A DNA stretch of 64,000 nt from an uncultured Clostridia bacterium (GTDB lineage Bacteria; Bacillota; Clostridia; Oscillospirales; Ruminococcaceae). The position numbers and the translations under genes are program-made. How positions within the stretch are numbered: the first letter of the stretch is position 1; each line of letters starts with the position of its first letter. Below are positions 1-64,000 of the stretch, piece after piece. The notes beneath the pieces were generated by a model that was given only the letters and a program-made list of their open reading frames with translations, searched no databases and was not told the DNA's origin. The stretch is taken from positions 1 through 64,000 of the forward strand of contig CANQCL010000001.1 in assembly GCA_947589215.1 (NCBI GenBank), in the 5' to 3' direction.

Positions 1-102
1 GAGGATTTGAATTTAGGCGACAATGCTGTTTCAAAATATAGGTACACATTGAATTTCAATCCTAAGATGTGGCTTCCCAATAATGTTGAAACGATAGACT
101 GA
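1..102 (+). CDS. 3' end of an unidentified protein (partial)
   Basis: An open frame runs in from the left edge and stops at TGA 100-102, giving 33 C-terminal residues that end in NNVETID. The next gene begins 40 bp downstream. The fragment is too short to assign to a family. Its position ahead of a replication-type block suggests an early gene of the mobile element. Confidence 0.5.
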   Translation, partial: EDLNLGDNAVSKYRYTLNFNPKMWLPNNVETID

Positions 103-142
103 TTGTAAAATACGTAATTAGCAAAGAGAAGAGTGAAACAAA

Positions 143-337
143 ATGAGCAATTTAAAAATCGGCGATCAAGTCATAATGAACGGCAATTATCATGTTATGC
201 CACAAGATGAAGGTTTGATTTTCACCGTAGCCAGTAAACCATATAAGGTCTGCGGAGTAATGCTTGTAAAGTTAAAAGATCGAAGTGGCGGCTATGCCGT
301 TGACGGTCTTAGCAAAGTGAAACAATACAAAACCTAA
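143..337 (+). CDS. Small mobile-element protein, unknown function
   Basis: This is a 64-residue protein starting at ATG 143, with a purine-rich ribosome site (AGAGAAGAG) upstream. It looks like a small beta-rich fold: an early GDQVIMNG segment and a later GGYAVDGL segment, reminiscent of SH3/KOW-like barrels. There is no signal peptide or membrane segment. It sits 14 bp ahead of the helix-turn-helix gene and is probably co-transcribed with it. Small proteins of this type are common next to replication genes of Firmicute elements, but I do not recognise a named family and infer no function. Confidence 0.6.
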   Translation: MSNLKIGDQVIMNGNYHVMPQDEGLIFTVASKPYKVCGVMLVKLKDRSGGYAVDGLSKVKQYKT

Positions 338-351
338 AAAGGAGAACACAG

Positions 352-984
352 ATGAGCAAAACAATAAAACAAATTGCTGATGAATTAGGCGTTACAAAAC
401 AAGCCGTGCAAAAGCGATTAAGCAGAGAACCGCTATGTACAAGTGTACAGCCTTATATATCAACTGTTGGCAGTACCAAGTATATAGATGGTGACGGCGA
501 AAACCTTATAAAATCGGCATTTCAAAGCAATGACCGACAACCAAGCGACAACTTAACCAATAATGTCGACAACTTGTCTATAGACAATAAAACAATGTCT
601 ATAGATAAAAAGAAAATGTCTATAGACAATGCCGATAAATCGTCTATAGACACTAACAACCAGTTGCTGACAACCAATATACCCAAAGATACACTAATGG
701 ATATACTCTCAAAGCAGTCCGAGACATTAAAGCAGCAGCTTGAAATTAAGGATAGACAAATTGAGCAGTTACAGCAAGAACTAATAACTGAACGGCAGCA
801 TAACAGAAGTCAAAGTGATAAGCTCGCTGTGCTTGCCACTCAGGCACAAACCTTACAGCTTGCACAGCTTTCAGAAGATAAAATTAAAAGTGATGAAAGA
901 ACACAAAAAATCCATTGGTGGAAAAAAAGAAAGGGAGTTAGGAACAGTGGCAGAAAGAAGAATGTTTGCGAAGTCCATAATTGA
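352..984 (+). CDS. Helix-turn-helix DNA-binding protein with coiled coil
   Basis: This 210-residue protein has a clear ribosome site (AAAAGGAG) before ATG 352. Residues about 4-25 (IKQIADELGVTKQAVQKRL) form a textbook helix-turn-helix. Residues about 65-105 are a low-complexity linker with repeated SID tripeptides, and about 115-180 is a Gln/Glu-rich coiled coil. This layout resembles plasmid and phage replication-associated DNA-binding proteins (DUF536-like). The linker DNA carries four GTCTATAGAC-like palindromes. The next gene, a replisome-organiser-like protein, starts inside its 3' end, so the two are translationally linked. A role in replication control is inferred; a transcription repressor is the alternative. 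Confidence 0.65.
   Translation: MSKTIKQIADELGVTKQAVQKRLSREPLCTSVQPYISTVGSTKYIDGDGENLIKSAFQSNDRQPSDNLTNNVDNLSIDNKTMSIDKKKMSIDNADKSSIDTNNQLLTTNIPKDTLMDILSKQSETLKQQLEIKDRQIEQLQQELITERQHNRSQSDKLAVLATQAQTLQLAQLSEDKIKSDERTQKIHWWKKRKGVRNSGRKKNVCEVHN
576..651. repeat. Four phased palindromes, possible iterons
   Basis: The 10-bp palindrome GTCTATAGAC occurs at 576, 618 and 642, with a one-base variant (GTCTATAGAT) at 597. Start-to-start spacing is 21, 21 and 24 bp, about two helical turns. The array lies inside the coding region of the helix-turn-helix gene. Spacings divisible by three mean the repeat also appears as SID in the protein, so protein-level repetition is an alternative cause. Confidence 0.6.
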
Positions 985-1687
985 CAGCGATTTATTTTTG
1001 GATTTACCGCATACAACACAAAATCTATATTTTCATCTCTCTATGCGTGCAGATGATGACGGCTTTATCAATAATCCAAAATCCATAATGCGAAATGTCC
1101 GATGTAATGACGATGATCTTAGACTGCTCATAGCAAAGCAATTTGTAATCCCGTTTGACAGCGGAGTTGTTGTAATAAAACATTGGAAAATCCATAATTA
1201 CATACAAAAAGACAGATATAAACCAACGATTTTTCGAGAAGAAAAAAGCAAGTTGAAATTAGAAAAAACAAACGTGTATACAGAATGTATACAAGATGTA
1301 TACAATATGGATACACAGGATAGGTTAGGTAAGGATAGGTTAGGTAAGGATAGGTTAGGTGAGGTTAGGTTAGAGGGAGATAGCTCCCCTCTCCCGCAAA
1401 AACAAGAGTATAAAACTTATGGAAAATATAACAATGTTTCACTCACTGATGAGCAACACGCTGATCTTTCCAAAACTTACGGGCAGCAGAAACTTAACCA
1501 ATATATCAAGAAAGTTGACTTATATTGCCAAAAGCATGGAAAAAGCTATGACGACTATGACGCAACTATCAGAAGCTGGATAGATGAGGATAAGGAAAAA
1601 GAACCTGAACACTCTTACGATTTAGACGAGTTTTCTGAATACACTCTAAATCACGTTCCACAGATCAAAGGCATCAATAGTCAGTAA
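947..1687 (+). CDS. Replisome organiser / DnaD-like replication protein
   Basis: I place the start at GTG 947, preceded by AAGGGAG, because residues before it are only a shadow of the upstream gene. The product is 246 residues. The N-terminal about 100 residues (ERRMFAKSIIDSDLFLDLP, then RADDDGFINNP, then VVVIKHWKIHNYI) match the winged-helix N-terminal domain of phage and ICE replisome organisers. Residues about 120-140 are a repetitive DRLGKDRLGKDRLGE segment, and the C-terminal part is charged. Such proteins melt origin DNA and help load the replicative helicase. Origins are often inside these genes, and the DNA here contains two repeat arrays (1,275-1,375). It overlaps the preceding gene by 38 bp. 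Confidence 0.7.
   Translation: MAERRMFAKSIIDSDLFLDLPHTTQNLYFHLSMRADDDGFINNPKSIMRNVRCNDDDLRLLIAKQFVIPFDSGVVVIKHWKIHNYIQKDRYKPTIFREEKSKLKLEKTNVYTECIQDVYNMDTQDRLGKDRLGKDRLGEVRLEGDSSPLPQKQEYKTYGKYNNVSLTDEQHADLSKTYGQQKLNQYIKKVDLYCQKHGKSYDDYDATIRSWIDEDKEKEPEHSYDLDEFSEYTLNHVPQIKGINSQ
1275..1375. repeat. 11-bp phased repeats plus 15-bp tandem repeats, possible origin
   Basis: TGTATAC begins at 1275, 1286 and 1297 and TGGATAC at 1308, an exact 11-bp period. It is followed directly by AGGATAGGTTAGGTA three times (1317, 1332, 1347; the last copy ends in G) and a degenerate fourth unit to 1375. The 11-bp period shifts reading frame, so it is not caused by protein repetition. The 15-bp unit encodes repeated DRLGK. 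Confidence 0.7.
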
Positions 1688-1699
1688 GGAGTAAAGAAA

Positions 1700-2464
1700 A
1701 TGAAGTTGAAAAAAATAATAACAATTATCTTATGTGTTGCTGTGTTGATAAATCTTTTAGTTTTTTCTGCAACAGGAAATAACTCAATAGAAATCAATAA
1801 CGTCAATACATATAAATCCAATGTTTCAGCAGTAAAAACGACTGCATTTTCGAGAACGATTTTTAAGCCGCCTTTAACAAGCTTGATAACAAAATCTACT
1901 GTTCCAATAACGAAATTGACCAAAACAACTACAAAAGTCAAGCCAAAAACAACAGCTTCGATTATGAAGAAAAAAACTAAGAAAGCAAAGTCTAGTAAGA
2001 TCAACAAAAAGCAAAAGAAAAAAGAAACATATCAGATTATAATAGGCTACTCGCCGCCGAAAAATGTTAATACATCTTTCAAGTCGTATATGTGCTATCG
2101 AACGATAACCTGCGTAAACAGTAATCAATACATACTTCAACAGAAAGCACATACCGACAAAGACGGAATCAGACGTGTTGGGAATGATGTATGCATAGCT
2201 TTGGGTACTCGATATAGCTCAACGGTTGGAGAAAGATTTTTAATCGAACTTGATACCGGCAAAAGCTTTACCGCTATTATCGGAGACATAAAAAGTGACG
2301 CACATACTGATAAAAAAACTCACAGCTACATAGAATCAAACGGAAATGTCGTTGAATTTATCGTTGATGATAAAAAAATCAGTAACGAAATAAAGTTTAC
2401 AGGTGATGTGAGTTGTATTGATAAATACAAAGGTCAAATCAAAGCTATTGTAAGAATAGCTTAG
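1700..2464 (+). CDS. Exported Lys/Thr-rich protein, possible double-psi barrel domain
   Basis: This 254-residue protein starts at ATG 1700 behind AAGGAG. Residues 5-25 are a hydrophobic signal or anchor segment. Residues 30-110 are Lys/Thr-rich and probably span the cell wall. The C-terminal about 140 residues contain ALGTRYSSTVGERFLIELDT followed by GKSFTAIIGDIKSDAHTD, which resembles the double-psi beta-barrel of 3D/RlpA-type wall proteins. That match is by eye and tentative. It sits 12 bp after the replication gene. A wall-associated role for the element is inferred. Confidence 0.55.
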   Translation: MKLKKIITIILCVAVLINLLVFSATGNNSIEINNVNTYKSNVSAVKTTAFSRTIFKPPLTSLITKSTVPITKLTKTTTKVKPKTTASIMKKKTKKAKSSKINKKQKKKETYQIIIGYSPPKNVNTSFKSYMCYRTITCVNSNQYILQQKAHTDKDGIRRVGNDVCIALGTRYSSTVGERFLIELDTGKSFTAIIGDIKSDAHTDKKTHSYIESNGNVVEFIVDDKKISNEIKFTGDVSCIDKYKGQIKAIVRIA

Positions 2465-2484
2465 ACTTTTAAGGAGTGATAGCG

Positions 2485-2535
2485 ATGTTTCAAGAATATA
2501 TGAAAGTTTTAGAATCCGAAGCAAACGAAGATTGA
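2485..2535 (+). CDS. Very short ORF (16 aa)
   Basis: ATG 2485 follows AAGGAGTGATAGCG, a good ribosome site, and encodes 16 residues ending SEANED. The next gene starts 15 bp later. It may be a translated microprotein or a coupling ORF for the downstream gene. Nothing else supports a function. Confidence 0.3.
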   Translation: MFQEYMKVLESEANED

Positions 2536-2550
2536 AATGGGGTAAGAAAT

Positions 2551-2982
2551 ATGACCAAACAGCAGCAAGCGGCAAAAGATTATTTATCGCAAGCATATCG
2601 AATAGATACTCGCATCAATAGCAAAATTGAGCAAGTTAATTCTTTACATTCTCTTGCAACTAAAGCAACCTCAACGCTGAGTGATATACCTCCGAGCGGA
2701 ACAAGAAACGTTCATCGTATGGAAGATATTATTGCAAAAATAATCAAATTGGAAGATGAGATTAATGCAGACATTGACGAACTAGTCGATCTTAAAAGAA
2801 ATATCACTAAGTTAATAAAAAAAATCGAAAATACAGAATATCAAACTCTATTAGAACTTAGGTATCTGACTTTTAAAAAATGGGAAGAAATCGCTATTGA
2901 AATGAATTATGGATTAGATAATATTTTTTGTATACATAAGAAAGCTTTAAAATATGTAAATATTCCAAAAACATTACAGTAA
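2551..2982 (+). CDS. DUF1492 / sigma-70 region 4-like regulator
   Basis: This 143-residue protein has a long helical N-terminal part (residues 1-95, coiled-coil type). It ends in YQTLLELRYLTFKKWEEIAI followed by a second helix, which resembles the helix-turn-helix of sigma factor region 4. This layout is typical of DUF1492 and ArpU-like late regulators of phages and mobile elements. It probably controls element transcription. The promoter of the surface-protein block, which has perfect consensus boxes, is about 300 bp downstream, but no target can be proven. Confidence 0.6.
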   Translation: MTKQQQAAKDYLSQAYRIDTRINSKIEQVNSLHSLATKATSTLSDIPPSGTRNVHRMEDIIAKIIKLEDEINADIDELVDLKRNITKLIKKIENTEYQTLLELRYLTFKKWEEIAIEMNYGLDNIFCIHKKALKYVNIPKTLQ

Positions 2983-3056
2983 AATCAATAAAAATACAGT
3001 ATCAATTAGTGATATAGTTATAATAGCGAAAATAAAGTACAGGAGGAAAAAATTAA

Positions 3057-3254
3057 TTGACATTTAAAAGCATAGACGATGTAGTAGAAAAAGTTATAAA
3101 CAACATATATGCTTCACCGTCAGACATAAAAAGTGCAATAGAATTTTTATCAATAGCAAAAGGAACAAGAAAACACACAGGAGTGAATATTATATCAATG
3201 ATTTCAACTCTAAAATGGCGATTGTCAGTAATCAAATCAGCCAAAAGTGTTTAG
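3057..3254 (+). CDS. Small hypothetical protein, TTG start
   Basis: This 65-residue protein begins with TTG at 3057, seven bases after AGGAGG. A TATAAT box at 3019-3024 suggests its own promoter, though the -35 region is poor. The protein is helical and basic at its C-terminus (LKWRLSVIKSAKSV). No domain is recognised. It closes the replication and regulation block before the surface-protein operon. Confidence 0.5.
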   Translation: MTFKSIDDVVEKVINNIYASPSDIKSAIEFLSIAKGTRKHTGVNIISMISTLKWRLSVIKSAKSV

Positions 3255-3304
3255 TCCAAACAAACGGACAATTATTCACATATAATGAATATATAAGGAT
3301 TATA

Positions 3305-3333
3305 TTGACAAAAAATCAGTAAAATAATATAAT
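3305..3333 (+). promoter_or_regulatory. Perfect consensus sigma-A promoter of the surface-protein block
   Basis: TTGACA (3305-3310), a 17-bp spacer and TATAAT (3328-3333). Transcription would start near 3,341, 30 bp ahead of the leucine-rich repeat gene. AAAGGA lies before ATG 3371. Confidence 0.8.
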
Positions 3334-3370
3334 CTAATTAGGAAAAATTAACTTTGAAAGGACGATTAAG

Positions 3371-4831
3371 ATGAAAAAGAAATTATTCAGTTTAATAACT
3401 ACTTTAGCAATGACAATTAGCCTATCAGGTGCATTACCTGCAATGGCTTGGGAATACGGAGAGGGATATTCGTGGCTTGTTGGTGCTGATAATCCAAGTG
3501 ATATTGTGGCAACACTTAAATTAAGCGATCCGAAAAACGGTCACAGTAAAGGTGAGATGATAATTGAAGGCACTGGAGATATGGAGGATTTCTCTTCTGG
3601 TGATATTCCTTGGGTTTGGTATCTTGAACAAATAACATCCGTAAAAATTTCTGAAGGTATAACAAGCATAGGAGCTCGTTCATTTGATTCCTCTTTTATA
3701 AACACCGATTATTATGGTGGCGTTTCAAATCTGACAAGCGTAACATTTCCTAGTACATTGAAAAGTATCGGAATGTGTGCGTTTGCAGAATGCAAATTAT
3801 TGACAAGCATAGATCTTCCTGATGGTTTAATAGAAATTGGAGTTGGTTCATTTATGGACTGTACAGGATTAACTAATGTTGTTATTCCTGATAGTGTAAC
3901 AAGAATTCTTGATGCATTTGCAAACTGTACTTCATTATCCAGTGTTACAATACCTGATATCAATGCAGCATATCTTTCAACTAACATATTTGACAACTGC
4001 AGCAGTGATTTAACAGTATATTGCTATGGGGGCGGAAAAGTAGAACAAGTATTAAAGCATGATGGTATAAACTATGAGATACTAGGAAAAAGCAAATACG
4101 CTATAAATAAATCCGAACTTGAAAAAGCTATTGCAGATGGATATGAATTTGACAGAAGCAAATATACTATTGAAACTAGTGAAGTCCTATTGTCGGCAAT
4201 AGTTGAAGGTGAAATGGTTTTTAAAGATTGGAATTCAACTCAAGAAAAAGTTGACGAAGCAGTACAGGCAATCAGAGACGCAATTAACAATCTAGTGGAA
4301 AAATCTTCAGAAACGCCGTCAAATCCATCACAAACTGATCCCTCTAATACATCAAGCAATCCGTCCTCTGATAATTCATCAGATAATCTGGCACAGTCTT
4401 CAACAAATACTACACCTAAATCACCATCAACAGCTCCTACCGCAGTTTCTCCTTCAAAAACAACAAGAAGTGCGGCAAAGGTAGAAAAAGATAAGAAAAA
4501 CGCTGAAACGGTAATGAATCAGGCTAAGCTGACAAAACTGTCAGTAAAGAGCAAGGCAAAGAAAAAAATAACTGTATCTTGGAAAAAAGTCAACAAAGCA
4601 AAGGGATATCAGGTGCAGGTATCGACAAACAAGAAGTTTAAAAAGAGTAAAATAATCCTTACTAAGAATACAAAGAATAAAAAGCTCATAATCAAGAACA
4701 GTAAAATCAAGAGTAAAAAGACATATTATGTACGTGTCAGAGCATATTCCACATATAAAGATATAAACAATGTAACTCAGAAAGTATACAGCAAATGGAA
4801 TAAAAAGCTTAGAATGGTAAAAGTAAAATAA
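3371..4831 (+). CDS. Secreted BspA-like leucine-rich repeat protein with FIVAR and Fn3-like domains
   Basis: This is a 486-residue exported protein. Residues 1-26 are a signal peptide ending PAMA. Residues about 75-215 are LRR_5 (BspA-like) repeats such as LTSVTFPSTLKSIGMCAFAE. Residues about 240-310 match a FIVAR-type helical domain (TQEKVDEAVQAIRDAINNLV). A Ser/Pro/Thr linker follows to about 375, then a C-terminal Fn3-like domain very rich in lysine (ITVSWKKVNKAKGYQVQVST). There is no sorting motif or membrane anchor; the basic C-terminus may hold it to the wall by charge. The C-terminal about 140 residues are encoded by a DNA repeat shared exactly with the next gene. A role in attachment between cells or to the host is inferred. 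Confidence 0.8.
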   Translation: MKKKLFSLITTLAMTISLSGALPAMAWEYGEGYSWLVGADNPSDIVATLKLSDPKNGHSKGEMIIEGTGDMEDFSSGDIPWVWYLEQITSVKISEGITSIGARSFDSSFINTDYYGGVSNLTSVTFPSTLKSIGMCAFAECKLLTSIDLPDGLIEIGVGSFMDCTGLTNVVIPDSVTRILDAFANCTSLSSVTIPDINAAYLSTNIFDNCSSDLTVYCYGGGKVEQVLKHDGINYEILGKSKYAINKSELEKAIADGYEFDRSKYTIETSEVLLSAIVEGEMVFKDWNSTQEKVDEAVQAIRDAINNLVEKSSETPSNPSQTDPSNTSSNPSSDNSSDNLAQSSTNTTPKSPSTAPTAVSPSKTTRSAAKVEKDKKNAETVMNQAKLTKLSVKSKAKKKITVSWKKVNKAKGYQVQVSTNKKFKKSKIILTKNTKNKKLIIKNSKIKSKKTYYVRVRAYSTYKDINNVTQKVYSKWNKKLRMVKVK

Positions 4832-4838
4832 ATAATTT

Positions 4839-4870
4839 AAGCGCTTAGAGGAAACTTTAAGCGCTTTTGT
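4839..4870 (+). terminator. Terminator after the leucine-rich repeat gene
   Basis: Inverted repeat AAGCGCTTA (4839-4847) and TAAGCGCTT (4858-4866), followed by a T-rich run, eight bases after the stop codon. A copy lies at 6389-6420. Confidence 0.75.
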
Positions 4871-4900
4871 TATACCCAAATATACGAAAGGATTGATAAA

Positions 4901-4927
4901 ATGTTACTAATAAGACCTCCGCCTTGA
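4901..4927 (+). promoter_or_regulatory. Possible leader peptide MLLIRPPP
   Basis: ATG 4901 follows GAAAGGATTGATAAA and encodes eight residues ending in three prolines before TGA. The ORF sits 27 bp ahead of a strong terminator hairpin and 93 bp ahead of the PPC-domain gene. Consecutive prolines slow ribosomes, so a ribosome-mediated attenuator is possible. This is inferred. Confidence 0.4.
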
Positions 4928-4953
4928 AGCGAAACAAATTAAATACACACATC

Positions 4954-4986
4954 AGGACAATTCATTATTTGAGTTGTCCTTTTTTA
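4954..4986 (+). terminator. Intrinsic terminator between leader ORF and gene
   Basis: AGGACAATTC (4954-4963) pairs with GAGTTGTCCT (4971-4980) with one G-U pair, then TTTTTT. It lies upstream of a gene start (5020), not after a gene end, so it would act as an attenuator. Confidence 0.75.
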
Positions 4987-5019
4987 TTTACAAAATTTAA
5001 GTGAAAGGAAAAATTTAAA

Positions 5020-6381
5020 ATGAATTTAATTAAAAGAATAAAAACTATCGGATTAGCGGCTGTAATGACCTTCGGTCTATTATTGCCTTCCTGTTCTGTA
5101 ATAAATGTATCGGCAGATAACGTTTTTTCTAACGATTCTATTGCAACGGCAAAATCTGTTTCTTTAAATACAACTTATGATATTGTATATGATATCGGAA
5201 TGTCTTCAAAAAGAAATTATTATGTAAAATTCACAATACCGAACAATGGACTTGTTACTGTTACTGTAAATAAGCCTGTTATTGAACAAAATTATGCAAA
5301 CTTTGGTTTATATGTTTATAATGAATCAGAAGAACAAGTTTCAGTATATAAAAGCGAGCATGAACAATCTTCTAGTAACTTTACTTCTAACATAGGTTTA
5401 AAGAAAGGAACATATTATATAAACATATTAAATATGTTTTCTAATCTTGAAGGATCCGGAAATATTACATCAGATTATAATATTTCGTTTATAGCAAATT
5501 ATTATTATGAATCAGAACCAAATGATGGTTTGGTAACAGCAACACCGATATCACTAGGTAAAAATTATATAGGATTTACTGAACCTGATGTTGATTATAA
5601 TTATAGTGGTTCTTATGACTATTATAAAATATACATTCCAAAAGAACAAAAAGTAAGAATAACTATTGGAAATTACAAAGAACTGTCATCAATTGGCGGA
5701 CCTTTTTCAACTATATTTTCTTTATATGTTGATAATTCAGATAAAAAACGTTTAGAATATTATAAAGGCGATTACAAATATGATTCATTAGAATACAAAT
5801 TCAATAATAGTAATGACGAAATAAAAATTTCAACTAATGGTTCTGGATATATAGATAAATATCTTAGTATTGGAACGTATTATTTAAGCGGTAATTTTGA
5901 TTACTTTTTCGATAAACATATGTCTTATTCCATAAATATTTCCACTCTATCATCAAATACTACACCTAAATCACCATCAACAGCTCCTACCGCAGTTTCT
6001 CCTTCAAAAACAACAAGAAGTGCGGCAAAGGTAGAAAAAGATAAGAAAAACGCTGAAACGGTAATGAATCAGGCTAAGCTGACAAAACTGTCAGTAAAGA
6101 GCAAGGCAAAGAAAAAAATAACTGTATCTTGGAAAAAAGTCAACAAAGCAAAGGGATATCAGGTGCAGGTATCGACAAACAAGAAGTTTAAAAAGAGTAA
6201 AATAATCCTTACTAAGAATACAAAGAATAAAAAGCTCATAATCAAGAACAGTAAAATCAAGAGTAAAAAGACATATTATGTACGTGTCAGAGCATATTCC
6301 ACATATAAAGATATAAACAATGTAACTCAGAAAGTATACAGCAAATGGAATAAAAAGCTTAGAATGGTAAAAGTAAAATAA
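5020..6381 (+). CDS. Secreted protein with PPC-type domains and Fn3-like C-terminus
   Basis: This 453-residue exported protein starts at ATG 5020 after GTGAAAGGAAAAATTTAAA. Residues 1-33 are the signal peptide. Residues about 38-155 and 165-305 look like two bacterial pre-peptidase C-terminal (PPC) beta-sandwich domains; the second begins with the typical ESEPNDGLVTATPISLG. From about residue 313 the protein is identical to the C-terminus of the upstream leucine-rich repeat protein. Its first 16 codons match those of the giant adhesin downstream. It is therefore a chimera: shared signal, unique middle and shared tail. No catalytic domain is seen, so a binding or display role is inferred. Confidence 0.75.
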   Translation: MNLIKRIKTIGLAAVMTFGLLLPSCSVINVSADNVFSNDSIATAKSVSLNTTYDIVYDIGMSSKRNYYVKFTIPNNGLVTVTVNKPVIEQNYANFGLYVYNESEEQVSVYKSEHEQSSSNFTSNIGLKKGTYYINILNMFSNLEGSGNITSDYNISFIANYYYESEPNDGLVTATPISLGKNYIGFTEPDVDYNYSGSYDYYKIYIPKEQKVRITIGNYKELSSIGGPFSTIFSLYVDNSDKKRLEYYKGDYKYDSLEYKFNNSNDEIKISTNGSGYIDKYLSIGTYYLSGNFDYFFDKHMSYSINISTLSSNTTPKSPSTAPTAVSPSKTTRSAAKVEKDKKNAETVMNQAKLTKLSVKSKAKKKITVSWKKVNKAKGYQVQVSTNKKFKKSKIILTKNTKNKKLIIKNSKIKSKKTYYVRVRAYSTYKDINNVTQKVYSKWNKKLRMVKVK

Positions 6382-6388
6382 ATAATTT

Positions 6389-6420
6389 AAGCGCTTAGAG
6401 GAAACTTTAAGCGCTTTTGT
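6389..6420 (+). terminator. Terminator after the PPC-domain gene
   Basis: Identical copy of the hairpin at 4839-4870, eight bases after the stop codon of the PPC-domain gene. Confidence 0.75.
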
Positions 6421-6450
6421 TATACCCAAATATACGAAAGGATTGATAAA

Positions 6451-6477
6451 ATGTTACTAATAAGACCTCCGCCTTGA
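6451..6477 (+). promoter_or_regulatory. Possible leader peptide MLLIRPPP, second copy
   Basis: Identical to 4901-4927, with the same ribosome site, here preceding the giant adhesin gene. Confidence 0.4.
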
Positions 6478-6503
6478 AGCGAAACAAATTAAATACACAC
6501 ATC

Positions 6504-6536
6504 AGGACAATTCATTATTTGAGTTGTCCTTTTTTA
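6504..6536 (+). terminator. Intrinsic terminator ahead of the adhesin gene
   Basis: Identical copy of 4954-4986: a 10-bp stem with a T run, 34 bp before the adhesin start codon. Confidence 0.75.
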
Positions 6537-6569
6537 TTTACAAAATTTAAGTGAAAGGAAAAATTTAAA

Positions 6570-9500
6570 ATGAATTTAATTAAAAGAATAAAAACTATTG
6601 GATTAGCGGCTGTAATGGCATCAGGTGTACTACTATCATCCTTTGCCGGAATAACAGCTTCCGCTACAATGAATGACAATTATTATAATGCAAGAACCGG
6701 CAGCAGTAAGATTTCAGTCAAAGAAGCTGCCACTTCACCCGATTACCCAAAAATAGTGAATGACAAAATGCCTTCTAGATATCAGTATAATATGAAAGTT
6801 ACTGAAAACACAAAACTTACGGTAAACAAAAGCGCAAATCCAGGAGGCATAACCGAAGGTGTTTGGAAAAGTAATGGAGGAAGCCTAAACTACTATAAGT
6901 TGCAAGATAGCTGGAAAGGCAATATAACTGCAACCTATACAAATTGCGGATATTACAATGGCAAAATAATTGATGTCAAGCTGACGTTGATGGATTGGGA
7001 GTTCCTCAAAAATAATCAATCGGACGTAGCCCCTGCAGCTTCAAATGTGTACCTATCATTTACTACTGACAAAATAGGTGTTGGCGTAGCGTATTGCTCA
7101 TGGGTAAAGATTCAGTATTCCTTTATAAATCACGCTACAAGTCAGCCTATAAATGTTTATGGATATACCACATATAACGATATTGACGCTTGTCAGGGAG
7201 TTCATTTTACAAACCTTGGTCCAAATGACCAAATATTTACCTCAAATGCAACAGGCGATAATTTAAGTTGTGCCATTGTAGACGGCGCTCCTTACATTTT
7301 TGACGGCTCATATGGTTCGGATGGTACAGGCACAGGCTCAGAAGATGAAGATAAAAAGCACTGGATTACAAACACATTCAGCGGTACTTCAATGACAGTT
7401 GCTTTTACATTTGGTCTTAACGGTAAGGTAAGCGGCACAGATCAAGTTCGTGGCGGAACAGGAGCAATAATTAATTATAACAAAAAAGCAGTACAATCTG
7501 AGTTTAGCAAGCCGACCAAAACTGTTTCAGACAGTGATGAGGACGCAATTGAAAACACACTTCAAGGTCGTGAAACATTCACATATAAGATATCATACAG
7601 CGTACCGTATGAAACCGCAGACAACTACTACCAATTGTTCGGTATACGTGATAACATACCTAGTGATCTTTCTTTAATAAGCTATAGTATTACAGATGAA
7701 ACAGGAAAAAATTTAAAGTCTAATTTTACTCATGAAGGTTCTGCACAGAACGGAGAACATTTTTGGTACACCTATAATGTAAAGAGAGAAGACTTTTATG
7801 ATCACACATATACTTTAACCTTAACTGTGCGTATATTAGACAGTGTTGATATATCGTCAAAGGATTATACAATTACAAACACTGCTAGAATAGCAGCACA
7901 ATCAGCAACATTATATATAGATACAAATACAGTAACAACCAAAGTACAACCTATTTCTCCGTCAATATCAAAGCATATAAAGACAAATTCGGCTGAGGTT
8001 AACAGCTATTCATTGCATAACAACAGCGAAGATATTAAATATACCGGAGAAATCACTTTAGGTGACGCTAAGAAGTATTCTAAAGTAGAAATAAAGGATA
8101 CACTTGCAGAAGGTTTGAAGTATAAATCAATGAAAATTTATAATGCAAGTAATAATAATGACGTTACCTCATATTTCACCAATTCATCAAGTAATCAAAA
8201 TATAAAGTTTACTCTTAAAAATGATTATCTTAAAACTCTTTTCAACACTCCGCTCAAATATGAGCTTGTTGTTACTGCGTCAAAAACATATGACGGAACA
8301 GCAACACAAAACGAGGATATTCCAAACACTATTTCTTTGACTGTAAATGATGAAACAGTACAATCAAATACGCCAATGCTATATCGTTCAGGGGTTAATG
8401 TGCCTGAAAAGAGTATTGATAAGACAGAAGTATCAGAAAAGACAGATACTGTAACCTATACTATTTCAAACAAGGTGGACGCTAAGACCTCATTATATCA
8501 CTATAACAGCTATGTTTTATCAGATAAGCTTGATGATGTTTTGGAATATAAATCAGCAAGGGTATTAAACGAGAGTGGAACAAATGTATCAAGTTCATTT
8601 GAAATATCGCATAACTCAGGGAATAACACAGTTACAGCAACAGCTAGAGATACTTCTGCAACTAGCTTCTATGGACATACCTACAAGCTTGAAATTCAAG
8701 CAAATATTAAGAAAAATGCAGATTTAAGTAGTTATTTGCAAGAAAGTAAAGCAGTAATACCTAATATAAGCAAGCTGACTGTTGATGGAAATGATTATCC
8801 GAGTAATACAGTTGAGTTTAATTATGAGCCAAAAGGAAACAATACTGATAAATATATTATCAATTTAAACGGTGAAAAAGTTGAAGCTACCCAATTGAAC
8901 GGAAGTGCAGTAAAATACAAAGGAAGTGCTACTATTCAAAACAAGGAAGCTATTGCAAGCATTGTTTTATCGGATAAACTTGATAAAAGTCTTAAATATA
9001 AAAGTATTTCAATAAGTTTTAACGACGATGATATAACCAACTGGGGAACAGTTTCCTATAATGAGGATAACAATACGGTTGATTTTACATTTAATTCAGA
9101 CAGAGTAGCCTCACTTGCAGGAGAAACAATTGAATATACACTGACTTGTGAATATGTTGGAGAATATACAGAAAAGGATATTGAAATACCGAATACCGTT
9201 ACGTTAAGTGTTAATAACAAAGTTGTAGAATCAAATCAGCCAAAACTTCATGTTCCAGGGGTCAATACTCCTATAAAGAGCGTTGACAAGTCTGAAATAT
9301 CAGATAAGACAGAAACAGTAACTTATACAATTTCAAACGAAGTTGACAGCAAGACACAGGAGTATTTCTATAACAGCTACATAATTACCGACTCGCTTGA
9401 AGATGTACTCAAATACAAATCAGCAAGGGTTATAAATGAATCCGGCACAAATGTATCAGACTTATTTACCATAGTCGAGGATAATAATACAGTTACAGCA

Positions 9501-12059
9501 ACTGCAAAAGACACCTCTGCAACTAACTTCTATGGACATACCTACAAGCTTGAAATCAAGGCTAACTTGATTCAAAATGCTGATTTAAGCGGTTATATTC
9601 AAGGCAATAAGGCAGTAATACCTAATACAAGTAAGCTTACAGTCAATAGAAAGGATTATCAAAGTAATACCGTTAATGTAAGCTATATTCCGAAATCAAA
9701 TGAAGTAGACAAATATATTGTTGATTCAGATGGTGAAAAATTAGTAAAGGTCGAGCTGTTCGGCGATACTGTAACATATACAGGAGAAGCAGTTATTCAG
9801 GATAAAACTTCTGTAAAAAGCGTTGTTTTATCAGATAAGCTTGATAGTAATTTAAAATATAAGGATCTCTCTGTAACTCTTGATGAAGAAGATATAAGCG
9901 ATTGGGGAACTGCTGCCTATGATAAAGGCAGTAACACAGTTACCTTTACATTTAATTCAGAAAAAGTAGCTTTACTTGCAGGAAAGACAATTGAATATAC
10001 ACTCACTTGTGATTTTATAGGCGAGCTTACAAACAAAAGTATAAGCATTTCAAATATAATTACACTTACTGTGAATGATGATCCTCAGTCTTCCAATGAA
10101 GCAATACTGACTACTCCGGTAGATCCGTCAATTACAAAGTATATCAATGAAGAAGATGAAAGTTATTCATTACATAAAAACAGCGAGGATATAACCTACA
10201 CAGGAACTATTATTCCCGGCACGCACTTAAAAACAAGTTTATCTATAAAGGATAACCTTGCTGACGGATTAGCATACAAGTCGTTAAAGATTTTCAGCGA
10301 GAACGGTAGTGATATAACCTCATATGGTACAAATTCTTCAAGCGGTTCGACTGTGAGCTTTGTATTCAATGAAGACAAGATTTCCGAAATATATAATACA
10401 ATACTTAGATATAAGCTTGTTGTTACTGCGTCAAAAACATATGACGGAACAGCTACTAAAAATGAAGAAACACCTAACACTATTCTTTTGCTTGTTGAAG
10501 ATGAAACAGTGCAATCTAATACACCGAAATTATACCGTTCAGGAGTTAATTCTCTGAAAAAAGGTATTGACAAGTCTGAAATATCGGAAAAAACGGAAAC
10601 AGTTACTTACACTATTTCTAATGTGGTAGACAGCAAGACACAGGAATATTTCTATAGCACTTATGTAATTTCCGATACACTGGAAAATGTGTTGCAATAT
10701 AAATCTTCTCAGATTATTAATGAAGATGGTACAGATGTATCTGATTTATTTACTATATCAGTAAACGGCAACACAATTACAGCAACAGCTAATAATACTA
10801 ACATTGGTAGCTTTTACGGACATACATACAGTCTTGTAATACAGGCAAGCATTATTAGTAGAAATACTGATATAAGCAGTTACTGTGATAAGGACGGTAA
10901 AGCAACCATTCCAAACACAAGCACACTTACAGTTGACGGAAATGTTTACCCGAGCAATACAGTTAATTTCACTTATAAGACAAAATCTAACAGTGTTGAT
11001 AAATACATATTGGATTTAAACGGTGAAAAGTCTACAGAAGCACAGCTTTATGACAATGTTGTAACTTATACAGGAAATGCCGTTATAAAAGACAGTGCAG
11101 AAGTAACTAGCATTGTTTTGTCTGATAAGCTCGATAGTAATCTTAAATACAAAGCCATGAAAGTGTCGCTTGATGATAAAGATATAACCGACTTAGGAAA
11201 TATTTCTTATGATAAAACAAGCAACACTGTAAGTTTTTCATTCAACAAAAATGCTTTTTCATCAGTTGTTGGAGAAACAATTGAATATGCACTTACATGT
11301 GATTATGTAGGTAAGTATTCAAGTGAAAGTAAGAATATTTCAAACATTATTGATATGACAGTCAACGAAGAAACAGAACATTCAAATGATACTACTTTAA
11401 AAATTCCGGTAGATAGTTATATTACAAAGCATATCTACAACGGTGATAAGCTTGTAAACGAATATACCCTATCGGCTGATAGAAAGGACAACAAAGTATA
11501 TTATGAAGGCTCTATTTTAGTTTCTGAAAAAGAGCCTATTGACAATATTGTCTTTTCAGATAAACTTGACAGCAATTTGGAATTTGAATCAATCAGTTTT
11601 CTTGATGGAAGTACACAGCTTGAATGTAATTCTGAATATAAAAATGGTATTGTTAAAGCTGCGTTATCGGATAATGCTATAAAAAATCTTGAAGGCAAGC
11701 TGATCCAATGGAAAATGACCTGTAATTATGTGGGCGATGAAAAACCGACAGAAACAGTAACCATTCCAAACACAGCGAATGTTAATATTAATGATGATTC
11801 TTACGCTTCAAACGAAGCAAAGGCATATGTATCAATGGTATCAGCTTATGAGGCTACTCAAAAGACAACCGCTGCTAAAGCTGTAAAAACCGTTAAAAAT
11901 GCAAATGCAACTCCAATTGCCAATTCAAATCAGCCTGATACAGGAACTGAGCACAGCAAAGCCCCTATATTCCTTTTTGCTGGACTTTTATTAGGAGCTG
12001 CTGTCGGTGTTGTATATCGTTTCAGGAAAATTAAGAAAGACGGCAAGAAAAATAACTAA
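6570..12059 (+). CDS. Giant sortase-type adhesin with isopeptide (D2-like) repeats
   Basis: This 1,829-residue surface protein has a signal peptide (residues 1-33, ending SASA), a unique head (about 34-460) and about nine repeats of about 145 residues from 463 to 1750. A typical repeat starts with a DK or TK lysine motif (SVDKSEISDKT, TDKYIINLNGEK) and ends with IPNT before the next unit. This resembles fimbrial isopeptide D2 domains, where Lys and Asn cross-link. The C-terminus is a wall-sorting signal: QPDTG, a hydrophobic stretch (APIFLFAGLLLGAAVGVVY), then RFRKIKKDGKKNN. The motif departs from LPXTG at its first residue, and no sortase is in the window, so a host enzyme must anchor it. 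A role in mating-pair contact, like PrgB of pCF10, is inferred from position. Confidence 0.8.
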   Translation: MNLIKRIKTIGLAAVMASGVLLSSFAGITASATMNDNYYNARTGSSKISVKEAATSPDYPKIVNDKMPSRYQYNMKVTENTKLTVNKSANPGGITEGVWKSNGGSLNYYKLQDSWKGNITATYTNCGYYNGKIIDVKLTLMDWEFLKNNQSDVAPAASNVYLSFTTDKIGVGVAYCSWVKIQYSFINHATSQPINVYGYTTYNDIDACQGVHFTNLGPNDQIFTSNATGDNLSCAIVDGAPYIFDGSYGSDGTGTGSEDEDKKHWITNTFSGTSMTVAFTFGLNGKVSGTDQVRGGTGAIINYNKKAVQSEFSKPTKTVSDSDEDAIENTLQGRETFTYKISYSVPYETADNYYQLFGIRDNIPSDLSLISYSITDETGKNLKSNFTHEGSAQNGEHFWYTYNVKREDFYDHTYTLTLTVRILDSVDISSKDYTITNTARIAAQSATLYIDTNTVTTKVQPISPSISKHIKTNSAEVNSYSLHNNSEDIKYTGEITLGDAKKYSKVEIKDTLAEGLKYKSMKIYNASNNNDVTSYFTNSSSNQNIKFTLKNDYLKTLFNTPLKYELVVTASKTYDGTATQNEDIPNTISLTVNDETVQSNTPMLYRSGVNVPEKSIDKTEVSEKTDTVTYTISNKVDAKTSLYHYNSYVLSDKLDDVLEYKSARVLNESGTNVSSSFEISHNSGNNTVTATARDTSATSFYGHTYKLEIQANIKKNADLSSYLQESKAVIPNISKLTVDGNDYPSNTVEFNYEPKGNNTDKYIINLNGEKVEATQLNGSAVKYKGSATIQNKEAIASIVLSDKLDKSLKYKSISISFNDDDITNWGTVSYNEDNNTVDFTFNSDRVASLAGETIEYTLTCEYVGEYTEKDIEIPNTVTLSVNNKVVESNQPKLHVPGVNTPIKSVDKSEISDKTETVTYTISNEVDSKTQEYFYNSYIITDSLEDVLKYKSARVINESGTNVSDLFTIVEDNNTVTATAKDTSATNFYGHTYKLEIKANLIQNADLSGYIQGNKAVIPNTSKLTVNRKDYQSNTVNVSYIPKSNEVDKYIVDSDGEKLVKVELFGDTVTYTGEAVIQDKTSVKSVVLSDKLDSNLKYKDLSVTLDEEDISDWGTAAYDKGSNTVTFTFNSEKVALLAGKTIEYTLTCDFIGELTNKSISISNIITLTVNDDPQSSNEAILTTPVDPSITKYINEEDESYSLHKNSEDITYTGTIIPGTHLKTSLSIKDNLADGLAYKSLKIFSENGSDITSYGTNSSSGSTVSFVFNEDKISEIYNTILRYKLVVTASKTYDGTATKNEETPNTILLLVEDETVQSNTPKLYRSGVNSLKKGIDKSEISEKTETVTYTISNVVDSKTQEYFYSTYVISDTLENVLQYKSSQIINEDGTDVSDLFTISVNGNTITATANNTNIGSFYGHTYSLVIQASIISRNTDISSYCDKDGKATIPNTSTLTVDGNVYPSNTVNFTYKTKSNSVDKYILDLNGEKSTEAQLYDNVVTYTGNAVIKDSAEVTSIVLSDKLDSNLKYKAMKVSLDDKDITDLGNISYDKTSNTVSFSFNKNAFSSVVGETIEYALTCDYVGKYSSESKNISNIIDMTVNEETEHSNDTTLKIPVDSYITKHIYNGDKLVNEYTLSADRKDNKVYYEGSILVSEKEPIDNIVFSDKLDSNLEFESISFLDGSTQLECNSEYKNGIVKAALSDNAIKNLEGKLIQWKMTCNYVGDEKPTETVTIPNTANVNINDDSYASNEAKAYVSMVSAYEATQKTTAAKAVKTVKNANATPIANSNQPDTGTEHSKAPIFLFAGLLLGAAVGVVYRFRKIKKDGKKNN

Positions 12060-12068
12060 AAACGATAA

Positions 12069-12097
12069 AAGCTAGCCCATTATGGGCTAGCTTTTTT
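12069..12097 (+). terminator. Terminator after the adhesin gene
   Basis: AAGCTAGCCCA (12069-12079) pairs with TGGGCTAGCTT (12083-12093), followed by TTTT. It separates the surface block from the conjugation block. Confidence 0.85.
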
Positions 12098-12115
12098 GCT
12101 ATAGGAGGGTTACAT

Positions 12116-13099
12116 ATGAGTTTAATGGGCAGAACTACGCAAGGACTTTATCCTCAAGACGAAGGCTCACAGGGAGCAGTTTGCATGATAAATATTGCGG
12201 ATATAGCTTTAGATACTGTTTGGCGAGCAATTAAGGTTGTCGGAGCAAAAGGAATAAAACCATTAGCTAAAGTGAGCACAACAGGTATTAAGTCAATGAC
12301 TTCAAATATGACAAGTACCAACAAAGATTTAGACACCCTTGCAAAAGATGGTGACAAACTTGATAGTTTTACTGTTGATAAAAGGGATTTATCAATGTTC
12401 AGAAACGCTTTTAAAAAGTATGGAATTCATTATGCCGAATTGAAAACAAACGATAGTGCAGAAATCTTTTTTTTGTCCAAAAATTATAACCTTGTAAAGC
12501 ATGCGGTTGAATCTATTATAAAAGATTTAGACAATAAAAAAGAAAAATGTTCAGAAAAAGGAAGTTACCAAGACATTAAAAGTCTCAATGGAGTTCTTGA
12601 ACGTGTAAAGGATATTAAAAATCAAGTTGAATTACAAAGTTTAATATCAGAAGGAAAAGAGCTGAACAGTATAGATATTGATAAAACCGATCTTAAACCT
12701 CTACAAAAGCTTTGTAAAAAATATGGTGTAGAAATAGCTGTTGTTGAAGCTGCAGACGGAAGTTATCATGTTTTCTTTAAAGCTCAGGACTATACAAGGC
12801 TTGAAGCTGCACTAAAGGATATAGGGGCAGAGCTTGACAAGGAGCTTGGAAAAACTCCAAAAGATATTCAAATTGTTTATGCTGAACAGAATATCGAAAT
12901 GAAAGATCGACCACTATTATCAAATGATTCACATATTCAGCGACCGGGAGAAGAACGTAAAAAGCTGCCAATGAAAGAACAGATAGATAAAGCAAAGGTA
13001 AAAGCAGATAAAATAAACAAAGAGCAGCAAAAACAGAGAGAAAAGAGCCAAAATCAAAATCGAAAAAAACCAGGGCGCGCTAAAGGCGGTGCTAGATAA
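12116..13099 (+). CDS. PcfB-like (DUF3801) conjugation adaptor
   Basis: This 327-residue protein sits directly ahead of the VirD4 gene, and their TAATG stop and start overlap by one base. It has two copies of a DUF3801-like fold, at residues about 80-145 (VDKRDLSMFRNAFKKYGIHY) and about 185-250 (IDKTDLKPLQKLCKKYGVE, then YHVFFKAQDYTRLEAALKDI). PcfB of pCF10 binds the coupling protein and helps dock the relaxosome. The C-terminus is basic and includes LPMKEQIDKAKVKADKIN, a motif shared with three other element proteins. Start is uncertain: ATG 12116 follows AGGAGGG, but in-frame ATG 12185 follows AGGGAG with 8-nt spacing and gives the MIN start usual for the family. Confidence 0.75.
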   Translation: MSLMGRTTQGLYPQDEGSQGAVCMINIADIALDTVWRAIKVVGAKGIKPLAKVSTTGIKSMTSNMTSTNKDLDTLAKDGDKLDSFTVDKRDLSMFRNAFKKYGIHYAELKTNDSAEIFFLSKNYNLVKHAVESIIKDLDNKKEKCSEKGSYQDIKSLNGVLERVKDIKNQVELQSLISEGKELNSIDIDKTDLKPLQKLCKKYGVEIAVVEAADGSYHVFFKAQDYTRLEAALKDIGAELDKELGKTPKDIQIVYAEQNIEMKDRPLLSNDSHIQRPGEERKKLPMKEQIDKAKVKADKINKEQQKQREKSQNQNRKKPGRAKGGAR

Positions 13100-14910
13100 T
13101 GCACATAAAAAAATCCGGATTGATTATTTGTGCAGTTTTATCTATGATTGCTTTTTATTTAGGCTTGAAGCTTTCTATGCTTTATGATCTTTCTCTAGGA
13201 GAAACATGGCTTGATAAATTAGAGTATGCAACTAGCAATATAAGCAGTGAAATTATTAATCATCCGTTTACTTTTAGTGGGAAAATAAGTTTAAAGTTCG
13301 CCGGACTTTGTGCTTTTGCAGTTACCGCAGGATATTTTTTAAAGGTTGCTATGTGGAAAAACTATCGCTTTCATGAGGAACACGGAAGCGCAAGGTGGGG
13401 AACGCCTCAAGACGCTAAGCCTTTTAAAGATCCTAATCCACGGAACAACTATATATTAACTGAGACAGAATCTATGTCGTTAAATCCAAAAATGAAGTAT
13501 ACTTCAACAGAGGACTATAACCGAAATAAAAATGTTTTAGTTATAGGAGGTTCAGGTGCAGGTAAAACAAGATATCATGCAAAGCCCAACATTATGCAGA
13601 TGAACTGTGCTTATGTTATAACGGATTCTAAAGGTGTATTACTTCGGGAATGTGGTTCAATGCACGCCAAAAACGGTTACGAGATTAAGGTCTTTAATTT
13701 AAAAGACCCCACGAAATCAGACCATTATAATCCATTTGTCTATTTCAGGAGTGAACTTGATATTTACAAGTTTGTTGATAATATTATTAAAAATACTACT
13801 CCTGAAAGTGCAAAGGGTAAAGATGACTTTTGGGAAAAAGCAGAAAGTGCATTTTTACAAGCAGCCATTGGATATTTGTACTATCAAGCTCCTGAGGCAG
13901 ACCAAAATATACCTATGCTTTTAGATCTAGTTGACCTTGCCGAAGCCAGAGAGGATAATGAAGAATATGTTTCTGCTTTTGACTGCTTATTCAAAGAGCT
14001 TGAAAAAATAGATGATAAATGCTATCCGGTGAGAATGTATAAAGCTTTTAAGTCGGGTGCAGGAAAGACAATGAAATCCATTATCATTTCTGTTAAAATG
14101 CGTCTAGCGCCTTTTACTTTAGACGATATATGTTCACTTCTTCACGAAGATACTTTGGATTTAAGGTCTATCGGAGAAAAGAAAACCGCTTTATATGTTA
14201 TACTGCCTGATACATACAAATCGTTTAATTTCTTAGCGGCGATAATGTATCAGCAATTGATTGATACACTAGTAGATAAAGCAGATAACGAATATAAAGG
14301 GGCACTTCCTATACATGTCAGACTTATGCTTGATGAGTTTCCTAACATAGGACAGATACCTAACTTCGATTTGGTGACGTCAGTAATCCGTTCTAGGAAT
14401 ATATCAGTCACTGTTATTATTCAAGCTCTTGCACAGCTTAAAAACTTATATAAAAACACATGGGAGACTATCGTCGGAAACTGCGATAGTCTTCTTTATT
14501 TAGGCGGTAATGAACCGTCAACTAAGAAGTTTATATCCGAGCAGTGCGACAAGGAAACGATTGATACACGTACAAGTGCAATTCAGAAAGGATATAACGG
14601 CCACTTTACAAGTAATGCACAAAATACAGGACGCTCCCTTATAACACCTGGTGAGGTTGGAACATTGTCCCGACGCAAATGTATTCTCATAATCAGCGGA
14701 TGTCCGCCGTTTAAGAGCCAAAAATACGATTTGCTGAAACATCCGAACTATAAACAGCTAGCTGATTATAGTGACGATAACTACTTTGAGTTTGAACAAC
14801 GTGCAAATTTTGAAGTACAGAAAATTTTAAAGAATGTTGATGAGATTAAATATATCGACCTGTCAGAGCTTAATGAATTAGCTTCTAAGGGCGAAAAACA
14901 GAAAGGATAG
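13099..14910 (+). CDS. VirD4/TraG-type coupling protein (T4CP)
   Basis: This 603-residue ATPase couples the relaxase-DNA complex to the secretion channel at the inner face of the membrane. Two N-terminal membrane segments are visible (residues about 5-28 and 72-90). The Walker A motif GGSGAGKT is at about 149-156 and the Walker B motif LMLDEFPNIG at about 410. The HEEHGSARWGTPQDAKPF segment before the ATPase domain is typical of PcfC/TraG proteins of Firmicute ICEs. Its start overlaps the PcfB-like stop, which implies coupled translation. The next gene begins six bases after its stop. Confidence 0.95.
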   Translation: MHIKKSGLIICAVLSMIAFYLGLKLSMLYDLSLGETWLDKLEYATSNISSEIINHPFTFSGKISLKFAGLCAFAVTAGYFLKVAMWKNYRFHEEHGSARWGTPQDAKPFKDPNPRNNYILTETESMSLNPKMKYTSTEDYNRNKNVLVIGGSGAGKTRYHAKPNIMQMNCAYVITDSKGVLLRECGSMHAKNGYEIKVFNLKDPTKSDHYNPFVYFRSELDIYKFVDNIIKNTTPESAKGKDDFWEKAESAFLQAAIGYLYYQAPEADQNIPMLLDLVDLAEAREDNEEYVSAFDCLFKELEKIDDKCYPVRMYKAFKSGAGKTMKSIIISVKMRLAPFTLDDICSLLHEDTLDLRSIGEKKTALYVILPDTYKSFNFLAAIMYQQLIDTLVDKADNEYKGALPIHVRLMLDEFPNIGQIPNFDLVTSVIRSRNISVTVIIQALAQLKNLYKNTWETIVGNCDSLLYLGGNEPSTKKFISEQCDKETIDTRTSAIQKGYNGHFTSNAQNTGRSLITPGEVGTLSRRKCILIISGCPPFKSQKYDLLKHPNYKQLADYSDDNYFEFEQRANFEVQKILKNVDEIKYIDLSELNELASKGEKQKG

Positions 14911-14916
14911 ATTATT

Positions 14917-15195
14917 ATGAAATTATTATCATTATTTGCAAACAAATTATCAGAAAATTTTATTATGCCTATGGCAGATACTTCTATTACGGGAAATGCA
15001 ATATTATCAAACGTATTAAGTTTGCTTTCGTCAGGTGTAACTGTTGCAGGCGGTATTCTTATTGTATGGGGAGCAGTTCAAATAGGGCTTGCTATTAAAG
15101 ACCAACAAGGTGCTAATATGGAAAAAGGCATACTTACAATAGTCGGCGGAGCCGTTCTTACAGTAGCTGCTCTTTGGTTTAAAACGGTCGTATAA
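14917..15195 (+). CDS. Maff2-type small membrane protein (VirB2/TrbC position)
   Basis: This 92-residue protein has two hydrophobic helices (about 30-55 and 72-90) joined by a short polar loop (AIKDQQGANMEKG). It matches the Maff2 family found in Clostridial ICEs between VirD4 and the TrbL-like protein. Size and topology are those of VirB2/TrbC-type pilin-like subunits, which makes a channel or surface component likely. That functional link is inferred from position. Confidence 0.75.
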   Translation: MKLLSLFANKLSENFIMPMADTSITGNAILSNVLSLLSSGVTVAGGILIVWGAVQIGLAIKDQQGANMEKGILTIVGGAVLTVAALWFKTVV

Positions 15196-15207
15196 GGACG
15201 TGATTGT

Positions 15208-16038
15208 ATGACGTCGTGGTTATTGAAAACAATAGAAAAGCTTCTTAAGAAAATTTTATCTTCATCTGATTTCACTCAATCATTAGGTGGTTTTTCTCAA
15301 AAACTTTATACATATACCTCAAGCATACAATCTAATGTGTTTTTGCCAATTGCATATACTGTTCTTGCAATCTTTTTCTTACTTGAATTGTGGCATGCAG
15401 CTACAAAAACTGAAGGTCAAGGAAACGGAGCTATGATTTCTGTAGAAACCATTATTAAAATACTTCTCAGAATTGTAATCTGTAAAACAGTAGTGGATAT
15501 ATCTCCTCAGCTTTTTGAGGGGATATTTAATCTATTTAACGGAATTACTGAACAAATTCAAGGTATCACCGGAACCGGTAGTAATCTGAAAAACATACCA
15601 GGATTTGATGAAATGGCAAATAAACTTGATGAAATGGCTTTCTATGAATGTATAGGACCGTTCTTCTTGTGTGCAATAACATTACTTGTAGTTTGTGTGG
15701 CATATCTTGCGGCAAAGGTAATTTTTATGTTGAGATTTATTGAAATCTTTATATATATCTGCGTATCCCCTGTTCCAATGGCTACACTTGCAAACGGAGA
15801 AATAGGTCAAGTAGGAAAAAACTTTTTAAAAGGATTTATTGCAGTGTGTTTGCAAGGTACGTTTTTATTTCTTGTTTTTGCTTTTGCGCCGCCGCTGATA
15901 AATGATTTACTAAGCGAAGGCAGTTCGTCAGGTGATGTTGCTATGTCACTTTTGTCTGTTATGTCTGCCTCTATCATATTGATAATTGGCATTTTTTCTA
16001 CCGGACGTTGGGCTAAATCAATTTGTAATGCAATGTAA
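15208..16038 (+). CDS. TrbL/VirB6-like channel membrane protein
   Basis: This 276-residue protein has about six membrane helices (about 45-68, 85-105, 145-170, 172-195, 205-235, 240-265). The helix that includes FIEIFIYICVSPVPMATLAN is characteristic of TrbL/VirB6-like proteins of Firmicute conjugation systems. These form the membrane platform of the DNA channel. It starts 12 bp after the Maff2-type gene with an AAGGACGTG site, and 12 bp separate it from prgI. Confidence 0.85.
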   Translation: MTSWLLKTIEKLLKKILSSSDFTQSLGGFSQKLYTYTSSIQSNVFLPIAYTVLAIFFLLELWHAATKTEGQGNGAMISVETIIKILLRIVICKTVVDISPQLFEGIFNLFNGITEQIQGITGTGSNLKNIPGFDEMANKLDEMAFYECIGPFFLCAITLLVVCVAYLAAKVIFMLRFIEIFIYICVSPVPMATLANGEIGQVGKNFLKGFIAVCLQGTFLFLVFAFAPPLINDLLSEGSSSGDVAMSLLSVMSASIILIIGIFSTGRWAKSICNAM

Positions 16039-16050
16039 GGAGGACATAGA

Positions 16051-16548
16051 ATGATTGAAGTAAGAATACCAAAAGAAATTACCGAATATAAAGAAAAAAT
16101 ATTGCTTGGAATGAGCCTTAGACAATTAATATGCTTTGCTATAGCAATAGCAACTTCATTTGGAGTGTTTTTTCTTCTCAAAGGAATATTTTCGATATCA
16201 ACACTTGGGACAATAATAATGATTGTTAATATTCCGATTATTGCGGTAGGATTCTTAAAGAAAAACGGTTTTACTATGGAACAATGGATTCCGATTGTTT
16301 TAAACCAAAAATTCAGCAATAACAAGCTATCATATATCACCAATTTAGATAATGAGAATGAAAAGGAGGAAAGAGATAAAAATGATAACAAAAAGAAAGA
16401 ACCGAGACCTGAATGGCAAGGATATTACATCAGAACCGAAAAAGAGCAAAAGCAAAAAAGGGAATTCACAAGCAGCAAGATTAAGAGCGCTCGAGAGGAA
16501 AGCCGCACAGCAAGACGCAGACTATATAAAAAGTCAAAAGAAGCTTAA
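16051..16548 (+). CDS. PrgI-family conjugation protein
   Basis: This 165-residue protein has an N-terminal VRIPKEITEYKEKILLGMSLRQLICF, the hallmark of the PrgI family. Two membrane helices follow (about 26-45 and 50-68) and then a long, highly charged cytoplasmic tail. PrgI proteins pair with VirB4 at the membrane and resemble VirB3. The tail-coding region (16,382-16,548) overlaps the start of virB4 in another frame, so the tail sequence is constrained by two genes. The ribosome site is AAGGAGG. Confidence 0.9.
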   Translation: MIEVRIPKEITEYKEKILLGMSLRQLICFAIAIATSFGVFFLLKGIFSISTLGTIIMIVNIPIIAVGFLKKNGFTMEQWIPIVLNQKFSNNKLSYITNLDNENEKEERDKNDNKKKEPRPEWQGYYIRTEKEQKQKREFTSSKIKSAREESRTARRRLYKKSKEA

Positions 16549-18865
16549 ACCTCCGAAGAGTGTTCAGGAAGCCATAAGATACGAAGAAATGTTTGAAAAC
16601 GGAGTATGTAATGTTGATGGTTTTCTCTATTCCAAAACTATTAAAATTTCAGACATTAACTATCAAACGGCAAGACGTGACGATCAGATAGATATGTTTT
16701 CAGATTATTGCTCAGTTCTTAATTCCTTTGACCCTTCTGTAAGAGTGCAAATAAGTATTATAAATCAGCACCTTGAGGAAGATGAGTTTAAAGAAAATAT
16801 GCTGCTTCCTATGGCTAATGATACTCTTAATGACTACCGTAAAGAGCTTAACACAATGCTTATAGATAAGGCATTAGAAGGGCAAAACAGTATAATCCAC
16901 GAAAAATATATAACAATATCAGGAATTTTTCAGAATTACGAACAGGCAGTTTCAAGACTTAGTAGGATAGTTAGCGAAGCCTCTTCCCTTTTCAAGAAAT
17001 TAGGTTGTGAAGTAACCGATTGTACAGGTGCTGACAGATTAAGGCTTATACATAATCAGCTTAGACCTAGTGAAAAATTTAGATTTGATTATAAAGATCT
17101 GATTTACAGCGGTTTAAAAACAAAAGATTTTGTCTGCCCTTCTTCATTTGACTTTTCCGAAAAGAATTTTTATGAGTATGGAGACGGAGAAGTCGGACAA
17201 ACATTGTTTTTGAGGGATTTGCCGTCTGATCTAGGCGACAGGCTTATTGCTGAACTTACTGAAATTCCAGTTGACATGGTTATAACACTCCATATACAGT
17301 CGGTTGAAAAGTCAAAAGCCTTTGATTTAGTAGGTAAAAAAATAACCTTTATGGAACAGCAAAAGCAACATGAAATTAAAAAGTATTTAAAAGACAGCGG
17401 CGGAGTGTATGATGAATCTATGCTCCCGTATGAACTGCGCTACTCACTGCAAGACGCAACACAGTTTCGTGATGATATGCAGAATAAAAACCAGCAAATG
17501 TTTAAGATGACAATGCTTATTAACACTCATGCAAAAACCATAGAGGAATTAAACGATACAATATTTCAGATCACAACAATTGCAAGAAAAAACAACTGTA
17601 AATTTGCAAGTCTTGATTATATGCAGGAAAAAGGATTAAATTCTACTCTGCCTTTAGGTAAGAACTTTGTTCCTATTGAAAGAACGCTTACAACTGCTTC
17701 TACAGCTATATTCATTCCGTTTACTAATATGGAGCTTTATCAAAGCGGAGGAATATATTACGGCTTAAACGCAATTTCAAAAAATCTTTTATTTTTTGAC
17801 AGGCGTTCTCTTAAAGCCGGCAACGGACTTATTTTCGGTACACCAGGTTCGGGTAAGAGTTTTGCTGCAAAGCGTGAAATGATAAGCGTTTTACTGAATG
17901 ATCCAACAGCAGAAGTAATAATTTTAGATCCTGAGCGTGAATATTCAAATCTTGCGAGAGGTTTTGACGGAGAAATAATAGACATAAGTGCTTCATCAAA
18001 GTCACATATCAATGCTTTTGATATTAACCTTGACTATGCTGACGAGAACGATCCTATAAGCCTTAAATCAGAGTTTATAATTTCCCTTATAGAATTGCTC
18101 GCAGGCGGCAACTCAGGATTAAGCTCTGCAGAAAGAACCGTAATTGACAGAACTGCGATCATTATTTATCAAAAATATTTTCAGTATGCAGATGAAAGTA
18201 AGATGCCTACTTTGGAAGATTTTTGGGAAACGCTTAAAAAACAGCCGGAAGATGAAGCTAAAGCTTTGGCTTTAAGCTTAGAGGTATATGTAAAAGGAAG
18301 CCTGTCTACGTTTGCACATAAAACGAATGTTGATATAAAGAAAAGGCTTGTAGTATTCGATATGAAAGATCTCGGGAAACAGCTTAAGCCTATGGGAATG
18401 TTAATTGTTCTTGACCAAATTTGGAACAGAATAACCGAAAATCGAAACAAGGGCAGAAGAACATGGTTGTATATTGATGAAATGCAGTTATTTTTTAATT
18501 CCGAACAGTGTTCTTCATATTTCTTTGAACTGTGGTCAAGAGCAAGAAAATGGGGCGCAATCCCTACCGGCATAACGCAGAATGTTGAAACACTTCTTAT
18601 GTCTGACGACGGGCGCAGAATACTTTCTAACTCCGTATCTTCCTTTGTTATGATGCTAAATCAGTCTAAGATTGATGGAGATGAGCTTTCAAAACTGCTT
18701 AACATCTCTGATGAACTTATGACACACATCACAAACTCAGACAGCGGACACGGTTTACTTTTTGCCGGAAAATCTATTATTCCATTTGAAGATAAATTCC
18801 CTGAAAATACTCAGCTTTATAAAATGATGACAACAAAGGTTGAAGAATTAAATCAGATGGAGTGA
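16382..18865 (+). CDS. VirB4-type conjugation ATPase
   Basis: This 827-residue ATPase powers the secretion channel. I chose ATG 16382 because AAGGAGG lies 12 bases upstream; an in-frame ATG at 16352 lacks a site. The basic N-terminal tail (about 1-55) is followed by the TraC/VirB4 N-terminal domain (about 60-420) and the ATPase. Walker A is GTPGSGKS at about 486 and Walker B is WLYIDEMQ at about 694. GVCNVDGFLYSKTIKISDINY near residue 78 is a conserved start of the family in Firmicute ICEs. It overlaps prgI by 167 bp and ends 4 bp before the M23-like gene. Confidence 0.93.
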   Translation: MITKRKNRDLNGKDITSEPKKSKSKKGNSQAARLRALERKAAQQDADYIKSQKKLKPPKSVQEAIRYEEMFENGVCNVDGFLYSKTIKISDINYQTARRDDQIDMFSDYCSVLNSFDPSVRVQISIINQHLEEDEFKENMLLPMANDTLNDYRKELNTMLIDKALEGQNSIIHEKYITISGIFQNYEQAVSRLSRIVSEASSLFKKLGCEVTDCTGADRLRLIHNQLRPSEKFRFDYKDLIYSGLKTKDFVCPSSFDFSEKNFYEYGDGEVGQTLFLRDLPSDLGDRLIAELTEIPVDMVITLHIQSVEKSKAFDLVGKKITFMEQQKQHEIKKYLKDSGGVYDESMLPYELRYSLQDATQFRDDMQNKNQQMFKMTMLINTHAKTIEELNDTIFQITTIARKNNCKFASLDYMQEKGLNSTLPLGKNFVPIERTLTTASTAIFIPFTNMELYQSGGIYYGLNAISKNLLFFDRRSLKAGNGLIFGTPGSGKSFAAKREMISVLLNDPTAEVIILDPEREYSNLARGFDGEIIDISASSKSHINAFDINLDYADENDPISLKSEFIISLIELLAGGNSGLSSAERTVIDRTAIIIYQKYFQYADESKMPTLEDFWETLKKQPEDEAKALALSLEVYVKGSLSTFAHKTNVDIKKRLVVFDMKDLGKQLKPMGMLIVLDQIWNRITENRNKGRRTWLYIDEMQLFFNSEQCSSYFFELWSRARKWGAIPTGITQNVETLLMSDDGRRILSNSVSSFVMMLNQSKIDGDELSKLLNISDELMTHITNSDSGHGLLFAGKSIIPFEDKFPENTQLYKMMTTKVEELNQME

Positions 18866-18869
18866 TTTT

Positions 18870-20564
18870 ATGAGTAAAGGTATTATCAAAGATGACAAAG
18901 ACATTATAAAACAAAGTCCGAATGTCGCAGTCTTTAAACAAGACAAATCTAAGTTACCTTTAATAAACGTTAAGGACAATAATCCTGATGTTTATAAAAG
19001 TTTTGTCAAGGCTGCAACATCAGAAACTATGAAGAAGTCTGTAAATGATAATATGGCTTCTGCTCTGAAATCAGAAAAAGCAAATGCTGAAACTATATCG
19101 GCAAAAAAAGTTCATTCTTCTAAATTGAATGATGATTCCTATTCTGTATCTGTAAACTTAAAAAACGGCAAGGCTTTAACAGATAACAGGGGTATTGGCA
19201 ATCAGGATAAACCTAAGCTAAAACAACCACAAAAAAATCAAACATATTCAAAAAGTAAAAAGTCTGTTGAAAAACCTCGCAGTAGCGTTACATCTAGGGC
19301 TGTAAATGGTACTAGATCAACGATTAGGAAATCATATGCAGGCGTTGAGGGAGCGGCATTTAATGATGAGAATATGAGAACGTTTGTAGCTACTAGGAAT
19401 ACGACAAAAGCTATATTGAAGTCTCCTAAAACTGCATATAGAACGGCTAAAACGGCAGTTAAAGCCCCATATAAGACTGCAAAGGCAGGCGTTAAAGCAA
19501 CTAAGGTCACTGTCAAGGTTGTTTATTCAACCGCTAAAGTAGCTGTTAAGGCTGTTAAGGCTGCTGTAGCCGTTATTTCCTTTGTTATTACCAATCTGCC
19601 GATTATTCTCACAGTTTTAGCTGTTGCTTTGGTTGTAGTTTCAATCATCTCAATTTTTACATCTATATTTTCGAATATATCACTAAAGTCTGATGATGTG
19701 GAATTAACAAAAGCATACTCGTATATGACACAGTTAGATTCAGAATTGACTGCTGAAATAGTCAACATTCAACTTGTTTCAGGAAAACAAGTACAGATTT
19801 TTGTCAATGGAACTTCCTGCAATATAGATGATTTTGAAATTAGAACAGATGTTGATATGGTTCTTGCCTGGTTTGACGCAGAATATGAGGATTATGCTTT
19901 TGACGCTATTATTTATGGACTTTTTGGCGGAACAAACATAAAAGAGGAAATAGAATTAATATGGGAAGATCTTTATTCGTATGAAACTAAAGACATTTAT
20001 GATAAAAACTCTGGAGAAAACATTTTACAAGTAAATGTGCATGCTGAATCATTTGAAAGTTTTGCAGAAAGCAATGCACCAAAGAACAAACAATCTTTTG
20101 AGTTTATGAAAGAAATTGGTGTGTTTACTAGTAAAGGTGAAATTTTAAAGCCTTTTAAATTTGATTCTATACTTAACAGATACGGTTATTATTGCCGCCC
20201 TGTTACCAAAAAAGTTTTCGGCAAAGAAAAAACTTCATTATGGATTTTTGAACATTCAGGAGTGGACTTGAAAGCAGATGAAGGTACAAAAGTAAAATCC
20301 GGAATTAATGGTACGGTCGTCTTTGTTGGAAATAGTGATGAATACGGAAATAGTGTCCATATTGAAAACAAAGACAGTAAGTCAATTATATACTATTCAA
20401 AGTTAAAGGATATAACTGTAGAGAAAGGTCAAAAAGTCAAGCAGGGTACTGTTATTGGTCATGTAGGTAATACCGGAACTAGCTGTTCGGAGTTTGGAGC
20501 TTGTCTGCACGTTGAATATTATAAAAAAGGTAAAAATGTTGTACCTTCAATGTATTTTAAATAA
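18870..20564 (+). CDS. Conjugation protein with membrane anchor and degenerate M23 domain
   Basis: This 564-residue protein has a long Lys-rich cytoplasmic part (1-240) with repeated TAKTAVKA-like units, one membrane helix (about 242-270), an extracellular region, and a LytM/M23 domain (about 460-564, HSGVDLKADEGTKVKSG). The zinc HxxxD motif is present (HSGVD). The catalytic HxH reads CLH, and the YGH motif reads YSK, so two usual histidines are missing. Hydrolase activity is therefore doubtful. It occupies the position where Firmicute elements carry their wall hydrolase, so a structural or wall-binding role in the channel is likely. Confidence 0.75.
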   Translation: MSKGIIKDDKDIIKQSPNVAVFKQDKSKLPLINVKDNNPDVYKSFVKAATSETMKKSVNDNMASALKSEKANAETISAKKVHSSKLNDDSYSVSVNLKNGKALTDNRGIGNQDKPKLKQPQKNQTYSKSKKSVEKPRSSVTSRAVNGTRSTIRKSYAGVEGAAFNDENMRTFVATRNTTKAILKSPKTAYRTAKTAVKAPYKTAKAGVKATKVTVKVVYSTAKVAVKAVKAAVAVISFVITNLPIILTVLAVALVVVSIISIFTSIFSNISLKSDDVELTKAYSYMTQLDSELTAEIVNIQLVSGKQVQIFVNGTSCNIDDFEIRTDVDMVLAWFDAEYEDYAFDAIIYGLFGGTNIKEEIELIWEDLYSYETKDIYDKNSGENILQVNVHAESFESFAESNAPKNKQSFEFMKEIGVFTSKGEILKPFKFDSILNRYGYYCRPVTKKVFGKEKTSLWIFEHSGVDLKADEGTKVKSGINGTVVFVGNSDEYGNSVHIENKDSKSIIYYSKLKDITVEKGQKVKQGTVIGHVGNTGTSCSEFGACLHVEYYKKGKNVVPSMYFK

Positions 20565-20581
20565 GAAAGGATGAGTTTTTA

Positions 20582-20803
20582 ATGACGACCACAGAAAAAA
20601 TTGATATTAAGCGCAAGAAAATTGCTAAAAACAATGAACAAATTCAGCAGTTAAAAGAGAAAAATAAACAGCTCGAAAATGAAGTTGACCTTTTAATTGC
20701 CGCAGAGGTTAAACGTAATATGAATGTGCTTAATGTTCCAATTGAAAATATGAGCGAAATGCTTAAAAATTTGAGTAAGAAAGGAACTGATAATAATGAT
20801 TAA
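20582..20803 (+). CDS. DUF4315-type small coiled-coil protein
   Basis: This 73-residue protein is helical and charged, with a heptad pattern (IQQLKEKNKQLENEVDLLIAAEV). It matches the DUF4315 family that is almost always found in Clostridial conjugation operons next to VirB4 and hydrolase genes. Function is unknown. Its last eight bases overlap the start of ssb, so translation is coupled. Confidence 0.75.
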   Translation: MTTTEKIDIKRKKIAKNNEQIQQLKEKNKQLENEVDLLIAAEVKRNMNVLNVPIENMSEMLKNLSKKGTDNND

Positions 20804-21218
20804 CAATGTAACTCTTTTAGGAAGAATAACACATGATTTGGAGGTTAAAAACACTCCAAGCGGTGTTGCTGTATTAGCCTTTACAGTGGCAGTGGACAGG
20901 GGCTATACAAAACAGGGTGAAGAAAGACAAGCTGATTTCATCAGATGTGTTGCTTGGAAACAAAGGGCTGTATTTATTGAAAAGTACTTTAAAAAGGGTA
21001 GTATGATCGCCATTGAGGGCAAATTGCAGACAAGAACCTATGATGATAAAAATAATGTAAAACACTTTATTACAGAAGTGATCGTCAGCAACATTTCATT
21101 CACCGGTGAGAGAAATAACGATGATGCTAAATCGAACGACAGCAAAGATTATCAAGAAGAAATAGGCGATATTGATGATTTCGAAGTTGTTATTACCGAC
21201 GAGGGTACTCCGTTTTAA
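20796..21218 (+). CDS. ssb: Single-stranded DNA-binding protein
   Basis: This 140-residue SSB has an OB-fold N-terminus (NNVTLLGRITHDLEVKNTPS, then FIRCVAWKQRAVFIEKYFKKG) spanning about 1-105. A short acidic tail follows, ending DEGTPF, which is close to the DDxPF tip that recruits partner proteins. Within a conjugative element it coats transferred single strands and protects them before second-strand synthesis. Compared with chromosomal SSB, the linker is short. Confidence 0.93.
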   Translation: MINNVTLLGRITHDLEVKNTPSGVAVLAFTVAVDRGYTKQGEERQADFIRCVAWKQRAVFIEKYFKKGSMIAIEGKLQTRTYDDKNNVKHFITEVIVSNISFTGERNNDDAKSNDSKDYQEEIGDIDDFEVVITDEGTPF

Positions 21219-21241
21219 TAATTACAATAATAATTCAACAT

Positions 21242-21270
21242 AAGGGTGGCTGATTCAGTCACCCTTTATT
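21242..21270 (+). terminator. Terminator after ssb
   Basis: AAGGGTGGCTGA pairs with TCAGTCACCCTT with one G-U pair (12-bp stem), followed by TATTTATT. It is a likely partial terminator in the middle of the element. Confidence 0.7.
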
Positions 21271-21289
21271 TATTAGGAGATGATTTTTA

Positions 21290-21859
21290 ATGTTTAAGAA
21301 AATATTTCAAAAATACAAAAAGCTTATTATTGCTGTAATTGTATTTGCAGTTATTGTTTTTATATCCTTTATAGCTACTGTTATTTCTGTTTCAAAACAT
21401 GAAAATAAGGCTAATAATTCTACATCTGAAGCCGTTTCAAAACAAACTGAAAACTTATCTACGACTATTGCTAGCACCACACCAACGCGTGAAATAAGTC
21501 CTTATTCTAATGATTATGATAAATCATTAGACGATATTAAAGATGTACTTGTAATCAATAAGTGGCGCGGTAAGGGTAAATACAATGCAGATGAGGGCAA
21601 AGAGTATTCATTTTCATTTGGAAATGATGATATTGCAGTTATATCTTCACCACAGGAAAAAGAAAAAGTGCTGATCAATATGAAATATGTAAAAAGTGTT
21701 ATTGGCAAGTACAATACATACAGAATTGTATGTGATTTAAGCTTTCAGGACGGAAAATACATAACCGACAGCACTCTTATCTTAACCTTTAAAGAAAGTG
21801 TATACGAACTCAGGTGTGATGATTTTCCGTTATACCAACAATTTTGTATTAAGGAGTGA
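21290..21859 (+). CDS. Membrane-anchored extracytoplasmic protein, unknown
   Basis: This 189-residue protein has one N-terminal membrane helix (about 12-35) and a Ser/Thr-rich linker (about 42-70). A C-terminal domain of about 110 residues has alternating strands (YSFSFGNDDIAVISS, then RIVCDLSFQDGKY), which suggests a small beta barrel. No family is recognised. It ends six bases before the HAD gene, so the two are co-transcribed. An extracellular or wall-side role in the element is inferred. Confidence 0.55.
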   Translation: MFKKIFQKYKKLIIAVIVFAVIVFISFIATVISVSKHENKANNSTSEAVSKQTENLSTTIASTTPTREISPYSNDYDKSLDDIKDVLVINKWRGKGKYNADEGKEYSFSFGNDDIAVISSPQEKEKVLINMKYVKSVIGKYNTYRIVCDLSFQDGKYITDSTLILTFKESVYELRCDDFPLYQQFCIKE

Positions 21860-21865
21860 TAAAAA

Positions 21866-22540
21866 GTGAAAAAGCGGATATTTTTTGATATGGACGGAAC
21901 GCTTAATAAAGTTACAGACGCTTTATTAGATGAAAGCGGTAAGGTTCAGGTTGAGAAAATTTATAAAGAAAATAATTTTTATTTAAACATTAAGCCTGAA
22001 CCTAACGTTATTGATATGGTAAGAGAACTAAAAAAGTCATACGGTAATAATGTAGAGCTTTTTGTTTTGTCTGCCTGTGAGCTTGGAGATCCTCCCGGCT
22101 TTGAAAAACAAAAAGATAAATGGCTTGACAAACACGAAGTACCTATCAAGCCTGAAAATCGTATATATATTCCTCTTAACGGAAATAAAGCCGATTATAT
22201 ACCCAAAGGCTTAAGAGATGGAGATATTCTCATTGATGACTACAACAAAAATCTTGAGGAATTTAGATACGAATATGCAAAAGCAGGTAAAAAATGCGAG
22301 TGCATTAAGGTTGTAACAGAACACAACGATAGAGGGCTAGGTTTATGCGGCGGCGAAAAAAATGATTTGTGGCAAGGCAAAAGAGTGTATACAGATAAAT
22401 CGGCGCAGGAAAATATAAAATTGCTTTTTGAAGCAAGGACGCCAATGAAAGACCGTATATCAAAAGCAAAACAACAGGCACAACAAATTAATGCACAGCA
22501 AAGACAAAAGTCAGCTCCTTACAAAAACAAAGCTAGATAG
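21866..22540 (+). CDS. HAD-family 5'-nucleotidase-like protein with shared C-terminal tail
   Basis: This 224-residue protein begins at GTG 21866 after AAGGAG. The DMDGT motif (residues 8-12) and the IDDYNKN segment (about 127) are HAD phosphatase motifs I and IV, and the size suits the NT5C deoxynucleotidase group. VLSACELGDPPGFEKQKDKW (motif II region) supports this. The last about 40 residues carry TPMKDRISKAKQQAQQIN, the tail motif shared with the PcfB-like, ArdC-like and toxin-like proteins. Substrate is unknown. Lowering or editing nucleotide pools in the recipient is a guess from the tail. Confidence 0.7.
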   Translation: MKKRIFFDMDGTLNKVTDALLDESGKVQVEKIYKENNFYLNIKPEPNVIDMVRELKKSYGNNVELFVLSACELGDPPGFEKQKDKWLDKHEVPIKPENRIYIPLNGNKADYIPKGLRDGDILIDDYNKNLEEFRYEYAKAGKKCECIKVVTEHNDRGLGLCGGEKNDLWQGKRVYTDKSAQENIKLLFEARTPMKDRISKAKQQAQQINAQQRQKSAPYKNKAR

Positions 22541-22555
22541 AAAGGAGTCTGCGAC

Positions 22556-23515
22556 TTGATTAAATCAATTATATTTATAATACTTTGTATGGTTGGTTTT
22601 GTACTCTTGTTTATATTTTTTAGGCGATTTTTAAACCATTGGCGGTATGAACGTTCACAAACGTTTAGCATAATTGTAGATTTAGTTATTATTGTCCTAT
22701 CAATACTGGTGATTTTATTCTTTGGCTTTTGCCTGATAAAAAATATTACCGCTGATAACAGTCGTAATAATAGTAAAATAAAAACAACAACGTCTTCAAC
22801 TACAACAACTGCTTCAAGCACCATATTGACAACGACGTCTTTTTCTAAGCCTTTAACATCATCAAATACCACGGCCACACCATATAAAACAAGAACTATA
22901 AAAACCACAGCTAAAACTACATCTACATCAAAGAAAATGGTAACAAGAAAACAAATTAACACTACAAGAGCTTACATAACTTCTGCTTATAATACTGCAG
23001 CTCCTGCGCCAGTGCAAACAACAAAACGTACTACGACAACGACAACAAAGAAAACTATAAGAACTACAAAGCCTTCAAAACGTGTTACAACTACAAAGGT
23101 AACAACTACTGCATATATTGCTGAAAACGCTTATTCGTCTGAGCTTTTATCTCTTGTAAATAAGTATCGAAAGGCAAGCGGTATCACTAAGCTTAAGCCT
23201 ATGATAGATCTAGATAAAATAGCATATCAAAGAGCCAAAGAAATAGCTGAAAACTATTCACACATACGCCCGAATGGTAATGTAGCTCAATCGATATTGA
23301 AAGATTATGGATTATCATATTCGTACTTTGGTGAGAACTTAGGTGCTGGAAGCAAAACAAGCGAACAGATATTTAAAGAATGGCGATATTCCCCAGTAAA
23401 TAATGCTAACATTTTAAACAGCAATTACAAGTATGTCGGCTCTGCATATTACTATTACCCTGACGATCCTAGCGGTCGTCATTTTTATTGGGTTCAAGTA
23501 TTTTATACTCCATAA
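22556..23515 (+). CDS. Membrane-anchored CAP/SCP-domain protein
   Basis: This 319-residue protein starts at TTG 22556 after AAAGGAG. Two membrane helices are at about 2-22 and 39-65. A long Thr/Lys-rich linker follows (about 75-192). The C-terminus is a CAP (SCP/PR-1) domain of about 125 residues: LLSLVNKYRKASGITKLKP, then AYQRAKEIAENYSHIRPNG, then GENLGAG. The domain has the His and Glu residues typical of the CAP cavity. Such proteins are secreted and act at the cell surface; their activity is generally unclear. A role in mating contact is inferred from context. Confidence 0.75.
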   Translation: MIKSIIFIILCMVGFVLLFIFFRRFLNHWRYERSQTFSIIVDLVIIVLSILVILFFGFCLIKNITADNSRNNSKIKTTTSSTTTTASSTILTTTSFSKPLTSSNTTATPYKTRTIKTTAKTTSTSKKMVTRKQINTTRAYITSAYNTAAPAPVQTTKRTTTTTTKKTIRTTKPSKRVTTTKVTTTAYIAENAYSSELLSLVNKYRKASGITKLKPMIDLDKIAYQRAKEIAENYSHIRPNGNVAQSILKDYGLSYSYFGENLGAGSKTSEQIFKEWRYSPVNNANILNSNYKYVGSAYYYYPDDPSGRHFYWVQVFYTP

Positions 23516-23535
23516 AATTTGAAAGGACTGATATT

Positions 23536-25716
23536 ATGCTTTATGAAAAGAAAGACTTTAAAAACAATTTAGGTATACAGAAAATTGAAATGGATCTTCC
23601 GACAGTATGGAAAGAAAGTGAATCTCTTGCCAGTGTTACTATTACATTAAGCAATGGAGAACAAATAACTGATATATTCCTAAATCAATATGACACTTCA
23701 TTATGGGGAACTGAGATCGAAGTCAAAATTCCACAGTATGCTTGGTCGATTATACATAACAATCACCCTATATCAGAAAACAGTTTTGATGAAATGGAGA
23801 ATTTGCTTCTTTCAACATACAAAGAGGCAGAAAATCATTTTTCTGAGGTACAGGTGAAAATGGAACATACGCCTGCAGAAAGACTGTTATTAAAATCCGA
23901 TGAAGCTTTTGATACAGTGTTCACGAGTGAGGAATTACTTAAATCTTATCTAGATATTATGGCTCACTTCCCTAATCAAAACATTTATAATGATATGGCC
24001 ATATTTCTTCAAAAACAAAATGCTTCCGACCTCAGAACATTACAAGAATGGCAAAATGAAGGCTTTGCTCCTATAGATAGTAATCAGAAAATATATCTTT
24101 TGGTTCCGGGTACAAACGGATATAAACTTTCAGAGTATTACGATATATCCTCTGTAAATGATCCCAATGAATCAATTTCTATTGAAGATCAAGTACTAAG
24201 AGGAAAAACATTTACTAAGCCTCAATCTAAACAATTAACACTGTCAGATGAAGAAAAGGCTTCAATAAACGATTTTATGCAAAGCTCAGATATTATAGAA
24301 AGTATCACTAGAATTTCCATAGGCTGCAGCAGTGATAGAGTAATTCAAAATGTTATAGGATATGTATTGGCAAAGCGCTATAACCTTGATACTAGTAGTT
24401 TTGAATTAAATTCATTATTATCACTGAAAAATAGAGCCAATGACAGAAAATCGGTAATCGAGCTTAAACAAATAATTGCTAACTGCCATGCCGGAGTGGA
24501 ATCTGCAATAAAAAGAATTGATACTCAGCTTAATGAAGTCTCTAAGAACAAAGCTGTTAAGCCAAAAGATACTGATAAGATTAATGAAAAAGGTTTTTCT
24601 AAAAGTCAGAAACAGAATGAACAATCCCAAAAACAGCAAAAGGTAAAAGAAGATTTAAAGGAAAAGAGTTTTTCAAAATTTGATAAAACTCAAGCTTTGT
24701 TAAAACAGGCTGAAAAAGGCATTAGAGAGGTTTTTGAATCGAATAAATTCAGGCAATATTTAAAAACAATGTCTGTGTTTCACAATTACAGCCCTCGTAA
24801 TACGATGTTGATTATGCAGCAAAATCCAAATGCAACTAAGGTAGCCGGATTTAATACATGGCAGAAGATCGGTCGTTATGTAAAACGCGGTGAAAAAGGA
24901 ATAAAAATTATTGCATGGTCACCGAGATCCGTTGAAGTAGAAACAAAAATTAAAGATGAGAATGGTAGCTTCGTTTTAGACGAAAATGGCAAAGAAAAAA
25001 CTGCTTTAACTCGACAGCAAATTCCTAACTATAAAGCTGTAACAGTTTTTGATGTTTCACAAACGCAAGGCGAACCACTGCCAGAGCTTACAAACGAGCT
25101 TAAAGCGTCTGTAAATAATTATGTTGACTATTATAATTCTCTTGCAAAAATTTCAAAATATTCTATAAATTTTGCTGATGAATCAGTTCTCGGAACAGGC
25201 GTTAAAGGTAATTGTAATTACTCCAAAAATACTATTAACATCAAAAAGAATATGAGTGAATCTCATACTATAAAAACCCTTGTGCATGAGATTTCCCACT
25301 CGCGTTTGCATAGCAGTAATAACCTTTCACGTCAACAGAAAGAAATAGAAGCTGAAAGCGTTGCTTTTGTCGTTTGTGAACATTTGGGCTTTGACACTTC
25401 TGATTATTCTTTTCCTTATCTTGCTTCATGGAGTGAAAATAAAGAACTTAAAGTTTTAGAAAATTCTCTTGCAAATATTCAAAGAGAAGCCAACGCTTTA
25501 ATTACAGAATTTGATGAAGCATATAAAGAAATTACAATGGAAAAATCAAAGCAAAAAGAGCATTTACAGCAAAAGACTCCGATGAAAGAACAAATTGCAA
25601 AAGCAAAACAGCAGGCGGCAATTTTAAATGGTAACTATGCCAGGCAAAGACAACAACAGCTTACTCAAGCAAATATCCAAAATAACAGAAAGGAAGTCGC
25701 AAGAAATGTTAAATGA
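23536..25716 (+). CDS. ArdC-like antirestriction / zincin-like protein
   Basis: The start is ATG 23536, after GAAAGGACTG; the 48 bases before it overlap the CAP gene and have no site. The product is 726 residues. Residues about 380-480 match the ssDNA-binding ArdC N-terminal domain (FRQYLKTMSVFHNYSPRNTM, then AGFNTWQKIGRYVKRGEKGI). Residues about 575-640 hold the metallopeptidase motif HEISH (about 583), with AESVAFVV downstream. The first 370 residues are unassigned. ArdC proteins protect incoming DNA from restriction, and ArdC of pSa is known to travel into the recipient with the DNA. The C-terminus carries TPMKEQIAKAKQQAAILN, the shared tail. Confidence 0.8.
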   Translation: MLYEKKDFKNNLGIQKIEMDLPTVWKESESLASVTITLSNGEQITDIFLNQYDTSLWGTEIEVKIPQYAWSIIHNNHPISENSFDEMENLLLSTYKEAENHFSEVQVKMEHTPAERLLLKSDEAFDTVFTSEELLKSYLDIMAHFPNQNIYNDMAIFLQKQNASDLRTLQEWQNEGFAPIDSNQKIYLLVPGTNGYKLSEYYDISSVNDPNESISIEDQVLRGKTFTKPQSKQLTLSDEEKASINDFMQSSDIIESITRISIGCSSDRVIQNVIGYVLAKRYNLDTSSFELNSLLSLKNRANDRKSVIELKQIIANCHAGVESAIKRIDTQLNEVSKNKAVKPKDTDKINEKGFSKSQKQNEQSQKQQKVKEDLKEKSFSKFDKTQALLKQAEKGIREVFESNKFRQYLKTMSVFHNYSPRNTMLIMQQNPNATKVAGFNTWQKIGRYVKRGEKGIKIIAWSPRSVEVETKIKDENGSFVLDENGKEKTALTRQQIPNYKAVTVFDVSQTQGEPLPELTNELKASVNNYVDYYNSLAKISKYSINFADESVLGTGVKGNCNYSKNTINIKKNMSESHTIKTLVHEISHSRLHSSNNLSRQQKEIEAESVAFVVCEHLGFDTSDYSFPYLASWSENKELKVLENSLANIQREANALITEFDEAYKEITMEKSKQKEHLQQKTPMKEQIAKAKQQAAILNGNYARQRQQQLTQANIQNNRKEVARNVK

Positions 25717-25927
25717 TTTAGAAAAACAGCTCGTTAAAATTCATCTAGAAGAAACTGACAGAAGCCGGGCTCAAATGATAGATCTAATTGAAAAAATTAA
25801 GCCGGATGATGTCAATAGTTTTCTTTATCAAAATTATCAGGGTGTGCTTCAAGAATTAAAAAATATGACAGATGAAGATTTCAAAATTGTTGCAATTCAG
25901 CTTGAATTTTTTGAAGAAAACACTTGA
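25706..25927 (+). CDS. Small helical protein, unknown
   Basis: This 73-residue protein starts at ATG 25706 inside the end of the ArdC-like gene, preceded by AAAGGAAG. It is acidic and predicted helical (MLNDLEKQLVKIHLEETDR, then ELKNMTDEDFKIVAIQLEFF). Overlap by 11 bp implies coupled translation. No family is recognised. The promoter for the downstream toxin-like gene begins within its stop codon. Confidence 0.5.
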   Translation: MLNDLEKQLVKIHLEETDRSRAQMIDLIEKIKPDDVNSFLYQNYQGVLQELKNMTDEDFKIVAIQLEFFEENT

Positions 25928-25952
25928 CAATTACATAATAAAAATATACAAT
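25924..25952 (+). promoter_or_regulatory. Promoter of the structured leader and toxin-like gene
   Basis: TTGACA (25924-25929), a 17-bp spacer and TACAAT (25947-25952). It gives the next gene transcription of its own, independent of the operon. Confidence 0.75.
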
Positions 25953-25957
25953 AATAT

Positions 25958-26056
25958 TGTAAGATTTGTCTTACATTTTGCCCACTGCGGACAAATAAAA
26001 AAACAGCAGATTGCTAAATATTTCGCCACCGTGGCGAGCCTAAATTACGGAGTAAA
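25958..26056 (+). ncRNA. Structured leader RNA upstream of the toxin-like gene
   Basis: Between promoter and terminator lie about 100 bases without a clear ORF. Visible hairpins are TGTAAGA/TCTTACA (25958-25975) and CGCCA/TGGCG near 26030. The order promoter, RNA, terminator, ribosome site and toxin-like ORF matches type III toxin-antitoxin loci. I see only weak resemblance between two GCC-ACNG-GG segments and no clear tandem repeat, so an attenuator leader is equally possible. Confidence 0.4.
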
Positions 26057-26089
26057 AAGCCTTATCATTTTGATAGGGCTTTTTTATTT
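26057..26089 (+). terminator. Terminator before the toxin-like gene
   Basis: AAGCCTTATCA (26057-26067) pairs with TGATAGGGCTT (26071-26081) with one G-U pair, followed by TTTTATTTT. It lies 14 bp ahead of the start codon, so part of transcription must read through to express the gene. Confidence 0.8.
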
Positions 26090-26102
26090 TAAAGGAGTGA
26101 AA

Positions 26103-26669
26103 ATGATTGTTAAGGAAGGATATTTTTATCATATAAAAGACGACTATTTTGCTTTAGCAAATGATAAAAAACTTATGAAAAATAAAGAGAATGGTAATTC
26201 AAGACCGATGTATTTATGTCAGTGCGAAAAGGATTCAAAAATTCTATGGTTTGTGCCTATAAGTTCAAAATATAGTAAATACAAAAAAATCAAAAACAAC
26301 AAAGAAATAAAAGGCAAAAAGTGTGATGGCATAGTGCTTGGAAAACTAAGTAATGTGCCTCACGCTTTTTTAATTCAAAATGCTTTTCCTGCCACAGAAA
26401 AATACATAGATCACATTCACACAATATCAGGTGTTCCGTTAAATATAAAAAGTAAATTGCAAAAAGAAATACGAAAAAAATTTTCAAAAGTTAAATCAAA
26501 ATATTTTAAATTTCACAAAGGAATTTTTCCTGATGTTATTAAAATTAAGCGCTTACTTGAGCGTGAAATTCCTCTCAAAGAGAGGATTGAATCAGCTAAA
26601 AAACAAGCTGCATTGCTTAATAAAAATAGAAAGCATACGAAAAATAAATCATTAGAAATTTTAAAATAA
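26103..26669 (+). CDS. Possible ToxN/MazF-fold protein with shared C-terminal tail
   Basis: This 188-residue protein starts at ATG 26103 after AAAGGAG. ILWFVPISSKYSKYKKI (about 40-56) followed by CDGIVLGKLSNVPHAFLIQN (about 68-87) has the pattern of AbiQ/ToxN-type RNases: a buried strand, P-x-SS-K, then a strand ending in an N-x-x-P loop. The match is by eye and not certain. Residues about 105-145 are basic. The end, IPLKERIESAKKQAALLN, is the fourth copy of the shared tail. It sits alone behind its own promoter, leader and terminator. If it is a toxin with a secretion tail, it may act in recipient cells. Confidence 0.45.
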   Translation: MIVKEGYFYHIKDDYFALANDKKLMKNKENGNSRPMYLCQCEKDSKILWFVPISSKYSKYKKIKNNKEIKGKKCDGIVLGKLSNVPHAFLIQNAFPATEKYIDHIHTISGVPLNIKSKLQKEIRKKFSKVKSKYFKFHKGIFPDVIKIKRLLEREIPLKERIESAKKQAALLNKNRKHTKNKSLEILK

Positions 26670-26683
26670 AATATCAAAGGGGT

Positions 26684-26774
26684 TTGGGGATTTCCCCAAA
26701 AAAGTTTAAACATTTTTTCGCAATTTTTAAATTGTGAATAAAATGTTAAACTCCGCAAGTGTATATACACTTGC
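26684..26774. other. Candidate origin of transfer (oriT)
   Basis: Three inverted repeats lie in the non-coding stretch just before mobC: TTGGGGA/TCCCCAA (26685-26700); a long imperfect arm pair AGTTTAAACATTTT and AAAATGTTAAACT (26703-26752) with an inner CAATTT/AAATTG; and the perfect 20-bp palindrome GCAAGTGTATATACACTTGC (26755-26774). Dense inverted repeats next to mobC and relaxase genes are typical of oriT. The nick site cannot be fixed by eye. Confidence 0.6.
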
Positions 26775-26790
26775 AATGCTTGCTATACCA

Positions 26791-26889
26791 CTCAAACGCC
26801 GTGGGGGCTCTTTCGCTCAAACGCCGCTCGGGCTTTTTTCACTCAAGCGCCGTGAAGGCTTCCGCTCAAGCGCCGCTCGGGCTTTTTTG
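26791..26889 (+). repeat. Four-unit CTCAARCGCCG repeat array
   Basis: Units start at 26791, 26816, 26842 and 26865 (25, 26, 23 and 25 bp long), each beginning CTCAA(A/G)CGCCG. Units 1 and 3 continue GTG, and units 2 and 4 continue CTCGGGCTTTTTT, so the array is a two-fold repeat of a two-part unit. Units 2 and 4 can form mini hairpins with a T run. The array lies between the candidate oriT and mobC. Confidence 0.75.
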
Positions 26890-26930
26890 ATAAAGGTAAT
26901 TTTTAAATTTTCAACAAAGAGGTGTTAAAA

Positions 26931-27278
26931 ATGGCAAAAAGAAAAAGAAATCATCCAATCTATTTTATGGTGTCTGAAAAAGAATTTGAATTGATAAAAG
27001 AAAATATGCAGATAAGCGGAATTCAAAATTTTTCGATATTTGCCAGGAAAATGTTGATAAACGGTTATATTATTAAACCTGACTATACTGCTATTAAAGA
27101 TTTGACTAAGGAATTTGGTTATCTAAACAGAAATTTAAATCAGATTACAAGGCGTATAAACGAAACAAGAAGTATTCATTTTAAGGACATTCTTGCAATA
27201 AGGGAAATTGTCAATGAAATGAGAACGGATTTAACAAATTTTCTCCACAGAATGTTTAACAAATTCGAGGATAAGTGA
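26931..27278 (+). CDS. mobC: MobC-like relaxosome protein
   Basis: This 115-residue protein starts at ATG 26931 after AAAGAGGTG. The N-terminus is basic (MAKRKRNHPIYFMVSEKEFELI) and looks like a ribbon-helix-helix DNA-binding unit. GYLNRNLNQITRRINETRSI (about 64-83) is the signature of the bacterial mobilisation (MobC) family. It binds the oriT region and helps the relaxase melt the nick site. The gene ends 11 bp ahead of the relaxase gene and follows the candidate oriT directly. Confidence 0.85.
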   Translation: MAKRKRNHPIYFMVSEKEFELIKENMQISGIQNFSIFARKMLINGYIIKPDYTAIKDLTKEFGYLNRNLNQITRRINETRSIHFKDILAIREIVNEMRTDLTNFLHRMFNKFEDK

Positions 27279-27289
27279 GGTGAAAATCT

Positions 27290-28609
27290 TTGGCTTATAC
27301 AAAAATAAAATCCATAAAAACTACGTTAGGCAAGGCACTTAATTACATTGAGAACCCAGACAAAACAGATGAACAACTATTAGTATCAGGATATAACTGT
27401 GAACCTTATACTGCCGCAATAGAATTTGATATGACTAAGGCTGTTGCCGAACGGGTTTTAAATAAGCATAATAAAGAAAACAATATTCTTGCTTATCATA
27501 TGATCCAGAGTTTTGCGTTAAGTGACAACATTACTCCGGAAGAAGCCCATAAAATTGGCAGAGAATTTGCTGACAGTGTTCTTGAAGGAAAATACGAATA
27601 TGTGATCTCAACGCATATAGACAAAGGTCATATTCATAATCATATAATTTTTAACTCAACATCATTTTATGATTTAAAGAAATTTCATAACAAAAATGCT
27701 TGGAAAGATTTAAAAGAAATCAGCGACAAAATATGCAAAGAAAAAGGTTTGTCAGTTATTCCGTTAAGAGAATACGACAGTTCAAAATATGAACATTATT
27801 ACGGAAGATTTAAAGTAAGCAATACTAAGGATTTAAAAAGAAAAATTGACAAGGCTATTGCAATGTCAAGAACTTATGATGAGTTCAAACAAAGGCTTTT
27901 AGATATAGACGGAATAGTTATCAATGATGTAAAAAAGCATATTACTTTTAAAGCACCTACAATGGAACGAGTACGCAGAGGAAAAACTATCGGAGATAAC
28001 TACACAAAGGAAGCAATTATTAGAAGAATTGAGAGCGGTGCTGAATACGGAAAGAATATTACATTTGCTGATACAATAGAGCTTCATACACGCAGAACTG
28101 CTAAAGAGAATACACAAAAAATAACCGACGCATTATCAGTAATTCGTCGGGAGAAAATTAAGGACTATGATGATATGCAAAACCGGCTCAATGAAATAAA
28201 TAAAACTGCAGAAGATTTAAAAAGTAACATTGACGAGCTGAATACGAAAGTCACTCACTACAAGAAGATTGCAGGTTACCTTGAAACTTACAATAAGTAT
28301 TCTGACATTTATGAGGAATATACAAATCTTAAGGGAAGAAAGAAAGAACTATATCGACGAGAACATAGTCAGGAGCTTGAATCATACGAATACGCAAAAG
28401 TAATGATGGAGAATCATAATGTAAACCCTGATATTGACCTTGACAAAGTGTTAGAGCTTATCCGTGAAAAGAATGGTATTGTTATGGATCTGAATAAAGA
28501 TTATGCAAAAGTTAATGAGAGAGTTAAGAATTTGGTCGAGGCACGCAGAGTGATTAATGAGATTGCGAATGGTAGGGAGAGAAGTAGAAGAATAGTAATT
28601 ACTAAATAA
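27290..28609 (+). CDS. MobA/MobL-type relaxase (MOB-P class)
   Basis: This 439-residue protein starts at TTG 27290, as ATG is absent near GTGAGGTG. The histidine triad STHIDKGHIHNHIIFNS (about 105-121) is the metal-binding motif III of MOB-P relaxases. The N-terminal AYTKIKSIKTTLGKALNYIENP is typical of Firmicute ICE relaxases. The catalytic tyrosine is probably among the early Tyr residues. The C-terminal half (about 250-430) is helical and charged, with no primase or helicase domain. It nicks oriT and leads the strand into the recipient. It lacks the shared tail found on the four other element proteins. Confidence 0.9.
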   Translation: MAYTKIKSIKTTLGKALNYIENPDKTDEQLLVSGYNCEPYTAAIEFDMTKAVAERVLNKHNKENNILAYHMIQSFALSDNITPEEAHKIGREFADSVLEGKYEYVISTHIDKGHIHNHIIFNSTSFYDLKKFHNKNAWKDLKEISDKICKEKGLSVIPLREYDSSKYEHYYGRFKVSNTKDLKRKIDKAIAMSRTYDEFKQRLLDIDGIVINDVKKHITFKAPTMERVRRGKTIGDNYTKEAIIRRIESGAEYGKNITFADTIELHTRRTAKENTQKITDALSVIRREKIKDYDDMQNRLNEINKTAEDLKSNIDELNTKVTHYKKIAGYLETYNKYSDIYEEYTNLKGRKKELYRREHSQELESYEYAKVMMENHNVNPDIDLDKVLELIREKNGIVMDLNKDYAKVNERVKNLVEARRVINEIANGRERSRRIVITK

Positions 28610-28715
28610 ACTCTTAAATACCATATGTAAATATAACATCAAATAAAATATATTTTACCAAACGGAAACACTATAATATTATTTAAATAAAAACGCCTAA
28701 TTTACGCTCTTTTTT

Positions 28716-28737
28716 GCGGAAACTTTGCGGAAACTTT
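28716..28737. repeat. Tandem 11-bp repeat near the element's right end
   Basis: GCGGAAACTTT occurs twice in tandem (28716-28726, 28727-28737). A related GGAAAC lies near 28,663. Short phased repeats like this often bind the recombinase near attachment sites, but no integrase is in the window to support the assignment. Confidence 0.5.
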
Positions 28738-28754
28738 GATTTTAACGATTTATA

Positions 28755-28777
28755 AAAGTGCCTAAAATAGGCACTTT
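28755..28777. terminator. Hairpin after the relaxase gene
   Basis: AAAGTGCCTA pairs with TAGGCACTTT. It is a likely weak terminator for the element's plus-strand transcripts. Confidence 0.5.
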
Positions 28778-28810
28778 CAATTATAAAATTTTATAATCAT
28801 TATAAACAAC

Positions 28811-28857
28811 AAAAAAGCACTGAGAACCCCGAAAACAGGGTATTTCAGTGCTTTTTT
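28811..28857 (-). terminator. Terminator of tRNA-Ser
   Basis: On the minus strand a GCACTGA/TCAGTGC stem with inner ACCC/GGGT pairing is followed by TTTTTT, just after the tRNA 3' end. An undisturbed terminator here suggests the element boundary lies further left. Confidence 0.8.
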
Positions 28858-28859
28858 AG

Positions 28860-28949
28860 TGGCGGAGAAAGAGGGATTTGAACCCTCGCGCCAGTCTCCC
28901 GACCTACTCCCTTAGCAGGGGAGCCCCTTCACCACTTGGGTATTTCTCC
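28860..28949 (-). tRNA. tRNA-Ser(GCU)
   Basis: A 90-nt tRNA with an encoded CCA. The acceptor stem is GGAGAAA/TTTCTCC. The anticodon stem CTCCC/GGGAG carries loop CTGCTAA, giving anticodon GCU. The long variable arm (type II) and T-arm GGTTCAAATCC support serine. It decodes AGC and AGU. Confidence 0.95.
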
Positions 28950-29193
28950 AATTAAGTGAATTTTCCTTTTTTTAAAGAACATTAAAAATTATATCATAAA
29001 AGAAATGTGATGTCAATATGTTTGATAAAAATTTTTATGTCAATATTGTATGTGCTAAAATGATATGACCCAATAAAAAAGAGAAGTAACTATCCCCATA
29101 CAATAGCACTTATAAGATTACTACTATTTGGAAAGATGATAAGCTAGCAAATGGTTCTATTTGTTATTGCTCTAGATTCTAGCCCGCCGTTGC
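28950..29193. other. Non-coding spacer between tRNA genes
   Basis: AT-rich DNA with no supported ORF or strong hairpin until the tRNA-Gln terminator. The promoter of the minus-strand tRNA-Ser should lie near 28,955-29,010, but I could not find clear boxes. Confidence 0.4.
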
Positions 29194-29231
29194 ATAAAAA
29201 TAACCGCCTTCAACGAATTTGCCAAAGGCGG
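29194..29231 (-). terminator. Terminator after tRNA-Gln genes
   Basis: On the minus strand CCGCCTT and AAGGCGG form a stem followed by TTATTTTTAT, downstream of tRNA-Gln(CUG). Confidence 0.75.
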
Positions 29232-29256
29232 CAATGCGTGCAGGGGTCACCTCTGC

Positions 29257-29332
29257 TGGCTGGGGTAGAAGGATTCGAACCTTCGGAATGACGGAGTCAG
29301 AGTCCGTTGCCTTACCACTTGGCGATACCCCA
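29257..29332 (-). tRNA. tRNA-Gln(CUG)
   Basis: A 76-nt tRNA with an encoded CCA. The acceptor stem is TGGGGTA/TACCCCA. The anticodon loop CTCTGAC between ACGGA and TCCGT gives anticodon CUG, reading CAG. The T-arm is GGTTCGAATCC. Confidence 0.95.
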
Positions 29333-29377
29333 ATATACTTATTAAAGAGACTACTTAAATGTAAACCTATTAAAACT

Positions 29378-29453
29378 TGGTTGGGATAGGTGGATTCGAA
29401 CCACCGGAATGACGGAGTCAAAGTCCGTTGCCTTACCGCTTGGCTATATCCCA
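29378..29453 (-). tRNA. tRNA-Gln(UUG)
   Basis: A 76-nt tRNA with an encoded CCA. The acceptor stem is TGGGATA/TATCCCA. The anticodon loop CTTTGAC gives anticodon UUG, reading CAA and CAG. Its anticodon arm is almost identical to the neighbouring tRNA-Gln(CUG), which points to an old duplication. Confidence 0.95.
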
Positions 29454-29601
29454 TAATGCAATAGTGTAATATATTATCAGTTCAACCATTGAATTATATC
29501 ATATAGTAAATTTTCTGTCAATAGTTTTTACAAAATTTTAAAATATATTTGTGTAATGGTTCGTTATCATTTTCGCCAATATTTTATATATTATACCCCC
29601 T

Positions 29602-29640
29602 AAAATAATTCCCCTGCTGTAACCGTCAGCAGAGGAATTA
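29602..29640 (-). terminator. Terminator after the ComEA-like gene
   Basis: On the minus strand CCTCTGCTG pairs with CAGCAGGGG (G-U pairs allowed), followed by AATTATTTTA, 12 bp after the stop codon. Confidence 0.65.
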
Positions 29641-29651
29641 TAGAGATAATT

Positions 29652-30473
29652 CTAAATCGTAATGTAATCCTTTATTCGATTGTATTCACTTTCTGTGATT
29701 GTAGCTGCTAAAAGTAATTGAAGTTTATTAATATATTTTCCGCCTACCTTTTCTCGTAAACCAATTATTTCCGTTGCTTCCTCTTCGTCAATTATTAAAC
29801 TTTCCATTAACTCTTCTTTATTCGCTGTGTTTATATTTACTATTTTCATTTCCTTTTCTGTCGTCGCTTGTGTCGTTTTGGTTGTCTTTGCGGTCTTGTA
29901 TTTAATCGTTTTCGACTTTGTCGTTTTCGCTGCGGCTTCGTTTTTACTTGTCCCTTTAGATTCTGTCATCTCTTTGAACTTATCTTTTGAAACGTAAAGA
30001 TATTTTCTCAGCTTTTTGTAAGTTGCATCGCCTATTCCATCTACTTCTTTTAACTGCAGTAAATTCGAGTAATAACCAAGCTTCTTTCTATATGACAGAA
30101 TCCTACTCGCAGTAACCTCCCCTACTCCGTCAATTTCCATAAGCTCGTCCTTAGTCGTCTTGTTGATATCTAATGGAAATTTTACCTGCGTTGTGGTTGT
30201 GGTTGTCTTATTAGAACCTGCCGTCGTCGTTTTTCTTATTGTACGTCTAGCTCCGGTTGTCTTTTGAGTTTCTCTTGTGCCTGAACTGTCCTTATTTCTT
30301 GTCTGTGATGTTTCTGTACTGTCGCTTGTTGATGAATCTTCTGTTACGCTGGTTATAAGCTTAATTGAAGATGATTCATCATTACTGTTAATAGTCAAAA
30401 GAACGATTGCGCAAGACGATATAACTAAAATTAAAAAAGCTATTAGTACATATTTGAAATTAATATCTATCAC
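29652..30473 (-). CDS. ComEA-like membrane protein with two helix-hairpin-helix domains
   Basis: This 273-residue protein starts at GTG 30473. Residues about 8-28 are a membrane anchor. Residues 35-105 are a Ser/Thr-rich linker with runs of Thr. Two ComEA-type helix-hairpin-helix units follow: about 105-160 (TKDELMEIDGVGEVTASRIL, then VDGIGDATYKKLRKYL) and about 210-273 (INTANKEELMESLIIDEEEA). The second is degenerate, as its GVG hairpins are lost. ComEA binds incoming double-stranded DNA outside the membrane during natural transformation. No other competence gene is nearby, so a different DNA-binding role at the surface is possible. The start lacks a strong ribosome site. Confidence 0.7.
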   Translation of the reverse strand: MIDINFKYVLIAFLILVISSCAIVLLTINSNDESSSIKLITSVTEDSSTSDSTETSQTRNKDSSGTRETQKTTGARRTIRKTTTAGSNKTTTTTTQVKFPLDINKTTKDELMEIDGVGEVTASRILSYRKKLGYYSNLLQLKEVDGIGDATYKKLRKYLYVSKDKFKEMTESKGTSKNEAAAKTTKSKTIKYKTAKTTKTTQATTEKEMKIVNINTANKEELMESLIIDEEEATEIIGLREKVGGKYINKLQLLLAATITESEYNRIKDYITI

Positions 30474-30639
30474 CTAATTTCAATTTTCACAGTAACAATT
30501 GTTCGCTTTTCTTCTTTATCATTAGTATACAAGACTATTTTTATTAAGTCAAATAAATTACTATATATAGTAGTTTTAAGTATTATGCTGTAATTTTAAT
30601 GGATATTTTGTATTTTTTACTTACAAATTTATTTTATTT

Positions 30640-30672
30640 TACATAAAACAACAGGCACATTTCTGTGCCTGT
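30640..30672 (-). terminator. Terminator after the first LRR gene
   Basis: ACAGGCACA pairs with TGTGCCTGT, followed on the minus strand by TGTTTTATG. Confidence 0.75.
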
Positions 30673-30679
30673 TTAAATG

Positions 30680-31645
30680 CTAACCATTAATATTTTGATA
30701 AACAATCTTTTTGCCTATCAGTATTTTTGCATTTTTAACACCACTGCCGTTTAACTTTTTCTTGAGTGATTTTGCTACCTTTTTGTTTTTTACAAAAAAC
30801 TTGATACCGTTTTTTGTTTTATTAAATGCCTTTTTGCCAATGTAAGGAGCCTTTTTTGCATTTTTGAAAGTTACCTTTGATAAACTTTTGCAATTGTAAA
30901 ATGCCTTTTTCTCTATTCCCTCAATTTCCAAGTTTATTTTTTCTAGCTTTACACAATTTGCAAAAGCCTCTTTAGAAATGTCTGAAGTAATAGTAAGTAT
31001 GTCCGGATCTTTAGTAAATTCTGATGTTCCTTTAAAATTTAAACTTTTAAGTTCTTTACAGTTTTTAAAAGCGCCTTGATCAATATAAACATTATTAGGT
31101 AACTTCACTTTCTTTAAGTTTTTACAATTATGGAATGCTTCCAATCCTATATGTGTAATTGAGGTCGGCAATATAACCTCTTGTAGTTTTTTATGATTTT
31201 CAAAGGTTTCCACATCTACTACTTTTATTCCATTTGAATATGTTACCTTTTTGATATTTTTGCTTGTCTCAAATGTAGGTCTAATTACGCTATAGATTTT
31301 TTTACCATCTATACTGCTGGGTATAACTACGCTTGTTGCATTTTTATTTTTATATTCTGTAATTTCATATACCATTTCATAAGCTAATAATTCAGGGTCG
31401 CCCTCTTCATCTACTTCTGTAGAACTGTAAATCTCTTTAATTGTTGTATCGTATACCCAATCCTCTGTAGCATAAGTTTTCAAAGAATAGTTATGAAGCC
31501 AATCATAAAAAATGGATTCAAGCTGCTCATTTGACATTTTTTCCATTGCCGAAACAGCAGAACTGCTCAACATTGATATAATAGTTATCAATGAAATTAA
31601 AATTGTTATTATTTTTTTCACTGCATTATCCTCCTTAATTTTCAT
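30680..31645 (-). CDS. Secreted BspA-like LRR_5 protein
   Basis: This 321-residue protein has a basic start and signal segment (about 10-33). Residues about 105-270 are LRR_5 repeats (VETFENHKKLQEVILPTSI, then IGLEAFHNCKNLKKVKLPN). A short basic C-terminal cap follows (FFVKNKKVAKSLKKKLNGSG), also present in the next gene upstream. There is no anchor motif, so it may be released or held by charge. It lies 49 bp after the larger LRR gene on the same strand. Binding of host or food surface ligands is the usual suggestion for the family. Confidence 0.8.
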   Translation of the reverse strand: MKIKEDNAVKKIITILISLITIISMLSSSAVSAMEKMSNEQLESIFYDWLHNYSLKTYATEDWVYDTTIKEIYSSTEVDEEGDPELLAYEMVYEITEYKNKNATSVVIPSSIDGKKIYSVIRPTFETSKNIKKVTYSNGIKVVDVETFENHKKLQEVILPTSITHIGLEAFHNCKNLKKVKLPNNVYIDQGAFKNCKELKSLNFKGTSEFTKDPDILTITSDISKEAFANCVKLEKINLEIEGIEKKAFYNCKSLSKVTFKNAKKAPYIGKKAFNKTKNGIKFFVKNKKVAKSLKKKLNGSGVKNAKILIGKKIVYQNING

Positions 31646-31694
31646 TTAGCGAGCATTTAACACACCTACTTTAATATCTTTATTTTGCACCTAT

Positions 31695-33167
31695 TTAATA
31701 GACAGTTTTCTTGCCAACCTTTATTTTGGCATTTTTTAAATTCCTCTTAAATTTCTTCTTACTAAGCTGCTTATTCAATTGTTTAGCGACTTTCTTATTC
31801 TTGACAACAAACTTCAAGCCGTTTTTAGTATTTTTAAAACCGCCGTTTAATACCTTAGGTGCCTTTTTCTTATTGTTAAAAACTATTTTAGAAAGTTTTT
31901 TGCAGTTATTAAAAGCACCTCCAACAATTATATTTGCTTCGTTTACGGTAACACTTTTAAGATTTGTGCATTTAGCAAAGGCTTGATTTAATATTTCAAC
32001 CTTCTTTGAAGTAATTTTCACACTCTTTAGACTTTTACATTTTCTAAATACAGCCCAACTAATATTTTTAACTTTTTGGGGAATAGTTACACTTTTCAGT
32101 TTTTTGCAATTCTCAAAAGCTTTATCTCCAATTGAAACAACTTTACTGCCGAACTTTACAGATTTAATATTTGAATTGGCAAAGGCTTCTTCATCTATTT
32201 CTTTAACGTTGTCGGGAATAACTATTTTTGTGAGCTTGGTGTTTTTAAAAGCTCCGCATGCTATTGTCTTAAGATTTTTAGGAAGGGTTATTTCTGTAAT
32301 TTGACAATTAGCAAAAGCATACATTCCTATTTCCTCAAGACCGTTTGGCAAAATAATTTTCGTTACAGAAGGCAAAGACACACACAAATACTTTAACGAT
32401 TCAGGTAACTTTACATTTTTAAAATTTTGAAAACCAAATCCGCCTAAATCCATAAGGCGTTCTACTCCATCAGGAATGGTAACGTCACTGCTGTGATTAA
32501 ACGACATAAAAACATTTTTCCCATATTTAGATAAAAGCATATCGTTTTTATAACTGTAGTATGGATTATATGTATCAACAGTTAGCTTTAGTTTCGGACA
32601 ATTCGTAAAGTATATATGTTCTTCGTAAAGCAAGAAGTCATAATGAACTTCCGGTAAATCTTTACCAAAATCGCTGTAATAAGTTTTAACTACTTTTCTA
32701 TTATCGTTAAAAACATCATCATAGGCTCTTCCTATAGCTGCATTTTTCGGTATATTTATTTTTCTCAAATTCGGAAAATTTGCTAACTCTGTAATATTAT
32801 AAATTGTATCAGGTAATACCACTTCTTCTACATCAGGATATATATTCGGTTTTGTTGACTCTGCTTCTGATTTTCCGTATAAATCTACATCGGTTACCAT
32901 ATATTCTAATCCATTATAACTGACCTTTTCTGGTATTTCAACCTTTTGAATATTAGGTATTTCAACAACTGTAGCAGAATAGGATATTTTCACGTTGTTT
33001 CCATAATACACATTTTCTCTTAGTATATAACTCATATTACCTATTTTTGCTTTAGTTGCATCAGTATAAATAGTTACCCCGTTGAAGTATGAAAAAACAT
33101 TGCACGAAAGTGCACTTGCTGCGATTACTGCTGTAAAAAGTAAACTTAATAATTTTTTTAAATTCAT
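31695..33167 (-). CDS. Secreted BspA-like LRR_5 protein, larger paralogue
   Basis: This 490-residue protein has a signal peptide (1-25). LRR_5 repeats fill about 75-430; the clearest are about 260-430 (LPNGLEEIGMYAFANCQITE, then VVSIGDKAFENCKKLKSVTI). It ends with the same GLKFVVKNKKVAKQLNKQL basic cap as the downstream paralogue, so the two genes probably arose by duplication. No enzyme domain or sorting motif is visible. The translation site is poor by eye (GGCGGTGGATTTGA). Confidence 0.8.
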   Translation of the reverse strand: MNLKKLLSLLFTAVIAASALSCNVFSYFNGVTIYTDATKAKIGNMSYILRENVYYGNNVKISYSATVVEIPNIQKVEIPEKVSYNGLEYMVTDVDLYGKSEAESTKPNIYPDVEEVVLPDTIYNITELANFPNLRKINIPKNAAIGRAYDDVFNDNRKVVKTYYSDFGKDLPEVHYDFLLYEEHIYFTNCPKLKLTVDTYNPYYSYKNDMLLSKYGKNVFMSFNHSSDVTIPDGVERLMDLGGFGFQNFKNVKLPESLKYLCVSLPSVTKIILPNGLEEIGMYAFANCQITEITLPKNLKTIACGAFKNTKLTKIVIPDNVKEIDEEAFANSNIKSVKFGSKVVSIGDKAFENCKKLKSVTIPQKVKNISWAVFRKCKSLKSVKITSKKVEILNQAFAKCTNLKSVTVNEANIIVGGAFNNCKKLSKIVFNNKKKAPKVLNGGFKNTKNGLKFVVKNKKVAKQLNKQLSKKKFKRNLKNAKIKVGKKTVY

Positions 33168-33334
33168 TCAAATCCACCGCCCAAAGAAATCTACATCTTT
33201 ATAAAAATCATAACATAAGCAGCGTAATAAGTAAAGTAAAGTTTAAATAAAATAATTAATTCTGTAGAATTAAATAAATACAAAGGTCTTTTTTTGTAGC
33301 TTATAACCAAAGTAACTCAATGACTATAAACTCA

Positions 33335-33401
33335 TTCACACAATGGAACTAAAATCATATTATATTGTTAGAGGCGGAAAGCTTAAAATTGAATTTTAAG
33401 C
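33335..33401 (+). promoter_or_regulatory. feoA promoter with downstream palindrome
   Basis: TTCACA (33335-33340), a 17-bp spacer and TATTAT (33358-33363). About 15 bp further lies a palindrome of two 10-base arms, GCTTAAAATT and AATTTTAAGC, around one G (33381-33401). It could be the operator of an iron-responsive repressor (Fur or DtxR type). It does not match the classic consensus closely. The rest of the 33,168-33,476 gap shows no ORF. Confidence 0.55.
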
Positions 33402-33476
33402 AGTGCATAATTAAATCCGCTGACGGCTGTTGTGCAAATTCCGTCCGATATAAAAACAAGAAAGAATGGTAATTTC

Positions 33477-33716
33477 ATGAATAACGAAGCAGTATATTTA
33501 TGGGATTTATCGGTTGGAGAGAAGGCAAAAGTACGAAACATTGAAACATCTGATTTTATAAAAAGGAGAATGCTTGATATGGGTCTTATTAAGGGTACAT
33601 ACATTGAGGTTCTTCAAAAAAGTCCTGCCGGAGATCCCGTTGCATATTTTATAAGAGGAGCAGTTATTGCTCTAAGAGACGAGGATACAAAAAAAATTCT
33701 GGTTGAAAAGATATAA
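33477..33716 (+). CDS. feoA: FeoA, ferrous iron transport accessory protein
   Basis: This 79-residue SH3-like protein starts at ATG 33477; an in-frame upstream extension to 33432 has no ribosome site. It has the typical FeoA pattern: LSVGEKAKVRNIETSDFIKRR, then RMLDMGLIKGTYIEVLQKSP, then RGAVIALRDEDTKKILV. FeoA is needed for Fe(II) uptake by FeoB and probably binds the FeoB cytoplasmic part. It lies 93 bp ahead of feoB with a terminator-like hairpin between them. Confidence 0.9.
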   Translation: MNNEAVYLWDLSVGEKAKVRNIETSDFIKRRMLDMGLIKGTYIEVLQKSPAGDPVAYFIRGAVIALRDEDTKKILVEKI

Positions 33717-33741
33717 ACGAATTATTGCGAAAAAACTAATA

Positions 33742-33774
33742 AAGTGCGTTACCCCCTAACGCACTTATATTTTT
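33742..33774 (+). terminator. Terminator-like hairpin between feoA and feoB
   Basis: AAGTGCGTTA (33742-33751) pairs with TAACGCACTT (33757-33766) around CCCCC, followed by ATATTTTT. It would lower feoB relative to feoA unless read through. Confidence 0.7.
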
Positions 33775-33809
33775 ACATAAATGATTGCTCTCACAAAGGA
33801 GGAGTTTCT

Positions 33810-35720
33810 ATGACTCAAAATAAAACGAATGATATTTTACAAGGTCATGAAAATACAAACGACAGCAAAAAAATAATAGCGCTTGCAGGAAATCCCAATG
33901 TTGGTAAATCAACAATTTTCAATGCACTTACAGGGCTTAACCAGCATACAGGCAACTGGACCGGAAAAACCGTATCAAACGCAGTAGGAAAATACACATA
34001 TAACGGCAAAACCTACGAGCTTGTTGATCTGCCAGGTACATATTCGCTTTTTGCAGGTTCGGCTGAGGAGGAGGTCGCAAGGGACTATATAGAAAGCGGC
34101 GAGCCCGACGCAGTTATCATCGTCTGCGATGCGACCTGTCTGGAGAGAAACTTAAACCTCACTTTACAGATAATCAACATTTCAAGCCGTGTGATTTTAT
34201 GCGTAAACCTTATGGACGAGGCTGAGAAAAAAGGTATAACAATTGATTGCGACGAACTGTCGCTTCAACTGGGTTGCGAGGTGGTAAGCGTAGTTGCCAG
34301 AAGTGAAAAAGGGCTAGAAGAACTAAAAGCAAAGGCAGAAGACGTTTGCGAGTCCCCTCCTCAGAAATTCTTAAAAAGGATAGATTTCAGCGATTGTAAA
34401 ACCGAAGAGGATCGCACAGAAAAATACGTTTCCGCCGGCGAAGAAATTGCAAAAAAGTGCGTTATATTTAACAAAAAGCATTACGACAAGCGTGACAGGA
34501 TACTCGACAAAATATTTACCTCACGGCTCACAGGAATACCTATAATGCTTCTACTTTTAGGCGGTATATTCTGGCTCACAATAGTAGGTGCAAACTATCC
34601 GTCGGAGATGTTATCAAAGCTTTTTAACTTTATGCAAACATATATTTCTTCTTTTTTTGAATACATAAATGCGCCGTTATGGCTAAGCGGTATTTTAGTT
34701 GACGGAGTATATAAGACCGTCACCTGGGTGGTTTCTGTAATGCTTCCGCCTATGGCTATTTTCTTTCCTCTTTTCACATTGCTTGAGGACTTTGGATATC
34801 TTCCCAGAGTGGCGTTTAACTTAGACAAATTCTTTAGAAAATCAGGCGCAGACGGCAAAGCCGCACTCACAATGTGTATGGGATTTGGATGCAATGCCTG
34901 TGGGGTTATTGGATGCCGAATAATCTCATCTCCCAGAGAACGCATTATAGCAATGCTTACAAACTCTTTTGTTCCCTGCAACGGACGTTTCCCAACGCTC
35001 ATTGCAATTATAACTATGTTTCTTATAGGCGGAGTAAGCTCGTCATTGGGGAATTCTCTGTTATGCGCATTGGTTCTTTTGCTTGTGATAGTTCTCGGAG
35101 TTATTATTACGCTCACAGCCTCTAGATTTCTTTCAAAAACAGTATTAAAAGGAGAATCTACCTGCTTTGCTCTTGAACTACCCCCTTACCGCCGACCTCA
35201 GATAGGGAAGGTAATAATACGTTCCATACTTGACAGAACACTGTTTGTTTTAGGGCGAGCTGTAACTGTCGCTGTTCCGGCAGGAGCGATCATATGGATT
35301 TTTGCTAATGTTAACATAGGTGACAACACCTTGATAAATGCTGTTTCCGGCTTTCTCGACCCGTTTGCTTCATTAATAGGTTTAGACGGTATAATTCTGC
35401 TTGCATTTATTCTGGGTTTTCCCGCAAACGAAATAGTTTTCCCGATAATACTTATGGCGTATTTATCACAGGGCTCGCTTATTGAATACGAAAGCCTTTC
35501 TCAGCTGCACGATCTTCTGCTTGCCAACGGCTGGACCGTTACCACTGCAATATGCACAATGCTCTTCTCGCTCTGCCACTTCCCATGCTCGACAACTATG
35601 ATTTCAATTTATAAGGAAACTAAGAGCAAAAAGTACACGGCGATAGCGTTTTTGCTTCCTCTCTGCATTGGAATACTGATTTGCTTTATTGTAAAAAATC
35701 TGTTATCGCTTGTGCTATAA
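33810..35720 (+). CDS. feoB: FeoB, ferrous iron transporter
   Basis: ATG 33810 follows AAAGGAGGAG, so I reject the longer frame starting at 33744. The product is 636 residues. The N-terminal GTPase has G1 GNPNVGKST (about 27), G3 DLPGT and G4 NLMDEA. The C-terminal part has about eight to ten membrane helices with two Gate-type domains, including MCMGFGCNACGV and LCHFPCSTTM, whose cysteines line the metal pathway. It is shorter than the about 770 residues of E. coli FeoB, as in many Firmicutes. It imports Fe(II) at the cytoplasmic membrane. Confidence 0.95.
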   Translation: MTQNKTNDILQGHENTNDSKKIIALAGNPNVGKSTIFNALTGLNQHTGNWTGKTVSNAVGKYTYNGKTYELVDLPGTYSLFAGSAEEEVARDYIESGEPDAVIIVCDATCLERNLNLTLQIINISSRVILCVNLMDEAEKKGITIDCDELSLQLGCEVVSVVARSEKGLEELKAKAEDVCESPPQKFLKRIDFSDCKTEEDRTEKYVSAGEEIAKKCVIFNKKHYDKRDRILDKIFTSRLTGIPIMLLLLGGIFWLTIVGANYPSEMLSKLFNFMQTYISSFFEYINAPLWLSGILVDGVYKTVTWVVSVMLPPMAIFFPLFTLLEDFGYLPRVAFNLDKFFRKSGADGKAALTMCMGFGCNACGVIGCRIISSPRERIIAMLTNSFVPCNGRFPTLIAIITMFLIGGVSSSLGNSLLCALVLLLVIVLGVIITLTASRFLSKTVLKGESTCFALELPPYRRPQIGKVIIRSILDRTLFVLGRAVTVAVPAGAIIWIFANVNIGDNTLINAVSGFLDPFASLIGLDGIILLAFILGFPANEIVFPIILMAYLSQGSLIEYESLSQLHDLLLANGWTVTTAICTMLFSLCHFPCSTTMISIYKETKSKKYTAIAFLLPLCIGILICFIVKNLLSLVL

Positions 35721-35757
35721 GTATAGCCTTATGCATAAAATGTATTTGGTGATAAGT

Positions 35758-36273
35758 ATGAATAAAATCAAAAGGTTTGAAACTGTATCTTTTTTCTTTG
35801 CGTCAGTTGTAGGAACGCTTATGCATTTTATATACGAATGGACAAATGAAAGTCCTATTACAGCTCTTATAGCGCCGGTAAACGAAAGCGTTTTTGAGCA
35901 TCTAAAGCTGACCTTTTTTCCTCTTTTGGCTTTTGCCGTTTTTGAATACTTTTTCATAGGCAAAATACATCACGGCTTTTTCTGTATCAAAGCTAAATCA
36001 ATACTTCTCGGCATACTAAGCGTTTTGGTTCTTTATTACACCTACACAGGTATTATCGGGAAAAACTATATGATTCCCGACGTTTTGATTTTCTATATCA
36101 GCGTTTTAATTTCTACTCTTTACTTTGTTAAAAATTACAAGCCGAACAAAAGCAATAACATACTAGGTATTATAATTTTTATTTTAGTTTGGATAATATT
36201 TATAGTATTCACTTTCTCAACACCGCATATTAATTTGTTTTTAGACCCAAGAGGATTTTACGGAATCAAATAA
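35758..36273 (+). CDS. DUF6512-type integral membrane protein
   Basis: I take ATG 35758 as start (MNKIKRFETVSFFFASVVG). The product is about 171 residues with five membrane helices (about 10-28, 45-62, 75-93, 103-120, 135-155). NESPITALIAPVNESVFEHLKL is a conserved-looking segment between helices one and two, resembling the DUF6512 family. Function is unknown. It starts 37 bp after feoB on the same strand, so it may be co-transcribed. Confidence 0.65.
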   Translation: MNKIKRFETVSFFFASVVGTLMHFIYEWTNESPITALIAPVNESVFEHLKLTFFPLLAFAVFEYFFIGKIHHGFFCIKAKSILLGILSVLVLYYTYTGIIGKNYMIPDVLIFYISVLISTLYFVKNYKPNKSNNILGIIIFILVWIIFIVFTFSTPHINLFLDPRGFYGIK

Positions 36274-36277
36274 ATAA

Positions 36278-36330
36278 AAATCGGAGACTTTTACCTGTAC
36301 TTATTCAGCACAAAAATGTCTCCGATTTGT
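36278..36330. terminator. Bidirectional terminator
   Basis: AAATCGGAGAC and GTCTCCGATTT form an 11-bp stem between two converging genes, with T runs on both sides. Confidence 0.8.
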
Positions 36331-36334
36331 TATA

Positions 36335-38182
36335 TTAATGCTTTACATAATAAAGAGGATTAAGTCTTTTCTTTATTTTAGCAGAAGGGTTATCCTGTAC
36401 CCTAAATTCAAAGTGAAGATGCGGACCTGTTGAATAACCGGTAGAGCCGACAGTTCCCAGCATCTGACCTGATGATATGTACTGTCCTACCTTGACTTTA
36501 ACGCTTGTCATATGACCGTAGATAACTCGCAGAATTATCTTTTTCCCATCAATCTTAAACGTGCTTCTAACAACAACATAATTTCCAAAGCCGCCTCCGC
36601 AGCCGCACGATCTTGTTTTACCGTAGTTATGCTTACAGCCCTTATTTATTGAATCTACTATTCCGCCTTTGGTAGCGATTATTTTTGCACCCTTTATACT
36701 TTTTCCGTTTGAAGCAATATCAGTACCCGAGTGTTTACCCGAAGCGTACATACCCGACTTATTATTATATTTCTGAGATATATAGTAAAATCCCGGTACA
36801 GGCCATCTGAACGACAATGTAAGAACAGATTTTTTAGCCGACATCTTTCCTTTTAAGGTCTTACCGTTTAGCTGTTTATAAGCAATTACTTTGTACTTAT
36901 ATGTTTTTGATTTTTTTAGGTTTTTATTTGTATATGTAAACTTTGTATTACCCGCTATTTTAGCGATCCTTACATACTTTTTAGAATTCTTTTTATATCT
37001 GTATATAATATAACCGCTTGCTCCGTTGATTTTTTTCCATCTTATCTGAACAGAGTGATTCTTGCCTATCAACTGAACGATTTTAGAGTCATCCGGAACA
37101 GTCATCGTTTCTAGAACATTGGCTGATAAATTTGATATATAATCTACTCCGTCAACTGTAAGATAAGTCGCTATTTTAAAGTTATATATTTCTCCTGCGG
37201 TAAGTCCTTTAACAGTGCAATGCAAAGTATTAGAATCATTAATCGTTTTCTTTAAAACATACTTCTTAACCGAGAAGTCGTAAACATATATTTTATAACC
37301 TGTAATTCCGCCCGCCATTGTCCAATCCAGTCTTAGTGACGTCTTTTTAGGGTTGCTGTACGATATAAGACCGTTAGCTTTAGGAATTATCTTAAATTCA
37401 ATAACTCTTACCCCTGTTACGTTTTCAATTCCCGTTACAGTTATCGTCGCTGTTCCTATGTTTATATTGTTTGAATAGCTTAGCGTATAGTCCTTTCCCA
37501 ATACAAGTTTATAGTCCTCTATTTTGGCTAATATGTCAGGCGTAACAGCACTGCCTGTGTATGTTACGTTTTCAACTGAAACATTTACATCAAAATTTAT
37601 GTCAGCCGCATAAATTACAAATTCAAGAGTTTTCTCCCCTGTGAAATTTCCAATTCCTTTGACTGTCACCGTAGCTGTACCGACATTGATGTTATTAGTA
37701 TAACTTAAAGTATAGTCTATGTCCTTAACTAATTTATAATCTTCATACTCAGCGTTAACATCAGGGGTAACTTCTACACCTTTATATGTATAATTCGGTA
37801 TTTCAGATATTTCGACATCATTTATATTTGTTGGATATTTAACATTTACCTCGCAATAAACCGGCTCTGCAGTTCCGTCCGACGTTGATATAACTATCCT
37901 TGTGCTGCCGCTATCTAATGCCGTAACCAGTCCCTTTTCATCGACAGTACAAATGCTTTCATTCTCACTTTTATAATTCAGAGTACCTCCAGAAGAAATT
38001 TTTGCATCTATTTGAGCAGTTTGTCCGATAGTCAGATTAAAAACACTCTTAGAGACTTCAATCTCGTTTTCTGCTGCATATGATGTAATTGCAACAGGAA
38101 TAATTACGCAAATCAAAGCTATAAATAACGTCATTAATGCTGTTTTAATGATCTTGTTGTCGAAATCTTTATGTATATTCAT
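36335..38182 (-). CDS. Secreted M23 peptidase with Ig-like and Fn3 domains
   Basis: This 615-residue exported protein has a signal segment (about 14-34). Next come a Big_2-type domain (about 37-115), two similar beta domains (about 117-190 and 195-268; both contain DYTLSY.NNIN.GTAT), two Fn3 domains (about 272-355 and 362-455), and a C-terminal LytM/M23 peptidase (about 470-612). The active-site residues are intact: HSGTD, YGHM and HLHFE. It should cleave peptidoglycan peptide bridges outside the cell. The extra domains likely bind wall or carbohydrate. It contrasts with the degenerate M23 domain at 18,870. Confidence 0.88.
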   Translation of the reverse strand: MNIHKDFDNKIIKTALMTLFIALICVIIPVAITSYAAENEIEVSKSVFNLTIGQTAQIDAKISSGGTLNYKSENESICTVDEKGLVTALDSGSTRIVISTSDGTAEPVYCEVNVKYPTNINDVEISEIPNYTYKGVEVTPDVNAEYEDYKLVKDIDYTLSYTNNINVGTATVTVKGIGNFTGEKTLEFVIYAADINFDVNVSVENVTYTGSAVTPDILAKIEDYKLVLGKDYTLSYSNNINIGTATITVTGIENVTGVRVIEFKIIPKANGLISYSNPKKTSLRLDWTMAGGITGYKIYVYDFSVKKYVLKKTINDSNTLHCTVKGLTAGEIYNFKIATYLTVDGVDYISNLSANVLETMTVPDDSKIVQLIGKNHSVQIRWKKINGASGYIIYRYKKNSKKYVRIAKIAGNTKFTYTNKNLKKSKTYKYKVIAYKQLNGKTLKGKMSAKKSVLTLSFRWPVPGFYYISQKYNNKSGMYASGKHSGTDIASNGKSIKGAKIIATKGGIVDSINKGCKHNYGKTRSCGCGGGFGNYVVVRSTFKIDGKKIILRVIYGHMTSVKVKVGQYISSGQMLGTVGSTGYSTGPHLHFEFRVQDNPSAKIKKRLNPLYYVKH

Positions 38183-38264
38183 TTTTTACTCTCCTTTTAA
38201 ATCCTTTTTAACTAAATCTACACTTCGTTTTATACCGCTTCTACAACAAGTATGTTGTTAAATA

Positions 38265-39440
38265 CTACTTCAAAGCACCGTACACTATCTGTCTCAGCTT
38301 TCTTGTAGTTTCATTACAGCCTGCTCCGCAGCGCTGAATAAAGTATAAAAATATCATATTATCCTCCGGCGAAATGGTAACATAATCGCCTGTCCAGCCG
38401 TCCCAGCCGAATTCTCCTAGACTTGCATTTGTATCAGCGGCAGCCTTGTCGGTGAGAATTCTCAGATAATTACCGTAACCATAGCCCTTTGTTGCGCCGT
38501 AATAAAGTGCAGGCATCTGATAATCGGTCATCTGGTTTGTAGTCATATACTCGACCGTCTTTCTGCCCAGAATCCTCTTACCGTTATACTCGCCCTTATT
38601 AAGCAGCATACTTGCAAACTTCATATAATCGTCAAGGGTCGAAACAAGCCCTGCTCCGCCCGATTCAAATGCAGGAGGCTTTTTATAATCTGTAAGGAGC
38701 AAATGAAAATCGTTGAAAACCACAGGTTTCTTTTCAACTTCATCGTAATAATAAATTTGAGCCAGCCGGTTATACTTTTCACTTGGTATGTAAAATCCCG
38801 TGTCTACCATATCAAGCGGTTCAAAAATTTCCTTCTTCAAAAATTCAGAGAACCTCATACCGCTTACTTTTTCAATAACTGCCCCCATAACGTCTGAACA
38901 CGTTCCGTATGTCCAGCTCTCTCCGGGGTGGAACATCAAAGGCTTTTGTGCTAAAAGCTCGGCGATTTGCAAGGTGGTGAACTCCTCGCCGTTTTTCATA
39001 CGCATTTTCAAATCATCATAAAGCTTTTGCATCTCAGCGCACGATTCGCACCAGTCTCCTCCGTAGACCATTCCTGCTGTCATATTTAATAAGTTATAAA
39101 GCGTGATATCGCTTTTTGCCGGAATATACTTGCCGTCTTTTATAACATTCATATTTTCATAAACGCTTATGTAGTTCTTAACAGGGTTTTCAAGGTCAAT
39201 TAATCCTCTCTCAAACAGAATCATTGCTGCAACGGCAGTTATCGGCTTAGTAAGCGAGAACAGTCTGAAAATCGTATCACTGCTCATTTTTTTGCCCTTT
39301 TCTATGTCAGCATAACCGTATTCCCTTCTGAATACGACCTCACCATCTTTTAAAACTGCCGTGCTCGCTCCAGATATCTTACCGTCCGCAATTTCTTTAT
39401 TGATAACATCAGACAAATAGTTAAGCTTGTCTATGTACAT
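38265..39440 (-). CDS. Serine hydrolase of the class C beta-lactamase family
   Basis: This 391-residue protein has the catalytic SxxK motif SLTK at about 61-64 (FRLFSLTKPITAVAAM) and a YGT motif at about 187, in the place of the family's YxN. There is no signal peptide, so it is probably cytoplasmic. Such proteins are esterases, DD-peptidases or beta-lactamases, and substrate cannot be told from sequence. It is a single gene with no obvious partner. TCTWCxSC-like cysteines (GDWCESCAEM) near residue 125 are unusual for the family. Confidence 0.8.
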   Translation of the reverse strand: MYIDKLNYLSDVINKEIADGKISGASTAVLKDGEVVFRREYGYADIEKGKKMSSDTIFRLFSLTKPITAVAAMILFERGLIDLENPVKNYISVYENMNVIKDGKYIPAKSDITLYNLLNMTAGMVYGGDWCESCAEMQKLYDDLKMRMKNGEEFTTLQIAELLAQKPLMFHPGESWTYGTCSDVMGAVIEKVSGMRFSEFLKKEIFEPLDMVDTGFYIPSEKYNRLAQIYYYDEVEKKPVVFNDFHLLLTDYKKPPAFESGGAGLVSTLDDYMKFASMLLNKGEYNGKRILGRKTVEYMTTNQMTDYQMPALYYGATKGYGYGNYLRILTDKAAADTNASLGEFGWDGWTGDYVTISPEDNMIFLYFIQRCGAGCNETTRKLRQIVYGALK

Positions 39441-39537
39441 TTAATCACCGCCCTATATTTTTAATTCAAAGCATAAAATACTGCAAAATGCTGTATTAAA
39501 TATAAGTATAACACAGTTAATACCCCTTTTCAAGAAA

Positions 39538-39572
39538 AAAAGAACCCCTGCAAACAGCTTTACAGAAGTCCT
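39538..39572 (-). terminator. Terminator after copA
   Basis: On the minus strand GGACTTCTGT and GCAGGGGTTC pair with several G-U pairs, followed by TTTTTT. It is weaker than the other terminators here. Confidence 0.5.
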
Positions 39573-39595
39573 TTAAGAGATTGTTTTATTTTCAC

Positions 39596-39817
39596 TTATT
39601 TTTCACTTGCTTTGTAGCCTGCGTCCTCTACCGCTTTAATAAGCGTTTGAATATCAACGTCCTTTGACAGGTTGATATACGCCAATCCTTTTTTCAGGTT
39701 TACCTCAGCCTTAACTCCGTCAATGGCGTTTAACGCTGACTCAACAGTTCCGGAGCAGTGAGAACAGCTCATACCCTCAACCTTTAATGTTACATCGCAC
39801 TTTACCTTTCCAAACAT
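39596..39817 (-). CDS. copZ: Possible internal CopZ-like copper chaperone
   Basis: Within copA, minus-strand AAAGGAGGACAAAGATATG puts AGGAGG eight bases ahead of an in-frame ATG at 39,817. The 73-residue product is a complete HMA domain with MSCSHC, the size of a normal CopZ. It could therefore be made both as the tail of CopA and as a free chaperone. Alternatively, copZ was fused by loss of a stop codon, and the site is a relic. Confidence 0.55.
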   Translation of the reverse strand: MFGKVKCDVTLKVEGMSCSHCSGTVESALNAIDGVKAEVNLKKGLAYINLSKDVDIQTLIKAVEDAGYKASEK

Positions 39818-42115
39818 ATCTTTGTCCTCCTTTGTATTATTAAGCCCCTTATCAGAGCTTTTATTTAGATTTTTAGGCTTGAAAAATCTAAGCCTTAATG
39901 CGTTTGTTACAACGCATACGCTGCTTAAGCTCATCGCCGCCGCTGCGAGCATTGGCGACAGCTTTATGCTAAACGCACTATAGAAAACCCCTGCCGCTAT
40001 CGGTATACCTACTGTGTTGTAGAAAAACGCCCAAAACAGATTTTCCTTTATGTTTTTAATGACTGCCTTGCTCAAATCAATAGCTGTACAAACGTCAAAA
40101 ATATCATTTTTCATCAAAACAACATCAGCGCTCTCAATGGCAATATCAACGCCAGCGCCTATCGCAATTCCTACGTCCGCCCTTGCAAGCGCAGGAGCGT
40201 CGTTGATACCGTCGCCCACCATAGCAACCTTGTTTCCGCTTTCTTGAATAGAGGCAACAACACCTTCTTTTTCCTGCGGAAGCACGTTTGCAATTACATT
40301 ATCAATACCCAGCTTTTTTCTGACAGTCTCGGCAGTATTTTTGTTGTCGCCTGTAAGCATTGTGACCCTTACTCCGCTTTTTTTCAAAAGTTTAACAGCG
40401 TCATAGCTTGTCGACTTTACCTTATCAGCGACTGCAATAATACCAACAGCCTTATTTTCATCAGCGACTATCAAAGGAGTTTTTCCCTCAAGAGATAAGC
40501 TTTGTAAATCATTTTCTACATCTTCATAGTCAATATTATTTGCTTTGATGTAAGCAGAATTACCTATATAATATCCTTTTCCGTCAACTTCTCCGAAAAC
40601 GCCTTTGCCGAACTCCGCTTTAAAACCGTTAACGTTAAGAAATGAAAGTTCTTGCCTTTCAAATTCTCTTACCACAGCGTCCGCAAGAGGATGCTCGCTC
40701 ATATTTTCAATGCTTCCTGCAATCTGTACAAGCGTCTTTTCATCAAGGCCATTCGCAATAATATCAGTAACTCCGGGTTTCCCCTCAGTCAGCGTTCCCG
40801 TCTTGTCAAGAACAACGTCTGTTACGTTGTGAAGAGCCTCTAAAGCCTCTCCCGATTTTATTAGAATACCGTTCTGCGCTGATTTTCCTGTTCCCACCAT
40901 AATTGCAACAGGAGTTGCAAGACCTAACGCGCATGGACAGGAAACCACCAGAACCGAAATAGCTATACTCATAGCAAACTCAAAGCTTGCTCCGCAGATC
41001 AGCCATACAATTAACGCAATAATTGCAATAGCTATCACAATGGGAACAAAAATTCCCGACACTTTATCCGCTATTTTTGCAATAGGCGCTTTTGATGAGG
41101 ACGCCTCCTCAACAAGCTTGATTATCTGAGAAAGAGTCGTATTCTCGCCTACTCTTGTAGCTTTGTATTTTAAATATCCGCTGCTTAGCATCGTAGCTGA
41201 TATAACGCTTTCCCCTGCCGTTTTAGAAACAGGCACGCTCTCCCCTGTAATAGCAGACTGGTCAAGACTTCCCTCGCCCTCTATTATCTCGCCGTCAACA
41301 GCAATTCTCTCTCCTGCTTTGGCTAATACTATATCTCCCTCACGAATATCCTCAACTAAAATTTCGGTTTCTTTGCCGTCTTTTATTACCGTTGCCGTTT
41401 CGGGAGCAAGATTCAAAAGCCTGTCTATAGCCTCGCTGGTTTTAGATTTAGACCGTGTCTCAAGATATTTTCCGACCGTTATAAGCGTAAGTATTGTAGC
41501 CGCAGATTCAAAATACAGATCCATATGGAATCTTTCCACAGTTTCCATATCGCCGATTTTTAACCCTACAGCTATTCGGATTATCGCATATAAGCCGTAT
41601 AAGAAAGCTGACGCCGAACCTATAGCTATAAGACTGTCCATATTAGGAGCGCCCTTAAAAAGGTTTTTAAATCCTACTGTATAGTATTTATAGTTTATTA
41701 TCATTATCGGTATACAAAAAACAAGCTGTATCAATGCAAAATTAAGAGCGTTTCCGGCACCCATAAATATTGAAGGTATAGGAAGTCCCAGCATATGCCC
41801 CATAGAAATATACATAAGTGGAATTAAAAGACAAACTGAGGAAATGAGCCTTTTAAGCATTGTTTTTTCAGCTTCGCTTTTTACGCCTGATGTTATGCTG
41901 CTTTTTGCGTCAAAAAGATTAGCGCCGTAACCTGCCTCCTTGACAGCCGCTATAATATCATCTACACTAAGGCTGTCGTCATATTCCGCCGTCATAGAAT
42001 TTGTAAGCAAATTGACAGAAACGCTTTTTATGCCGTCAAGCTTTGAAACTGCCCTCTCAACCCTTGCCGAGCAAGCCGAACAAGTCATTCCCGAAATGGC
42101 AAATTTATTTTTCAT
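39596..42115 (-). CDS. copA: CopA-type copper-exporting P1B ATPase with fused CopZ domain
   Basis: This 839-residue P-type ATPase has an N-terminal HMA domain (MTCSAC, about 8-13), about eight membrane helices, the metal-site motif SCPCALG (about 393), the phosphorylation motif DKTGT (about 437) and the hinge GDGIND (about 637). It pumps Cu(I) out of the cell. Unusually, after helix eight it has a linker (SDKGLNNTKEDKD) and then a second HMA domain with MSCSHC (about 767-839). The last part has its own ribosome site and start codon. The start follows AAGGGGGAGGAAGCC. No copper repressor gene is nearby. Confidence 0.93.
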   Translation of the reverse strand: MKNKFAISGMTCSACSARVERAVSKLDGIKSVSVNLLTNSMTAEYDDSLSVDDIIAAVKEAGYGANLFDAKSSITSGVKSEAEKTMLKRLISSVCLLIPLMYISMGHMLGLPIPSIFMGAGNALNFALIQLVFCIPIMIINYKYYTVGFKNLFKGAPNMDSLIAIGSASAFLYGLYAIIRIAVGLKIGDMETVERFHMDLYFESAATILTLITVGKYLETRSKSKTSEAIDRLLNLAPETATVIKDGKETEILVEDIREGDIVLAKAGERIAVDGEIIEGEGSLDQSAITGESVPVSKTAGESVISATMLSSGYLKYKATRVGENTTLSQIIKLVEEASSSKAPIAKIADKVSGIFVPIVIAIAIIALIVWLICGASFEFAMSIAISVLVVSCPCALGLATPVAIMVGTGKSAQNGILIKSGEALEALHNVTDVVLDKTGTLTEGKPGVTDIIANGLDEKTLVQIAGSIENMSEHPLADAVVREFERQELSFLNVNGFKAEFGKGVFGEVDGKGYYIGNSAYIKANNIDYEDVENDLQSLSLEGKTPLIVADENKAVGIIAVADKVKSTSYDAVKLLKKSGVRVTMLTGDNKNTAETVRKKLGIDNVIANVLPQEKEGVVASIQESGNKVAMVGDGINDAPALARADVGIAIGAGVDIAIESADVVLMKNDIFDVCTAIDLSKAVIKNIKENLFWAFFYNTVGIPIAAGVFYSAFSIKLSPMLAAAAMSLSSVCVVTNALRLRFFKPKNLNKSSDKGLNNTKEDKDMFGKVKCDVTLKVEGMSCSHCSGTVESALNAIDGVKAEVNLKKGLAYINLSKDVDIQTLIKAVEDAGYKASEK

Positions 42116-42413
42116 AAACAGGCTTCCTCCCCCTTGAAATCTCTGTAAATCATAAACAATTAGTTGTTGCTAATTCATATTATACTACTATGATAAATCA
42201 ATGTCAAATTTTAAGCCTAAAATAACATCAGTATTTATAGTATATGTAAACAATACAAAAAAATCAAACGCATATATATTTATTCAAAATATATTGCAGT
42301 TTGTTTTTGGTTAATTTCAACTAAGCGGTTAGTTATAAATTGTTTAAAGTTACAAAAATTATTTTTTTAAGGTTATTCTGTGACTTGTTTTGTTAAATTT
42401 GAGCAAAAATTCA

Positions 42414-42442
42414 TTGACAGTAAGAGCTTTTTATGATATATT
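42414..42442 (+). promoter_or_regulatory. Promoter of first solute-binding protein gene
   Basis: TTGACA (42414-42419), 17 bp, TATATT (42437-42442). The 382-bp gap to copA also holds a small palindrome AACTAA-GCGG-TTAGTT (42320-42335), a possible operator. No ORF is seen in the gap. Confidence 0.75.
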
Positions 42443-42497
42443 TAACATATGGTGTGAGCAATCACAGCAAATAAAATTTTTATAAGGAGGTTAATTT

Positions 42498-43946
42498 ATG
42501 AAGTTAACAAAAAGACTTCTGGCAGCATTGCTTGCTTTGACAGCGGCTGTTTCAGTAACAGGCTGTACAGGTTCTTCAGGCAAAGACGATTCTCACGAAG
42601 ATAAAGTCAAGGTTGCTTCAACTAAAGACATTGCGGCTATTCCTGAAGGTGCAGAATCCAAGCTTCAATATCTTGGAGATCATGACCTAAATCCATCGGA
42701 AACCGCAAAGGAAAAAAGCACAGAAATGACATTATTTAATGACAAAGGCGGTACAGTTGAATATATTTACGCTAGTTCGTTTAATATCAACACCAAGCTT
42801 TCTGAGCTTATTCTGGCAGACACTCCGCCTGATATGATCTCGTTCAGCCAAAGAATGGTTTACCCATGCAACATTGTAAAGGGTATGTTCCAACCTATTG
42901 ATGATATAGTTGACTTTGACTCTGCAATGTGGTCTGGTATGAAATCAATTGCCGATCAATATAAAATTGCCGGCAAGCATTACATAGCACCTGCTTCATT
43001 CGGCGACACAATGCCTCTTATGTTCTATGACAAGAAGGTAATTGAAAATGAAGGACTTACAGATCCTTATGAAGCTTATCTTGCAGGTGAATGGGATTGG
43101 AATACGTGTGCAGAGCTTATGGCTGACTATGTTGCAAATGCAACCGGCGATGAAGAAAGAACCGGTGTATATGGTTGGTTCCCTGAGCCGATTTTCGCAA
43201 CAACAGGCACTACTATCATCAAGTATGATGAAAAAACCGACACATTCGTAAACAATTCAAAGGACGCTAACCTTGAAAGAGCTGCTAACTATCTGTACGA
43301 CTTGGAAAAAGACGGTCTTATTAAGCACGCTAACTGGATTGGCGGTGCTAAAGCAGCATTTGAGCAGGATATCCTCTTCTACTCTATGGGAAGATGGGGA
43401 GCTGCAACCAATAATGCTCCGGGCGAATCTGACGACTGGATGTGCGTTCCTATTCCAAAGGATCCTAATTCTGACACTTATTACAGACAGCTTGATATCG
43501 TCGGCAACACTTATATGTGGATTGACGGTTCTACCAAAAAGGACGCTATGAGATGCTGGCTTGAATGTTGCAGAGTAGCTTATTCAAGCGATGAGTATGC
43601 AGAAACTACTAAGGAAAAATTCTTTGCAAATAATCCTTATTGGTCTGAGGAAATGTATCAAATGGCATTTGAAGAGGTATTCTCTGACAAATTTGTTCAG
43701 ATAGTTGATCCGGGTACAGGTATCTCAGCTGAGATTTCCGACGACGCTAATGCTAACACCGATACAAAAGAGGCTATTAACTCATTTATGTATTCAGGAA
43801 CTACGTTGTCTGATTATTCTTCAGGAGCACAATACACTTGGTCACAGATGCGTGAAAAGTACAGCGCTACTATCGACAGCGAGTTAAAGAAATTCAATGC
43901 TAGCTACAAAGAATTTATAAAAAATAATAAGGCAAAGAAATCTTAA
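42498..43946 (+). CDS. Extracellular solute-binding lipoprotein (ABC importer type)
   Basis: This 482-residue protein starts at ATG 42498 after ATAAGGAGG. The signal peptide ends with a lipobox, SVTGCTGSS, so it is lipid-anchored. The remainder fits family 1 (sugar-type) binding proteins: LSELILADTPPDMISFSQRM, then ARYSMGRWGA-like FYSMGRWGAATNNAPG and VPIPKDPNSDTYYR. The ligand, possibly an oligosaccharide, cannot be told. No permease or ATPase gene lies nearby, so it must work with a transporter elsewhere. It is a paralogue of the next gene. Confidence 0.85.
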   Translation: MKLTKRLLAALLALTAAVSVTGCTGSSGKDDSHEDKVKVASTKDIAAIPEGAESKLQYLGDHDLNPSETAKEKSTEMTLFNDKGGTVEYIYASSFNINTKLSELILADTPPDMISFSQRMVYPCNIVKGMFQPIDDIVDFDSAMWSGMKSIADQYKIAGKHYIAPASFGDTMPLMFYDKKVIENEGLTDPYEAYLAGEWDWNTCAELMADYVANATGDEERTGVYGWFPEPIFATTGTTIIKYDEKTDTFVNNSKDANLERAANYLYDLEKDGLIKHANWIGGAKAAFEQDILFYSMGRWGAATNNAPGESDDWMCVPIPKDPNSDTYYRQLDIVGNTYMWIDGSTKKDAMRCWLECCRVAYSSDEYAETTKEKFFANNPYWSEEMYQMAFEEVFSDKFVQIVDPGTGISAEISDDANANTDTKEAINSFMYSGTTLSDYSSGAQYTWSQMREKYSATIDSELKKFNASYKEFIKNNKAKKS

Positions 43947-43958
43947 TAGTATCTTTTA

Positions 43959-43986
43959 GCCGGAAGAAAAATCTTCCGGCTTTTTT
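43959..43986 (+). terminator. Terminator
   Basis: GCCGGAAGA pairs with TCTTCCGGC around AAAA, followed by TTTTTT. Confidence 0.9.
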
Positions 43987-44006
43987 GTTTATTTGTTATA
44001 AAATAA

Positions 44007-44035
44007 TTGACAAGACGGTGAAAATACAGTATAAT
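44007..44035 (+). promoter_or_regulatory. Perfect consensus promoter of second solute-binding protein gene
   Basis: TTGACA (44007-44012), 17 bp, TATAAT (44030-44035). The two paralogues are thus expressed from separate promoters. Confidence 0.85.
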
Positions 44036-44112
44036 ATATAAAAATTTTATATGAAATTTTTAATGCACAACCGAGAGTAAAATTAATTTAACAAGGAGGA
44101 TAACGGATAATT

Positions 44113-45534
44113 ATGAAAAATTTGAAACGAATTTTTGCCGCATTAATGGCTTTCGGAATATCCCTGACATTGATCGGATGTCAAAAAGGTTCCGATTCAT
44201 CATACGATGAGGCTATTGCGGTACCTACAGCAGACGAAATAGAGGCTATACCGGAAGGCGCAGAAAAAACTCTTGACTGGTGTTCTTATTACGATCTCAA
44301 TCCGTCGTCAAACAGCGAAGAGAAGTACACAAATGTTTCTTTGTTTGAGGACAAAGGCGGAAAAATCAATTACATAAGCTGCGGAGGTTCAGTTAACAAG
44401 TACAATAAGCTTTCTGAGCTTATATTGGCAAATACTCCGCCCGATATATTCCCATACGAGCAAAAAATGACCTTCCCTATCGGAGTTATTAAGGAAAGAT
44501 ATCAACCTGTAGACAGCGTTGTAAACTTTAATTCTCCTTTATGGGCTGATGTAAAGGATACTGCTGAGCAATTCACTTTGAACGGAAAGCACTATGTCGC
44601 TCCAATATCTTTTGGTACACTTTCAACACTTACATATGATCTTGATGTAATTGAAGAAGAAGGTCTCGATGACCCTTATGAATTATATCAAGAGGGCAAG
44701 TGGGACTGGAACGCATTTTACGATATTATGAAGCAATACAAAGAAAATGCTGAAGGCGACGAAGAAAGATACGGTATAAACGGTTGGTATCACCCATTCT
44801 TTTTCCAATCAACAGGTCAGACTATAATCAAGAAGGATCCTAAAACAGGAAAATACGTAAATAACATTAAAAACCCTGATCTTGAACGTGCCGCAGAGTT
44901 CTTATACAAGCTTACAAAAGAAGGACTGGATAATGCCTCATGGATAGGCGACGCAGCAGCCGCTTTTGAAAGAGACACGTTATTCTATGCTATGGGACCT
45001 TGGGCATCAACCGGAGGACCTCACACACCGAAACAGGGAGAAAGATGGGGCGTTGTGCCTATTCCTAGAGACCCTAATTCAGACGTACAGTATACATCCT
45101 TAGACATAGGAGCTTATATGTGGGTTAAAGGCTCGACAAAAAAGGAAGCAATAAAGTGCTGGTATGAATGCTCAAAGCTGGCTGCAACTGCAAATGAATA
45201 TAAGGAAATATCCAAAAAGAAATTCTTTGTTGACAACCCTAACTGGTCTGAGGAAGCATATCAAGTAACATACGAAGACGTTATTTCAGATAAGTTTACT
45301 AAAATTATCGACCCAGGTTATGGAATTTCTACAATTTTGTCTGACGACGACGCAGCTACAAATTTAACAAAGGAAGCAGTAATTGCATATTTATACTCCT
45401 CTGTAAGAAAATTTGATGATTCGGGAACTCAAATGACCTGGACACAGCTTCGTGAAAAATATTCGTCTACTATAGACAGCGAGCTAAAGAAATTCAATGC
45501 AAGCCTTCAAGAATTTGTGAAAAAAGATAAATAG
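44113..45534 (+). CDS. Extracellular solute-binding lipoprotein, paralogue
   Basis: This 473-residue protein starts at ATG 44113; AAGGAGG lies 13 bases upstream. The lipobox is TLIGCQKGS. It aligns along its whole length with the previous gene: LFEDKGGKINYISCGG, LSELILANTPPDIFPYEQKM, DTLFYAMGPWASTGGP and an ending LREKYSSTIDSELKKFNAS. The two probably bind related ligands. Again no transporter genes are adjacent. Each has a separate promoter and terminator, so this is not a simple operon. Confidence 0.85.
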   Translation: MKNLKRIFAALMAFGISLTLIGCQKGSDSSYDEAIAVPTADEIEAIPEGAEKTLDWCSYYDLNPSSNSEEKYTNVSLFEDKGGKINYISCGGSVNKYNKLSELILANTPPDIFPYEQKMTFPIGVIKERYQPVDSVVNFNSPLWADVKDTAEQFTLNGKHYVAPISFGTLSTLTYDLDVIEEEGLDDPYELYQEGKWDWNAFYDIMKQYKENAEGDEERYGINGWYHPFFFQSTGQTIIKKDPKTGKYVNNIKNPDLERAAEFLYKLTKEGLDNASWIGDAAAAFERDTLFYAMGPWASTGGPHTPKQGERWGVVPIPRDPNSDVQYTSLDIGAYMWVKGSTKKEAIKCWYECSKLAATANEYKEISKKKFFVDNPNWSEEAYQVTYEDVISDKFTKIIDPGYGISTILSDDDAATNLTKEAVIAYLYSSVRKFDDSGTQMTWTQLREKYSSTIDSELKKFNASLQEFVKKDK

Positions 45535-45544
45535 AGATAAACTA

Positions 45545-45570
45545 AAGCCCTGAGTAATTACTCAGGGCTT
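45545..45570. terminator. Bidirectional terminator between converging genes
   Basis: A perfect 26-bp palindrome whose arms are AAGCCCTGAGTAA and TTACTCAGGGCTT, with T-rich sequence on both sides. Confidence 0.9.
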
Positions 45571-45586
45571 AGTTATTTATTAATTA

Positions 45587-48316
45587 TTATTCATTCCTGC
45601 CACAGCACTTCTTATACTTCTTGCCGCTTCCGCACGGACACGGATCGTTGCGTCCCGGCTTTTTCTTAACGGTTCTTGCACCCGAAAGAGAGTTATCCGC
45701 CTTGACCGGATTAGCCTTTAAAACTTGCTCTCTCTTAGGCTCGTCATTAGTCTTGACCTTAACCGTATACATCATACGAACAGTCTCTTCACAAATGGAA
45801 GCTATCATCTCGTCAAACATATCAAATCCTTCGATACGATACTCAACAACAGGGTTCTTGTTTCCGTAAGCTCGCAAGCCGATACCTCGTTTCAGTTCTT
45901 CCATATCGTCGATATGATTCATCCACTTTGTATCTACAACCTTTAACAGAACAACCCTTTCAACCTCACGCAAAATCTTAGGAGTGAGTTCCTTTTCACG
46001 CTGTTCATATTTCTTTAATGCTCTATCGGTAAGCTCGTCGATTATCTCCTGCTTAGTAACTCTATCAAGCTCCACAGGATCGTATCTAAAATCTTCGTCT
46101 GTTGTGAACAAGCCCATCAGAAAGTCACGAAGTCCGTCTAAATTCCAGTTATCGTGAACGTCTTCTTCAACTATATACACATTTACAGTGTTGACAATAA
46201 AGTCCTTAATCATCTTGATGATATCAGCGTGAATATCGTCTCCCTCAAGAACCTGCGAACGCTGTTTGTATATTATCTCTCTCTGAGAGTTCATAACGTC
46301 GTCGTAGTTAAGTACGTTCTTTCTTATGCCGAAGTTTCTTCCCTCAACCTTTTTCTGAGATGACTCGATCACATTAGAAAGCATCTTGCTTTGAATAGGC
46401 ATATCCTCGTCGACTTTTAGGGTGTTCATCATATGAGTTATTCTCTCACCGCCGAACAGTCTCATCAAATCGTCCTCCAAAGACAGGAAGAATATCGAGC
46501 CTCCCTCGTCTCCCTGACGTCCGGCACGTCCTCTTAGCTGATTGTCGATACGTCTCGACTCGTGGCGCTCAGTACCGATAATCATAAGTCCGCCTGCTTT
46601 TTTAACAGCAATGGCTTTTTCTTTAACTTCTTTAGAATACTTATCATAAAACTCTCTGTATTCTTTTCTAGCCTTGATTATATCCTCGTCGTCGGTCTCG
46701 CCGTAGCCGACTGCCTCGTTGATAATATCGTTGTCATAGCCCAGCTTTTTAAGCTCTTTCTTTGCAAGAAACTCAGCGTTACCGCCAAGCATAATATCGG
46801 TACCACGTCCAGCCATATTAGTAGCTATCGTTACAGCTCCGTATTGACCTGCCTGTGCAACTATCTCCGCTTCCTTTTCATGCTGCTTAGCGTTCAATAC
46901 ATTATGCTTTATGCCCTTATTCTTGAGCATTCTTGATAGTATCTCAGACTTCTCAATAGAAATCGTACCTACCAAACAAGGCTGTCCCTTTTCGTGGCAC
47001 TCTATAATTTGATCTATAACAGCATTATATTTAGCCTGCTCAGTCTTATATACAACATCAGAATAATCAATTCTTATAACAGGCATATTTGTCGGGATCT
47101 CAACAACGTCTAGCTTGTATATTTCTCTAAACTCGCTTTCTTCGGTCAAAGCAGTACCCGTCATACCGGATAGCTTTTCATAAAGACGGAAGTAGTTCTG
47201 GAAAGTAATCGTTGCAATAGTCTTAGACTCGTGAGCGACCTTTACTCCCTCTTTAGCCTCAATAGCCTGATGAAGTCCGTCGTTAAAACGACGTCCTATC
47301 ATCAAACGACCTGTAAACTCGTCAACGATAATAACCTCGCCGTCACGGACAACATAGTCGATATCCTTTTTCATAACGCCGTTTGCCTTAATAGCCTGAT
47401 TGATGTGATGCAAAAGCGTCATATTTTCAGCGTCCATAAGGTTTATAACATTGAAAGCCTTTTCCGCCTTTTTAACGCCCTTTTTAGTAATAGTAGCCGT
47501 CTTAGCCTTTTCGTCTACGATATAATCTCCCTCGACAAGGTCGTTATCAGCCTTATCATCAAGCTCTGTAACAACTGTCGGTGTAAGCGTTTTAGCAAAT
47601 CTATCGGCTAAGGTATAAAGCTCGGTCGACTTATCTCCTCTTCCCGAAATAATAAGAGGAGTTCTAGCCTCGTCTATTAAAATCGAGTCGACCTCGTCGA
47701 CAATAGCGAAGGCATGTCCTCTTTGAACCTTATCCTTTTTGTAGATAACCATATTATCACGAAGGTAGTCAAAGCCAAGCTCGTTATTTGTGGCATATGT
47801 AATGTCACAATTATACGCTTCACGTCTTTCGTCGTTGTTAAGACCGTTTAAGATAACGCCTATCGAAAGCCCTAAGAACTTATAAACTCTTCCCATTTCC
47901 TCCGATTGGAATTTTGCAAGATAGTCGTTTACGGTTACAACGTGAACACCCTTTCCATTCAGAGCGTTCAAATACGAAGCCAAGCAGGCAACAAGCGTTT
48001 TACCTTCACCTGTTTTCATCTCGGCTATTCTTCCCTGATGCAGAACTATAGCTCCGAGAACCTGAACCGGAAACGGCTTTTTGCCCAGCACTCTGTCAGC
48101 CGCCTCACGGGCAGTCGCCAAAGCCTCAGGCATAATATCATCAAGTGTTTGCCCGTCAACAAGTCTTTTCTTAAATTCTTCTGTTTTAGCTTTTAAATCT
48201 GCGTCAGAAAGCTTTTGATACTCCTCGTCCAAATCCAAAACTTTCTGCATTATAGGCTTGATACGGGCAAGCTCCTTTTTACTGTAGTTTCCAAAAATTT
48301 TATCTAATATACTCAT
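45587..48316 (-). CDS. secA: SecA, preprotein translocase ATPase
   Basis: This is a 909-residue protein. The start [16 protein letters not shown] at 48316 is the usual SecA start; the longer frame to 48376 is not supported. Motifs include [11 protein letters not shown] (Walker A), [20 protein letters not shown] (Walker B), [10 protein letters not shown] and the C-terminal zinc-binding [18 protein letters not shown]. It powers export of signal-peptide proteins through SecYEG. AGAAAGG lies 11 bases ahead of the start. It stands alone as a gene. Confidence 0.97.
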
Positions 48317-48616
48317 ATTAATCATTGCCTTTCTACGGAATTTGAGCCGATTCCGGCTTCTTCGGAATTGCCGCAATTATTTTTCGGCAAAAGCTCAAAA
48401 ACGTGCGTGAAAAGAATTTTCACGCTAGATTCCACCTTTTTGAAATTAACATTAAAATTTGTAATCGAAAGATATTATACAATATATCCTTGATAAAGTC
48501 AAGATTTATAATTACAAAACATATGTCTTAATTATGCGTTTTGTTTTCATTGACAACAAAAGATTAATATTATATAATAATATTAACATAAAATTATGGA
48601 AACGGAGGAAAAAATA

Positions 48617-48850
48617 ATGAGTTTTGACAAGGACAAAATCAACGAGTTTGCCGAAAAAACAGGTAAAGCAATCACAAACGGGATAAAAACCGGTGCAAAA
48701 TACACAAAAGAAAAGGCACCTTTGGTTGGAAAAGCCTGCGTGAAATTCGGACACGAACTCAAAGATATTTTTACATCAAAAAACAAAGCAGAAGTTGTTG
48801 ACATAGTTGATTCTGAAACAAAAGAAACACAAGATAGCAACGAAGAATAA
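48617..48850 (+). CDS. Small hypothetical protein
   Basis: This 77-residue protein starts at ATG 48617, seven bases after GGAGG. It is charged and mostly helical (INEFAEKTGKAITNGIKTGA, then KAPLVGKACVKFGHELKDIF) with an acidic end. It has no signal or membrane segment. It may belong to a small Clostridial family, but I do not recognise it. It stands alone, divergent from secA and convergent with nth. Confidence 0.6.
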   Translation: MSFDKDKINEFAEKTGKAITNGIKTGAKYTKEKAPLVGKACVKFGHELKDIFTSKNKAEVVDIVDSETKETQDSNEE

Positions 48851-48860
48851 CAAATAAATT

Positions 48861-48889
48861 ACCCGCTTGAAGAATTACTTCAAACGGGT
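48861..48889. terminator. Terminator between the small ORF and nth
   Basis: ACCCGCTTGAAG and CTTCAAACGGGT pair with one mismatch, followed by TTTTG. Confidence 0.75.
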
Positions 48890-48893
48890 TTTG

Positions 48894-49535
48894 TTATTTA
48901 TGGCTGTTTTTCCCGTAATAATTGCACAAATGTGAAAGTGCACATTCTCCGCACTTCTCCCCTCTTGCCTTACAGGTATCCCTGCCGAATAACACAAGCC
49001 TGTGGCAAAAATCTGAGCCTTTTTCGGGAGGGATTATCTTTTTTAAATCCTCCTCGACCTTTACAGGTTCTTTGTTATTAGTAAGTCCCAACCGTCCGCA
49101 GATTCTTATGCAGTGCGTATCTGTTACTATCGCCGGTTTATGGAAAACATCACCCATAATAAGATTTGCTGTCTTTCTGCCTATGCCCGAAAGAGTGGTA
49201 AGCTCCTCTATCGTCTGCGGAATCTCTCCGCTGAAATCATCTCTTATCTGCCTGCACATCTCAACTATTGATTTAGCCTTTGTTTTAAAAAGTCCGCAGG
49301 GCTTTATTATACGCTCTATATCGCTTAACTCAGCTTCTGCAAAATCATCTATACTTCTGTATTTATCAAAAAGCTCTTTAGTAACAATGTTTACCCTTGC
49401 GTCAGTGCACTGCGCCGACAACCTTCCTGCTATCATAAGCTCGTGAGGCTTTTTATATACAAGCGAGCAGAGCGCATTCGGATAAATCTTTTCAAGCTCA
49501 TCACATACAAGCAATGCTTTTTCCTTCTTAGTCAT
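48894..49535 (-). CDS. nth: Endonuclease III
   Basis: This 213-residue DNA glycosylase/AP lyase removes oxidised pyrimidines in base excision repair. The helix-hairpin-helix is LSGIGRKTANLIMGD (about 112-126), where Lys in GRKTA is the catalytic lysine. VTDTHCIRICGRLGL holds the catalytic Asp (about 138). The C-terminal CxxxxxxCxxCxxxxxC iron-sulphur motif is intact (CKARGEKCGECALSHLC). The start MTKKEKALLVCDELEKIYP follows AGGAGATGAGCC. Confidence 0.95.
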   Translation of the reverse strand: MTKKEKALLVCDELEKIYPNALCSLVYKKPHELMIAGRLSAQCTDARVNIVTKELFDKYRSIDDFAEAELSDIERIIKPCGLFKTKAKSIVEMCRQIRDDFSGEIPQTIEELTTLSGIGRKTANLIMGDVFHKPAIVTDTHCIRICGRLGLTNNKEPVKVEEDLKKIIPPEKGSDFCHRLVLFGRDTCKARGEKCGECALSHLCNYYGKNSHK

Positions 49536-49732
49536 TGGCTCATCTCCTAGAATATATATTTCATTTTACTACAAAACATACGATTTTTCAATATATTTTT
49601 CATAGCACATTAATAATCAAGAAATGTTTTTTGATAAATGCATCATATTTCTCAGATTATATTTACTTTTTCTTATTAATATGGTACAATAAGCTATAAA
49701 TGTATTTATTTATAATGAAATGAGGTTTAGTG

Positions 49733-52700
49733 ATGTATAAGAAAACCGACAACACCATAAAACTAAAGCAAAATGTTTACAACGACGGTGAAGTATCAGC
49801 ACTGAAAAATTCTTCTGTGTTTAACAGGTTTTATAATACCAAAGGGATCCAGTTTGTTCTCAGACACTTGTTTGTAGTACTTTCATTCTTGGTACCTTTT
49901 TTAATTATGCTTATTGTATTTATTAAAGCAGGGATTCATCCTGCCGGTGATAAACAAATCCTCGTTATCGACTTCTGGCATCAGTATTTTCCTTTTATTT
50001 CCGAACTACAGGACAAGCTTCAAAATGGAGGTTCACTGTTATATACGCTTCGTTCGGGCTTGGGACAAAACTTCCTCGGTATAATGTCATATTACACAGC
50101 AAGTCCGCTGAATTTTCTTGCATTACTCGTACCTGAAGCTTATCTGCGTGATTTTCTGGCTTTGTTAGTATGTATTAAAATAGGCTGCGCAGGACTGTTT
50201 ATGGGAATGTTCCTAAAACACGTGTTCAAAAGAAACGATTTTTCTATCGTTCTCTTTTCTATACCCTACGCTTTATGCGCGTTTATGATGGGATATTACT
50301 GGAACATAATGTGGCTTGATACAGTAGCTTTAATGCCTCTTGTTGCACTCGGAGTTCACTATCTCATTAAAGACGGAAAATTTAAGCTTTATACTATCTC
50401 TCTTGCAGTCGCATTTTTCTCAAATTTCTATATTGGATTTTTCCTTTGCGTATTTATAGCACTCTATTTTGTTGCAGAGGTTATCTGCTCAAAAATAGGC
50501 ATTAGAACTATATTAAAAAGACTTTGGCAGATCCTGCTCTTTTCTTTAACAGGCATTGCGCTTACTGCTATACTTATACTGCCTGCGTATCTTGCTTTAA
50601 AAACTACTTATTCAAGCGGTAACTCAGACTTCCCTGCTCAACTGAGTTTCTACAATGATTTTAAAGACGTTCTTGCAAATCTTTTAGCTTTTCAAGCGCC
50701 TACACATATTGAGGGACTGCCGAATCTGTACTGTTCATTGCTGGCTGTAATAATGATAGGAGTTCATTTATTATCTAGAAAAATTTCAATCCGTGAAAAA
50801 ATTGTTGTACTTGTTTTTCTCACATTTTTAATACTAAGCTGCAATATAAATATTCTTGATTTCATCTGGCACGGCTTCCACTTTACCAATCAGATACCTT
50901 TCAGATTTACTTTTATATTTGCATTTGTTCTTGTTATTACGGCGTACCGTGCTTTTACTCAGCTTGAAAACATCTCATGGGTTCACATTGTCGGAGTTGC
51001 TGCCGTAGCTGCCGGAATTATCATTATAGGGATTTTTGCAAAGGACGTTTCCAAAATTGTAATCAGAAACAATGTGTCTTTAGCTCTTGCCTATATGGCT
51101 CTTATTACGATTTTACTGATAAAATATAAATATATAAATACAAAAACCATAGCCTTTTTAATGCTTATTCCTATGGTAATCGAAATGTACTCCTCTGCAA
51201 GCATCGGTGTTAAGAACGTTGGCTCTTCGGCTTACAGCACATACTATGCAAGCAACAACGAGGTACAAAAGCTGCTTGAAAAATCCGCTCCGGCAGATGA
51301 TGACTTTTACCGTACAGAAATGTCAAAGTGGTACACCATAAACGATCCTTGTCTTTATAAATACTACGGTGTTTCGCAGTTCAGTTCAATGTCCGACGTA
51401 ACAATGTCAAACTATATGGAGAACTTAGGTATTATATCGCAACCCAGAGGAAACAGATATTATTACGGCGCTACAAGTCCGTTTACTAATGCGCTTTTAA
51501 ATCTCAAATATATCATTTCAAAAACAGGCGAAAACTCAGATACTTATTTGAAAGAAGTTACTTCGTCTGGAAATTCAAAGTTATATGAAAACACAGCTTA
51601 CCTGCCATTTGGCTTTGTTGCAGACAAGAGCATAAAGGATTTTGAACTGAGCAATCCTAACAATCCGTTCTATTATCTGAACGCTTTATACAAAAGCATA
51701 ACGGGTATTGACAAGGATTTATATTCTTATATTTTGATGACAAAGGGCGAGGGTGAAAACGCTACTATAACAAATGAAGATGACGCAACAGGTGTATACA
51801 ACTATGTACCGGGCGAGAAAAAACAGTTATTCAGCGGTGAAAAGGCATTAAACAACTCTGACAAAAAGGTTGGCGGAGTAAAGGCAAATTCATATTATCA
51901 GCTTACCATTGAAGAACTGAAAAAAGCCGTTGGTTTAAATGCTGACGCTGAATTAACCGATGAGCTTGATAACAAGGAATTGCATATTACCTTCAAATAT
52001 CAGAATGATGCCGACATTTGGGAAGACGGTTCAGATTTCTACTTCTATGCGCCTTCGGATACTGACGATATAAACGCCGTAGATGAAACTTTTGAAGCCG
52101 GTCAGCCGTTTGAATTTACAGTTGATATTACAGACGCCATCAAAGAAAGCGGTCTTGCCATTGAGGGATTCGGAACTGTGCTAACTGAAGTTTCGCTTGT
52201 TGATACAAATCAAACCTCTGATGAGAAAGGTACATTAAAATTCAACTACACCGCTGTATCAGATTCTATGCTTTACTGCTTCTTTGACAGCCCTGATATA
52301 GAAAACATTCAAACTAAAATCAGCTCAGACGATAAAACCTACAGCTATACCGTTGAGGACGACCTTGAATATATTTTCCCTGTAGGATACGCTAAAGCAG
52401 GAGAAACTGCAACGATTTCAGGAACGACAAAAGAGGCGCTAACTGCCGGCGGTCAGCTTAACTGCTTGGTATATCAAATCAACGACGATGTTCTTCAGGA
52501 AGGTCTTAACAAGCTGAAATCAAACGGAACTTATGATATTACAGAGCATACCGACACCTACTTTAAGGGTGAAGTAGACGCTACGACAAACGGATATATG
52601 TACACGGCAATTCCTGCGGAGGGCTGGACAGCCTATGTTGACGGTAAAAAGGCTGACACAACTAAGCTTTGCGGAGCAGTTTTGGGTATTGAACTTGAAA

Positions 52701-53146
52701 AAGGAAAGCATACTGTTGAACTAAAATACACACCTCCGGGATTTATCGCAGGTATTATAATTTCAATAGCAGGACTTGCAGTTTTGATATTTATGAGTAT
52801 ATTCGTTAAAAAGCGCAAGCCAAAATGCTTTGAGCCGTCAAGTGTATATGAGGACGAACGCAGAAGAATAAAAGAAGAGAAAAAAGCGCAAAAGGCGGCT
52901 TTAAAAGAGCAAACAAAAGCAGAGAGCATTGAATCAATATATTCTGATGAACAAGCAGATGAAAACGACTCGGAGGTTCAAAAAACAGAATCTTTAGATA
53001 ATACAGAGTCAGAATTTGATGATAATCCTCAACTAGAAAATCCTGAGGAAAATTTGTCAGACGATATTTCGCTCTATGACACAGATGGTAATGAAATAGC
53101 GCTTGAGTCTCCAGAACTTGAAAACGACCCGGACGAAAATAAATAA
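49733..53146 (+). CDS. YfhO-family membrane protein
   Basis: This protein has about 1,137 residues. I take ATG 49733, as GAGG lies seven bases upstream; a GTG at 49730 directly precedes it. About 13 membrane helices fill residues 35-490, then comes a large extracytoplasmic domain (about 490-990), a last membrane helix (about 1000-1020) and an acidic cytoplasmic tail (about 1060-1137). FWHQYFPFISELQDKLQNGG and TLRSGLGQNFLGIMSYYTAS are typical of YfhO. In Bacillus the family transfers sugars from lipid carriers to surface polymers such as lipoteichoic acid. The long acidic tail is unusual. It is transcribed alone. Confidence 0.85.
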   Translation: MYKKTDNTIKLKQNVYNDGEVSALKNSSVFNRFYNTKGIQFVLRHLFVVLSFLVPFLIMLIVFIKAGIHPAGDKQILVIDFWHQYFPFISELQDKLQNGGSLLYTLRSGLGQNFLGIMSYYTASPLNFLALLVPEAYLRDFLALLVCIKIGCAGLFMGMFLKHVFKRNDFSIVLFSIPYALCAFMMGYYWNIMWLDTVALMPLVALGVHYLIKDGKFKLYTISLAVAFFSNFYIGFFLCVFIALYFVAEVICSKIGIRTILKRLWQILLFSLTGIALTAILILPAYLALKTTYSSGNSDFPAQLSFYNDFKDVLANLLAFQAPTHIEGLPNLYCSLLAVIMIGVHLLSRKISIREKIVVLVFLTFLILSCNINILDFIWHGFHFTNQIPFRFTFIFAFVLVITAYRAFTQLENISWVHIVGVAAVAAGIIIIGIFAKDVSKIVIRNNVSLALAYMALITILLIKYKYINTKTIAFLMLIPMVIEMYSSASIGVKNVGSSAYSTYYASNNEVQKLLEKSAPADDDFYRTEMSKWYTINDPCLYKYYGVSQFSSMSDVTMSNYMENLGIISQPRGNRYYYGATSPFTNALLNLKYIISKTGENSDTYLKEVTSSGNSKLYENTAYLPFGFVADKSIKDFELSNPNNPFYYLNALYKSITGIDKDLYSYILMTKGEGENATITNEDDATGVYNYVPGEKKQLFSGEKALNNSDKKVGGVKANSYYQLTIEELKKAVGLNADAELTDELDNKELHITFKYQNDADIWEDGSDFYFYAPSDTDDINAVDETFEAGQPFEFTVDITDAIKESGLAIEGFGTVLTEVSLVDTNQTSDEKGTLKFNYTAVSDSMLYCFFDSPDIENIQTKISSDDKTYSYTVEDDLEYIFPVGYAKAGETATISGTTKEALTAGGQLNCLVYQINDDVLQEGLNKLKSNGTYDITEHTDTYFKGEVDATTNGYMYTAIPAEGWTAYVDGKKADTTKLCGAVLGIELEKGKHTVELKYTPPGFIAGIIISIAGLAVLIFMSIFVKKRKPKCFEPSSVYEDERRRIKEEKKAQKAALKEQTKAESIESIYSDEQADENDSEVQKTESLDNTESEFDDNPQLENPEENLSDDISLYDTDGNEIALESPELENDPDENK

Positions 53147-53156
53147 TTATAAAACA

Positions 53157-53193
53157 AAAAGCAGGCACAGAAAAATTACTGTGTCTGCTTTTA
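53157..53193. terminator. Bidirectional terminator between yfhO and eno
   Basis: AAAAGCAGGCACAG pairs with CTGTGTCTGCTTTT with G-U pairing, with T runs on both strands. Confidence 0.85.
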
Positions 53194-53198
53194 TTTTC

Positions 53199-54458
53199 TT
53201 AAAACATTCTTCCGTATCTTGCGTCAGGACCAAGCTCCTTTTCAATTTCTAAAAGTCTGTTATATTTTTCACACCGCTCGCTTCTGCAAGGCGCTCCTGT
53301 TTTTATCTGCCCCGCTGAAAGACCGACCGCTAAGTCTGCTATAAAGCTGTCTACGGTTTCTCCGCTTCGATGAGAAATAATAGTGTTATATCCGTTGTCG
53401 TATGCAAGCTTAATTGCCGTTATTGCGTCGCTTAATGTTCCTATCTGGTTTACCTTTATTAAAATTGCATTTGCAGCCTTGCTCGAGATACCCTTCTGCA
53501 GCCTGTCAGGATTGGTGACAAATAAATCGTCTCCAACGATTTGTACCTTGTCGCCTATTTCTTTAGTCAGCTTTTCAAAACCGGCAAAATCACTCTCTCC
53601 CAGCGGATCTTCAACCGAACGTATAGGATAGCTTTTGCAAAGCTCCTTTACATAGTCTATCATACCGTTTGTATCAAGCATTTTCCCACGCTTAGGCAGC
53701 TTGTATCCCCCGTCGCATACCCACTCTGTTGCGGCAATATCAAGAGCAAGCTTGAATTTATCGTCGTCAAAGCCCGCTTTGAAAATCGCCTCAAGAATTA
53801 AATCAAGAGCTTCCTCATCGCTTTCGATATTTGGCGCAAAACCTCCCTCGTCGCCTACTCCTGTTGATAAACCCTTTTCTTTTAGAATTTTACCCAGAGT
53901 GTGATAAACCTCGCAGGAGGCCCTAAGCCCCTCTGTGAAATGCGAAAAACCCAGCGGCATTATCATAAATTCCTGAATGTCGATATTGTTGTTTGAGTGT
54001 GCGCCGCCGTTTAGAATATTCAGCATTGGGATAGGAAGTATCTTCTCATCATCAACGCTCAGAGACTTATAAAGCGGTGTTTTCTTTGCTTTGGCACAGG
54101 CTCGTGCAAAAGCCAGAGATACCGCCAGCACTGCGTTCGCACCCAGAGCCTTTAGATTTGGCGTTCCGTCGATAGCTTTCAACGTACTGTCAAGCTCCTG
54201 CTGGTCTATATCACCTTTTGAGATAAGAGCAGGCTTGATAATATCTGTAATATTTGAAATCGCCTTTACAACGCCCTTTCCAAAATACCTCTCATCGTTT
54301 CCGTCACGAAGCTCATAAGCTTCAAAGCTACCCGTCGAAGCCCCCGACGGAACACTTGCTGCCGCATTTGTTCCGTCCTCTAATGTGATTATAGCTTTAA
54401 CGGTAGGGTTACCTCGAGAATCCAGTATCTCTATGCCATCTATATCTTTTATTCTCAT
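53199..54458 (-). CDS. eno: Enolase
   Basis: This 419-residue enzyme interconverts 2-phosphoglycerate and phosphoenolpyruvate in glycolysis. Key segments are ILDSRGNPTV, VPSGASTGSFEAYELRDGN, ILNGGAHSNNNIDIQEFMI, VGDEGGFAPN, VGDDLFVTNP and SHRSGETVDSFIADLAVG. The catalytic Glu, Lys and Mg-binding Asp contexts are intact. It is about ten residues shorter than typical. It is 37 bp after ypeB on the same strand, so the pair may be co-transcribed. Confidence 0.97.
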   Translation of the reverse strand: MRIKDIDGIEILDSRGNPTVKAIITLEDGTNAAASVPSGASTGSFEAYELRDGNDERYFGKGVVKAISNITDIIKPALISKGDIDQQELDSTLKAIDGTPNLKALGANAVLAVSLAFARACAKAKKTPLYKSLSVDDEKILPIPMLNILNGGAHSNNNIDIQEFMIMPLGFSHFTEGLRASCEVYHTLGKILKEKGLSTGVGDEGGFAPNIESDEEALDLILEAIFKAGFDDDKFKLALDIAATEWVCDGGYKLPKRGKMLDTNGMIDYVKELCKSYPIRSVEDPLGESDFAGFEKLTKEIGDKVQIVGDDLFVTNPDRLQKGISSKAANAILIKVNQIGTLSDAITAIKLAYDNGYNTIISHRSGETVDSFIADLAVGLSAGQIKTGAPCRSERCEKYNRLLEIEKELGPDARYGRMF

Positions 54459-54495
54459 TGATCTGTTCCTTTCAAAACAATTGAGTCATAAAACG

Positions 54496-55875
54496 CTACA
54501 CGGTAAGAGTTCCTGTTTCTGTTTTCACCAACAACAGAATCTGCTCCTCTACTCCTGTCTCACAGTTGATATAAACCAAAACCTCCTGATTATCTTTTGT
54601 CTTGCATTTTACCTCATAGCACAATGTCTCGACCTCACCGTTTGACGGGATCAGCGCCTTTTGTACCTGCTCTACTGTCAAACGGGTCGATACGGTTTTT
54701 CTTGCCTGATCCTCAGTTATTTTTGCATTTGCAAGCTGTCTTGTCTTGTGGTTTGTCAAAAATCCTCTTGCGTCAAATCCTAAAATCTCCCCGTTGTCCA
54801 TCGCAACCTTGACCTTTATCAAGTCTGTATAATATATAACGTCCTTTTCCTTGTAAGCAAAGTTTACTGTGCATACGTTTCCTACTGTTTCAAAGTAAGT
54901 CGACTGCATATTATATATTCCAAGCTCGTCAAGATAGCTCTTTGCGTAGTTTACTGCCTCTTCGTTTTCAATGTTCTTATCTTTAACATCACGGTTTCTT
55001 ATCATATAACAGCAATATCCACCGTTTTTAGTTATTGAAACTGTTGTCTTTTCACCGTTTGCATTACACTCAAATACATAAGAAGGCATTTTACCGTCCT
55101 CGTTATTCGTAAGCTTCAGTGAATCCGCTTGTACGACCGAAACCTCTCCCGCACGCTTTTTTGCCCTTGCCTCTGTTACTTGATTTTGGTTCTTTAACAT
55201 CTCCGGCTGCTTTTCAAGAATATGATCAGAGAAAGGTCCGTCATAAATAAGGGTTGGATAGCTTCCGGTTTTTTCTTCTATGCTACCCAGATTCAGTCCT
55301 GCCTGTACTGCTCCGTTATCGCCCTTCATTTCATCTTCGGATATCTTGCTCAGCTTTGAAACGGTTTCATATGAGAGCTTATCTCCGTTTCCTCTTACGC
55401 TCTGCTCAATTTCCCAAAGCTTATTCTTTAGCTCTTCAGAATAGCTGCAAAGCTTTTCTAAGGTATTATACTCCTCATCAGTAATCTTTTCGCCTCGCTC
55501 AAGCTTCTTACACAGACTTAAAGCATAGTTTCCTACCTGTGATAAGAACTTGTTTGCCCCCTCTAAGCTCTCCTCAGAAGCTGAAAGCTGTGATAACGAC
55601 GCCTTCGCAGACGCAGAGTCTAAAAGCAAATCATTTGATATCGACGACATCATATTTGATGTTCCCGAATACAATCCCTTTTTAAGCGATGTGTTTATAT
55701 TTTCTGCCGAAGCAGACAAATCCTCTATCGCTTTTAGATAATTGTACTCAAGCGCTAATTCAGCCTTTTTCGCTCTGATTCCGAATACCAATATTATCGC
55801 AAACAGCAAAAGTAAAATTGCCGTCGCAAAAGTTACTATACGAGCAATTGCTCGTTTGCTCATGTTTGAAGTCAT
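54496..55875 (-). CDS. ypeB: YpeB, spore germination protein
   Basis: This 459-residue protein has an N-terminal membrane anchor (about 12-33), a helical domain (about 40-200) and the YpeB C-terminal repeats (about 215-459). LIYDGPFSDHI (about 214) is the hallmark of the family. The last 120 residues hold PepSY-like repeats (FLTNHKTRQLANAKITEDQA). In Bacillus YpeB localises and stabilises the cortex-lytic enzyme SleB. No sleB is adjacent here. Its presence suggests the organism forms spores. The start follows AAAGGGAG. Confidence 0.92.
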   Translation of the reverse strand: MTSNMSKRAIARIVTFATAILLLLFAIILVFGIRAKKAELALEYNYLKAIEDLSASAENINTSLKKGLYSGTSNMMSSISNDLLLDSASAKASLSQLSASEESLEGANKFLSQVGNYALSLCKKLERGEKITDEEYNTLEKLCSYSEELKNKLWEIEQSVRGNGDKLSYETVSKLSKISEDEMKGDNGAVQAGLNLGSIEEKTGSYPTLIYDGPFSDHILEKQPEMLKNQNQVTEARAKKRAGEVSVVQADSLKLTNNEDGKMPSYVFECNANGEKTTVSITKNGGYCCYMIRNRDVKDKNIENEEAVNYAKSYLDELGIYNMQSTYFETVGNVCTVNFAYKEKDVIYYTDLIKVKVAMDNGEILGFDARGFLTNHKTRQLANAKITEDQARKTVSTRLTVEQVQKALIPSNGEVETLCYEVKCKTKDNQEVLVYINCETGVEEQILLLVKTETGTLTV

Positions 55876-55960
55876 AATAGTTTTCTCCCTTTAAAAGATA
55901 TTTGAAACTATTATTTCCTCAGCATAAAAATTTATACACTATAATACATTACTGTTTTTG

Positions 55961-56194
55961 CTAAATTTTATCCCATTCCTTATAGCTGTATTTTTTATCT
56001 GTTAATCCTGAAATATAATCTAAACTGACATTATAATATTTTGCTAACTCAACTACTCTTTCAAAAGGTATTTGTCTTTTGCCATTTTCATATTGTGAAT
56101 AATATGATCTGCTTGTATTTAATACAAGCGCAATATCTGCTTGAGTTTTATCGCTATCCTCTCTTAAGTCTTTTAATCTTTGGTAAAATTTCAT
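55961..56194 (-). CDS. XRE-family transcription regulator
   Basis: This 77-residue protein starts at ATG 56194, 11 bases after AGGAG; an in-frame GTG at 56206 is less likely. Residues about 8-65 are a Cro/CI helix-turn-helix (LREDSDKTQADIALVLNTSR, then YYSQYENGKRQIPFERVVEL). It is divergent from a small ribbon-helix-helix gene. The gap holds an 18-bp palindrome in the opposite promoter, the likely operator. It probably represses both genes. Confidence 0.85.
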   Translation of the reverse strand: MKFYQRLKDLREDSDKTQADIALVLNTSRSYYSQYENGKRQIPFERVVELAKYYNVSLDYISGLTDKKYSYKEWDKI

Positions 56195-56230
56195 AATAAA
56201 ATGCACTCCTTTTTATTCAATAAGTAGATT

Positions 56231-56238
56231 GTACCATT
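56231..56238. promoter_or_regulatory. Second half-site near the XRE gene
   Basis: GTACCATT at 56231 continues a TGTACCA half-site (56230-56236), the same half-site as in the 56262-56279 palindrome, close to the XRE start. On the minus strand TACAAT here could serve as a -10 box. Autoregulation is inferred. Confidence 0.4.
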
Positions 56239-56254
56239 TTTGAAACATTTTTAC

Positions 56255-56283
56255 TTGACTTTGTTCCACATATGGTACATAAT
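56255..56283 (+). promoter_or_regulatory. Promoter with operator palindrome in the spacer
   Basis: TTGACT (56255-56260), 17 bp, CATAAT (56278-56283). The palindrome TGTTCCA-CATA-TGGTACA (56262-56279) fills the spacer. A bound XRE protein would block RNA polymerase directly. Confidence 0.7.
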
Positions 56284-56388
56284 AAATATATTCAAGGCAA
56301 AAACTAATTTTTAAGTCTTTTAGTCTAGGTGTAACCTAAAATCAATTTACTTATAATATAATCTATATAAAAAGGAGGGTTAAGCCTT

Positions 56389-56565
56389 ATGTGGAAAATA
56401 AAAAAGGGATACAATTCGGTAAGCAAATCTTTTAGACTGCCTGAAGAAATTGTGAAAAAAATTGATAGTCTTGCATATAAGAATAATATATCTTCCAATC
56501 AAATTGTTATACAATGTTTAAATTATGCAATAAACAATTTGGATAACAATACTGAAAATAAATAA
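56389..56565 (+). CDS. Small ribbon-helix-helix-like protein
   Basis: This 58-residue protein begins at ATG 56389, ten bases after AGGAGGG. KSFRLPEEIVKKIDSLAYKN (about 13-32) matches the strand and first helix of CopG/MetJ-like folds, and SSNQIVIQCLNYAINNL matches the second helix. It is encoded opposite an XRE gene. The pair may be a regulator switch or part of a small toxin-antitoxin-like module whose partner is not clear. It lacks a recognisable toxin neighbour. Confidence 0.65.
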   Translation: MWKIKKGYNSVSKSFRLPEEIVKKIDSLAYKNNISSNQIVIQCLNYAINNLDNNTENK

Positions 56566-56634
56566 AAGTAATTTGCCGCTATAATAAAAATAAACCAATA
56601 TAATGAGAGTAAATAAATTTTAGGGTAAAACCAT

Positions 56635-56662
56635 TTGACAACCTGTCGAAAAATGGTATAAT
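56635..56662 (+). promoter_or_regulatory. Promoter of the structured RNA
   Basis: TTGACA (56635-56640), 16 bp, TATAAT (56657-56662). Transcription would start near 56,669. Confidence 0.85.
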
Positions 56663-56668
56663 AGTATA

Positions 56669-56884
56669 GACAAAAGTTAAAGGCGGACTGAAATTTGAAA
56701 CTTATAGCAAGAATTAATATAAGTAAGTATAAATAAAAGGTTATTTGAGGTGGACAATTTCGTGGCATCCACACGCCGATGGTAACGACAGGGATAAATC
56801 CCGAGAGATGCAGGAGAAAGCCACGCCTGCCAAATAACCAAAGCTTTAAAAAATACCACTCTGATTTCTCAGGGTGGTATTTTA
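56669..56884 (+). ncRNA. Structured non-coding RNA, possibly raiA motif
   Basis: About 215 nt between its own promoter and terminator, with no ORF. The closing helix GGTTATTTG (56739-56747) pairs with CAAATAACC (56831-56839). Inside are CGTGGC (56761-56766) with GCCACG (56820-56825), then CATC/GATG, and a GGGAT-AA-ATCCC hairpin (56791-56802). Length, layout and host group resemble the raiA-motif RNA known from Clostridia, but the match is from memory and needs a covariance search. Confidence 0.55.
56852..56884. terminator. Terminator of the structured RNA
   Basis: AATACCACTCTG pairs with CAGGGTGGTATT with one G-U pair, followed by TT. It may also serve the converging clpC-type gene. Confidence 0.8.
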
Positions 56885-56887
56885 ATA

Positions 56888-59275
56888 TTATGCATTCAGC
56901 CTTAACCTGCTTTCGTTCTTGACCTCAAAGCTGTCGTCAACGACCGAAAGCCTGAGAGATTTACATTCAATACCCGAAAGAAATTCGTCTGTAATGAGAT
57001 TTTCTATATTGCGTCTGATAATTCTGGAAATCTCTCTTGCGCCGTATTCGTTTGAATGACCGTCTCGGCTGAGTTTCTTTGCAACATCAGAAGTATACGA
57101 AAGCATAATGCCAAGCGACTTACACCTCTCAGCGAGCTTTTTCAGTTCAAGACCGGCAATTTCAACCAAATTTTCGTCGGTAAGCATATCAAATGTGATT
57201 ATCTCATCAATTCTGTTAATAAGTTCCGGAGAAAAAATCTTTTTAAGCTCGGATTTGACTTCTTTGTCATTAAAGCTGTTTGTTCTAACCGTCTGGGAAA
57301 AGCCTAAAGAACTGTCCTTGATAATTTTTCTTGCGCCGATATTTGAAGTCATAATTATTATTGTGTTTTTAAATGACACCTTTCTGCCTGCAGAATCTGT
57401 TAGAAAACCGTCCTCTAGAATTTGCAGAAGAATGTTGAGTATATCGGGGTGAGCCTTTTCTATCTCATCAAACAAAACGAGAGAATACGGATTTCTTCTT
57501 ACCTTTTCTGTAAGCATACTTCCGTTTGGGCTGTCGTATCCTACATATCCTGGCGGCGAGCCGATAATTTTTGATACGCTGTGTTTTTCCATAAATTCGG
57601 ACATATCCAGTCTTATCATATTGTTTTCTCCGCCGAAAATCTCATTGGCAAGCTCTTTTGCAAGCGCAGTTTTTCCCACTCCGCTTGAACCCAAAAATAC
57701 AAACGAGCCTATAGGTCTGGAAGCGTCCTTGAGTCCTACTCTGCCCCTTTTGATTGCAAAGGAAACCGCCTCGATAGCACGGTTTTGTCCAACAATTTTT
57801 TTAGAGAGATTTTCCTCAAGTGAGCGCAGCTTTAAACGCTCGCTTTTTTTGATTGTTTCCAATGGTACTGAAACGATATTTGAAATACGCTTATCAATAT
57901 CAATTTTCAAGACCCTTTTCATATTGCCGCCAAAAGAATTGCTGTACGTCTGCGAAAGTTTATCCAAATAATCGTTTTTGCTTATTTTTCCCAGAACATA
58001 ATCGTTAAAAACGTCATACATTTCGTCTGAACTAACATCATTGCTTTCACTGCGCTCTAAATGAACGTAAGCGCAGGCTTCGTCTATAAGGTCAATAGCC
58101 TTGTCGGGAAAATGTCTGTCGGTAAGGTATCTGCCTGACAGCTTTACTGCCTCAGAAATAGCCTCGTCGGTAATTTTAAGACCGTGAAACGCCTCATACT
58201 TAGGGATTATACCTTTAAGAATTTTTATAGTTGTTTTTTCGTCCGGCTCATCGACCTTTACTGTCTGAAAACGTCTTTCAAGCGCCGAATCCTTTTCAAT
58301 GTGGGTTCTGTACTCGTCAAACGTAGTAGCGCCAATAATACTTATTTCACCTCTAGCGAGAGCGGGCTTTAAAATATTGGCGGCGTCTATTGCACCCTCT
58401 GCTGCGCCTGCACCTATAATATTGTGTATCTCATCAATGAAAAGTATTATTCCCCTTGACCGTTTCGCCTCTTTTATGCAGGATTTTAATCGCTCTTCAA
58501 AATCCCCTCTGTACTTTGCTCCCGCCAGCAGCTCGGTTATATCAAGAGTGAATATTCTTTTCCCCTGCAATGCTGACGGCACTTCTTTTTTATATACTCT
58601 TTGCGCCAGAGCTTCTACTATTGCAGTTTTTCCGACTCCTGCTTCACCCACAAGGCAAGGGTTATTTTTTTGCCTTCTTGACAAAATTGCAATAACCTGA
58701 TTTATTTCATTGTCACGTTCTAAAACAGGATCAAAGCTGTCCGCCGCCTCCTTGCCGGTAAGCTCTCTGCCGTATTTTAAAAGGTATTTGAGCTTTTCGG
58801 TATTCTGCTTAAAGAAAGCAATATCTGCTTTGCCTATTGTCGAGCAGTCATTATACAGCTTTGAAATAGGTATATCAAGCTCCTCTAATATCTGCATAGC
58901 CTGAGAGCCCCCCTGTCTGAGCATAAGCATAAGAAGGTGCTCTGTTCCGCACTGTTTAGAACCAAGACTTTTTGAAAGCGATAGAGCTCCGCTAACTATT
59001 TTTTGCGCAGTTGGGGTCATACAGTCCTCATATTCCTCCAGCCTGCAAGGAGTGCCTATCCCGACCATTTCTTCCAGTTTTTCTAAAACGTCGCTCTTGT
59101 TCACTCCGTTTCTCGTCAGTACAACTGATGCGGTACAGCTTCCGTTTTCTAAAAAGGACAATAAAATATGCTCGCTTCCAACATAAGTGTGCCCTAGCTT
59201 TCCGGCAATATTTTTAGAGTCATCTAATATTTCTTTGCATTTTTTAGTCATCTCTTCTGAATTGTAATTATTCAT
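56888..59275 (-). CDS. clpC: ClpC-type AAA+ chaperone of the Clp protease
   Basis: This 795-residue unfoldase has two N-terminal Clp_N repeats (about 5-70 and 80-145). The first AAA domain has GEAGVGKT (about 215) and ILFIDEIHNIIGAG. The second AAA domain has GSSGVGKT (about 536) and LVLFDEIEKAHPDILN. It would feed proteins to ClpP. The usual UVR region in the middle domain is not seen; a divergent segment (VLGKISKNDYLDKLSQTYSN) stands in its place. The usual ctsR-mcsA-mcsB neighbours are missing. ClpC-like is the closest name; ClpE or ClpA-like roles are possible. Confidence 0.85.
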   Translation of the reverse strand: MNNYNSEEMTKKCKEILDDSKNIAGKLGHTYVGSEHILLSFLENGSCTASVVLTRNGVNKSDVLEKLEEMVGIGTPCRLEEYEDCMTPTAQKIVSGALSLSKSLGSKQCGTEHLLMLMLRQGGSQAMQILEELDIPISKLYNDCSTIGKADIAFFKQNTEKLKYLLKYGRELTGKEAADSFDPVLERDNEINQVIAILSRRQKNNPCLVGEAGVGKTAIVEALAQRVYKKEVPSALQGKRIFTLDITELLAGAKYRGDFEERLKSCIKEAKRSRGIILFIDEIHNIIGAGAAEGAIDAANILKPALARGEISIIGATTFDEYRTHIEKDSALERRFQTVKVDEPDEKTTIKILKGIIPKYEAFHGLKITDEAISEAVKLSGRYLTDRHFPDKAIDLIDEACAYVHLERSESNDVSSDEMYDVFNDYVLGKISKNDYLDKLSQTYSNSFGGNMKRVLKIDIDKRISNIVSVPLETIKKSERLKLRSLEENLSKKIVGQNRAIEAVSFAIKRGRVGLKDASRPIGSFVFLGSSGVGKTALAKELANEIFGGENNMIRLDMSEFMEKHSVSKIIGSPPGYVGYDSPNGSMLTEKVRRNPYSLVLFDEIEKAHPDILNILLQILEDGFLTDSAGRKVSFKNTIIIMTSNIGARKIIKDSSLGFSQTVRTNSFNDKEVKSELKKIFSPELINRIDEIITFDMLTDENLVEIAGLELKKLAERCKSLGIMLSYTSDVAKKLSRDGHSNEYGAREISRIIRRNIENLITDEFLSGIECKSLRLSVVDDSFEVKNESRLRLNA

Positions 59276-59616
59276 ATGACAGTCTCCCTTTTATAATATA
59301 TACACAGCTAATTTTCAGTTATATAGTTTAACAGATCCATTATTAATCCGCCTGATCACCAAGTCAGCCTTTTTTTAATGAATAACAGTTAAGTCCTATA
59401 AAAATAAGTTTTGGCAAAACCGTTAAAATTATTCTCTATATATTTTATGCAGCTTATATTTGTCTGTAACACTTTTTTGAAAATACCATACACTGTATTA
59501 TAAAGCAAAATTATTCGTCAGCATGACCGAATAATCTACTTCTGCCAAATGGCTGCCCGGCAGCCTCGCGGAAGACGCTTTATAAAATTCTATACATTGA
59601 AAAGGAGTGCGTACTA
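59276..59616. other. 341-bp gap between clpC and a Cys-rich ORF
   Basis: No ORF is supported. A hairpin GGCTG-CCCG-GCAGCC lies near 59,550-59,565. CATACACT near 59,488 resembles the -10 box of sporulation sigma factors E and K (CATANNNT), but no good -35 element is seen. Confidence 0.35.
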
Positions 59617-59739
59617 ATGGGATGCTCAAACTGCTCATGGATTATCATTTTAATCCTTATCTTATTCTGCTGCGGTAACAACGCTTTTGGTAACAACGGC
59701 TGCGGCTGTGGTAACGACTGCGGATGCGGATGCAACTAA
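59617..59739 (+). CDS. Cys/Gly-rich microprotein (40 aa)
   Basis: The ORF starts at ATG 59617 after AAAAGGAGTG and encodes 40 residues. The N-terminus MGCSNCSW is followed by a very hydrophobic helix (IIILILILFCC) and then a Gly/Asn/Cys tail. There are nine cysteines in total. It resembles small membrane-anchored proteins such as the YjcZ family, but this is not a match. A terminator follows. The cysteines could bind metal or form disulphides outside the membrane. Confidence 0.6.
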   Translation: MGCSNCSWIIILILILFCCGNNAFGNNGCGCGNDCGCGCN

Positions 59740-59757
59740 GAAATCGTTAACACTTGT

Positions 59758-59788
59758 AAAGACCTGAAGTTTGACTTCAGGTCTTTTA
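59758..59788 (+). terminator. Terminator after the Cys-rich ORF
   Basis: AAAGACCTGAAG pairs with CTTCAGGTCTTT around TTTGA, followed by TTTT. Confidence 0.85.
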
Positions 59789-59818
59789 CTTTTAATAAAT
59801 ATTAATAAAATTAATTTG

Positions 59819-59847
59819 TTGACAGGCTATACTAATTATTGTATAAT
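59819..59847 (+). promoter_or_regulatory. Perfect consensus promoter of a microprotein
   Basis: TTGACA (59819-59824), 17 bp, TATAAT (59842-59847). About 85 bp separate the predicted start of transcription from the start codon at 59934. Confidence 0.85.
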
Positions 59848-59933
59848 GTGATTAAAGATAAATAAAATACATATAGAATATATTAAATTTTTAGTGTGAA
59901 AACAACAGAAGAACAAAAGAAAGGTTGGTACTT

Positions 59934-60086
59934 ATGGGTAACAAATCAGAAGGCAGAGGCTTTTGGCTTATATTAAGCGCACTTGTATTGATTGCCGCAT
60001 CATCGGTTTATTTTGTATACAAGCTGATGAGCAACAAAGCATATAACGAAAAGTGGCAGGATTATGATGAATGCGGAATAATGTAA
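59934..60086 (+). CDS. Single-span membrane microprotein (50 aa)
   Basis: ATG 59934 follows AAAGGTTGGTACTT. The 50-residue product has a short basic start (MGNKSEGRG), a membrane helix (FWLILSALVLIAASSVYFVY) and an acidic end (KWQDYDECGIM). A perfect promoter precedes it and a strong terminator follows, so it is clearly transcribed as its own unit. Function is unknown. Confidence 0.65.
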   Translation: MGNKSEGRGFWLILSALVLIAASSVYFVYKLMSNKAYNEKWQDYDECGIM

Positions 60087-60091
60087 CCTAC

Positions 60092-60126
60092 AAAAGCGGA
60101 AGTTTAAAATAAACTTCCGCTTTTAA
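60092..60126. terminator. Terminator
   Basis: AAAAGCGGAAGTTTA pairs with TAAACTTCCGCTTTT (15-bp perfect stem), with T runs on both sides. Confidence 0.9.
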
Positions 60127-60155
60127 CTTTTTTAAACCAATTTACGATTTTAAAC

Positions 60156-61031
60156 TTATATGATAGCATTAATCACAATACCTGTAACTACAGCAATTAC
60201 ATATAAAATACCGCATATCAAGAGATTTTGCTTAATATGCTTTTTATTTGTTTTAAATAAAACTATCAATCCCAGCCCTGTAGTTGTACAAAGCCCTGCA
60301 ATCGCCGAACCGAATGACAATATCCCGTCCTCAAGATACAGCTGTGTTATTATCACAGACGACGCACAGTTGGGTATAAAACCAACCAGTGCCGAAATAA
60401 ACGGCTGAAAGAAGTTATCGCTCATCATCAGACCTGCGATAATATCCTCTCCGACAAAGGAAATTGCAGCATTAAGAACAAGAGTAATTAAAAACACAAA
60501 TAAAGCTATATTAAAAGTATGCTTTAAAGCTGAATACAAAATACCATGCTCGTCGCAGCCGCAGTTCTCACAAAGCTCGTGGAAATGATCCTCTTCATTC
60601 ACTGATTTATTTTTTGTGCACAGCTTATATATTATATCAACTATAATTCCCGCTGCGACCGCTACCGCTATTTTTATTACGATAAGCTTCCACAAAACGG
60701 ATATTTTTCCCGGATTGGCTATCATCATCGGAATTGCCTCATCACTTGTTGCAACGAACACAGCAATTATCGTTCCGAGAGAAATAACCTTACCGGAATA
60801 AAGATTAGCGGCAGCGGCAGAAATTCCGCATTGAGGTATAGAACCTGCAACTGCTCCCCCCAACGGTCCGAACGGGCCCATTTCCCTAAATGCCTTTTCA
60901 ATTTTATTTGAAGAAGCATGTTCCATATATTCTATTAATATATAAACGCCGAACAAAAAGGGTATCATCAGCAGTGTATCTTTAAGTGAGTCCAAAAAAA
61001 TATCTATTAAGGTATTCAGAATTTCAATCAC
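60156..61031 (-). CDS. ArsP_2-type permease (putative manganese or arsenic efflux)
   Basis: This 291-residue protein has about eight membrane helices. PFGPLGGAVAGSIPQCGISAAA and the related FQPFISALVGFIPNCASSVI form an inverted pair of GxIPQCG and GFIPNCA motifs, the hallmark of PF11449. A His/Cys-rich loop follows (EEDHFHELCENCGCDEHG), a plausible metal-sensing segment. Members are annotated as arsenic efflux or manganese transporters; which applies is unknown. Confidence 0.8.
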   Translation of the reverse strand: MIEILNTLIDIFLDSLKDTLLMIPFLFGVYILIEYMEHASSNKIEKAFREMGPFGPLGGAVAGSIPQCGISAAAANLYSGKVISLGTIIAVFVATSDEAIPMMIANPGKISVLWKLIVIKIAVAVAAGIIVDIIYKLCTKNKSVNEEDHFHELCENCGCDEHGILYSALKHTFNIALFVFLITLVLNAAISFVGEDIIAGLMMSDNFFQPFISALVGFIPNCASSVIITQLYLEDGILSFGSAIAGLCTTTGLGLIVLFKTNKKHIKQNLLICGILYVIAVVTGIVINAII

Positions 61032-61081
61032 CGCCTTTGTTATGTGTTTACTTATTCTGTTATCTACAACAGTTTACATAA

Positions 61082-61657
61082 TCAATTTCTTTTTCTGAAA
61101 ACTATAAGCTTGCTTATAACATAATTTGATACAAGCACCGCAAGCTGTGCTATAATTTTCATAACCATTTCATTAAAATTCAGTATTGATACAAATACTA
61201 CAAGTATAACTGTTTCCAATAAGAATGTTGCAAATCTCCCCCCAAAAAAAGCGACCATTTGTTTAAAAAAGCCTGTCCAGCTATCAGTAGGAGAGTTAAA
61301 AACCCATATTCTGTTTGTAAAAAAGGCAAACAGCACAGCACATATCCAAGATATCGCATTAGACAGTACAACCTTTGTGCTATACATACTTCCAAAGATG
61401 GAAACATTAAAATCATATCTTATAAACAACTCGGCAAGCCAAAAGGTAAAGATACTTACAAGCGTGGTAAGCCCTCCGAAAAAAAGATATAAAAGCACTG
61501 ATTTATTTTTTATATAAAAGCTTTCAAACACTGAAAGCGGTTTAGTGTGCATTATCCTGTCAAAAATATCAGGAGCCATCTCTTTTTCGTTTATATTGGC
61601 TTCGTCGGTTAAATTATTTTTAGAGCCGTTTATATCTGTTTCATTTATTTTACTCAT
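61082..61657 (-). CDS. GtrA-family membrane protein
   Basis: This 191-residue protein has a charged cytoplasmic N-terminus (about 1-45) and four membrane helices (about 53-75, 85-110, 127-150, 155-180). YLFFGGLTTLVSIFTFWLAE and CAVLFAFFTNRIWVF are typical of GtrA. Such proteins flip polyprenyl-linked sugars for surface glycosylation. It is 50 bp upstream of the ArsP_2-type gene on the same strand, but functional linkage is doubtful. Confidence 0.88.
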   Translation of the reverse strand: MSKINETDINGSKNNLTDEANINEKEMAPDIFDRIMHTKPLSVFESFYIKNKSVLLYLFFGGLTTLVSIFTFWLAELFIRYDFNVSIFGSMYSTKVVLSNAISWICAVLFAFFTNRIWVFNSPTDSWTGFFKQMVAFFGGRFATFLLETVILVVFVSILNFNEMVMKIIAQLAVLVSNYVISKLIVFRKRN

Positions 61658-61833
61658 TATAATTCTCCAAGCATAAAAATATCCGGATAATAATGATTAA
61701 TTATACCTTAAAATTATAATTCAGTCAAGCAAAAACCCAATAATTGCATTTAATTAAAGATTGTGATATACTAATTATTAATGTTTCGGTAAGTATATAA
61801 AATAACTGCATAAATTATTGAAAGGAATTAAAA

Positions 61834-63111
61834 ATGTATATTCTTATAATTGTCATACTTGTAGCGCTGTCAGCTGTTTTTTCATCAACAGAAACAGCAT
61901 TTGCGTCAGTAAACAGAATAAGAATAAAATCGTATTCAGAGGGAAAATCCAAAAAGGCAAAAAGAGCAAAAAAAGCGCTTCATATCATTGATAACTTCGA
62001 CAAAGCGCTGACAGCTATCCTGATAGGAAACAATGTAGTCAATATACTGTCTGCGTCATTGGCAACAGTTATGTTTACCAAGTATTTCGGCGCAGGAAGT
62101 GTCGGTATGGCGACGCTTGTTATGACGGTTTTAGTTCTTTTATTCGGAGAGATAATACCAAAAAGTCTGGCAAGCGAAAACGCCGAAAAGATGACGCTGT
62201 TTATGTCGCCTATCCTCAGTGCGTTTATGTCTGTACTAAAGCCTGTAATATTTCTGATTACAAAGTTAAAAAACGGAGTAACCAAGCTTTTTGGAACAAA
62301 CAAGGGAGAACCTTCTGTAACCGAAGAAGAGCTCAAATACATTATTGACGAAATTGAAGGCGAAGGTGTTTTAGAGGAACAGGAATCCGACCTTGTACGC
62401 TCAGCGCTTGATTTTGATGAAATAACAATAAATGAGATTTTAATTCCGAGAGTTAATGTAACGGCGATAGATATTGAAAGCGACTTTGAACAAATTAAAA
62501 ACACATTTTTAAATGAGCAATACTCAAGGTTTCCAATCTATAAAGACTCTGTGGACAACATAATAGGTATACTTCATCAGAGCGATTTTTTCAAGGTATA
62601 TTTTAATAATACTACAGATAACACAGATATAAAAGCCATACTGAAAAAACCTATATACATTCCCGAGCATCAAAAAATATCGGTGACATTTAATCTTATG
62701 CAAAAGCAAAAGGTTCATATGGCTGTTGTTATCGACGAATACGGCGGTACTATGGGAATAGTTACTCTTGAGGATATAATTGAGGAGCTTGTCGGTGAGA
62801 TATACGATGAAAGCGATGAGGAGGACACCTCATTTATCCAGCTATCAACAAACAGCTATGAAGTATCTGCCGATTTATCTATAAACGACTTTTTGGACAG
62901 ACTTGAGCTTTCTGAAGATACTATTGACAGCGACTGCACCTCAGTGGGCGGTTGGTTTATGGACGCACTGAATAAAATACCTGAATATGGTGACACTATT
63001 CAGATAGATAGGTTCACTCTTAAGGCTATAGAGGTAAACGATCAGAGACTTGAAAGAATATTTGTAACTATCAAGCCGGAAACTTATGAAACGAAAAGCA
63101 CTCAAGCTTAA
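61834..63111 (+). CDS. CNNM/CorC-type membrane protein with CBS domains
   Basis: This 425-residue protein starts at ATG 61834 after AAAGGAATT. The N-terminal DUF21 (CNNM) domain has three to four helices (about 1-130). A CBS pair follows (about 205-325; ILIPRVNVTAIDIESDFEQI, then VVIDEYGGTMGIVTLEDIIE) and a C-terminal CorC_HlyC domain (about 340-418). The family is linked to Mg2+ or Co2+ transport; the old label hemolysin is not well supported. It stands alone with a terminator after it. Confidence 0.9.
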   Translation: MYILIIVILVALSAVFSSTETAFASVNRIRIKSYSEGKSKKAKRAKKALHIIDNFDKALTAILIGNNVVNILSASLATVMFTKYFGAGSVGMATLVMTVLVLLFGEIIPKSLASENAEKMTLFMSPILSAFMSVLKPVIFLITKLKNGVTKLFGTNKGEPSVTEEELKYIIDEIEGEGVLEEQESDLVRSALDFDEITINEILIPRVNVTAIDIESDFEQIKNTFLNEQYSRFPIYKDSVDNIIGILHQSDFFKVYFNNTTDNTDIKAILKKPIYIPEHQKISVTFNLMQKQKVHMAVVIDEYGGTMGIVTLEDIIEELVGEIYDESDEEDTSFIQLSTNSYEVSADLSINDFLDRLELSEDTIDSDCTSVGGWFMDALNKIPEYGDTIQIDRFTLKAIEVNDQRLERIFVTIKPETYETKSTQA

Positions 63112-63138
63112 TACTAAAACTGCATATATTTATTAAAG

Positions 63139-63175
63139 CTGTCAAGTCGGTAGTCGTCTTGACAGTGTTTTTTTT
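63139..63175 (+). terminator. Terminator after the CNNM gene
   Basis: CTGTCAAG pairs with CTTGACAG, followed by TGTTTTTTTT. Confidence 0.85.
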
Positions 63176-63230
63176 GTATGCTAAAATATTTTCATAAAAT
63201 ATTATGTAAAACTGAAAAGGATGTAAGGAA

Positions 63231-63884
63231 ATGACCTATAAAGAAGAATTTGTAAAATTTATGGAAGACAGCGGAGTTTTAAAGTTCGGCGAGTTCACGC
63301 TAAAAAGCGGGAGAAAAGCGCCGTATTTTTTAAATGCAGGCAGTTACTGCACAGGCGAACAGCTAGTAAAGCTGGGTCATTATTATGCACAATGCATCAA
63401 AGAACATAATGTTGAGTTTGACACTCTGTTCGGACCTGCATACAAGGGTATGCCCCTTGCCTGCTCGACGGCTATTGCGCTTTCAAACGACTTTGGTATC
63501 AACGCCAACTACTGCTTTGACAGAAAGGAGATTAAAGATCACGGCGAGGGTGGAATGTTTGTCGGAAAAAATCTTGAAGACGGCGAAAAGGTAATTTATA
63601 TTGAGGACGTTATGACCTCTGGCAAAGCGCTTCGTGAGACTTTGCCCAAATTAAAGGCTCAGGCTGATGTAAATGTTACTGCGATGTTTATATCAGTAGA
63701 CCGAATGGAAAAGGGCACAGGTGAAAAATCGGCAGTACAGCAAACCGCTGACGATTTCGGAATTCCGGTATATTCGATTGTGAATATATACGATATTATT
63801 GAATGTATTAAAAAGGGAATAATCGGAGGGAAAGAATATCTTGACGATATTATAGCTTATATTGAAGAATACGGAGCTAAATAG
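63231..63884 (+). CDS. pyrE: Orotate phosphoribosyltransferase
   Basis: This 217-residue enzyme joins orotate and PRPP to make OMP in pyrimidine synthesis. The PRPP-binding motif VIYIEDVMTSGKALRE lies at about 122-137. FKSGRKAPYFLN-like TLKSGRKAPYFLNAGSY near the start and FDRKEIKDHGEGG (catalytic loop) are typical. It starts at ATG 63231 after AAGGATGTAAGGAA. No other pyr gene is within the window, so it may be separate from the main cluster. Confidence 0.95.
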   Translation: MTYKEEFVKFMEDSGVLKFGEFTLKSGRKAPYFLNAGSYCTGEQLVKLGHYYAQCIKEHNVEFDTLFGPAYKGMPLACSTAIALSNDFGINANYCFDRKEIKDHGEGGMFVGKNLEDGEKVIYIEDVMTSGKALRETLPKLKAQADVNVTAMFISVDRMEKGTGEKSAVQQTADDFGIPVYSIVNIYDIIECIKKGIIGGKEYLDDIIAYIEEYGAK

Positions 63885-63926
63885 AATAACACAAGATTTA
63901 ACAAAAGAAAATAAATAATATTATTT

Positions 63927-63967
63927 AAGTAAGTGAGTTCTGTTTTTTTACAGGGCTCATTTTACTT
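63927..63967 (+). terminator. Terminator after pyrE
   Basis: AAGTAA-GTGAG-CTGT on the left and ACAG-CTCA-TTACTT on the right form a long interrupted stem with T-rich sequence after it. Confidence 0.65.
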
Positions 63968-64000
63968 TGATTTAAAATACATGGTTTAGTTTTGCTAAAA

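Follow-up and report, generated by a model that had tools for sequence, protein, structure and literature searches.

The analysed window is a stretch of 64,000 nucleotides from an uncultured Clostridia bacterium (Ruminococcaceae; GCA_947589215.1, contig CANQCL010000001.1, positions 1 to 64,000). On its minus strand, an open reading frame of 839 codons (42115-39596) encodes copA, a P1B-type Cu(I)-exporting ATPase. The translated protein matches the ATPase-IB1_Cu model TIGR01511 with 595.8 bits against a cut-off of 397, showing a copper-type P1B core. Two HMA domains are present, an N-terminal one (41927..42103, minus strand) with the motif GMTCSAC of the CSAC type and a C-terminal one (39611..39790, minus strand) with the motif GMSCSHC of the CSHC type. 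A promoter-like TTGACA-17-TATAAT element, identical to the consensus at 12 of 12 positions, lies upstream of the gene (42179..42207, minus strand), and a terminator-like hairpin with a T run lies directly past the stop codon (39539..39574, minus strand). Both are consensus matches only, and the count of terminator-like sites in the window is not above that in shuffled sequences.

A second set of start signals precedes the C-terminal HMA domain. A Shine-Dalgarno (SD) sequence, AGGAGG, at 39831-39826 (minus strand) is separated by the 8-nt spacer ACAAAGAT from an ATG at 39817-39815 (minus strand), which lies in the copA frame at a spacing proper for an SD sequence. The preliminary description had pointed to this AGGAGG-8-ATG arrangement, and its strand, position and frame are confirmed here; both elements are also kept in relatives. 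Translation from this ATG, the proposed start of a free CopZ-like protein, gives 73 residues (MFGKVKCDVTLKVEGMSCSHC...ASEK, then the stop), and the putative internal ORF occupies 39596..39817 (minus strand) with its stop codon in common with copA. The products predicted for relatives begin with MKKT, MEKT, MTKT and the like. Within the window, AGGAGG-N4-10-ATG occurs at six sites compared with 1.55 expected, a number reached in none of 100 shuffles. The remaining five sites each stand ahead of an open frame of 58-636 codons, indicating that this signal marks gene starts in this genome.

A free CopZ could also come from a shorter transcript, made at an internal promoter of its own or by mRNA processing, instead of from initiation inside the full-length message. 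The title of Drees et al. 2017, as cited in PMC7558416, names differential transcript formation beside frameshifting for E. coli copA, and weak promoter-like matches do occur within copA upstream of the internal start. However, just ahead of the internal start in the window, the same strand shows no consensus match comparable to the copA promoter; the nearest (9/12) is ~480 nt away. Such a transcript would, moreover, still rely on the same internal start. As a replacement for internal initiation on the full-length message this route appears unlikely; as a supplement to it, such a transcript may contribute.

The predicted 73-residue product has the size of a CopZ (about 70 residues with one complete HMA domain), and its match covers positions 1-62 of the 62 positions of the Pfam HMA model with 54.7 bits. 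The nearest curated NCBIfam models are CopZ families, all of them matched below cut-off (69.4 vs. 85 bits for NF047957, the best, and 62.1 vs. 91 bits for NF033795), and the related solved structures include CopZ chaperones, e.g. 6ff2 and 2qif. The earlier equation of the product with a stand-alone CopZ therefore stands as regards length, domain completeness and a real resemblance, but not as regards formal membership of a CopZ family. The GMSCSHC motif of the product is of the chaperone type, in contrast to the CxAC/CxSC type of the pump's own N-terminal domain. Comparison of relatives bearing the internal start showed the same division: the C-terminal HMA domain is CxHC in 187 of 198, whereas 181 of 184 N-terminal HMA domains are CxAC or CxSC and none of the 184 is CxHC, indicating that the tail of these start-bearing genes is CopZ-like rather than a duplicated pump domain. 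The genome of the window (99.99% complete) contains only three HMA matches, of which copA accounts for two and a 704-codon ORF for the third, and a search of the whole genome by HMA model and by motif found no stand-alone CopZ.

Conservation of the internal start was surveyed in three sets. In the family survey, 198 genomes were searched, copA relatives were found in 181, and 108 genes with a C-terminal HMA domain were examined at the DNA level. An ATG at the domain boundary is present in 88 of these 108 fused genes, usually 11 codons ahead of the first Cys of the CxxC motif. An SD-like core precedes the ATG in every one of the 88; GGAG or GAGG stands at SD distance in 78 of them, the figure for other ATGs in the same ORFs being 93 of 2118 (4.4%). 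The second set comprised 80 loci with organism names, retrieved by TM8 motifs and partly overlapping the family set, among them records with the labels Lachnospiraceae, Oscillospiraceae, Selenomonadaceae, Treponema, Spirochaetales and Elusimicrobiales; the SD core is present in 68 of its 71 genes with the start codon. The sole record labelled Bacteroidetes in this set (L125) is a fused copA with the boundary ATG present and the SD absent. Bacteria of this kind rarely use SD sequences, which is a possible reason for the missing SD.

The third set came from a phylum-wide search, and a non-redundant set comprises 229 fused copA genes, drawn from many genera of the Bacillota and some other lineages. 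The boundary ATG is kept in 201 of the 229 genes in an otherwise hypervariable linker, and ATG and SD core occur together in 192 (~84%) across many genera, counts in which some ascertainment bias is possible, as the search profile was built from start-bearing genes. Nine of the 201 genes have the ATG without an SD core, and 28 of the 229 (~12%) have no boundary ATG. Thus, a survey of relatives, which the preliminary description had proposed as a check, recovered the internal site in most fused genes but also revealed fusions without the ATG, a state that it had named as a refutation. The latter nevertheless fit the hypothesis, because their SD is mostly gone too and about half of them in the family have a separate CopZ-type gene.

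Sequence comparisons of the linker showed that the SD follows the ATG. An SD core is found in 192 of 201 genes with the ATG and in 9 of 28 without it (Fisher 1e-14, 229 non-redundant fused genes); 8 independent pairs of ATG vs. SD on the tree gave a median p of 0.125. All three codon phases are used by the SD (104, 60 and 5 genes), and a FastTree tree of the pump core implies no fewer than 30 switches between them; the string accordingly encodes differing residues: AAA-GGA-GAA (KGE), AAG-GAG-GAA (KEE), also KEN and others. Where the ATG is more distant from the domain, at -17 in the genus of the window and in L115 and at -12 to -16 elsewhere, the SD is shifted along with it. The three codon phases, the pairing of ATG and SD and the joint movement of the two indicate selection on the start at the nucleotide level. 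Two further observations also count for it. The region from -15 to +3 of the internal start is less structured than that at other ATGs, a difference that comes partly from the AT-rich linker. In addition, four genes (L042, L239, L261 and L262) encode CopA proteins whose C-terminal tails carry two to four HMA domains and look like ordinary metal-binding arrays; these genes lack both a good ATG and a well-placed SD.

The SD and ATG could instead play no part in translation and result only from a linker rich in Lys and Glu and from a conserved Met. Such linkers do yield SD-like strings: synonymous recoding of seven linker codons with each gene's own codon usage left a strong SD in a mean of 29 of the 88 family genes (maximum 39 in 200 draws). 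However, the 78 genes observed to have one exceed every draw, the SD is held in differing codon registers with differing encoded residues, and it is largely gone where the ATG is gone. The start and its SD are thus conserved beyond protein-level constraint, as judged by recoding, phases and pairing, and a by-product of the linker is a very improbable source.

In the phylum set, copA of most unfused relatives ends at a stop codon, and copZ begins 21-117 nt further downstream without a change of frame, usually preceded by an SD core; L225-L238 are examples, as is L019 in the family. A tree of 246 genes shows only 5 changes between the fused and the unfused state, indicating that the fusion is old. 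In the simplest history, the stop between adjoining copA and copZ genes would have been lost long ago and the ribosome-binding site of copZ kept. The unfused neighbours with an SD would also suit a site that is merely left over from recent copA-copZ fusions and now unused. However, the fusion is old, SD and ATG persist across genera although linker similarity is lost, and start-bearing genomes lack a separate CopZ, making an idle remnant hardly probable.

The presence of the internal start was compared with that of separate CopZ genes in the family. Counts of any short HMA protein showed no clear link with start loss, either over cut-off (16 of 18 start-lacking vs. 43 of 58 start-bearing genomes, p 0.33) or with a stricter count (12 of 18 vs. 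24 of 58, p 0.10). The short HMA proteins of start-bearing genomes belong nearly all to another family, LDLDCANCAAKME...KIEPDC (with LDLDCANC...), and the CopZ-type motif was therefore searched instead, in whole genomes of the family. Of 18 genomes with a start-lacking fused copA, 8 (G178, G180, G171, G019, G117, G194, G028 and G055) have a stand-alone GMxCxHC CopZ-type gene, compared with 0 of 59 start-bearing ones (Fisher 2e-6, which is not the p value of a pre-planned test because the motif search was picked after the broader count had failed). The few extra GMxCxHC matches in the 59 start-bearing genomes fall outside PF00403 hits, and two further start-lacking genomes have a GMMCGMC variant. 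Two genera hold both states in the predicted combination (g29, with G028 and G139; g90, with G178 and G090). The start-lacking state is scattered on a poorly resolved pump-core tree with too few supported pairs for an independent-contrast test, and the association may therefore not be phylogenetically independent.

Three other types of locus were noted in these comparisons. The family genomes contain a widespread small stand-alone HMA-like protein, LDLDCANCAAKME...SVSFMTQKMTIEA...CRKIEPDC (L278-L300, stretches of ~550 bases), which has no GM ahead of its CxxC and belongs to a family different from CopZ. L264 and L299 encode small membrane-anchored proteins in which a Cys-rich stretch (CCSGGD/CCGAGGD) is followed by an HMA domain. 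L321 (G065:C54) is a second fused copA with the start absent, as in the first fused copA of G065.

Intragenic SD-like strings have been proposed to slow ribosomes, and the internal SD could be a pause that aids membrane insertion or domain folding of CopA with no separate protein made; however, a pause would not call for an ATG at a set distance or for weak folding around the start, and it gives no reason for a separate CopZ gene to be excluded; it is highly unlikely as the explanation.

The reading that best accommodates these comparisons is that copA is an ancient in-frame copA-copZ fusion that makes both a pump and, via internal initiation, a free CopZ-like chaperone, to which we assign a probability of roughly 0.87 from sequence evidence. 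Ribosomes starting at the first ATG would produce the 839-residue copper pump, to whose C-terminus the CopZ-like domain stays tethered. The 30S subunit would also bind the internal AGGAGG on the copA mRNA, and initiation at the internal ATG would release the free 73-residue CopZ-like protein from the same mRNA as the pump. This protein would presumably bind Cu(I) and deliver it to CopA. The proposal in the preliminary description that copA may encode a free CopZ by internal initiation thus gains support from the comparison across relatives. Such a dual copA, giving a pump with a tethered chaperone plus a free chaperone, probably extends through much of the Clostridia into Negativicutes, Spirochaetota and Elusimicrobiota, with lineages that lose the start often having a separate copZ, and is probably convergent with the frameshift that E. 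coli uses at the other gene end.

In E. coli, copA gives rise to the pump and to CopA(Z) by programmed -1 ribosomal frameshifting (PMC7558416, citing Meydan 2017 and Drees 2017). The two systems would be alike in that a single gene yields a free HMA chaperone beside the Cu(I) pump, the two having sequence in common. However, CopA(Z) is the N-terminal domain and is released by a frameshift with a slippery site, a pseudoknot and the nascent chain, whereas here the chaperone would be the C-terminal domain, which has its own SD and ATG and the copA stop in common. The arrangement had been likened to a mirror of the E. coli one, and the likeness appears to hold, the chaperone being predicted from the opposite gene end with an internal start instead of a frameshift. 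Frameshifting of the E. coli type was itself considered for the copA of the window and rejected, as no in-register slippery heptamer X_XXY_YYZ was found in its first 600 nt.

Separate copA-copZ operons provide the same two proteins in the same order, and in most of the unfused relatives of the phylum an SD lies directly upstream of copZ. The fused genes differ in having no intervening stop, and every full-length pump therefore bears a CopZ-like tail. A Cu-ATPase with a C-terminal metal-binding domain, from a 2010 study cited in PMC7558416, resembles the fused CopA in domain placement; unlike the case proposed here, the domain is described in that citing text as a tethered part of the pump.

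Release of a C-terminal product from an in-frame start within a gene is already established in other systems. Two-polypeptide phage endolysins are made from single genes, the short C-terminal product having an internal ribosome-binding site and start codon (PMC9430671). In these cell-wall enzymes the short product can serve as a subunit of the enzyme itself, whereas a pump and a soluble donor chaperone would be made here. Cas11 is produced from an in-frame internal start in cas8 or cas10 (PMC11899642). It is similar in being a small protein that has its own gene elsewhere and is encoded by the 3' portion of a longer one, but it belongs to a CRISPR interference complex, and the proteins are unrelated to those considered here. 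In a search of largely open-access literature, no published account of CopZ made by internal initiation from copA was found.

If the proposed reading is true, a large group of gut bacteria obtains its copper chaperone from a gene whose annotation mentions only the pump, and genome annotation therefore misses CopZ in such bacteria. It would also represent a second, independent and mechanistically different route to one gene giving pump plus chaperone, pointing to selection for the coupling of the two. The site would then be among the better-conserved internal in-frame starts in bacterial genes, with natural loss variants.

Two neighbours of copA were noted in the window. The ORF at 36335-38182 (minus strand) encodes a secreted-looking protein of 615 residues with repeats, whose C-terminal part resembles M23 peptidases (HLHFEF). 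Further away, a FeoB-like ferrous iron transporter is encoded at 33744-35720 (plus strand), with its probable start at the ATG at 33810 that follows an AGGAGG rather than at the GTG at 33744.
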